This document shows, piece after piece, positions 1 through 26,027 of a stretch of DNA of 26,027 nucleotides. Both the position numbers and the translations under genes were made by a program. Within the stretch, counting starts at the first letter, position 1, and each line of letters opens with the position of its first letter. A model generated the notes under the pieces. That model did not search any database. It was not told the DNA's origin and worked only from the letters and a program-made list of their open reading frames with translations. Origin of the DNA: a virus; the IMG/VR virus record IMGVR_UViG_3300021963_007667, positions 1 to 26,027 of that record. The stretch is one strand, 5' to 3'.

Positions 1-19
1 ACTCTGTAAGTCGCAATAC

Positions 20-27
20 TATTTATA
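20..27 (-). promoter_or_regulatory. Late promoter, T4-type TATAAATA
   Basis: The minus strand reads TATAAATAGTATT, a perfect match to the T4-family late promoter octamer (recognised by the gp55-type sigma factor). It lies just downstream of the terminator at 32-54, so it would start transcription of the next gene, which is outside the window. The GTA suffix is shared with the copies at 83-90 and 4702-4709. Confidence 0.6.
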
Positions 28-31
28 CAAG

Positions 32-54
32 AAAAGGTGCCGAAGCACCCTTTC
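32..54 (-). terminator. Rho-independent terminator with UUCG tetraloop
   Basis: On the minus strand GGTGC-TTCG-GCACC forms a hairpin capped by the very stable UUCG tetraloop, followed by TTTTC. It lies about 30 nt after the nuclease stop codon and probably ends the late transcript of this block. Confidence 0.8.
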
Positions 55-82
55 CACCTATAATGCGACTTACAGGTGATAC

Positions 83-90
83 TATTTATT
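83..90 (-). promoter_or_regulatory. Late promoter-like octamer over the nuclease stop codon
   Basis: The minus strand reads AATAAATAGTATC, 7 of 8 matches to TATAAATA. The TAA at its centre (86-88) is the stop codon of the nuclease gene. The terminator at 32-54 lies only about 30 nt downstream, so any transcript from here would be short unless it reads through. Function is inferred from the motif alone. Confidence 0.4.
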
Positions 91-538
91 CTACCAGAGT
101 TCCTCTTTGTCGTCTAATTTCTTTTAACTCTTCAAAGTTTTTAACTTTGGTGCCTCCCGAGTAAGTCCAAGCAAATCCTTCATCAATCATTTGTTGATTG
201 ACTGATTTCTTTTTATTGACTGCGGATACTTCCTTATCACCAATAAACAAATGTCCCAGAATTCTACCGTACTTCTCAGTGGAATCTGGGAGTTCTGTTT
301 TAACGATAATATCTTCTTGACCTTCTAACTTTTTCTTGAGCCACTCTTTAACTTCAAGACCAAGTTTCTTTTCATTTGCATCAGTTGTTCTGCTCTCTGG
401 GGTATCGACACCAGCAAGACGAATTCGCTTAGTAAGGGAGATATCAAAACCAAGATCAATAGCAGCGTCAATAGTGTCACCATCTACAACTTTAAGAACT
501 GACTTGATTCTATAAATGTACGGATCTTTGTCTGCCAT
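86..538 (-). CDS. Staphylococcal nuclease-like (SNase/thermonuclease) protein
   Basis: A 150-aa protein with the SNase (OB-fold) family signature: VVDGDTI at residues 17-23, RLAGVDTPES at 40-49 and EKYGR at 88-92. Arg40, Glu48 and Arg92 match the family's catalytic Arg-Glu-Arg set, so cleavage of DNA or RNA with Ca2+ is expected. The length is right for a single SNase domain. There is no signal peptide, so it should act in the cytoplasm, for example on host nucleic acid, although that role is inferred. The ATG at 538 shares a base with the TAA of the upstream membrane-protein gene (TAATG), implying coupled translation. It is the last gene before the UUCG terminator. SNase homologues are common in T4-like cyanophages. 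Confidence 0.85.
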   Translation of the reverse strand: MADKDPYIYRIKSVLKVVDGDTIDAAIDLGFDISLTKRIRLAGVDTPESRTTDANEKKLGLEVKEWLKKKLEGQEDIIVKTELPDSTEKYGRILGHLFIGDKEVSAVNKKKSVNQQMIDEGFAWTYSGGTKVKNFEELKEIRRQRGTLVE

Positions 539-750
539 TAGAAAGGAAACTTAATACTTCCAGTATTTAGTTTGGGAATAGGTAGTTTCTCAAATGCTTT
601 ATTGACTTGATTTTCTACAACTTTACCAACAAACTCCTCTGGATTATTGAGAATTGCTTCTGCTTTCTTATAAGTTACATAAGCACCATAACAAAGTGCT
701 CCACTAATTGCCAGACTCGTCGCTGACAGAATGAGTGCTAGGTTCTTCAT
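538..750 (-). CDS. Small membrane-anchored protein, unknown function
   Basis: A 70-aa protein with one hydrophobic segment at about residues 4-26, then a charged, partly helical tail ending in a Pro-rich KLPIPKL segment and KFPF. Cys20 sits in the hydrophobic segment, but the residue before it is Leu, so it is not a good lipobox and an uncleaved membrane anchor is more likely. The ATG at 750 has a GAGG Shine-Dalgarno 9 nt upstream. The first 47 nt overlap, in another frame, the 3' end of the 49-aa ORF, and its TAA overlaps the nuclease ATG. I do not recognise a family; its place in the late block suggests an envelope-related role. Confidence 0.7.
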   Translation of the reverse strand: MKNLALILSATSLAISGALCYGAYVTYKKAEAILNNPEEFVGKVVENQVNKAFEKLPIPKLNTGSIKFPF

Positions 751-853
751 TTTTCATTTCCTCGTGTGCTAATCGTAGTATGTAGTAAATTACATATGCG
801 GTAAAGATAAGACCACATCCTAATATTGTAACAACTCCCCAGGGGAAATCCAT
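704..853 (-). CDS. 49-aa single-pass membrane protein
   Basis: A short ORF beginning MDFPWGVVTI. One hydrophobic segment spans about residues 5-26, followed by a hydrophilic acidic tail (HEEMKNEEPS...). Its ATG overlaps the stop of the metallopeptidase gene as TGATG, and its last 47 nt overlap the start of the 70-aa membrane protein in a different frame. Clean membrane-protein structure and the start/stop overlap support it as real. It is too short to be a normal inner-membrane spanin. No family recognised. Confidence 0.6.
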   Translation of the reverse strand: MDFPWGVVTILGCGLIFTAYVIYYILRLAHEEMKNEEPSTHSVSDESGN

Positions 854-1599
854 CAATACTTACCTTCTGTGCAATATTGAATTTTCTTGTTTGGATAATA
901 AGGATATTTACCCTCTTGTGGTTTCATCCAACCACATCCAATCAACCAATCCATTGTCATTGGTGTTGGACGAATTTGTTCCCATAGTGGTCCTTTAGCA
1001 CACATCTCTAACTTTTCGGCAGTCACATTTGACTGTTCCTCTGCCCAATTCGCATCTGCTTCCCAAGGAACAGCACGACTTTGCATCATTGATTCATAAG
1101 TTAATCTGGTCTGCTTCATTACCCAAGCAGGTATTTCACTATCTTGATGAACTTGTGCCATAAAGGATGTTTTCAATCCACCACCCATACAGTCCTGAAC
1201 AACGTGCCATCCTTCATGTCTCATTGTTCCCAGAAACTCTCTAGGATCTTTGAGGAGAGTTTCATTTACAAAAAAGCGATTGTAGTTTGGTTTATATAAT
1301 CCAACTGTTCTTGGTGTAAAATACCTTTCTTCTGCAACATATACAGGAACATTTACACTATCAAGAGCAGTAATAATTCTTTTTAGTTCTTCTCTAAATG
1401 GATCAAAGTCTGGATCCTTTAATAGTTCAGAATCTATTGTGAGTTTCTCCACTCCTTCAGTACATTCTAAGAGGATCATACAACCCATTGCTTCTGCACT
1501 GTATGGTCTTACTGTTGGTTGTTTTGGTTCTAATGAAGATGCTAAAGCAGGAAATGCTAAAGATAAAACTAAACCAACTGAGGTGAATAACTTTTTCAT
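853..1599 (-). CDS. Secreted HExxH-type putative zinc metallopeptidase
   Basis: A 248-aa protein starting MKKLF. The signal peptide has a basic start, hydrophobic residues 8-16 and a likely cut after AFPALA at residue 20. The motif RHEGWH at 127-132 gives zinc-ligand candidates His128 and His132 with catalytic Glu129. Glu180 in the WEADANWAEE stretch is a candidate third ligand, as in gluzincin-type enzymes. Several cysteines (40, 46, 137, 200, 222, 243) suit an oxidising periplasm. I chose the ATG at 1599, not the upstream TTG at 1611: it overlaps the previous stop as ATGA and is preceded by GGTGG. Peptidase activity is inferred from the motif; the substrate is unknown, with envelope proteins the obvious guess. 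It could also be an inactive metal-binding homologue. Confidence 0.65.
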   Translation of the reverse strand: MKKLFTSVGLVLSLAFPALASSLEPKQPTVRPYSAEAMGCMILLECTEGVEKLTIDSELLKDPDFDPFREELKRIITALDSVNVPVYVAEERYFTPRTVGLYKPNYNRFFVNETLLKDPREFLGTMRHEGWHVVQDCMGGGLKTSFMAQVHQDSEIPAWVMKQTRLTYESMMQSRAVPWEADANWAEEQSNVTAEKLEMCAKGPLWEQIRPTPMTMDWLIGCGWMKPQEGKYPYYPNKKIQYCTEGKY

Positions 1600-1796
1600 T
1601 CGTTCCACCAACCTTCTTCTTTATGAATCCAGACTTTCAAATCTTTAACATACTTCCTCAATATCTGGGCCTGTTCTTCATGCCAAAAATCACCCGTCTC
1701 CATATAAAGACGGGTGTGATTATCTATAGCTTGTAGTATTTTGTGGATGGGAGCATTCCAACACTCTCGTTTAGGAGTGTTCCATTCTCTTGGCAT
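1596..1796 (-). CDS. 66-aa hydrophilic protein, unknown
   Basis: A soluble 66-aa protein rich in Trp, His and charged residues, with a likely helix over residues 38-60 (WHEEQAQILRKYVKDLKVWI). No known domain recognised. The ATG at 1796 lies inside the 3' part of the 59-aa ORF (73 nt overlap, different frame) and lacks an obvious Shine-Dalgarno. The stop overlaps the metallopeptidase ATG (ATGA), which supports it being translated. A terminator-like hairpin (1691-1716) lies within its coding sequence. Confidence 0.6.
   Translation of the reverse strand: MPREWNTPKRECWNAPIHKILQAIDNHTRLYMETGDFWHEEQAQILRKYVKDLKVWIHKEEGWWNE
1691..1716 (-). other. Terminator-like hairpin inside a coding region
   Basis: Minus strand CACCCGTCT-(8 nt)-AGACGGGTG is a perfect 9-bp stem followed by ATTTTTGG. 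It lies 7 nt beyond the stop codon of the 59-aa ORF but within the 66-aa gene. It might reduce read-through or mark a processing site; the short, interrupted U-tract makes full termination doubtful. Confidence 0.4.
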
Positions 1797-1903
1797 TGGT
1801 ATGTGAACGTGTAAATTTGATTGTCACCTAGGAAATCAGTTTGGCATAAATCAGGTCCCACAATCATATGACCAACAATAGTCAAAGTCACAAATTCAAT
1901 CAT
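1724..1903 (-). CDS. 59-aa protein, unknown
   Basis: A 59-aa ORF starting MIEFVTLTIV, with a mildly hydrophobic N-terminus and an aromatic/Cys-containing middle (QIYTFTYQCQ). Its ATG overlaps the TGA of the 38-aa basic protein as ATGA, the same coupling seen across the window. It overlaps the 66-aa gene by 73 nt in another frame, so one of the two could be spurious or the 66-aa gene may start later. No family recognised. Confidence 0.5.
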   Translation of the reverse strand: MIEFVTLTIVGHMIVGPDLCQTDFLGDNQIYTFTYQCQENGTLLNESVGMLPSTKYYKL

Positions 1904-2016
1904 TTTTTCTTGCCACCATTCTTTGCTTTTTTGGCATTGGCATTGCCAGAGTTCTGCTTTTTATTATTAGCAGAACCCGCACCACCTTTCTTACCTTTGT
2001 TTGCTGACTTTGCCAT
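1900..2016 (-). CDS. 38-aa Lys/Gly/Asn-rich basic peptide
   Basis: The peptide begins MAKSANKGKKGGAGSANNKK and ends GGKKK. It is built almost only of Lys, Asn, Gly, Ala and Ser, with no acidic or hydrophobic bulky residue. The ATG shares a base with the holin-like gene's TAA (TAATG) and has a GGAG site 5 nt upstream, so translation is well supported. Strong positive charge suggests nucleic acid or acidic-polymer binding, but this is inference from composition only. Confidence 0.6.
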   Translation of the reverse strand: MAKSANKGKKGGAGSANNKKQNSGNANAKKAKNGGKKK

Positions 2017-2330
2017 TATGCTCCACCTGTACGAGGTTGTACTTGACCTTCTAAAACTTCAACTCTTTCTTCAAGAGTTGGTTCTGCAGCAGCAACTTCA
2101 GGTGCTGATGGTTCTGGAGTTGGTTCTACAACAACTTCCCTACGTGGTTCTTCTTTCTTTTCATCTTCATCACCACCTTTCTTCATTGTATTAATACCAA
2201 AGGTTGCAGCAGACGCTGTAAATACGGTAGCAATGAAAGTTGGGTCCATCTTGGAAAGAAGACCAGCATAACTAGCAGTCAGAAGAGCAGCAGACCAACT
2301 CAAAATAGCAACACGAATAACAGTACTCAT
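2016..2330 (-). CDS. Holin-like small membrane protein
   Basis: A 104-aa protein with two hydrophobic segments (about residues 3-24 and 30-47), then a charged KKGGDEDEKKEEPRR region, a Pro/Glu-rich linker (EPTPEPSAPE) and a short coiled-coil-like end (LEERVEVLEGQV). Two membrane segments plus a charged tail, beside a lysozyme and a peptidase, fit a class II-type holin, but no holin family is firmly recognised. I chose ATG 2330, with AAGGT 7 nt upstream. An in-frame ATG at 2357, itself preceded by AAGGA, would add nine residues; dual starts producing holin and antiholin are known in other phages and cannot be excluded. It overlaps the next gene as TAATG. Confidence 0.55.
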   Translation of the reverse strand: MSTVIRVAILSWSAALLTASYAGLLSKMDPTFIATVFTASAATFGINTMKKGGDEDEKKEEPRREVVVEPTPEPSAPEVAAAEPTLEERVEVLEGQVQPRTGGA

Positions 2331-2381
2331 ACATTTACCTTTTTTGTCGTTATCCATCAGTCCTTGTGATGATGTCCTTTT

Positions 2382-2389
2382 TATTTAGA
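2382..2389 (-). promoter_or_regulatory. Late promoter-like octamer over the outer-membrane gene stop
   Basis: The minus strand reads TCTAAATA, 7 of 8 matches to TATAAATA, with the TAA being the stop codon of the outer-membrane protein gene. It lies about 50 nt before the holin-like start. It lacks the GTA suffix of the better copies. Confidence 0.35.
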
Positions 2390-4562
2390 ATTTGAATTTA
2401 AGTTTTGCAGATACTGCAGTGTTAGAAACACCATCATTGATTTGATGAATTCCTTCAATAACGACCATCTCTTTATAATCAACAGAAGCAGATGCTTCAA
2501 TTAATCCACTGGTTTCATAAGAACCACCAACAGTTACTCCAAATAAATCCTTTTTCTTTCCACCAAAACGGTGTGAAATATTTAGACCAACCTCACCAGA
2601 ATGTGAAGTTTTGTTTATAGCATCAATAGTTCTTCTGGATTGAATAGAACCTTTTTCAGTAAATCCATCTCTCTGATAGTTACCAACAGTGTATCCAACA
2701 AATGGAGTTATGTTCTTATTGAGGTGCCAGAATAATCTGTTATTTACAAACCACTCTTTTCCTTCTGTTGAACTTTCATTATTGAAGACACCCTGAACAT
2801 TTCTGGATACATTATATTTGTTCTGAGAAAATCCAGCATTTGTTAAGAGTGAGAATGTATTTCCACGGAACATATTGAATATTCCATAATGATTTTTGAG
2901 GAGTTTAGAAGTGCTATCAACTCCACCTAAATCAATATTCATATTATTGTATTGAGCACCAACAGTCCAGGTTGGTTTAATATCAATCTCTAATCCACCA
3001 CCAATGATTAAAGTCTTACCATTGTATCCATTCTCACCAGAAGACCAAGTATAATAGTTGTTATTGAATACTCTTACTCTGTCTGTGGTTGGCTCAGTTG
3101 GTTCGTAAATAAACAGATTTTGTAATCCACCACCAATCTTATCTAAAACTTCATACTGATCAGTGCGACCAGAAAGAACATCGTGAGTATTCTCTGTATC
3201 AACAGAAAGAAGTAATGATGCTACAACGGTTCCATCACTATAAGTATCCTGTCTTAATAAAGGAGTTTGAGTTGTAGTTGCAAAATCTCTTCTAATCTTT
3301 TGAACTCCATCCTTTTCAGATGCTTTATGAGTTACTTCTGTGGTAACAACAACTGGAAGTCCTGGTGCAGGAACAGTAACAGAGCTTAATAATGTTGGTG
3401 GTTGTGGTTCAGGTGTTGGAGTTACTTCAGGTTCAGGAGTTGGTTCTGGTGTAGGTTCTGGAGTTGGAGTTACCTCAGGTTCTGGAGTTGGTGTAGGTGT
3501 AGGTTCTGGAGTTACTTCAGGTTCTGGTGTAGGTTCTGGAGTTGGTTCAGGAGTTACCTCAGGTTCTGGTGTTGGTGTAGGTGTAGGTTCTGGAGTTGGA
3601 GTTACTTCAGGTTCTGGTGTTGGTGTAGGTGTAGGTTCTGGAGTTGGAGTTGGTGTAGGTGCTACTTCATCAACAGATGGTGCATCTGGGTTGTTTGGAG
3701 CAACAGGAGTAAATGCTTGACCATTTGCTGTTGTAGTTCCAGGTTGACTATCAACTAAAAGAACTGGTGATAGTGCAGTATCTCCAAGGTTGAACACTGC
3801 AAATCCTAAGAGATAATCACCATTAGCACCTACTTGATAGGTTGAATACTGCCATCCAGTAGAACCAAAAGAACCAGTAGAATAATCACCTGTTCCTGGA
3901 TTAGTAAATCCAAGTAATGCATAGTTTTGAAGTTGGTTATTAACTGTTACTGATGGAGATGAACCTGCACCTTGATAAACAAGTGAAGTAATGGAACCAT
4001 CATTGAAAGGAACATAATCAGTTCCAATGTAGTTCCAAGACATTGTATAGACTTTTCCAGTCTCTAATGTGACTGATTTAGTAATCCAAGCAGCATCAGT
4101 TGGATTTGGATTTCCAAGTCCTGATGCTTGTTGTTGTTGAGTGAGAAGATCTCTTATTGCTTGATTTTGCTCTGGAGTTAAACCAAGTGCTTCTGTTGCT
4201 TGGTTAAATGTTTGTTGACCGTTTGGTTGCAGTGCAGCACCAGCAGTTCCGTAAGGAGCAAACTCCCAAGTGGTTGGTGTTACTGCGGGTGCGTGATATG
4301 GGTTAGGAGAACCATCAGGTAATGTTGGACTTCCTACTGCTGGGAAAGATCCAGCATTGAAGATTACTGGATTATCAACAACACTAACACCAGTCCCTCC
4401 TCCTTCGATTGTGGCGTCTAAGGTTCCTGTTTGAGTTCCAGTGTTCCATCCTGAAGTATTTCCAGTCTCAAAATCTGTACCAGAAATTGTATCTGCGAAT
4501 GCTGTTGGTGCCCCCATTAAAAGAGCAGACGCTACAGCAAGCGCCCTTGTAGCGTAAGACAT
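2385..4562 (-). CDS. Secreted autotransporter-like outer-membrane protein with Pro-rich linker
   Basis: A 725-aa protein in three parts. A signal peptide covers residues 1-23 (cut after PTAFA). A predicted surface or periplasmic part, about 24-300, is rich in Gly, Thr, Asn and Ser, opening with a [10 protein letters not shown] segment typical of secreted beta-sandwich repeats. A Pro-Thr-Glu linker spans about 302-389 ([13 protein letters not shown] units). The C-terminal part, about 395-725, has alternating aromatic/hydrophobic residues ([17 protein letters not shown]) and ends KLKFKF, with the terminal Phe usual for outer-membrane beta-barrels. This suggests a barrel carrying an exported passenger. 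It lies between the lysozyme and holin-like genes and is preceded by a long hairpin that hides its ribosome site. Function unknown: superinfection exclusion, adhesion or envelope disruption are possible. Confidence 0.65.
3395..3659 (-). repeat. In-frame TPEP-type tandem repeat
   Basis: About 265 bp of degenerate short repeats encode [15 protein letters not shown] and [10 protein letters not shown] units of the linker in the outer-membrane protein. Such repeats slip easily, so linker length may vary between relatives. They also create long open frames on the plus strand that are not genes. Confidence 0.85.
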
Positions 4563-4567
4563 AGAAA

Positions 4568-4647
4568 GTCCTCTGTGACTTAGTGTGTACTAAACGAAAC
4601 AAACTAAAGTTGTTTAAAAGTAAAGTATTCACCAAGTCACAAAGGAC
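4568..4647 (-). promoter_or_regulatory. Ribosome-site-sequestering leader hairpin
   Basis: In the minus-strand RNA, 4647-4630 (GUCCUUUGUGACUUGGUG) pairs along its full 18 nt with 4585-4568 (CACUAAGUCACAGAGGAC), using two G-U wobbles, around a 44-nt loop. The 3' arm contains AGAGGA, the Shine-Dalgarno of the outer-membrane gene, ending about 6 nt before its ATG. The structure should block initiation until opened by a ribosome, protein, RNA or RNase. Both imperfect positions are wobble pairs only in the minus-strand transcript, as expected for a selected RNA. Confidence 0.65.
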
Positions 4648-4701
4648 TCGGAGTATGTAGATTCAGATCAGTTAAGATCAAGAATCAGTTATGATTTCTA
4701 C

Positions 4702-4709
4702 TATTTATC
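4702..4709 (-). promoter_or_regulatory. Late promoter for the outer-membrane protein gene
   Basis: The minus strand reads GATAAATAGTAGA, 7 of 8 matches to TATAAATA. Its TAA is the lysozyme stop codon. Transcription from here would give a leader of about 130 nt containing the complete ribosome-site hairpin. Confidence 0.55.
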
Positions 4710-5373
4710 CTTTTTTCCAAGCTTCACCTTCTGCTTTTCTTCTACGAGCAAGTCCTGCTTCTACATTTGAACCAGGATTGCGATAGAGATAAAGAGCATC
4801 AGGAACTAAGTCCCATTCTTTATTCTTCAAGCGTTTAGTAATAGTATTAAAGTTATCGCCACCGTAAAAACCGGCACCAAGATTATAAGCAAAGCTGAGC
4901 AGAGCGCCTCTTTGTCCATCTGACATTTCACTCCAATGTGGAATTTTTCGTAGAGCAGGAAGAAATTCCTTCTTACATTGATCGATAAGAAGTTGATCTG
5001 CTTCCGTTTGAGTTAGAGTATCACCCATTTTAAATGGTGATCCATCCTTCTTACGGGTAGAACCCCAACCAATAGTAATTGGAAGATTGCCAGTAAGAGG
5101 ATCAGGATATGCCTTGAGATGGCATCCTTCAAACTCTTTAATTAACTTGATGCCCATTTGTGGGACATCATCACCACCTGTTACAGGAGCTGCAGCAGCA
5201 GTGGTTGCTGGTGCAGCATTAGTCTTTTTTCCTCTATAAATCTCCGCCCAGTCTACATTATCCTCAAGATATTGCACTGGTAAATTATCTTCTAACCATT
5301 GGATTGCTTTGACGTGGTTAGGATTCTTCTCGTCATAAAACTTGAAGAAGTTATGTAAATCGATTCTTGCCAT
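4705..5373 (-). CDS. Endolysin, GH24 lysozyme with extra N-terminal module
   Basis: A 222-aa protein. Residues about 70-222 are a T4-type lysozyme domain: FEG with catalytic Glu82, YPDP with Asp91, ITIGWG with Thr100, matching the family Glu-Asp-Thr triad (Glu11-Asp20-Thr26 of T4 lysozyme) with a small insertion. It should cut the glycan strands of peptidoglycan. Residues 1-47 (starting MARIDLHNFFKFYD) are not lysozyme and closely match the N-terminus of the C39-type peptidase at 5472. An Ala/Thr-rich linker (51-68) joins the two. There is no signal peptide, so release would need a holin, for which 2016-2330 is the candidate. The ATG has GGAG 6 nt upstream, and its first 23 nt overlap the 48-aa ORF. 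A virion-borne rather than lysis role is possible. Confidence 0.85.
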   Translation of the reverse strand: MARIDLHNFFKFYDEKNPNHVKAIQWLEDNLPVQYLEDNVDWAEIYRGKKTNAAPATTAAAAPVTGGDDVPQMGIKLIKEFEGCHLKAYPDPLTGNLPITIGWGSTRKKDGSPFKMGDTLTQTEADQLLIDQCKKEFLPALRKIPHWSEMSDGQRGALLSFAYNLGAGFYGGDNFNTITKRLKNKEWDLVPDALYLYRNPGSNVEAGLARRRKAEGEAWKKG

Positions 5374-5497
5374 TGTTGTCTCCGAAATAACGTTGATAAA
5401 GTTCGTTTGCTTCTACATGCTTTCCATTATTAGTAAGTTCTCTAATCACCTTAAGCATCTTTGCTTTAAATCTAGTCGAAGATTCTTCCCCACCCAT
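5351..5497 (-). CDS. 48-aa charged protein between the two lytic enzymes
   Basis: The ORF starts MGGEESSTRFKAKMLKVI and has a helix-rich middle (RELTNNGKHVEANELYQRYF). A strong AGGAGGT site lies 5 nt before the ATG at 5497; a second ATG at 5500 is in frame but too close to it. The gene overlaps the end of the peptidase gene by 26 nt and the start of the lysozyme gene by 23 nt, filling the gap between them. The strong ribosome site and tight fit argue that it is real. No family recognised. Confidence 0.65.
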   Translation of the reverse strand: MGGEESSTRFKAKMLKVIRELTNNGKHVEANELYQRYFGDNNGKNRFT

Positions 5498-6143
5498 CAT
5501 TACCTCCTGGGCACCAACGATGCTTGAGAACTGCTTTGGTGTAAATAGTCTTCTTACCGTTAGTCACAGGTCCAGTGTAGTTATCGTTTAGTGAACCATA
5601 TGGATCATTAACGTAATATCCCTTACCATCTGGTGTCTTGCCGATTACAACACACATGTGCCCACCAGTAGGTGCAGAAAGAGAACCCCTATGGAGTATG
5701 CCAATAACAACGGGCTTCCCAGCGTCCAGACTTTTATCGATATCAGCAAAAGATAAATTGTAACTAAAGTGTGACTTAACGCCATAACCTGCCAGAACCT
5801 TCGTCTGTACGGCGTGATCAGTCGTATCACCGATTGCAAATACTTTCTTAACGTATTCGTCATCGCCTTTGATGCTACCTGGCTTGAGGAAAGCAAGACA
5901 CATAGCGCACGATGAAGAGTTGCAGGTTCTATGTGCATCTCTGTAGTTGTCTACTTGATTGAAATATGGAACTGCAAGAACTGCTGGTGTAGGGGGTTTA
6001 GTTCTAAAAATTCCAATCCAATCTGTTTCTGCATCATCTAAAAACTGAGCAGGAAGGTTATCCTCTAACCACTGAACCGCTGCAACATGATTTGAATTGC
6101 TATCATCATAAAACTTAAAAAAGTTATGAAGATCTAGGGTCAT
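5472..6143 (-). CDS. C39-type (papain-like) cysteine peptidase with shared N-terminal module
   Basis: A 223-aa protein. Residues about 55-215 look like the Peptidase_C39_2 fold: CNSSSCAM at 74-81 with candidate nucleophile Cys74, GGHMCVVIG at 160-168 with His162, and YVNDPYG at 177-183 carrying the Asn/Asp of the triad. Such domains cut peptides, often in cell-wall or secretion contexts. Residues 1-47 share DLHNFFKFYD, QWLEDNLP and DWxxIxR with the lysozyme at 4705, so the same module was joined to two catalytic domains. No signal peptide. A perfect late promoter lies about 25 nt upstream of the ATG. A peptidoglycan cross-link peptidase is the simplest reading, but cleavage specificity cannot be read from sequence. 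Confidence 0.7.
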   Translation of the reverse strand: MTLDLHNFFKFYDDSNSNHVAAVQWLEDNLPAQFLDDAETDWIGIFRTKPPTPAVLAVPYFNQVDNYRDAHRTCNSSSCAMCLAFLKPGSIKGDDEYVKKVFAIGDTTDHAVQTKVLAGYGVKSHFSYNLSFADIDKSLDAGKPVVIGILHRGSLSAPTGGHMCVVIGKTPDGKGYYVNDPYGSLNDNYTGPVTNGKKTIYTKAVLKHRWCPGGNDGWGRIFD

Positions 6144-6167
6144 GGATTATCTCTATAAACACTAACG

Positions 6168-6175
6168 TATTTATA
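6168..6175 (-). promoter_or_regulatory. Late promoter for the lytic-enzyme block
   Basis: A perfect TATAAATA on the minus strand, 25 nt before the peptidase ATG. It directly abuts the U-tract of the terminator at 6176-6200, so early transcription ends exactly where late transcription would begin. Confidence 0.65.
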
Positions 6176-6200
6176 AAAAAAGCGCCCTTTTGGACGCTTT
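6176..6200 (-). terminator. Terminator of the hli/ferredoxin/peroxiredoxin operon
   Basis: Minus strand AAAGCGTCC-AAAA-GGGCGCTTT forms a 9-bp stem (one U-G pair) followed by further T residues, 9 nt after the peroxiredoxin stop. Confidence 0.85.
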
Positions 6201-6208
6201 GATTATCT

Positions 6209-6736
6209 TCAGGCAGTAATAGTTTCTCGCACTGTAGATTTTACATAATCGAGAACCACTTCTGGAGTAGTCGCTTCGTAAGGGTCGGTATCGGCATTGT
6301 CCCGTTGCCCCACCTCAACGAATAGTTTTTCGATGATTCCGTTATCCACGACCGCAGCATAACGCCAAGAGCGATCACCGAAACCAAGGTTAGACTTATT
6401 GACAAGCATTCCCATAGAACGTGTGAAATATGCATTGCCGTCTGGAATGAGTTTTACATTCTTGATGTTCTGATCTTGTGCCCAAGCATTCATCACAAAC
6501 CCATCATTAACAGAGATGCAGTAAATATCGTCGATGCCACTACCAATAAAGTCGTCAAATTTTTCTTCGAATCCAGGAAGCTGATAGGCACTGCAAGTAG
6601 GAGTGAAAGCACCAGGCAGACTAAACAGGACCACACGCTTTCCATCGAAGAGTTCTGAGGTAGTACGGGTTACAAACTCACCGTTTTCACGAAATACAAA
6701 TTGTACTTGTGGAACTTGGTATTGTTCTTTACGCAT
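6209..6736 (-). CDS. Type II (Prx5-like) peroxiredoxin
   Basis: A 175-aa thioredoxin-fold peroxidase that reduces H2O2 and alkyl peroxides. The signature PGAFTPTC at 41-48 places the peroxidatic Cys at 48. Cys73 is 25 residues later, the spacing of the resolving Cys in plant PrxII enzymes, and Arg125 fits the active-site Arg. It starts at ATG 6736 (MRKEQYQ), with GGAGG just upstream. A longer frame to 6826 exists but its extra 30 residues simply read through the upstream hli gene out of frame, so I reject it. Last gene of the early photoprotection operon, it probably removes peroxide formed while the host's photosynthetic electron flow is kept running. The electron donor is unknown. Confidence 0.9.
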   Translation of the reverse strand: MRKEQYQVPQVQFVFRENGEFVTRTTSELFDGKRVVLFSLPGAFTPTCSAYQLPGFEEKFDDFIGSGIDDIYCISVNDGFVMNAWAQDQNIKNVKLIPDGNAYFTRSMGMLVNKSNLGFGDRSWRYAAVVDNGIIEKLFVEVGQRDNADTDPYEATTPEVVLDYVKSTVRETITA

Positions 6737-6747
6737 TTTAACCTCCA

Positions 6748-6855
6748 TCACCAAATACCAGGAATGATTTGACCTGTAAGGGCATAAGAACCCATTGCGG
6801 CAACAATACCAATCATTGCTGCCCAACCATTAATACGTTCTGCGCGTTCGTTCAT
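6748..6855 (-). CDS. hli: 35-aa high-light-inducible protein
   Basis: A complete short Hli: MNERAERINGWAAMIGIV, then a Gly/Ala-rich helix ending TGQIIPGIW, which is the usual C-terminus of cyanobacterial and cyanophage Hlips. One membrane helix carries ERINGWAAMIG, the chlorophyll-binding motif; the position often held by Arg (NGR) is Trp, a variant also seen in short Hlips. It acts in the thylakoid, binding chlorophyll and carotenoid near photosystem II to dissipate energy. AAGGAG lies upstream of the ATG, and the peroxiredoxin Shine-Dalgarno starts right after its stop. This is the second hli in the same operon. Confidence 0.88.
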   Translation of the reverse strand: MNERAERINGWAAMIGIVAAMGSYALTGQIIPGIW

Positions 6856-6867
6856 TGTTTTTCTCCT

Positions 6868-7053
6868 TTATTTTACTTTAGAATAGATAGAAGTTTCACC
6901 ATAATCACGGTGAATTTTGTAACCAACAACTGCTCCCTTAGTATTCATAAGTGCAGGCATAAAGACAATCGTAAAAAATACTGCTGGTGCTCCAATAAAC
7001 AGAGCAGCAACGATTACATAATAAGTCAGCAGTTCAACTAGAGAGTGTTCCAT
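6868..7053 (-). CDS. 61-aa single-pass membrane protein, unknown
   Basis: Starts [19 protein letters not shown]. One long hydrophobic stretch covers about residues 5-35, followed by a basic, Tyr-rich tail (VGYKIHRDYGETSIYSKVK). I chose the ATG at 7053, giving a 20-nt overlap with the preceding gene; a TTG at 7101 would add 16 polar residues. Position between ferredoxin and hli suggests a thylakoid or redox role. Size and topology resemble small photosystem subunits, but I cannot match it to one. Confidence 0.6.
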   Translation of the reverse strand: MEHSLVELLTYYVIVAALFIGAPAVFFTIVFMPALMNTKGAVVGYKIHRDYGETSIYSKVK

Positions 7054-7315
7054 TATAAGGGTGTTGTTGTTTGAGTTCAGGATTTGGTTGTGAAGGAACA
7101 ACTGGGTTCCTTGATTTGTTTTTAATTACGATGAAAGCATCGTTTTGATAAGTGACTGTTCCAAATGGTTTTGCCCATTTTGGATTTGCATTTGGACTGG
7201 TAGCAGTTCCTGTTACTGCTACACCACCAATTTCAACTGAGATGTCATCATCTTTATCCCATCCAAGTGTTTCAAGGGCAATAGCAAACTGCCCCAACAT
7301 ACCAGCAGTGCTCAC
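7034..7315 (-). CDS. 93-aa soluble protein in the ferredoxin operon, unknown
   Basis: The protein has a helical start ([12 protein letters not shown]), an acidic DKDDD patch, a small beta-rich middle ([26 protein letters not shown]) and a Pro/Asn-rich tail. The likely start is GTG at 7315, overlapping the ferredoxin TGA as GTGA with AGGAAG upstream; ATG at 7300 is the alternative. No domain recognised. Its coupling to ferredoxin suggests a partner role, which is inference. Confidence 0.55.
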
Positions 7316-7605
7316 AAATTTTCTTCCTGTTCAGTAAGGATCACACAATCACTAGTGGGATAAGCAACGCAAGTGAGAACCCAACCTTCTGCTTGTTGTT
7401 CATCATCAAGGAACGATTGTTCTTCGTTGTCAACTGTGCCGCTAATGAGTTTGCCAGCACAGGCAGAGCAAGCACCTGCTTTACACGATGAAGGGAGGTC
7501 AACACCTGCCTCTTCTGCTGCTTCAAGAATGTATTGATCATCAGCACATTCGATAGTGGTTTCGGTTCCATCAGGAGATTGGAGAGTGACATTAAAAACG
7601 GTCAT
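7312..7605 (-). CDS. petF: Plant-type [2Fe-2S] ferredoxin
   Basis: A 97-aa protein, standard for photosynthetic ferredoxin. Cys41, Cys46 and Cys49 (CKAGACSAC) plus Cys79 (VLTC) are the four cluster ligands with canonical spacing, and the surface is strongly acidic ([18 protein letters not shown]). It would carry electrons from photosystem I to reductases; in cyanophages with bilin reductases it is thought to supply electrons for pigment synthesis, though no such gene is in this window. The start is ATG 7605, sharing a base with the TAA of the 28-aa ORF; the longer frame to 7620 needs a TTG. The next gene overlaps by GTGA. Confidence 0.93.
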
Positions 7606-7691
7606 TAGTAAGTCTCGCAAAGTTTTTCAACGGATGCTGCCAACAGAACAAAGAAGGCAACTGATGTCATTGTAAAGATAATTGAAGTCAT
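7605..7691 (-). CDS. 28-aa membrane peptide upstream of ferredoxin
   Basis: Sequence [20 protein letters not shown] followed by a short polar end (VEKLCETY). One membrane helix. A GAGGG site overlapping the hli stop lies 7 nt before the ATG, and its TAA overlaps the ferredoxin ATG (TAATG). The size is that of tiny photosystem or cytochrome b6f subunits (PetL/PetN/PsbM class), but I see no specific match. It may act mainly as a translational coupler. Confidence 0.55.
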
Positions 7692-7700
7692 TGTCAACCC

Positions 7701-7910
7701 TCAGACGACCCCGAAGAAGAGGTGCCCAGTGAGAGCATAAGAAACAGCGCCAGCAACAATGCCGACCATAGCCCAGCGTCCATTCATTTTCTCCGCCTTT
7801 TCGGCATAAGGTTCGATGCCATAACGCTCAAGGTCTTCCTTGGTCATATACATGGCAGGTTCTTTAGCAAACATATTCATTTGCCCGAACTCATTTTTAG
7901 TTACAGTCAT
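7701..7910 (-). CDS. hli: 69-aa high-light-inducible protein
   Basis: A longer Hli with a hydrophilic N-terminal 35 residues and one membrane helix containing AEKMNGRWAMVG at 39-50. Glu40, Asn43 and Arg45 are the chlorophyll-binding residues of the ExxNxR motif. It should sit in the thylakoid and protect photosystem II during infection. It is the first gene after an ideal sigma-70 promoter, with a leader of about 22 nt containing a small hairpin (ATTCTTAAAGAAT). It heads the operon ending in peroxiredoxin. Confidence 0.92.
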   Translation of the reverse strand: MTVTKNEFGQMNMFAKEPAMYMTKEDLERYGIEPYAEKAEKMNGRWAMVGIVAGAVSYALTGHLFFGVV

Positions 7911-7938
7911 TTTTACATTCTTTAAGAATTGTTACACA

Positions 7939-7967
7939 ATTATATAGGAAATCTTAAGAGTTGTCAA
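7939..7967 (-). promoter_or_regulatory. Sigma-70 promoter of the hli operon
   Basis: Minus strand TTGACA (7967-7962), a 17-nt spacer, then TATAAT (7944-7939): consensus at both boxes. The expected start is near 7932, about 22 nt before the hli ATG. Host RNA polymerase could use it straight after infection, so this operon is probably early. Confidence 0.78.
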
Positions 7968-7986
7968 GTCCCTTTGTCAGGAGGTC

Positions 7987-8016
7987 AAAAAAAAAACCAC
8001 CCCAGAAAGGAGTGGT
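7987..8016 (-). terminator. Terminator of the porin gene
   Basis: Minus strand ACCACTCC-TTTCT-GGGGTGGT (8-bp stem with one U-G pair) followed by a run of about nine T residues, 25 nt after the porin stop. Confidence 0.9.
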
Positions 8017-8040
8017 CTAACTCAACTTATGAGTGGATTA

Positions 8041-9510
8041 TCAGAACTTGAACGTTGTCTGAATTACACCACCCCAGTTAGAGGAGTTGTCGGCAAGACG
8101 TTGGTTGTCACTACCGTAGATGATAGCAGGAGTGACGCTGATGTTATCAGACACTTGATACTTGTAGAAGATTTCAAGAAGAGTGGACTTCTCAAGGTCT
8201 TCCCCAGTAGGAGCCTGACCGATAGCAACACCAGCGGAGTTACCGTCAACAAATACATCGTCCCAAGTCAGACCAGCAAACCAAGACTGACTATTGGTAG
8301 CAGCACTTTCAGTACCACTCACAGTGTTCCAACCATAACCAGCAGATACAGAAGGAATGATGCCCGACTTTTCAGGTTGCCAGTAAGCGTTCAGTGCATA
8401 ACCATTAGAGGTTTGACCAGGAGCAAGAGCACCAGAAGCACCATTCAGACCGTTATAGGTGCGAACACGAGTACCTTCAGTACCATAACGGTAACCGAAT
8501 GCAGCACCCCAGTTAGTACCACGATAACCGATTTGTGCCAGAGTATTCAGAGCACCAGTCTCATCAAACTCACCACGAGTGCTATCTTGACCTGCTTGTG
8601 CGACATAGTTCACACCAGCAACAAGACCTTTGGTTCCATACTGAACACCGAAACCAGCACCAGTAGCCTTGTTATAAACACCAGGAGCACCAGCAGTGCT
8701 GAAGAAATCAAGAATACCAGACTTATATGCAGTAGGCACCCAGGAGATTTCGGTGTTACGAACCAGAGCACCAGCAGTCAGAGTAGTGCTGTTATTGAAA
8801 GCAGGGAACGAATAATACAGACGGTCGATAACTACGTTGTTACCAACTTCGCTAGAAGTATCGTCTGCTTTATCCAGTTTAAAGATTGAAGAACTGGAAC
8901 CGAAAGGATCACCACTGAAGTTAGCAGAACGCAGACGAGTGCGAAGCAGATCCTTACCAGTGAACGAAGTATCCAGGTTCAGACGGAGATCGTAGTTGAA
9001 TGCAGTGTGAGTTACATCACCACCTTTGGTTTGGTAGTCATCAACACCACCAAGAACAAAGTTTGCTTCACCACGGAGTTTGGTTGTGGTAGAGAACTGC
9101 TGTGCTTCAAGAGTAGTGACCTGTGCTTCCAGACTTGTAACCTTACCTTGAATTACAGTCAGTTCATTGCGGAACTCATTAGCAAGACGCTTCAGTTCAT
9201 CTGTGTTTTCAGTTACACGATCCAGGCAAGCATTGAGAAGTGCTGCTGCCTCATAACGGGTCATTGCTTTGCCACCACTAAAGGTGCCATTTGGATAACC
9301 AGCAACGCAACCATAACGCTCTACAAGGTTGCTGAGTGCCTGATAAGCCCAGTCAGTGGGCTTTACATCAGACAGTTGTGAGATGCTTGTGACCTGCTCA
9401 GAGGTATTGTATTGGTTGACTGCTGCCATATTAAGATCTGCCGCATTCGCAGCAACAGGAGCAACCATTCCCAGAGCAACAGGTGCAAGCATCAGTTGTT
9501 TGAGTTTCAT
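8041..9510 (-). CDS. Cyanobacterial-type SLH/OprB outer-membrane porin
   Basis: A 489-aa protein with the full layout of Synechococcus/Prochlorococcus major porins (SomA-like). Signal peptide 1-23 (cut after PVAANA). SLH domain about 43-100 (LSDVKPTDWAYQAL, GCVAGYPNGTF, TRYEAAALLNACL), which anchors to the cell-wall polymer. Coiled coil about 101-140 (LKRLANEFRNEL, VTSLEAQVTTLEAQ). OprB-type beta-barrel about 145-489, ending TTFKF with terminal Phe. It should insert in the host outer membrane and pass small solutes. It forms its own transcription unit, with leader hairpin and terminator. Base composition is visibly richer in G+C than the flanking glycan operon, suggesting acquisition from a host. 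Nutrient uptake during infection or replacement of the phage receptor are possible roles. Confidence 0.88.
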   Translation of the reverse strand: MKLKQLMLAPVALGMVAPVAANAADLNMAAVNQYNTSEQVTSISQLSDVKPTDWAYQALSNLVERYGCVAGYPNGTFSGGKAMTRYEAAALLNACLDRVTENTDELKRLANEFRNELTVIQGKVTSLEAQVTTLEAQQFSTTTKLRGEANFVLGGVDDYQTKGGDVTHTAFNYDLRLNLDTSFTGKDLLRTRLRSANFSGDPFGSSSSIFKLDKADDTSSEVGNNVVIDRLYYSFPAFNNSTTLTAGALVRNTEISWVPTAYKSGILDFFSTAGAPGVYNKATGAGFGVQYGTKGLVAGVNYVAQAGQDSTRGEFDETGALNTLAQIGYRGTNWGAAFGYRYGTEGTRVRTYNGLNGASGALAPGQTSNGYALNAYWQPEKSGIIPSVSAGYGWNTVSGTESAATNSQSWFAGLTWDDVFVDGNSAGVAIGQAPTGEDLEKSTLLEIFYKYQVSDNISVTPAIIYGSDNQRLADNSSNWGGVIQTTFKF

Positions 9511-9535
9511 AAGTTTTTGTTTTCTTCTATAGAAT

Positions 9536-9565
9536 ATAAAAAGAACCTTAAGTCGTTTAAGGTTC
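9536..9565 (-). terminator. Hairpin before the porin gene: operon terminator or 5' leader hairpin
   Basis: Minus strand GAACCTTAA-ACGAC-TTAAGGTTC is a perfect 9-bp stem with 5-nt loop followed by five T residues. It probably ends the glycan operon. The candidate porin promoter at 9570-9599 would start RNA at the foot of this same stem, so it may also be a 5' stabilising hairpin or attenuator. Confidence 0.75.
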
Positions 9566-9569
9566 CGTC

Positions 9570-9599
9570 ATCTTAACATTCTTTTTGGGATCATGTCAA
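9570..9599 (-). promoter_or_regulatory. Candidate sigma-70 promoter for the porin
   Basis: Minus strand TTGACA (9599-9594), an 18-nt spacer and TAAGAT (9575-9570). The -35 box overlaps the stop codon of the GT25 gene. The predicted start, near 9563, falls inside the first arm of the hairpin at 9543-9565. An alternative start site between the hairpin and the ATG (TATATT near 9530) is possible. Confidence 0.45.
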
Positions 9600-10393
9600 G
9601 TATTTTGTTGTACTGCTGAGTTTTCGGTTATCCGACCCAAATAAGGGTTATAATCCGTTATATGTTCTACTGTAAGATCGCTTCCTTGAGTTTTCCAAAA
9701 ATTAAGTATTCCATCATGACTATTGCGATGAAATACATCAATGTGTTCTGGATGAATAGATGAACCCAATTCCAATCTATAAAGCAACAATGGAGTTGCA
9801 TAAGTCACACCTGAGTTATAAATCAAATCGTCTGCAACTGCTCTTGGTTTAACTCCATTATCAAGTTTATACTTATCACCTCGAATATGATTAGAAATTA
9901 ATTTTTGTGCATGATGACGAGTAATTACATAACAAGCAGTTGAAAAATCATTTACAAAACGGTTATGAATGGGAACTACAATATCACCAGTACAAATAAT
10001 AGCAAGTTGAATTACATCCCAAGCATAAGGAGCTCGTGCAATAAAATCTTGCCATGTAAAATTCCAATACTTTACTAGATCTAAATTACAATCATCTTCC
10101 ATAATAATTGCATATGGACTATCAGAAGTTTCCATCCAATGTTTAATTGCCTTGAGGTGAGATGTAGTACAACCAATTTCCCCAGAGGTCATCATATCTG
10201 GATATTTTCCTTTAATAATATCACTCAGATCATCTTCTCTACCATCATATGCAGATATTCTTGTATAATTTTCAATCTCCCAATACTTAAATTGGTTTTC
10301 CATATACTCTTTTCTATCTGGTTGCTTATCTAGATTTAAGTAGTATATGGGTCCAAAATTTTTGAGTTTATATGTTGATTTATTTTTATCCAT
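9596..10393 (-). CDS. Glycosyltransferase family 25-like
   Basis: A 265-aa protein with the GT25 (LPS/LOS beta-galactosyltransferase-type) layout: YYLNLDKQPDR at 17-27, GEIGCTTSHLKAIKHW at 71-86 and IIMEDD at 96-101, where the acidic triplet binds the metal-sugar nucleotide. Members transfer galactose or similar sugars in the cytoplasm to lipooligosaccharide or related acceptors. Length is normal. It is the last gene of the glycan operon, overlapping the upstream gene by 8 nt (ATGGATAA), with no clear Shine-Dalgarno, so its translation likely depends on coupling. Donor and acceptor are unknown. Confidence 0.8.
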   Translation of the reverse strand: MDKNKSTYKLKNFGPIYYLNLDKQPDRKEYMENQFKYWEIENYTRISAYDGREDDLSDIIKGKYPDMMTSGEIGCTTSHLKAIKHWMETSDSPYAIIMEDDCNLDLVKYWNFTWQDFIARAPYAWDVIQLAIICTGDIVVPIHNRFVNDFSTACYVITRHHAQKLISNHIRGDKYKLDNGVKPRAVADDLIYNSGVTYATPLLLYRLELGSSIHPEHIDVFHRNSHDGILNFWKTQGSDLTVEHITDYNPYLGRITENSAVQQNT

Positions 10394-11330
10394 TGATGAC
10401 TTTTAGAATGTTTGGCAAATAATGCTTTTTTAAAATTTTACACCATTCAAACTCTTTTGCATAGTCTAAAATTTCCTCTCTGTTTTTTAGAGAGTATTTT
10501 CTATTTTGAATAATAATATCTTCTACAAATTCAATATCAGAAATTTTATTTTCAGGAACAACCGAAATAAACTTCTTACTCAAATCCAAATTGGCAGCTG
10601 CCCACTCACTAATTACAACGCCTAGACCAGCAGCAAATGCCTCCATACAAACTAAAGGATGAGCTTCCCCATCCGAAAGAAGAACTAGATTTGCATAATC
10701 TGTTAGACTACTTTGCAGTTCTTTTTTACTCCATTCCCCCAAATAATTTTTTGTCTGATCAAATTTTTCATCTGCGATATTTCCTGCATAATAAAGAGAA
10801 GAAATATTTTGAAATAGATGCTGCCTTTTTCTACTGTCTATTTTTGCAAGATAAATGCTTCTATCAATATACTTTGGTTTTGTAGAAACTTTAAATGCAT
10901 TAAGATTGACACCATTTGGATTTAGATACAATCTCTGTTCAGGAATATCTGCAAGTTTATTATAAATTTGATTGATACCTTCAGACAACCCAAAAACATT
11001 TGGTTTAATTTTAGAGAATAAATCAAAAATTCTCTGTTTGTATGGACCCATCATTTCGGGTCTTTCAATATATGCAAAATGAGTTGTAACTGAGCAGGGA
11101 TATTGAATATATGGGTAAAGTCCTACCCAATCATCATAATTAATATGAACAAAGTCTGGACGATATTGATTTATTTTATTTACAATATCATAGGGGTCAC
11201 CAACGTTTATAATTTGAACGTCGTGCCCCATATCATTTAAGGTTAACTTCATGTCCCATATGAGAGACTCCACTGCACCCCAACCAACAGGAGGAATAGG
11301 AGTATTGGGACCAACAATACTAATCCTCAT
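10386..11330 (-). CDS. GT-B glycosyltransferase (GT4-like), paralogue B
   Basis: A 314-aa GT-B protein. The N-terminal domain opens MRISIVGPNTPIPPVGWG followed by AVESLIWD, the Gly-rich donor loop of GT4 enzymes. NPNGVNLNAF follows in the middle. The C-terminal domain has LVLLSDGEAHPLVCMEAFAAGLGVV, in which the E-x(7)-E-like region contacts the nucleotide sugar. It is shorter than usual GT4 enzymes (about 350-400 aa). It shares both ends with the next-upstream gene, so the pair arose by tandem duplication. Start overlaps the previous stop as ATGA. Sugar specificity unknown. Confidence 0.78.
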   Translation of the reverse strand: MRISIVGPNTPIPPVGWGAVESLIWDMKLTLNDMGHDVQIINVGDPYDIVNKINQYRPDFVHINYDDWVGLYPYIQYPCSVTTHFAYIERPEMMGPYKQRIFDLFSKIKPNVFGLSEGINQIYNKLADIPEQRLYLNPNGVNLNAFKVSTKPKYIDRSIYLAKIDSRKRQHLFQNISSLYYAGNIADEKFDQTKNYLGEWSKKELQSSLTDYANLVLLSDGEAHPLVCMEAFAAGLGVVISEWAAANLDLSKKFISVVPENKISDIEFVEDIIIQNRKYSLKNREEILDYAKEFEWCKILKKHYLPNILKVING

Positions 11331-12292
11331 TGCATTTTCTCAATATTCTGTGTATACAATTTTACTAACTTTTCCCAAGAAAAATTATCAATACCAAACT
11401 GACGAATATCATCTCTCATATTTAAGGATACCTCTCTGTTTTCTTTAATTTTTTCTTCGACATATTTTATATCCTCCAACTTATCATCGGGAATGACAGT
11501 TACAAAAGGTAATCCCTTTGGTAGATCATGTGCTGCATATTTAGAAATTACTACACCCAATCCATTGATAATTGCTTCCTTTACAACTAAAGGAGTTCCA
11601 TTCTCTCCATCGGAAAGAAGAACAAGATTGCCGTAGTCAGTAAAATGTTCACGTTTGTATTCATCAGTCCACTCACCCAAATAATTAATACTTGGATTAA
11701 ATGCAGTAGATCCTGTATTTTGACCGACAAAATCTATTGAATCTATGGATTGATAAATCCATTGTTTTTTTCTATGATAAATTTGTCCCAAATAAAGAGA
11801 ACGATTTGGTTTTTGAGGATCTTTTGTATATAAAAATCTTTTATGATTTGCACCATTCTCTGATAGGAGTAATTTAGATTCATCCGCACCTGCATTTTTA
11901 AAAGTTTCATAGTCTTTTTTAGAAATACAAAAGACGTAGTACTCTTTATTTTTGACAATCCAATCAAATACTTTATCATACCCATCACGTCGATGCATAT
12001 GTGGTTGATCGATATATGGATAGTGACTACTTATTGCTAGTTTTGAAATTTTTGTTTCCGAAGCAATTCTATCTAAAAGTGGGTAAAAGACATCATAATG
12101 AAGATGCGCAAATTCATACGTATCTTCATTCAGATATTCTATTATTTCATCCCAATTTTGAGTATTAATAATTGTTCCTTCATGACCAAGTTCATCCAAC
12201 TCAAGTGCATAATCCCAAATTAAACTTTCAACTGCTCCCCAACCATCTGGGGGGATTGGCATAATCCCCGGACCAATTAAAGATAGTTTCAT
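11327..12292 (-). CDS. GT-B glycosyltransferase (GT4-like), paralogue A
   Basis: A 321-aa protein, paralogue of the gene at 10386. The shared blocks are PIPPxGWGAVESLIWD at the N-terminus, YLGEW, the TDYxNLVLLSDGE block and GLGVVIS near the C-terminus; the middle has diverged (here SENGANHKRF in place of NPNGVNLNAF). Divergence in the centre with conserved ends is what one would expect if the two add different sugars or use different acceptors. ATGA overlaps with both neighbours. Confidence 0.78.
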   Translation of the reverse strand: MKLSLIGPGIMPIPPDGWGAVESLIWDYALELDELGHEGTIINTQNWDEIIEYLNEDTYEFAHLHYDVFYPLLDRIASETKISKLAISSHYPYIDQPHMHRRDGYDKVFDWIVKNKEYYVFCISKKDYETFKNAGADESKLLLSENGANHKRFLYTKDPQKPNRSLYLGQIYHRKKQWIYQSIDSIDFVGQNTGSTAFNPSINYLGEWTDEYKREHFTDYGNLVLLSDGENGTPLVVKEAIINGLGVVISKYAAHDLPKGLPFVTVIPDDKLEDIKYVEEKIKENREVSLNMRDDIRQFGIDNFSWEKLVKLYTQNIEKMQ

Positions 12293-13104
12293 TTAGCCAA
12301 CTCCGAAATAATCTCATACTGTCTATGCATATGAGCATAATTTTCAAATACTACGAACATATCTTCATTATTTTTGTACAGATAAGCCATAGCATTTTGT
12401 TCATTATTGATGACATTATTTTTTAGCATTTTTTCTTGGAATATTTCATCCATCATATCACAAAATTCATTAAGAACTTTTGCTCCACCTCCCCAAAGTC
12501 CCGCCATTACCCAAGTTCTTGCGTCCCAAAAATATTCTTCACCACAAGTTTCAGCATTCACCAAGTCTGGATAATATGACATTGAGGTTTGAATTAAAAC
12601 ACTATCCTTATTATCAAGAAGAGTTTCAACTGCAGAGTTTGAAGGATATTGATTATCAAGATTGATTCCATGTTGATCAAAAAATCTAGAAAGTCCAGCA
12701 TCTATCCACATAAAATATTCACTATCAAAAGGATTTTCTTCTATAACTCTTTTAATCCATGGAAATTTTGAATAAATGATGACGTTATAAAGACTCATCT
12801 TGCACTCAATTCTTTGAGGTGCTCCAATTTTTGACTTATAATTATTATCATCTAAAACTTTTTGAATATTATTATCCAAAAAATAGTAGGGAACTTTTTC
12901 AAGAGGTTGTGTGATTATTTTAGTTGGTAAATTTTTTCGGTGCTGCTTTACAAACTTTTCTAGATCTTCATCTACAAATACAACCATTGGTGATTTAACT
13001 TTTAAAGTTTCTTTAAACCAAGAAAGATACTCATCAAAGTTTCTACCATCACCCTCTTTATCGCGATTAATATTGTATAGTGCCGTTACTAAAGTGATAG
13101 ACAT
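12289..13104 (-). CDS. HtrL/YibB-family putative glycosyltransferase
   Basis: A 271-aa protein with features of the HtrL_YibB family: TLVTALYNINR at the start, a YLSWFKETL helix, PMVVFVDEDL, and YFMWIDAGLSRF at about 130-141, with the Asp typical of GT-A donor sites. Family members sit in LPS/LOS clusters (for example near Campylobacter wlaTC) and are regarded as glycosyltransferases. I chose ATG 13104 because GGGAGG lies 7 nt upstream; the TTG at 13110 would add only two residues. Stop overlaps the next ATG (ATGA). Confidence 0.7.
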   Translation of the reverse strand: MSITLVTALYNINRDKEGDGRNFDEYLSWFKETLKVKSPMVVFVDEDLEKFVKQHRKNLPTKIITQPLEKVPYYFLDNNIQKVLDDNNYKSKIGAPQRIECKMSLYNVIIYSKFPWIKRVIEENPFDSEYFMWIDAGLSRFFDQHGINLDNQYPSNSAVETLLDNKDSVLIQTSMSYYPDLVNAETCGEEYFWDARTWVMAGLWGGGAKVLNEFCDMMDEIFQEKMLKNNVINNEQNAMAYLYKNNEDMFVVFENYAHMHRQYEIISELAK

Positions 13105-13106
13105 AA

Positions 13107-14141
13107 TCAAACCTCCCTATTATAAACTTTAAGAATTGAATTAGCGCGATTAACAAAAGTGTGATACTTTTGAACATGCTGCATTGCTTCAAGAACTAAA
13201 TCATGATTTGGATTTTTTTCAAAGTTTAAACAATCGATGGGAAGTTGTGATTCATCATCATTGTAAATGACATAATCACCAAGAAGTTCTTTTACTGCTT
13301 TTGAATTTGTTCCAGGCAGTCTACCATAACTAATTTGTTTAATGGTTCTACATGCGATAAAACCAATTTTTTTATGGTTTCCACCTGTCACTGGTTTACC
13401 GTTAACTTCAAGTTTGCCTTCAGAGTTTGTGTGATAATAATCACTACCACGAACATCTAAAGAAATAATAGACTTTTGCATATATTCTTTATTTTCTTCA
13501 AATGTACAGGGATTAACCCAAGGATTAATATGAGCAAATTGAATATTCATTCTACTAAGAGTTTCAGCAACTTTTTGCATTTCAAAAGCAGGTGATCCTC
13601 CAAGAGTTCCTACAAAATAAAATTTATTATCCCTAGGAATAAAACGATCTTCAAAATTAAATTCATGCGGAAGAAGGTCTGTCCCCCAAATCATATAAAT
13701 TGCTTCATATCCAGATAGGCCCTTCTTTCTACTATCTGCAAGAACACTATCATTGGCATTGGAATCATAATAAGTCGCAGTATCGATACAATTAAGTTTT
13801 GATTTATCTAATACAAAACTATAATTGTTATCGTTTAATTCGGAAACATTAAATCTAATATCAATTAACCTAGATCCCTTTTCAATATATTTTGAAGGAT
13901 TTACTGCATTGTGAATAAAATATGTCGAACTTTCAAGAATTGGAATTTTATCATCCGCAAATCCTTCAGAAAAGAATAATGAATTTGAGTAATCAAAAAC
14001 AGCAGGATCTGGGTGATTTCCTACATGAAACCAATAAGTATCATATCCAAGATGCTGAAATGCTTTATAAAAGCTTGCATGAATATACGAATGAGTATGG
14101 GTATGGAGGGGAAACCCCCAAATAATAATTTTAGGTTTCAT
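13107..14141 (-). CDS. Putative glycosyltransferase, CgeB/Glyco_trans_1_2-like C-terminus
   Basis: A 344-aa cytoplasmic protein. It opens KPKIIIWGFPLHTHTHSYIHASFYKAF, resembling the N-terminal Rossmann part of GT-B enzymes, and ends with EAMQHVQKYHTFVNRANSIL, close to the terminal helix (HTxxNRAxxxL) of CgeB-type glycosyltransferases. The segment KQISYGRLPGTNSKAV would be the donor-binding loop. No certain family. Its location between clear glycosyltransferase genes supports the call. The ATG at 14141 overlaps the previous TAA (TAATG). Confidence 0.55.
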   Translation of the reverse strand: MKPKIIIWGFPLHTHTHSYIHASFYKAFQHLGYDTYWFHVGNHPDPAVFDYSNSLFFSEGFADDKIPILESSTYFIHNAVNPSKYIEKGSRLIDIRFNVSELNDNNYSFVLDKSKLNCIDTATYYDSNANDSVLADSRKKGLSGYEAIYMIWGTDLLPHEFNFEDRFIPRDNKFYFVGTLGGSPAFEMQKVAETLSRMNIQFAHINPWVNPCTFEENKEYMQKSIISLDVRGSDYYHTNSEGKLEVNGKPVTGGNHKKIGFIACRTIKQISYGRLPGTNSKAVKELLGDYVIYNDDESQLPIDCLNFEKNPNHDLVLEAMQHVQKYHTFVNRANSILKVYNREV

Positions 14142-14911
14142 TAGAATCTAGGTAAAGTTACAGTAAAAGAATGTGCTTGCTGACCTACTCCAAAAATATC
14201 CATCGCTTTTTTATGAAGCATTTCTGGAGACCACGCACCACCAAACTCTTGATCACACCTATCAAATAAGTGGTCGAGAAAGTTGAAAGCAGACATAAAT
14301 GGATCCATTGCTTTAGGTCCACCAAAGTTTAACCAATCATTGACCATACCATCTGGTTGATTTAACCACCCAGAATAATTTACAACATTTGGATCATACT
14401 GCTCATAGAAAATTTTTTGATGTGGTATTGTGTCTGTTCTACACTTTACAATCCAATCATATTTAAAATTATTTGCATATTCATATTCTTTACGAAGTAA
14501 ATTGACTTGGTTTACAGTATAAAGATACGATATGTTATTGTTTACAATTCTTGGAATGTAATTTGGTTCGTTAGTTTCCTTCCAATGCTTGGACCAAGGA
14601 ACTAACTCACCGTTTGGATAATAAGAATAGTCTGTCTTAATAGTAGAATCTTTAAAAGATTTACTCTTTTCTACCTTATATAATTTTGGATTATATAAAT
14701 TTATGGCATCATCAATAGCAGTTGAAGAAATTCTTTGATTTTCCCAACCACCGTCTCCGCCATATTTGTATGGTTTAGTTTGAAGATCTTCATCAAACCA
14801 AAAATGAAAGAATACATCAACATCATATCCTTCACATAAATTTTTTATAATGTATGGAGATACCTCATTTACAAATCTAGGTTGTCCGTACAAGCATAAT
14901 GCAACTTTCAT
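14141..14911 (-). CDS. Putative GT-A-like glycosyltransferase (YGQPR-type)
   Basis: A 256-aa protein beginning MKVALCLYGQPR, a motif found in uncharacterised capsule/LPS-cluster proteins. YDWIVKCRTDT at 151-161 looks like a GT-A strand leading to an acidic donor/metal site. WIVKCRTD and the final VGQQAHSFTVTLPRF show no further clue. A good GGAG Shine-Dalgarno sits 6 nt before the ATG, and the 31-nt upstream gap is one of the few in this operon, so translation may restart here. Function is by context. Confidence 0.5.
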   Translation of the reverse strand: MKVALCLYGQPRFVNEVSPYIIKNLCEGYDVDVFFHFWFDEDLQTKPYKYGGDGGWENQRISSTAIDDAINLYNPKLYKVEKSKSFKDSTIKTDYSYYPNGELVPWSKHWKETNEPNYIPRIVNNNISYLYTVNQVNLLRKEYEYANNFKYDWIVKCRTDTIPHQKIFYEQYDPNVVNYSGWLNQPDGMVNDWLNFGGPKAMDPFMSAFNFLDHLFDRCDQEFGGAWSPEMLHKKAMDIFGVGQQAHSFTVTLPRF

Positions 14912-14942
14912 TTATTTCTCCAATAACAAAGAATCCAAAATA

Positions 14943-15629
14943 TCATTTTATATAGTTCTCTTTATATCCGTGAACTATAGTAAACTGCTCATCTCCCCAG
15001 TTAGAATTTCTGGAGAGTTCTGCATGATGAGGGTTGACTGAATATTGCTTTCCGCAAATTAAATGTAGTGTCATAATCATTATATCATGGTGAGGGAGAT
15101 CACGCCACATTTTTTCGACGATGTATTCATAGTCTTCATTCAAAAATCTTTCCAACAAAGAAAACTTTTCTGTAAAAACATCTGATGACATTATAGTTCC
15201 ACCAGCAGTGCAATAAAAATCAAAATTTGAATTTAATTTATACTTATCAACCAAATATTCTATAACATTTGGTGCATACTTATTTCCAATATCTGGTCCT
15301 GCACAAAAATCAATTTTAGGTGGAATAGTGACAGGTCCTTTAACCAATACATCATCTTCCATCCACATTACGTAGGGAACATTTGGATAAAGTTCACAAC
15401 TTTTTCTAACTCTATCAACTAATTCAAAAGCTTTATTTTTATCATAATACCTATATCCAACATTTATAGGAGAATAAAAATAAGTTACATTACCAATATC
15501 ACTATAATCATCACCAGCATCAGACCATAAAACATATGGAACTTCTGGGTTATATTTTTTAAAAGAATCTATGGCAAACTTTGTTGCATTCTTATTTTTA
15601 AAACACTGATGGTGTACTAAAAAATTCAT
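14943..15629 (-). CDS. Putative GT-A-like glycosyltransferase
   Basis: A 228-aa protein: MNFLVHHQCFKNKNATKFAI, then an alternating alpha/beta start, then VPYVMWMEDDVLVKGP at 84-99 with an EDD triplet suitable for metal-bound sugar nucleotide. A second conserved-looking region, DFYCTAGGTIMSSDVF, resembles the acceptor-side segment of GT-A enzymes. No family can be named. ATGA overlap with the preceding epimerase gene. Confidence 0.5.
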   Translation of the reverse strand: MNFLVHHQCFKNKNATKFAIDSFKKYNPEVPYVLWSDAGDDYSDIGNVTYFYSPINVGYRYYDKNKAFELVDRVRKSCELYPNVPYVMWMEDDVLVKGPVTIPPKIDFCAGPDIGNKYAPNVIEYLVDKYKLNSNFDFYCTAGGTIMSSDVFTEKFSLLERFLNEDYEYIVEKMWRDLPHHDIMIMTLHLICGKQYSVNPHHAELSRNSNWGDEQFTIVHGYKENYIK

Positions 15630-16522
15630 ACGTTTTTACTAATCCATTCTTCAAGCCTTACCTTTGGGGTCCACCCAAAAGTCTTTTTCATTTTTTCATT
15701 ATTAGCTAAAGTAATTCTAGATTCGCCAATTCTTGGAGGAATATTAATCGTATTATCTGAAATTTGTTTTGCAATCTCATTTACAGAATGATTTCTACCT
15801 GTTCCAACATTGTAAACTTGCCCAAATGCAGATACTTCTGGATTTGAAATTGCTGCCATAATGTTTGCACTTACTACATCAGAAACATGAGTAAAGTCTC
15901 TACGTTGCTCTCCGTCTCCAACAATAGTTAAAGGTTCTCCTGCTGCTTTCTGTCGAAGAAAAATACCAATTACTGGCGCATATTGCCCACGAAGAGGTTG
16001 CCTTTCACCATAAACATTAAAATATCGAAAGCAAATTGTGGGAAGATCAAATAAATCTGTATACATTTTACACAGTTTTTCGCCATTCACCTTTGAAACT
16101 GAATATGGATTCAAGCAGTCATCTGGTTGAGTTTCGACGTTAGGAGACTGATTCATTCCATATCCAGAAGATGTGGAAGAATACATTACACGTTTAACCC
16201 CTGCTTCACGCGCACACTGAAGTACAGTAACAGTTCCAACTGAATTAATACTTACTGCTTCAATAGGATTAATAATTGCAGGTTGAATGCGTGCTTCTGC
16301 TGCAATATGAAACACATAATTTACCCCATCGTAGAGTGGACGTGTGTTTTCATAGTCACGAATATCGTACTTATAATTTTGGGCTTTATCATTCCAATAA
16401 AAATGATCATGAACATCAGAATATTCATTATCAATAACAACAACCTCGTGACCAATTTCAAGCAAACGATCTACAAGATTTGATCCGATAAATCCAGCGC
16501 CTCCAGTAACCAGTGATTTCAT
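15626..16522 (-). CDS. UDP-sugar 4-epimerase-like extended SDR
   Basis: A 298-aa NAD-dependent epimerase/dehydratase. GGAGFIG (7-13) binds NAD, SSTSS at 115-119 holds the catalytic Ser/Thr, Tyr140-Lys144 (YSVSK) is the catalytic pair, and RYFNVYGERQ (166-175) and GDGEQRRDFTHV follow as in UDP-Glc/UDP-GlcNAc 4-epimerases. It is somewhat short at the C-terminus, as many WbpP-like relatives are longer (about 340 aa). Because the next gene upstream is UDP-galactopyranose mutase, supplying UDP-galactose from UDP-glucose is an attractive role. Exact substrate unproven. ATGA overlaps on both sides. Confidence 0.8.
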   Translation of the reverse strand: MKSLVTGGAGFIGSNLVDRLLEIGHEVVVIDNEYSDVHDHFYWNDKAQNYKYDIRDYENTRPLYDGVNYVFHIAAEARIQPAIINPIEAVSINSVGTVTVLQCAREAGVKRVMYSSTSSGYGMNQSPNVETQPDDCLNPYSVSKVNGEKLCKMYTDLFDLPTICFRYFNVYGERQPLRGQYAPVIGIFLRQKAAGEPLTIVGDGEQRRDFTHVSDVVSANIMAAISNPEVSAFGQVYNVGTGRNHSVNEIAKQISDNTINIPPRIGESRITLANNEKMKKTFGWTPKVRLEEWISKNV

Positions 16523-17628
16523 TTTACCTCATTTTTTGATTGTTGACTTTTAAATTTATTGATTGCAGATTCTATTACTACGTGCATATCCATATACTTA
16601 TACTCAGACAATCTACCACCAAATATAAAATTAGTCAATGATTTAGATTTATCTTTGTATTTTTGATACAGAGATTGATTATTCTCATTGTTAATCGGAT
16701 AATATGGAGTTAATCCCTTTACATATGTTTCAGGATATTCTTTTGTAATAATAGTGTGTTGAGAATTTATTCTTTCAAAATGCTTGTGTTCTATAATTCT
16801 TGTATATTTTTTTGAATTATCAGAATAATTTATGATAGCGTTTCCTTGATGATTTTCTTCATCTAATTCATATTCTTTAAATTTTAAAGATCTATATTCT
16901 AACTCACCAAACTCATAGTCAAAAAATTCATCAATACATCCAGTATAAACTATTGTATCTGCAAGAGAATTAAAATACTCTGGATTAGAAAGATAATCGG
17001 TATTCAATTTAACCTCTATTCCATCCAACATTTTCTCAAACATTTTTGTATATCCACCAATTGGTATCCCCTGGTAAATATCATTGAAATAATTATTATC
17101 AAAAATAAATCTTAAAGGCAATCTGCGAATAATAAATGAGGGCAACTCTGTTGCTTTTTTGCCCCATTGTTTTTCAGTATAATGTTTAATTAAAGTTTCA
17201 TAGATATCTTTTCCAACAAGAGACAGAGCCTGTTCTTCAAGATTAGTTATTTTTCCTTTGTATCTTTGATTCTCAATTATGTTTTTTACTTCTGATGGTT
17301 TAGTAACTCCCCACATCTCATAAAAAGTATTCATATTAAAAGGTAAAGAATACAACTTGCCGCCAGAAACTGCTTTGGGTGAAAGAATAAAATTATTGAA
17401 TTCAGCAAAACGATTTACAAAATCCCAAACTAATTTATTACTTGTATGGAAAATATGAGGTCCATACTTGTGAATATGAATTCCTCCATTGTCTTCAGTG
17501 TAACAATTTCCTGCAATGTGATTTCTTTTATCAATTATCAAACAAGACTTATTATTATCTGCAGCAAGTCTGGCAAAAGTTGATCCAAATAATCCACACC
17601 CTACAATCAAATAATCATACTTTTTCAT
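16519..17628 (-). CDS. glf: UDP-galactopyranose mutase
   Basis: A 369-aa flavoprotein, normal for bacterial UGM. FAD-binding GCGLFG at 10-15; DKRNHIAGNCY at 33-43; HKYGPHIFHT at 53-62, a hallmark of the family; KQWGKKATELP mid-protein; and FGGRLSEYKYMDMHVV near the end, the conserved C-terminal FAD/substrate segment. It converts UDP-galactopyranose to UDP-galactofuranose, so the glycan made by this operon probably contains Galf. No Galf transferase of a known family is obvious, although the adjacent gene upstream (17615) is a candidate. ATGA overlap with the epimerase downstream. Confidence 0.93.
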   Translation of the reverse strand: MKKYDYLIVGCGLFGSTFARLAADNNKSCLIIDKRNHIAGNCYTEDNGGIHIHKYGPHIFHTSNKLVWDFVNRFAEFNNFILSPKAVSGGKLYSLPFNMNTFYEMWGVTKPSEVKNIIENQRYKGKITNLEEQALSLVGKDIYETLIKHYTEKQWGKKATELPSFIIRRLPLRFIFDNNYFNDIYQGIPIGGYTKMFEKMLDGIEVKLNTDYLSNPEYFNSLADTIVYTGCIDEFFDYEFGELEYRSLKFKEYELDEENHQGNAIINYSDNSKKYTRIIEHKHFERINSQHTIITKEYPETYVKGLTPYYPINNENNQSLYQKYKDKSKSLTNFIFGGRLSEYKYMDMHVVIESAINKFKSQQSKNEVK

Positions 17629-18550
17629 ACTTCTTTAAAATATCCGTAGAGTTTAGAAAGTTTCTTTGCGGCCAATATGCGTAATGAACTGCTCTTACAT
17701 TTCCAACAATTGCATTTTTTAAATCATATTTAAGTGGATAGAATATTGCTAACCAAGGTTCATCATCAACAGACTTTACATCACCATTAAATTTTGCAAA
17801 GTCTTCTCCTGACCACATAATAAAGTTAATCGAAACTGGTTCATAGGATTCCAAAGTTATATTTGGAATATCCAAATCAGATAATTTATCTTCAACAATA
17901 TACTCATACGTATTATTGAGAATTTGGTATGCAAAATCAGGGTTAGACCAATATAGATTACTGTTAAGTCTACTTTCTGGTATAAAATCTCTTGGCTTTG
18001 GTTCGTCCAAATTATCACTCATAATTGCCGAAGAAGATTTCATTTGATCTTTAGTATTTTCAAAATCTTCATACCAAGTTTTGCTACACATTAAACACTC
18101 TGGAACATCAATAGCTCCATATTTTCTTAGAAAATGTGTACACCATCCATTATTCATAATCATTGGATAAACCAAAAAAGTTTCTGGATTATCAAGTTTA
18201 TATTGTGCTAAAGTAGAAAAAAGATCATTTTCGATAAAAATAATATCATCATCTACTTTAAAGTAAAAAGTATCAGATTCGACACAATAATTATAAAATC
18301 GTTTTACATTATGTGCTCTACCCATTTGTGCTGGATCTAATTCTTCGCATCCATATTTAAGAACTACAAATTCGGGATATTCTTTTGCATAGTTATTAAT
18401 ATATTCAAGATCTTCATCAACAACAGTGTTAACCCAAAGATGATGTTCATCTACAATATGTCGATTTTTGAGAACCTCCTTGAATAGACATTTCATAGAC
18501 TCTCTTCTTCCTACAGGAGAGCAGACAACTATTTTCTTATTCTTATACAT
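17615..18550 (-). CDS. Putative GT-A-like glycosyltransferase next to UGM
   Basis: A 311-aa protein. KIVVCSPVGRRESMKCLF at the start and YFKVDDDIIFIENDL at 96-110 place an acidic DDD motif in a typical GT-A site. Aromatic-rich middle (CSKTWYEDFEN, LYWSNPDFAYQIL). No known family; neighbour of UGM, so a Galf transferase is a testable guess. A strong GGAGG site 9 nt upstream of the ATG and a 24-nt gap mark a fresh translation start within the operon. It overlaps the UGM gene by 14 nt. Confidence 0.55.
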   Translation of the reverse strand: MYKNKKIVVCSPVGRRESMKCLFKEVLKNRHIVDEHHLWVNTVVDEDLEYINNYAKEYPEFVVLKYGCEELDPAQMGRAHNVKRFYNYCVESDTFYFKVDDDIIFIENDLFSTLAQYKLDNPETFLVYPMIMNNGWCTHFLRKYGAIDVPECLMCSKTWYEDFENTKDQMKSSSAIMSDNLDEPKPRDFIPESRLNSNLYWSNPDFAYQILNNTYEYIVEDKLSDLDIPNITLESYEPVSINFIMWSGEDFAKFNGDVKSVDDEPWLAIFYPLKYDLKNAIVGNVRAVHYAYWPQRNFLNSTDILKKYEKV

Positions 18551-18574
18551 TAATGTGTTCCTCCAAAAATTAAA

Positions 18575-19564
18575 TTATAATTCTATTTCAGTTGCTACTT
18601 TTTTAATTAATTTTTCCAAATCAGTATCAGGTTCCCAATTCAAAAGTTCTTTAGCTTTTTGATAAGATCCTTTTGAGTATTTTGTAGTTTCCTTTGCTAC
18701 TACATTTTTGTCTAAAGGATAGTATCCAGTAAACAACTTTGGATAAGTATCCCAAAGTTTTGATGCCTCTCTATATATTGGTTTAACATCGGACTGAAAT
18801 ACTTCAGAGACATATTCAAGTATTTGATTTACAGATAGCAAAGTCCCAGTACAAACATTGAAGGTTTCATCGGGTTTTTTATCCAAGCAAATATCAATCA
18901 ATTTGACTACATCGTCAACGTGAATATAGTCTCTTTTTTGTTCACCATCAGAGTGAAGTATGGGACTATTTCCATTTTTAATTTCCCTCACCAGATAGTT
19001 AAGAAGAGGAGGATTTTTACGATGAATATCTTGTCTAGGTCCAAAAACATTAAAAAATCTTAATGTAGTAATCTTCATTCCATAGTTTAATCTATATGAT
19101 TCACAAACCTCTTCAGCCATTTTTTTGGAAAGAGAATACCAAAGACGAGGAGTTATATTCAAATCCTCTGTAAAGACTTTTTCTTTATTATTTTCATATA
19201 CTGCACTAGTGCTAGCAAAAATAACGTGAGGAACTCCCCACTTTCTAGCACATTCCAAAATATTCATTGTACCTGAAACGTTTACATTTACAGATTCAAC
19301 AGCGTTTACTTCACAATCTGGAAGAGCAGTAATTGCGGCAAGATGAATAATACAGTCATATCTTTTTTTTAAAGTATCAACCAATTTCGGATCACAAATA
19401 TCAAACTCATATAACTCACTAAATTTTTTATTTTTAATGAAAAGATTTTGTAAATATCCATTCCTCAAGTTATCAACTAGAGTAAGATCATGACCTTTAG
19501 TAAAAAGATAATATCCAAGAGTTGACCCAATTCCTCCAGCAGCACCTGTCAATAATATTTTCAT
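18575..19564 (-). CDS. NAD-dependent epimerase/dehydratase (extended SDR)
   Basis: A 329-aa protein. GAAGGIG at 7-13 for NAD, HLAAITA, ASTSAVY with catalytic Ser/Thr at 118-120, Tyr143-Lys147 (YSLSK), RFFNVFGPRQ at 169-178 and DGEQKRDYIHVDDV at about 206-219. The whole layout is that of UDP-glucose/UDP-GlcNAc 4-epimerases and related 4,6-dehydratases. The C-terminal part diverges (LFTGYYPLDKNVV), so the substrate is uncertain. It sits directly after the nucleotidyltransferase-HAD fusion and may act on that enzyme's product. ATGA overlap upstream. Confidence 0.78.
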   Translation of the reverse strand: MKILLTGAAGGIGSTLGYYLFTKGHDLTLVDNLRNGYLQNLFIKNKKFSELYEFDICDPKLVDTLKKRYDCIIHLAAITALPDCEVNAVESVNVNVSGTMNILECARKWGVPHVIFASTSAVYENNKEKVFTEDLNITPRLWYSLSKKMAEEVCESYRLNYGMKITTLRFFNVFGPRQDIHRKNPPLLNYLVREIKNGNSPILHSDGEQKRDYIHVDDVVKLIDICLDKKPDETFNVCTGTLLSVNQILEYVSEVFQSDVKPIYREASKLWDTYPKLFTGYYPLDKNVVAKETTKYSKGSYQKAKELLNWEPDTDLEKLIKKVATEIEL

Positions 19565-20625
19565 TTTAAAAACTCCCTCAAGTTATTTGAATTTCTTTGT
19601 ATATTGATTGCTTCGCAGGATGGGTAAGGATTACTTTTTGCAAAATCATTAATAATAATTCTATTACAATGCGGAAGACCCATTACAATTTCATCAAATG
19701 GTATTCCTTTTTCATTCAACTCTTTTAACGTTTGTTCTTCATATTTTTTAGGTCTACTAGTTGTTAAGATAATTTTAACAAATCCACCAGAATGTAAATC
19801 TTTCAAAGCATCTATATTTTCTTGAATTGCTTTAGATTGTCCAATATACGGTGGAAAATGATGAGACGAATTTTCTACTAGAGTTCCATCAATATCAACA
19901 AAAAGACACTTGTATTGAGACTTATACTTATTCCAAGAATCTAAAGTTCCCCAATCTTTAAAATTGCTTGTCTTTAATCCACTAAACTTTTCACCAGAAA
20001 GGATCATCTCAAATATTACATTACTAATGTAACATTCACTTTCATGATCATATTCAGAGATTTTATCAAAAACCTTGACAAATTCTCTAGCACTTTTAAA
20101 TCCATATCCACCAGAAGAAAAAGTAGAACTTATAACTCTTTTCTCTACAATATTAGTTAGAACACCGTTTATATCAAATTCAACGTAACTCTTCGATCTG
20201 GCATTAATATTATCCATATCATTAAGATCAAAATATGCAACTTGATTTGTTTCATCACAAACAGTGCATTCATAATATCCATCAGAATCTTTGATGAAAA
20301 TAAATCCTTCAATATCTTTCTGTTGGATCAATTTACAAACAGTTTCAGATTGAGAACTTGTTGGATTATCGAGAAACACAACTTCAGACTTTTCAGACAA
20401 TCCAAATGATAAAAGATCTTCCATAAAACCTTTATGGAAGGAATACTTATCTTGATGTTCTTTTAAAGCAACAAAATAAATCTTATCAAAGAACTCTAAA
20501 TTTAAACCCAAAATGGATGCTATCCCCATGAATGTGTTTGACATTGGGTGTGATAGCATCCACTTAGGTCTTAGTCCAGGATATCTACTAGACCGTCCCG
20601 CCATAGGAACGATTAATGTTTTCAT
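19561..20625 (-). CDS. Nucleotidyltransferase-HAD phosphatase fusion
   Basis: A 354-aa two-domain protein. Residues 1-235 are a sugar-nucleotidyltransferase: MAGRSSRYP at 8-16 (here replacing the usual GxGTRxxP loop), Lys21 in RPKWML, and KDSDGYY at 112-118 with metal-binding Asp residues. Residues 238-354 are a small HAD phosphatase: VDIDGTLV at 243-250 (nucleophile Asp244, Asp246), LTTSRP at 287-292, and IIINDFAKSNP as the last acidic motif. Making an activated intermediate plus removing a phosphate is typical of pathways that build NDP-sugars or NDP-polyols. The kinase-like gene upstream overlaps by 38 nt, suggesting a kinase-nucleotidyltransferase relay. Substrate unknown. Confidence 0.75.
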   Translation of the reverse strand: MKTLIVPMAGRSSRYPGLRPKWMLSHPMSNTFMGIASILGLNLEFFDKIYFVALKEHQDKYSFHKGFMEDLLSFGLSEKSEVVFLDNPTSSQSETVCKLIQQKDIEGFIFIKDSDGYYECTVCDETNQVAYFDLNDMDNINARSKSYVEFDINGVLTNIVEKRVISSTFSSGGYGFKSAREFVKVFDKISEYDHESECYISNVIFEMILSGEKFSGLKTSNFKDWGTLDSWNKYKSQYKCLFVDIDGTLVENSSHHFPPYIGQSKAIQENIDALKDLHSGGFVKIILTTSRPKKYEEQTLKELNEKGIPFDEIVMGLPHCNRIIINDFAKSNPYPSCEAINIQRNSNNLREFLK

Positions 20626-21430
20626 ATAGACTTGAAGATTTAAGCATTTCCTTTATTATAACTCTTTGCCTGTCTTCAGTCAAGTAAGGATCTATTCGAA
20701 GAGAATTTAAAAAATCAAGTATATCAAATTCTATCGTATCAATATAACAAGAATATCTATTTTTTATTTGTTTCCAGATAAAAGAATATATTTGATATAT
20801 TCTCCTGTGGTTTATTTGCTGCTCTTTTAATCCCCAATAATAAAAAAGATCTTGCTTTAGTTTTACCAAATCAATCAAAAAGGAATCAATAAAACAGTCG
20901 AGAAAATCTATAAAGTAAAGTTTATTTTTATGAAAGATAATATTTGAAAATGTTAAGTCTCCATGACAAAAAGTTTGAGGTATATGGAGATCATTATTTT
21001 CAACCACAGATTTCAAAAAAGACAAATCTTTTGGATAATTAGTTACTTCACTTAAAGAAGAAATTTTATCCAATATTTTCTTTTTAGATACAACTGATTT
21101 GTAATATCTAGAATTTACTATTAAATCATCAAAGTATCCAAAAAGTGAAGTTAACACAAACTGCACTTCTTCATTATTACAGACAGAAAAAAATTCAAAA
21201 GAAGAATTGCCAGAAACATATTCCATATCAAAATTATATAGATCTCCAAAATTAATATCAAAAACCTTTGGAGATTCTATATTCTTAAATGTTAAATTGC
21301 AAAATAATTTTTGTTTACTTATTTGATAATAAAGTCTTTGATTGTATGAAGAAGAAGATGAGTACTTTCTTACAATATTATCACTAGGTAACTCAAGTTT
21401 GCATCCTGATAATCCATTCAAATGAATCAT
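20588..21430 (-). CDS. APH/choline-kinase-like phosphotransferase
   Basis: A 280-aa protein. CHGDLTFSNIIF at 155-166 contains the catalytic-loop Asp and metal Asn of the aminoglycoside/choline kinase fold, and YFIDFLD at 172-178 contains the DFG-like Asp. The N-terminal half is divergent and Ser/Asn-rich. Such kinases phosphorylate sugars, choline or other small hydroxyl compounds. The 38-nt overlap with the nucleotidyltransferase-HAD gene links them strongly: kinase makes the phosphate, nucleotidyltransferase activates it. This recalls the LicA/LicC choline pathway, but I see no LicD-type transferase here. Antibiotic resistance is not implied. Confidence 0.68.
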   Translation of the reverse strand: MIHLNGLSGCKLELPSDNIVRKYSSSSSYNQRLYYQISKQKLFCNLTFKNIESPKVFDINFGDLYNFDMEYVSGNSSFEFFSVCNNEEVQFVLTSLFGYFDDLIVNSRYYKSVVSKKKILDKISSLSEVTNYPKDLSFLKSVVENNDLHIPQTFCHGDLTFSNIIFHKNKLYFIDFLDCFIDSFLIDLVKLKQDLFYYWGLKEQQINHRRIYQIYSFIWKQIKNRYSCYIDTIEFDILDFLNSLRIDPYLTEDRQRVIIKEMLKSSSLYENINRSYGGTV

Positions 21431-22143
21431 TGTTGATATTTTGAGTTGTCTTTTGCTAAGTGAATGATTGTTGGTTCAAAATCGCAATATTGAGAAAAAA
21501 TTTCTGGATAGGCAAAAGAAGGATCTAAAACATTAACATCATCTCTACGTTCAGCAAAGAACTTGTTCATTTGACTTTCATCGTGCCATACAGCAATCAC
21601 TTCTCTGGAAAGATCATCTTGAGTTCTATTATCCAATTCTTCCATCATTTCTATTACATCAGGAACTCTACCACCCCATAAACATCCCTGAAAGTATAAT
21701 GACAAATCATCGTCATCAGTAATACATGCCTTGGAATTTGGATTAGTTTCAAAAGCACCAGGAAGTTTATTGTGTGGGTTCATTTTCATAAAGTGGCATG
21801 GATGGTGAACTCCAATATATTTCTTATCCGTAAAAAGATCATCTTCTTTTACTTCATCGACAATTAGCATATCTGCATCAAGAAATAAAATCCAATCAGA
21901 CTTTGACAAAGAATCGACCGCTTTTAAAATAGTGCTAAATCGAAAAAGAGTTATATATGGCCAAGATAAATGTTCCTGATGATAAACATTTATATTATCT
22001 GGCATATCATTTAACTCACCATCAGTAAAAACATAATATTGTTTTTTTACATTTGGAACCAAATATTGTTCACATGCCTCATACCACTTAGGAAGAAAAT
22101 TAAGATATCTTCCAGTCCCAATGAAAATAACCGATAGTTTCAT
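21427..22143 (-). CDS. Glycosyltransferase family 6 (ABO/alpha-1,3-Gal type)
   Basis: A 238-aa protein with GT6 hallmarks. FLDADMLIVDEV at 88-98 contains a DAD metal motif (89-91). VHHPCHF is at 112-118. YFQGCLWGGRVPDVIEMMEEL matches the family's acceptor region, and WHDESQMNKFF at 186-196 is the signature (WHDESHLNKYF in animal enzymes). Family members add Gal or GalNAc in alpha-1,3 linkage with retention. Most bacterial members replace DXD by NXN, while this one keeps DXD as animal enzymes do; a GT6 with DXD has been noted in a cyanophage before, as I recall. Length fits the soluble catalytic domain without a membrane anchor. ATGA overlaps both sides. Confidence 0.85.
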   Translation of the reverse strand: MKLSVIFIGTGRYLNFLPKWYEACEQYLVPNVKKQYYVFTDGELNDMPDNINVYHQEHLSWPYITLFRFSTILKAVDSLSKSDWILFLDADMLIVDEVKEDDLFTDKKYIGVHHPCHFMKMNPHNKLPGAFETNPNSKACITDDDDLSLYFQGCLWGGRVPDVIEMMEELDNRTQDDLSREVIAVWHDESQMNKFFAERRDDVNVLDPSFAYPEIFSQYCDFEPTIIHLAKDNSKYQQ

Positions 22144-22814
22144 TTTTGAAATACAAAGTGTGCTACTGAATAATCATTTCGACTTGGAACATATGTTTTA
22201 TTAGTTTCAAAATCAAAGTCACCAACTAGAAATAATTGATTATTTTTTGCATGTTCAACTATTGCTTCAGGGGATATATACTCACCTGTTGTAGAATTTG
22301 GATTAACGTCAGTCGAAACAATAAAGTATCCGTCTTTTTTTAGAACTCTATTAACTCTTTCAAAACAAGCGTGCCATTGATTTGAGTATGCTTTTCCATG
22401 TGAACCAAAATGAGTTACTGCACATGAATCTATAAAAATATCAACACTTTCAGTTTCTTGTTCTTCTAAAAAAATCCAAGCATCTTGTAAAACCATTTTA
22501 ACTAAACTTTGTTTTATCAATGGATTAAAAAATCCATAATTATCTCCAATATCAACGCCAATTACTTCATTACCTAGATCAGCAAGATAGTGTGGAACTG
22601 GACAATCTCCAGTGCCCAGATCTACTACTTTTTTGCCATTTTCTGGAGCAAGACTTTCAAAACTTCTAATGATAGAAACCCACTTCATAAGTGCATCATC
22701 TTTATACCATAAGTCTCTATGAGGATATTTTTCAGGAAAATTATCTTCATCTCTCCTTTTGATAGAATATAACAGATCCTCTTCTGCCAAATACTTGCTT
22801 AAAACTTTTTCCAT
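22140..22814 (-). CDS. SAM-dependent class I methyltransferase
   Basis: A 224-aa protein from ATG 22814. VVDLGTGD at 63-70 is motif I of the Rossmann methyltransferase fold, VIGVDIGD at 84-91 carries the acidic residue for the ribose, VLQDAW and IDSCAVTHF match motifs II/III, and LKKDGYFIVSTD is the usual post-motif strand. It probably O-methylates a sugar in the glycan; no sugar specificity visible. A TTG at 22865 would add 17 residues and overlap the previous gene by 16 nt; I prefer the ATG, which leaves a 35-nt gap, but neither has a clear Shine-Dalgarno. Confidence 0.75.
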   Translation of the reverse strand: MEKVLSKYLAEEDLLYSIKRRDEDNFPEKYPHRDLWYKDDALMKWVSIIRSFESLAPENGKKVVDLGTGDCPVPHYLADLGNEVIGVDIGDNYGFFNPLIKQSLVKMVLQDAWIFLEEQETESVDIFIDSCAVTHFGSHGKAYSNQWHACFERVNRVLKKDGYFIVSTDVNPNSTTGEYISPEAIVEHAKNNQLFLVGDFDFETNKTYVPSRNDYSVAHFVFQK

Positions 22815-22849
22815 AAACTTAATTTTTCTGAATGATAGTTGTTTTCGAC

Positions 22850-23656
22850 TTAGAGTAATTTCCAAGTTTCTAAATACAAATCTTTAATATTAAGATGTGA
22901 GTTGTTTGGTCCAAACCATTTTTCAGGTGCAATAACCTTTTGACTATTTGCCAACCACGCTCCCCACCAACTAAATGTGCTATTTGCAATTATATGATAT
23001 TTACACAAAGACATCAAGCACAAATCTATGTATTGATTATTATCCTCAGAAACAAAAAATCTATCAGATGAAAATAATTTTTGTTCTTTACACCAACTTG
23101 GATCGTCAGAAAATACAATTACACATAAATCAGGATCAAAATGATCCAATGCTTCTTTATAATAATCTAAATTAAGATTGTGATGATTATTGGAATTATT
23201 TAAATAATCACCTCTACGAATATGCAGAGCAACTGGATTATCAATTTGAGATATCATTTCTTTGCATGGATTTAATATTTCATCTTTAAACGTAAAGTCA
23301 TCTCTTATTTGACTTTCAATATGTTTAAAGTATTTTTCAGATTGGAAATAACCAAACAAACTTACCCAATCGGGACAGTTGTTAAAAAGATTTTCATCAA
23401 ATTCAAATCCACTTTCGGAAACAACTGGGCGATCTTCATCTATGAATTGAATGTTTAAGGAATTTATACTTTCCATTTTAAATGGAAGAAAAATTTCTGT
23501 TTTTAATTTATTTCCAATTCCATCATCAATCTCATTTTGATGAATAGGTAAACAAAAATTATATCCTCTATTTTCCGCAATACCACGAAGAGCAGCATAT
23601 TGAAACATTTGATTTCCAAGTCTACCGATCCTACCCAAATGATTAAATCCAATCAT
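22850..23656 (-). CDS. GT11 alpha-1,2-fucosyltransferase-like
   Basis: A 268-aa GT-B inverting enzyme. GRLGNQMFQYA at 11-21 is the GT11 N-terminal motif, HIRRGDY at 145-151 is the donor phosphate-binding motif of the fucosyltransferase superfamily, and FSDD plus NSTFSWWGAWL at 225-235 complete the signature. Expected reaction: transfer of L-fucose from GDP-Fuc, or a GDP-sugar close to it, to the 2-OH of a galactose-type acceptor. No GDP-fucose synthesis genes (gmd/fcl) are seen here, but the operon encodes a GDP-mannose 3,5-epimerase giving GDP-L-galactose, which differs from GDP-fucose only at C6, so L-galactose may be the sugar transferred. It overlaps the upstream gene by 14 nt. Confidence 0.88.
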   Translation of the reverse strand: MIGFNHLGRIGRLGNQMFQYAALRGIAENRGYNFCLPIHQNEIDDGIGNKLKTEIFLPFKMESINSLNIQFIDEDRPVVSESGFEFDENLFNNCPDWVSLFGYFQSEKYFKHIESQIRDDFTFKDEILNPCKEMISQIDNPVALHIRRGDYLNNSNNHHNLNLDYYKEALDHFDPDLCVIVFSDDPSWCKEQKLFSSDRFFVSEDNNQYIDLCLMSLCKYHIIANSTFSWWGAWLANSQKVIAPEKWFGPNNSHLNIKDLYLETWKLL

Positions 23657-24494
23657 TTTTCATTACCTCAAATACTTTTCCAATTCCTTCTTGTATTGTT
23701 GTCTTTGGTATCCACCATTTAGTGATATACAAATCTGCTTTATTTTTTTTATCTAATTGAATTTTGTCTTTTTCGATACAAGGTTGAACTCTGACATCAG
23801 TTTTATCGATAAGATTAAATTGTCCAGCAACCATATGTGCGATATCAATTATTTTTGTAGAATTAAAACTTGTAATGTGAAGATTATCTTCTGAAGTAAA
23901 TTCGCTATAGTTTTCCATAATGCTTTCAAGTGCTTCACAACAATCTTCAGCATAAAGAAACTCACGTTCTTCCTGACCATCTGTAAGCATGTCAATTACA
24001 CCAGTCTCAAATCCTTTACGAATAAAGTCAGTGATTACGTGTGCTTTTTCATGATCTCTTTCAATTCCATATACATTCCAAAATTTAACGATAAGACCAT
24101 TCAGAGACTTAGTATAAAGTTCTCCAACATTCTTAAGGACACCATACGGAGAATAACTCATATTGCTCATCTGAGATGAGGCAAATACAAATCTTTTATT
24201 ATATTTTTTCAAAAGACCAAACGCATTTGCCATTAGTCGAGCATTATTATCAATGAATTGAAACGTGTGTTGATACTTCTTAAGATAACGAGAACCACCA
24301 ACATCGAATGCAAGGAAGAACACAAAGTCTGATCCTTTGATAACATTTTCCAAATATTGATTTGGAATTATTGTCATATCTTGTTCTGGACCATTAACAA
24401 TATCAAATTCATTGATGGTATGACCTTTTTCACAGAGGTATTTTGTTAAATAAGAACCAATCTGCCCACTAGATCCCAATACTGCTATTTTCAT
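23643..24494 (-). CDS. NAD-dependent epimerase/reductase (extended SDR)
   Basis: A 283-aa SDR: GSSGQIG at 7-13 (NAD(P) site), FASSQMSNMSYSPYGVLK with Ser106-107 and Tyr117-Lys121 as catalytic residues, WNVYG and DGQEEREFLYAEDC as the substrate-binding segments. It is shorter and more divergent than the other SDRs here, with FLAFDVGGSRYL replacing the usual HLAA. Directly coupled (TAATG) to GDP-mannose 3,5-epimerase, it might act on that enzyme's product or on another NDP-sugar; a GDP-fucose-synthase-like epimerase/reductase role is one option. Substrate not determined. Confidence 0.7.
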   Translation of the reverse strand: MKIAVLGSSGQIGSYLTKYLCEKGHTINEFDIVNGPEQDMTIIPNQYLENVIKGSDFVFFLAFDVGGSRYLKKYQHTFQFIDNNARLMANAFGLLKKYNKRFVFASSQMSNMSYSPYGVLKNVGELYTKSLNGLIVKFWNVYGIERDHEKAHVITDFIRKGFETGVIDMLTDGQEEREFLYAEDCCEALESIMENYSEFTSEDNLHITSFNSTKIIDIAHMVAGQFNLIDKTDVRVQPCIEKDKIQLDKKNKADLYITKWWIPKTTIQEGIGKVFEVMKNDWI

Positions 24495-25540
24495 TATTTT
24501 TTAGCAATTTGTTCTGAAATCCAATTATAAGTTTTACGAATACCTTCTTCAAGAGTTTGAGAATAATCCCAACCAAGTTTTTCGCGAATAAGATCATTAT
24601 TAGAGTTTCGACCACGAACTCCAAGAGGACCATCAATGTGATTTTTTTCTACAACTTTTCCGGCAACTTTGGCAGCAGTATCTACAAGTTGATTGATGGT
24701 AACCATTTCTTCAGAACCAATGTTTACAGGTCCGATAAAATCACTTTCCATCATTCTACAAGTTGCTTCGATACATTCATCAATATACAAGAAGGAACGA
24801 GTTTGTAGGCCATCTCCCCACACTTCGATGGTTCCACCTTCCTCTGGAAGGTATGCGACTTTACGACAGATTGCTGCTGGTGCCTTTTCTCTTCCACCTT
24901 CCCAAGTTCCTTCTGGTCCAAAGATATTATGATACCTAGCAACCCGAACAGGGATCCCATAATTACGATTATAAGCGAAAAACAGCCGCTCTGAGAACAA
25001 CTTCTCCCAACCATATTCAGAATCTGGTGCTGCTGGATATGCGGATTCTTCACGGCAATCGGGATTGTCTGGATCAAGTTGATTATGTTCTGGATACATG
25101 CAGGCAGATCCAGAGTAAAAGATTTTAGTTTTATTTACTTCTTTAAAGTCATTAAGTTGACGCTGTGCTTCAAGAATATTGAGGTTAATAGTTGCGGAAT
25201 TATGCATAATATCAGCATCGTTTTCTCCAGTGAAGACAAAACCCGCGCCACCCATATCAGCAGCAAACTGGTAGATCTCATCAAAAGTATCAATGTACCT
25301 ACTAGGAACAAAGTTATAGAAATTTCTATAGGGACCTTTATACTGAAGAACTCTTTCTACGAAATTCATATCTCGCAAATCACCGATAACAAATTCATGT
25401 GCTTCGCTTTCTGAAAACTCAGGAAGTTTAAGGTCAACACCACGAATCCAATAACCTTCGGCACGCAGTCTCCTTACCATATGACTTCCAATAAATCCAC
25501 CAGCACCAAGAACAAGTGCTGTTTTTTTATAATCACCCAT
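24494..25540 (-). CDS. GDP-mannose 3,5-epimerase
   Basis: A 348-aa SDR with the specific signature of GME: GAGGFIG at 12-18, AADMGGAGF at 93-101, SGSACMYPE at 143-151, Tyr176-Lys180 (YGWEK), YHNIFGPEGTWEGGREKAPAA at about 203-223, WGDGLQTRSF at 241-250, PVNIGSEEMV, and GVRGRNSNNDL. Cys147 and Lys219 correspond to the acid/base Cys145 and Lys217 of the Arabidopsis enzyme. The reaction is GDP-D-mannose to GDP-L-galactose (and GDP-L-gulose). There is an apparent extra segment of about 19 residues near 66-88 relative to plant GME. It is the first gene of the glycan operon; the ATG at 25540 lacks a strong Shine-Dalgarno. GDP-mannose would come from the host. Confidence 0.88.
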   Translation of the reverse strand: MGDYKKTALVLGAGGFIGSHMVRRLRAEGYWIRGVDLKLPEFSESEAHEFVIGDLRDMNFVERVLQYKGPYRNFYNFVPSRYIDTFDEIYQFAADMGGAGFVFTGENDADIMHNSATINLNILEAQRQLNDFKEVNKTKIFYSGSACMYPEHNQLDPDNPDCREESAYPAAPDSEYGWEKLFSERLFFAYNRNYGIPVRVARYHNIFGPEGTWEGGREKAPAAICRKVAYLPEEGGTIEVWGDGLQTRSFLYIDECIEATCRMMESDFIGPVNIGSEEMVTINQLVDTAAKVAGKVVEKNHIDGPLGVRGRNSNNDLIREKLGWDYSQTLEEGIRKTYNWISEQIAKK

Positions 25541-25566
25541 AGATTAACAAATTACTTATATTATGT

Positions 25567-25572
25567 ATTATA
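25567..25572 (-). promoter_or_regulatory. Possible -10 element for the glycan operon
   Basis: Minus strand TATAAT immediately follows the U-tract of the terminator and lies about 27 nt before the epimerase start. No convincing -35 box is found at 16-18 nt (it would fall within the terminator stem). An activator-dependent or phage-modified polymerase promoter is possible; read-through of the terminator is the alternative. Confidence 0.3.
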
Positions 25573-25573
25573 C

Positions 25574-25603
25574 AAAAAAAGAGGAGTTTATGCAACTCCT
25601 CTT
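25574..25603 (-). terminator. Strong rho-independent terminator
   Basis: Minus strand AAGAGGAGTT-GCATA-AACTCCTCTT is a perfect 10-bp stem with 5-nt loop followed by at least five more T residues. It overlaps the stop codon of the 43-aa ORF and separates the small genes upstream from the glycan operon. Confidence 0.9.
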
Positions 25604-25719
25604 CTGTAACTCAGGCTCGCCACCAATTCTTTGACTGGAAATTGGAAACCAGGCGGAGAAAGAATTCCCCATCCGCACCACTTGCTCTTGAGAGAAGCAA
25701 GAAACTCATAAGGGGTCAT
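25588..25719 (-). CDS. 43-aa protein (or structured RNA), unknown
   Basis: The ORF starts MTPYEFLASLKSKWCGWG and ends LSYRRGVA. GGTGGAG lies 5-6 nt before the ATG at 25719, 20 nt after the stop of the membrane protein upstream. Codons read cleanly to a TAA that falls in the terminator loop. Small, with Trp/Cys/Pro in the middle; no family recognised. The same stretch contains three short inverted repeats ahead of the terminator and is visibly richer in G+C than its surroundings, so an RNA role is the alternative. Confidence 0.55.
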   Translation of the reverse strand: MTPYEFLASLKSKWCGWGILSPPGFQFPVKELVASLSYRRGVA

Positions 25720-25738
25720 TTGACTCCACCACTTAGTT

Positions 25739-25966
25739 TTATGAAACTAAGAAAAGTTGGGCTAACTTTGATATCTCGGTAATACCAAAGAATGCACATA
25801 AAAATAATACATCCCAAAGTTTTAGTTTAATTGCAAAAGGAACTGTGAGTAATCCCCCAACAACTTTTATCATTAAACCATATTTAAATTCTCCCCACAA
25901 CATAGTTTGATAACCAATTATGAGGAGAATGTTTCCAATCCACCGAAGCAAATCAGATTTAGACAT
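25739..25966 (-). CDS. 75-aa multi-pass membrane protein, unknown
   Basis: Starts MSKSDLLRWIGNILLIIGYQ. Two to three hydrophobic segments at about residues 8-22, 30-46 and 50-65 (WDVLFLCAFFGITEI), separated by short charged turns, so nearly the whole protein is in the membrane. The ATG at 25966 has no clear Shine-Dalgarno. The small gene at 25588 follows closely and shares its transcript. No known family recognised; topology alone would also fit a small transporter fold or a holin. Confidence 0.6.
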   Translation of the reverse strand: MSKSDLLRWIGNILLIIGYQTMLWGEFKYGLMIKVVGGLLTVPFAIKLKLWDVLFLCAFFGITEISKLAQLFLVS

Positions 25967-26011
25967 AAGGGGTTTTGCTCCCGACCAGTGCTGTTAAAGT
26001 CCATCCGTGAC

Positions 26012-26019
26012 TATTTACT
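26012..26019 (-). promoter_or_regulatory. Weak late promoter-like octamer near the window edge
   Basis: Minus strand AGTAAATAGTC, 6 of 8 matches to TATAAATA with the AAATAGT part of the better copies. The TAA at its centre would be the stop of an upstream gene ending Asp-Asp-Glu (GAT GAT GAG TAA), most of which lies outside the window. It lies about 46 nt before the 75-aa gene. Confidence 0.3.
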
Positions 26020-26027
26020 CATCATCG

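Follow-up and report, generated by a model that had tools for sequence, protein, structure and literature searches.

A very long RNA hairpin lies directly against the start codon of an autotransporter-like outer-membrane protein (OMP) gene in freshwater cyanophages, and from its sequence and conservation we consider it probable, at roughly 0.55, that it is a cis-acting translation brake on this gene at its junction with an endolysin gene. The window, that is, the whole stretch of DNA that was analyzed, is a 26-kb virus contig near the freshwater Kyanoviridae DSL-LC02 and DSL-LC03, the genomes of which were assembled from Dishui Lake (PMC10611076). The evidence on the hairpin is comparative throughout, with about 100 relatives of the OMP protein drawn from IMG/VR and leader sequences that come mostly from metagenome contigs.

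The hairpin and its position at the endolysin-OMP junction

All features of the junction lie on the minus strand, in the order lysozyme gene, GATAAATA motif, small hairpin (HP1), long hairpin (HP2), U-rich spacer and OMP start codon. The lysozyme (endolysin) gene occupies 4705–5373 (PF00959, E 7e-23), and the 725-aa OMP gene occupies 2385–4562 with its AUG at 4562–4560. In OMP loci of lytic cyanophages, two endolysin genes adjoin the OMP gene. The 5' arm of HP2, GAGUCCUUUGUGACUUGGUG (4649–4630), and its 3' arm, CACUAAGUCACAGAGGACUU (4585–4566), form 20 pairs without interruption, three of them G-U wobbles; an earlier note on this DNA, which had described an 18-bp helix with two wobbles, was right but two pairs short, having seen the inner part of this helix. 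The Shine-Dalgarno sequence AGAGGA that it placed in the 3' arm is found at 4569–4574, wholly within that arm and 6 nt 5' of the AUG. The upper part of HP2 (4586–4629), delineated by alignment, consists of an ACUuuAC/GUuuAGU helix and an apical stem. Just upstream of the 5' arm, ACAUA (4654–4658) can pair with UAUGU (4563–4559), which contains the AUG, and HP1 (GAUUC-UU-GAUC ... GAUC-U-GAAUC) lies further upstream at 4660–4686. Between stem and coding sequence, the U-rich spacer and AUG region (4559–4565) reads UCU AUG in the window and UUUUU AUG in many relatives.

Folding of the leader, a check that the earlier note had proposed, gave a minimum free energy of -54.3 kcal/mol compared to -27.7 +/- 3.9 for dinucleotide shuffles (z -6.9), with 0 of 200 shuffles as low. 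When one mismatch is allowed, the window leader forms a helix of up to 20 pairs, and the maximum in 1000 dinucleotide shuffles was 19. In DSL-LC02, opening the region from -20 to +12 around the OMP start costs 28.0 kcal/mol against a mean of 8.4 (sd 3.9), ranking 1 of 226 coding sequences, and the helix score of 37.6 (versus 13.8 +/- 3.7) is the first among all coding-sequence starts scored. The second-best helix in that scoring belongs to the gene after OMP (86041, minus strand), a 15-bp hairpin AUACUCUAGGUAUUA/UAAUACCUAGAGUAU whose end lies 9 nt before the AUG (L001, ~8010–8063). A search of the whole window against Rfam at gathering score yielded no family at the hairpin; the sole match was the wcaG RNA motif (RF01761, 97 bits) at 25609–25709 on the minus strand, upstream of a sugar-nucleotide gene cluster.

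The GATAAATA motif, of the T4 late-promoter type, lies at 4702–4709, where it overlaps the end of the lysozyme gene and, as the earlier note had said, stands upstream of the whole structure. The promoter assignment is inferred from the T4 consensus, which predicts a transcript start at about 4695 and an OMP leader of ~133 nt. The window contains 4 copies of ATAAATA against 12.4 expected, all four on the coding (minus) strand, and the main coding strand of DSL-LC02 has 19 copies of exact TATAAATA, the opposite strand a single one. Late genes of DSL-LC02 with exact TATAAATA have the motif 16–51 nt from their AUG, whereas the OMP motif is 138 nt away, so that the OMP leader appears unusually long and dedicated. 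Wherever the case is clear, the motif stands outside the hairpin: 51 of 55 leaders have NATAAATA on the upstream side of the 5' arm. In the loop and 3' arm of type I and type II leaders (defined below), nothing convincingly like TATAAATA was seen, the best octamers being 2–3 mismatches off.

Elsewhere in the window, at 6168–6200 (minus strand), a strong terminator, AAAGCGUCC AAAA GGGCGCUUUUUUU, is fused to TATAAATA before a C39 peptidase gene, with a T run common to terminator and late promoter. At 3–75 (minus strand), a 12-bp inverted repeat CUGUAAGUCGCA/UGCGACUUACAG surrounds a terminator-like hairpin (GGUGCUUCGGCACC UUUUCU) and a TATAAATA motif in a layout like that of T4 gene e, the downstream gene lying beyond the window end.

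The protein encoded behind the hairpin has a signal peptide, an N-terminal region, a linker rich in Pro/Glu repeats and a C-terminal autotransporter-type beta-barrel. The autotransporter beta-domain PF03797 was detected in 3 of 15 family members, the window's own sequence giving no informative Pfam match. An AlphaFold2 model built with 13 relatives, of low overall quality (mean pLDDT 52.8), has its strands at 391–722, with pLDDT of ~70–89 over most of 391–660 in the C-terminal barrel. Against the PDB, this barrel matches the NalP, EstA and BrkA translocators at E about 1e-9, NalP being best (TM 0.76–0.78). As modeled, OMP would therefore carry the C-terminal translocator barrel by which type V autotransporters are recognized. 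The toxicity in the 'potentially toxic exported protein' of the earlier note is presumed; what the analysis supports is an autotransporter-type outer-membrane barrel. Leader and barrel are retained from phage to phage despite strong variation in the N-terminal regions of OMP, and leader plus signal peptide recombine between OMP types (L131, L133, L149, L150).

Conservation of the fold in two unrelated leader types

All 54 distinct endolysin-OMP leaders that were scored place a hairpin against the AUG, with opening of -20 to +12 costing 11–33 kcal/mol, and three further leaders found later adopt the hairpin fold too. Type I leaders, including those of the window, DSL-LC02 and most contigs, follow the pattern AGUCCUCUGUGAC...GUCAYAGAGGACU, of which L135 and the shorter leaders of the DSL-LC03 kind seem to be distant variants. 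Type II leaders (n=10, for example L065 and L070) follow AAGGUGAGUUGUGUUUGGUAG...CUACCACACCAACUCACCUU, a sequence unrelated to type I, and the OMP encoded behind the type II leader of L070 is 91% identical to that of the window. Type II leaders contain no Shine-Dalgarno sequence; their hairpin is equally long, sits at the same position and covers the AUG-proximal stretch. What is conserved is thus a hairpin that covers the place where ribosomes land, and not the burial of a Shine-Dalgarno sequence as the earlier note had put it. Of that note's reading, the occlusion of the start site is supported.

In an alignment of 41 leaders, 97.1% of type I cells in the helix are paired, and pairing falls to 26–44% when the partners are slid against each other. 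Changes on both sides of a pair were seen in 19 cells and at 6 pairs, compared to 4.8 cells and 2.1 pairs in shuffles, so the alignment of relatives' leaders that the earlier note had suggested does yield compensatory change above shuffles. Type II leaders are 98.5% paired, with compensatory A-U/C-G and G-C/A-U changes. The neighboring helices are kept as well: HP1 is paired in 99.7% of cells of the 41-leader alignment (type II has a different hairpin at the same place), upper helices 4 and 5 of HP2 in 98.5% and 94.7%, and the ACAUA/UAUGU helix with the AUG in 97.5% of type I cells, the AUG side of this last helix being invariable so that no covariation is possible there. The apical loop of HP2 is C(UUCG)G in many relatives, which is a feature at the RNA level. 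In DSL-LC02, the Shine-Dalgarno AGAGGA has become AGGAGA and the partner strand has changed along with it. The only frequently broken pairs lie mid-stem (alignment columns 73–75 with 140–142), and the stem base holding the Shine-Dalgarno is invariant. The U run after the stem is weak and unconserved (UUUCU, UUCUU, UUUUA).

The strand on which the structure is maintained can be read from the wobble pairs. In the outer helix of the 41 relatives, 122 cells are G-U and only 6 are A-C; read in antisense, the two counts would be swapped, so the sense RNA is the conserved strand. This backs the argument of the earlier note for selection on the RNA, which had rested on the two wobbles it described, both of which are A-C in the antisense. 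Few independent compensatory events can be counted within type I, most of whose leaders are closely related; the argument for a conserved RNA structure rests on type I together with the unrelated type II and the strand asymmetry.

Several leaders show further peculiarities. Type II leaders such as L070 (4668–4770) contain GAGUUG/CAACUC elements in series, of which 1:2, 2:3, 3:4 and 4:5 can pair, resembling attenuator-like alternative folds, and their 5' arm contains AGGUGA, complementary to the 16S 3' end. In L015 (~5569–5700, the contig of L090), a deletion fuses the hairpin loop to the interior of the OMP coding sequence, with loss of the 3' arm, AUG and signal peptide. The idea that the hairpin arm is a dispersed repeat was set aside, as an arm-pattern scan of the collection gave mostly OMP leaders and a few unrelated matches, about the chance number by an expectation estimated by hand.

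A proposed translation brake and competing explanations

Other gene orders provide natural controls. OMP orthologues L147, L148, L158 and L165 follow a different gene, carry no hairpin (opening costs 3.9–5.0 kcal/mol) and have a TAAATA motif ~30 nt before the OMP AUG, so the OMP gene does not always need a brake. The earlier note had held in advance that relatives with the same gene and no pairing at this position would count against its proposal, and on these four leaders the claim that the OMP gene needs a switch fails. Conversely, in S-CREM1, S-PM2, S-CRM01, S-CAM7 and S-SRM01, where the lysozyme is followed by other genes, the next start is not immediately preceded by such a hairpin; this control is partial, as a stable hairpin and U run do occur at a greater distance downstream of the lysozyme in S-PM2 and S-SRM01, before opposite-strand genes. 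A fixed lysozyme terminator was rejected on the same five phages. In L150/L128, the adjoining coding sequence resembles a different lytic enzyme (judged by eye) and the leader is still kept. Together, these cases indicate that the hairpin goes with the endolysin-OMP junction and not with either gene alone.

In the brake that we propose, transcription from the late-type promoter at the lysozyme end, and read-through from the endolysin operon, would yield mRNA with the hairpin leader, in which the small hairpin would fold first, followed by the very long hairpin ending against the start codon. In type I, the latter would take up the Shine-Dalgarno in full and probably the AUG as well; in every type, it would cover the stretch that a 30S ribosome must occupy. 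Since the promoter precedes both arms and the inner stem is made first, closure of the helix is expected once the 3' arm has been transcribed, after which little translation should occur as long as the helix is neither opened nor cut. No opener was found, a conserved alternative pairing having been sought by eye only. Opening by a leader peptide was rejected because the short TTG/GTG frames through the 5' arm in the window are broken by indels in relatives (by eye), and opening by ribosomes finishing the lysozyme because their stop, ~55 nt upstream of the 5' arm, was judged too far; an RNA thermometer seems unlikely, since a 20-bp helix with an opening cost of ~28 kcal/mol is far more stable than such elements.

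The main rival to occlusion is termination, possibly partial, which we regard as a possible but distinctly less probable account. The hairpin would here be an intrinsic terminator or attenuator ending the endolysin and GATAAATA-promoter transcripts before the AUG, OMP being expressed by read-through only and the Shine-Dalgarno burial being a by-product. A U-rich sequence does follow the hairpin in every leader type, and the tails of hairpin leaders score 2.2–5.1 (median 3.65), against 2.2 +/- 0.8 for ordinary starts and 5.6 for clear terminators; terminator-like hairpins with U runs also stand against the AUGs of DSL-LC02 genes 20521, 120660 and 106645, and an element that tracks the junction and not the OMP gene would suit this account. 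However, the OMP promoter motif lies upstream of the hairpin, where the clear terminator at 6179–6200 instead precedes its promoter, the U run is weak and unconserved, the five phages' lysozymes with other downstream genes lack such a start-adjacent hairpin, and type I leaders retain the pairing with the AUG (97.5%). The hairpin was also absent from a terminator scan, although that scan allows only loops of 3–8 nt. Like cyanophage intrinsic terminators, the OMP hairpin has a U-rich run and lies between two same-strand genes; unlike them, it has a longer, less G+C-rich stem, a structured loop of ~44 nt and a short, interrupted U run, and it lies downstream of a promoter motif and against an AUG. 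Occlusion is preferred since the landing site is covered in all types, the type I Shine-Dalgarno is well spaced and stays paired despite sequence change, and the AUG can pair; the two may act together. The 'switch' of the earlier note is not supported in the form in which it was given, as the data would suit a constant brake or a leaky terminator just as well. A further reading is a late-phase switch, in which the hairpin would be closed in all transcripts and the autotransporter would be expressed when cleavage, a trans RNA or a protein of phage or host actively opens it, and not through promoter position as in T4 gene e. The device would then have been built at least two times from unrelated sequences at the same junction. 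This switch strikes us as doubtful.

In other phages, RNase III is an established means of relieving leader structures, and the duplex of ~20 bp with stacked upper helices might likewise be a processing site, at which cleavage by this double-strand RNase of the host separates the endolysin and OMP mRNAs and maybe frees the OMP start, making the hairpin both lock and key. The frequently broken pairs lie only mid-stem, away from the invariant Shine-Dalgarno base, which favors this account, but that variation may simply reflect relaxed constraint and a paired remnant might still hide the Shine-Dalgarno; we consider such processing improbable. Least probable is timing of the T4 gene e type, in which early read-through RNA would form the hairpin and late RNA would start inside it, free of the 5' arm. 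It concerns the same phage group, the same general phenomenon and adjoining genes that are lysis genes, and the arrangement is seen elsewhere in DSL-LC02 (OR032571), where the starts 104881, 120660, 19644 (baseplate wedge), 163064 and 42684 (minus strand) have a promoter-like motif between or overlapping the hairpin arms and, on sequence, appear to be of the T4 gene e arrangement. For OMP, the motif upstream of the arms in 51 of 55 leaders and the lack of a convincing TATAAATA-like site between the arms in types I and II exclude this timing unless an unrecognized promoter exists.

Relation to start-site hairpins of T4-like phages

In T4, inhibitory helices cover the start sites of e, soc, 49 and I-TevI, the one at e having a 100-fold effect, and such start-site hairpins are also predicted in T4 relatives; for e, late promoters inside the hairpin give a late mRNA without the 5' strand (PMC3014915). 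The OMP leader resembles these cases in belonging to a T4-like phage, in adjoining lysis genes as e is itself a lysis gene, and, in type I, in having the Shine-Dalgarno and probably the AUG within a stable helix. It differs from e in that its promoter motif lies outside both arms, so that every transcript from it would carry the whole hairpin, and from the T4 hairpins in that one of its leader types has no Shine-Dalgarno. The split ribosome-binding sites of T4 genes 25 and 38 likewise have a hairpin directly upstream of a late-gene AUG, but its place is between Shine-Dalgarno and AUG, where it promotes initiation (PMC3014915), whereas in OMP type I the 3' arm itself holds the Shine-Dalgarno. 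Upstream of the OMP stem, no further Shine-Dalgarno was seen.

Start-hiding hairpins in T4-like phages have been known from a few coliphage genes, the best studied of which is explained by a promoter inside the hairpin, an explanation that does not fit OMP with its promoter motif outside. The OMP hairpin is conserved across freshwater cyanophages and has in places given way to one of the same shape but unrelated sequence. If it is the brake that we think probable, the output of a phage-encoded, autotransporter-like gene next to the endolysins would be kept low, and the leader of this gene offers a simple, testable case for how cyanophage late genes are tuned.

Follow-up and report, generated by a model that had tools for sequence, protein, structure and literature searches.

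The window, by which we mean the whole stretch of 26,027 bases of a viral record analysed here, resembles T4-like cyanophages of Synechococcus in its left part, where genes for peroxiredoxin, ferredoxin and porin have matches in many of these phages. The remainder consists of glycan genes clustered on the minus strand, on which all window genes described in the following lie. A gene for an APH/choline-kinase-fold small-molecule kinase of 280 amino acids (20588..21430) overlaps by 38 nt (20588..20625) with a gene of 354 codons (19561..20625), whose product fuses a nucleotidyltransferase (NTase) domain (residues 1–235, 19921..20625) to a C-terminal cap-less HAD phosphatase domain (residues 238–354, 19564..19914). 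The fusion gene in turn shares 4 nt with the gene of an epimerase-like extended SDR of 329 amino acids (SDR1, 18575..19564). Positions, the 38-nt overlap and the domain assignments agree with an earlier note made on this DNA. The 38-nt overlap likely results in translational coupling of kinase and fusion. A gene for a DUF7796-family protein, a putative glycosyltransferase (14141..14911; PF25072, E 3e-7), is located four genes beyond SDR1; in most other loci, though not in the window, its relatives adjoin the kinase and fusion genes.

The kinase matched the Pfam family APH over its cut-off (E 1.1e-7) and Choline_kinase under its cut-off (E 1.9e-5). Its AlphaFold2 model (pLDDT 89.2) aligned by VIA-align with APH(4)-Ia (Z 16.8, rmsd 3.3, 244 residues aligned), a putative fructosamine-3-kinase (Z 16.6) and maltokinase 5jy7 (Z 15.6). 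Since the 50 fold matches listed are mostly aminoglycoside kinases, fructosamine-3-kinase and maltokinase, the fold itself names no substrate. NahK, AmgK and LicA are absent among these 50 matches, which excludes none of them. The catalytic loop HGDLTFSN (residues 156–163, 20942..20965) is well preserved among 58 kinases: G157, D158 and N163 are invariant, as is D175 further downstream, and H156 is found in 56. We also considered AmgK orthology and rejected it, as the AmgK model NF045759 gave no match to the window kinase at E values up to 1. The same model matched one of ten kinase relatives (E 0.0034), and in genome G861 the AmgK-family match sits elsewhere in the genome than the three-domain protein described below.

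The N-terminal half of the window fusion received no call by Pfam. However, the profile of its family matched the NDP-sugar pyrophosphorylase 4evw of V. cholerae over profile positions 4–212 (E 8.7e-15), and the best matches of family members are sugar-1-phosphate nucleotidylyltransferases (TIGR03992, E 3.4e-7). The loop MAGRSSRYP, which had been regarded as a variant, turned out to be ordinary for this NTase family, relatives carrying MAGMSSRF (4evw) or MAGLSSRF (locus L110). The C-terminal half matched Hydrolase_3 over its cut-off (E 4.6e-5). The EcbF/BcbF family (TIGR01689) was rejected for this domain at 17.0 bits against a cut-off of 162 (E 0.0041), and it is not GmhB either, the model NF006506 giving 12.3 bits where its cut-off is 178. 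Loss of catalytic residues in close homologues had been named as one observation that would speak against the proposed pathway; on inspection these residues proved to be intact. In a set of 60 distinct fusions D115 and the DxGT motif (D224-x-G226-T227) of the NTase are invariant, and G10, R14 and K21 do not vary either, except for a single gap. In the HAD domain D244, D246, T288, T289, R322 and D327 are invariant without exception. The structure model of the fusion has a low confidence (pLDDT 61), and its structure matches are therefore taken as leads.

SDR1 matched the Pfam family Epimerase (E 1.2e-52), and its TSAxY and YxxxK motifs are invariant in 32 sequences. It carries TSAxY in place of the D-E pair of the 4,6-dehydratases and is thus presumably not of the 4,6-dehydratase type. 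Extended-type SDRs act on NDP-sugars. That an SDR follows the fusion, as noted earlier, is correct for the window, but an SDR1-like gene was found after the fusion in only 38 of 71 cases. The SDR is an optional add-on outside the core of the module.

Conservation of the gene pair in viruses and bacteria

Two scans of IMG/VR yielded 80 distinct loci. For the analysis of gene adjacency we considered the 73 contigs that cover the fusion gene in full together with sequence upstream of it; at 90% identity their fusions group into 41 clusters. According to the HMM count, 70 of the contigs have the kinase directly upstream of the fusion, or 71 when L106 is added by hand, in which the kinase is masked by an antisense ORF. 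In L096 and L097 the fusion is found without an upstream kinase. The commonest overlaps between both genes are 38, 41 and 32 nt, together accounting for 53 of the 70 viral contigs. Adjacency is kept among distant members, in which the fusion is 27–46% and the kinase 19–37% identical to that of the window. For the two pairs tested, dN/dS was 0.04–0.16 for both fusion halves, the kinase and the SDR. The adjacency of kinase and fusion is more than chance. In a phage collection outside IMG/VR the whole fusion was present in one record only, the single-cell marine virus MH319741.

In 61 of the 73 contigs the fusion has a gene for a WavE or DUF7796 protein close by, no more than two genes before it or three after it. 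Counted by cluster this applies to 34 of 41, whereas 9.5 would be expected judging by the remaining genes in these loci. The observed figure is somewhat favourable because the models for both families were seeded from neighbours and the association is thus partly ascertained. WavE and DUF7796 proteins were handled as two families, since a profile comparison gave a probability of 7% for one common family; both are putative glycosyltransferases. The association is most evident in L081, L083, L084, L086, L087 and L089–L094, where a WavE-model gene directly precedes the kinase, and the rest of the window's glycan cluster has no detected counterpart in these loci. The WavE-model genes of L084 and L086 carry TPR repeats, and in L084 a tail-fibre gene is located nearby.

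Among bacteria, a scan of genome contigs with a single window protein as query found no relative, and a scan with an alignment as query found one bacterial locus. In L028, from an Alphaproteobacterium of deer rectum, kinase and fusion overlap in a surface-glycan context, as the locus also holds gmd, fcl, a FAD-dependent mutase-like gene and a WavE-family gene. A search of 201 genomes of the same order resulted in three more full-length fusions. In two of these, the loci L145 and L146 of gut Alphaproteobacteria, the gene order is kinase, fusion, SDR and WavE, with one gene separating SDR and WavE in L145; their SDR is 38% identical to SDR1 of the window and, within the set of proteins compared, its reciprocal best match. 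A genome that the class search around G364 yielded (L148) has DUF7796 genes on both sides of the pair. A first sample of 398 genomes of the phylum contained the full fusion in the seed genome only, indicating that bacteria seldom carry the module.

The NTase, HAD and APH domains are also found in other ARRANGEMENTS: in L149 and L150, from bacterial genomes of 1.3–1.4 Mb, all three are part of one protein of 618–624 amino acids. Comparisons by hhalign aligned the NTase-HAD family profile colinearly with this protein in 308 columns (prob 99.6) and matched its remainder to the kinase family profile (prob 89.6). In L150 a WavE-family gene adjoins the gene of the three-domain protein. CJSA_1357 of C. 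jejuni IA3902, listed as 'dTDP-glucose pyrophosphorylase' (PMC7901785), is with 619 amino acids of about the same size as the three-domain protein.

A second arrangement consists of a small HAD protein and an NTase-APH fusion (L095, L102, L033, L122 and the bacterial L116). L102 has, in this order, an SDR1 orthologue, the HAD, a mannose-6-phosphate isomerase domain (PF01050, E 1.4e-26) and the NTase-APH fusion, in genes that overlap or abut; L033 and L122 are similar. The isomerase suggests a supply of hexose-6-phosphate for the NTase-APH module. A profile comparison between the NTase parts of the NTase-HAD and the NTase-APH arrangements revealed no detectable likeness, and we therefore regard both as parallel solutions rather than as one family, in which the same three activities have been joined repeatedly.

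Proposed pathway and alternative routes

The earlier note had proposed a self-contained set of kinase, nucleotidyltransferase and phosphatase. The adjacency of the genes, their bacterial orthologues, the existence of a one-protein version and the intact catalytic residues bear this out. From the domains, the residues, the conserved co-occurrence, the co-fusion and the neighbouring genes we infer that kinase and NTase-HAD fusion in all likelihood constitute one activation pathway. Its product is most likely a nucleotide-linked building block for a glycan, namely a sugar: the combination of an SDR1 of the extended, NDP-sugar type with an NTase resembling sugar-1-phosphate enzymes and carrying DxGT favours an NDP-sugar. 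The sugar nature of the product, the sequence of the first two steps and the role of the WavE or DUF7796 protein are each inferred with less certainty than the joint pathway.

For the order of reactions we tentatively prefer a sequence of phosphatase, kinase and NTase acting on a sugar, by analogy with the MupP-AmgK-MurU system, although this order falls somewhat short of being probable. The HAD domain would take the phosphate off a common sugar phosphate derived from the host, the APH-fold kinase would phosphorylate the anomeric hydroxyl, and the NTase would couple the sugar-1-phosphate to a nucleotide. SDR1, where present, may then epimerise the NDP-sugar, and a WavE- or DUF7796-type protein would pass its sugar on to the glycan. 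Following the logic of MupP-AmgK-MurU, such a route would bypass a phosphomutase and draw the sugar phosphate into product at the expense of ATP. The phosphatase-first order is favoured by the substrates of related kinases, as to our knowledge the known APH-fold sugar kinases (NahK, AmgK, maltokinase) act on free, unphosphorylated sugars. It is also favoured by the mannose-6-phosphate isomerase that would supply hexose-6-phosphate; however, this enzyme belongs to the parallel module and not to that of the window, which counts against the argument. Likewise, the window kinase is not a member of the AmgK family, and in L096 and L097 NTase and HAD stay fused where the kinase is missing, which is more in keeping with HAD and NTase acting in succession than with a phosphatase that acts first.

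This last observation agrees with a route via a bisphosphate, in which the kinase would phosphorylate the anomeric position of a sugar phosphate, the HAD domain would remove the distal phosphate to leave a 1-phosphate for the fused NTase. We regard it as possible, if rather doubtful, and not far from the phosphatase-first order in likelihood; the heptose pathway (GmhB) and probably phage D-arabinose activation are its precedents. A fusion of HAD and NTase is what would be expected for consecutive steps, and cap-less HADs such as GmhB act on sugar bisphosphates. In addition, Foldseek matched the HAD half with AfhF of phage HY126 (E 1.5e-3), whose PDB entry (9iqw) names it a D-arabinose 1,5-diphosphate phosphatase, but given the low-confidence model this match is a lead only, and AfhF is absent from the sequence-profile matches in the PDB. 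The preference of the APH-fold sugar kinases named above for unphosphorylated sugars argues against a bisphosphate, as does the second arrangement, in which the kinase and not the HAD is joined to the NTase (L095, L102, L116).

Alternatively, an alcohol such as choline, ethanolamine, glycerol or another polyol might be phosphorylated and converted to a CDP-alcohol by the NTase, as in the LicA/LicC route, with the HAD supplying the free alcohol or editing intermediates. When the kinase family profile was compared with the PDB, the best full-domain sequence match was indeed the LicA-type choline kinase 4r77 (E 0.0015). Furthermore, a LicD-family gene is located downstream in the module's locus in L148 (E 1.1e-35), and TagD-like cytidylyltransferase genes were found near the module in L147 (by Pfam) and L148 (by eye). 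However, a LicD-family gene is present in only one of the seven bacterial genomes with the three-domain set, some of which may be incomplete, TagD-like genes alone would produce CDP-alcohols, and both the SDR partner and the sugar-type signature of the NTase (DxGT, TIGR03992) point to a sugar. We therefore consider an alcohol substrate quite unlikely.

That the genes merely travel together in glycan islands without forming one pathway, the HAD having a separate housekeeping role, is very improbable: such islands shuffle genes freely and the genes flanking the module vary from locus to locus, but in other phages (L084, L105, L106) kinase and fusion are kept as a unit of their own away from glycan clusters, their adjacency holds down to kinase identities of 19–37%, and L149 and L150 unite all three domains in one protein.

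Two more specific ideas on the product were dropped. D-arabinose, suggested by AfhF and by Pasteurella capsules, has no support from sequence or from the literature looked at, and for fructofuranose donors as in Campylobacter and Vibrio no matching pathway was found in the literature looked at.

Relation to known systems and possible roles

By its logic the module appears closest to MupP-AmgK-MurU, an analogy that, like the WavE or DUF7796 partner, is absent from the earlier note. Both sets comprise a HAD phosphatase, an APH-fold kinase (the fold of AmgK) and a nucleotidyltransferase from the same broad superfamilies, and both would lead from a sugar phosphate to an NDP-sugar without a mutase. 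Differences concern the kinase family, which is distinct by HMM, and the phosphatase, since MupP is of the HAD_2 type. MurU was not among the PDB profile matches of the NTase family up to E 10. In Pseudomonas, MupP, AmgK and MurU are separate proteins that act in anabolic recycling of peptidoglycan, in the order phosphatase, anomeric kinase and NTase (PMC5371407), and no fusion, SDR or WavE partner is described for this cell-wall pathway.

The set had also been compared to LicA/LicC and heptose pathways. With LicA/LicC the module has in common an APH/choline-kinase-like kinase and a nucleotidyltransferase. It differs in the sugar-type signature of the latter, and we know of no HAD in LicA/LicC. 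Pfam made no LicD-family call in the window proteins that were scanned, and the LicD motif is absent from related viral loci. Heptose activation (HddA/GmhB/HddC or HldE) would resemble the module if the bisphosphate route applied, a bisphosphate being formed first and a HAD removing the distal phosphate. Heptose kinases have GHMP or PfkB folds, in contrast to the APH fold assigned to the window kinase by Pfam and model. Neither of these pathways is established for the module.

AfhF offers a comparison from phages, to which the Mosigvirus arabinose genes (PMC13390438) may be added: it belongs to a phage-borne sugar activation and is a small HAD of similar predicted fold, but it shows no sequence-level match and is characterised here by its PDB title. 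Judging by this title, D-arabinose activation in phages probably also proceeds via a bisphosphate first. EcbF/BcbF is a small HAD of capsule loci, with a weak match far under the cut-off, and like 4evw it is a stand-alone protein, unlike the fusion. In the open-licence literature we found no description of the combination of kinase, NTase and HAD. The principle of the module is known; its architecture is apparently undescribed.

The module is real, conserved and probably functional, and very probably it activates a simple sugar, or a molecule like it, to a building block for a glycan. A wider reading, which we put forward as speculative and rather unlikely as a whole, is that of an undescribed three-enzyme module exchanged between phages and the surface-glycan loci of bacteria, which would provide an unusual NDP-sugar as dedicated donor for WavE or DUF7796 transferases and in some phages might serve glycosylation of the virion. 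The latter concerns phages that carry the module beside WavE-type and tail-fibre genes. As a strictly conserved module of two proteins, which should convert the substrate to the NDP product within a single tube, it makes directly testable both the donors of WavE and DUF7796 proteins and the sugars that cyanophages place on their hosts or on themselves. The natural one-protein version is in addition a candidate biocatalyst.

Other genes of the window

The phage-borne outer-membrane porin (8041-9510), which carries SLH and OprB domains and is of the cyanobacterial type, adjoins the glycan cluster; a stretch annotated as porin in phage S-SRM01 is 73.5% identical to it. Two adjacent glycosyltransferase-like genes (10386-12292) share 39% identity with each other and are an old tandem duplication. 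Conservation of the epimerase at 24494-25540 among cyanophages is close, reaching 82% identity, and its sequence motifs recall plant GDP-mannose 3,5-epimerase. A GDP-mannose 3,5-epimerase has been reported in cyanophage S-SCSM1 (PMC9602691).

A 725-aa protein (2385-4562) apparently carries a signal sequence and includes an extended TPEPTP/EVTP repeat; a domain search returned only a low-complexity match for it. The phage lysozyme (4705-5373) and the C39-like peptidase (5472-6143) have an N-terminal segment in common (DLHNFFKFYD...), as if one targeting module had been reused.

Parallel, variant and split modules

A parallel module in three other loci (L102:2288-5523; L122:14803-17034; L033:10803-13541) brings together an NTase-APH fusion, a small HAD and a mannose-6-phosphate isomerase cupin, with an orthologue of the epimerase-like SDR1 adjoining or close by. 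In L102 and L122 the fusion is followed by an overlapping gene for a 314-aa protein, whose L102 copy had no match in Pfam.

Small proteins resembling, by eye, glycerophosphodiester phosphodiesterases are encoded near the fusion (L095:4426-4962; L096:9080-9502; L097:9041-9469) and beside a HAD-NTase fusion (L151:8501-9010); the L096 copy had no Pfam match. At L099:4851-6685 the kinase gene and the fusion gene are each broken up over two frames, reflecting either assembly error or decay.

WavE-type genes in phages

A WavE-type gene followed by the APH-fold kinase and NTase-HAD fusion genes was found in L084 (32-9059) and likewise in L081, L083, L086, L087 and L089-L094. The WavE-type genes of L084 and L086 are of the TPR-WavE form, and a tail-fibre gene lies near the kinase and fusion in L084. 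No glycan cluster was detected in any of these phage loci, where the three genes may possibly serve virion glycosylation.
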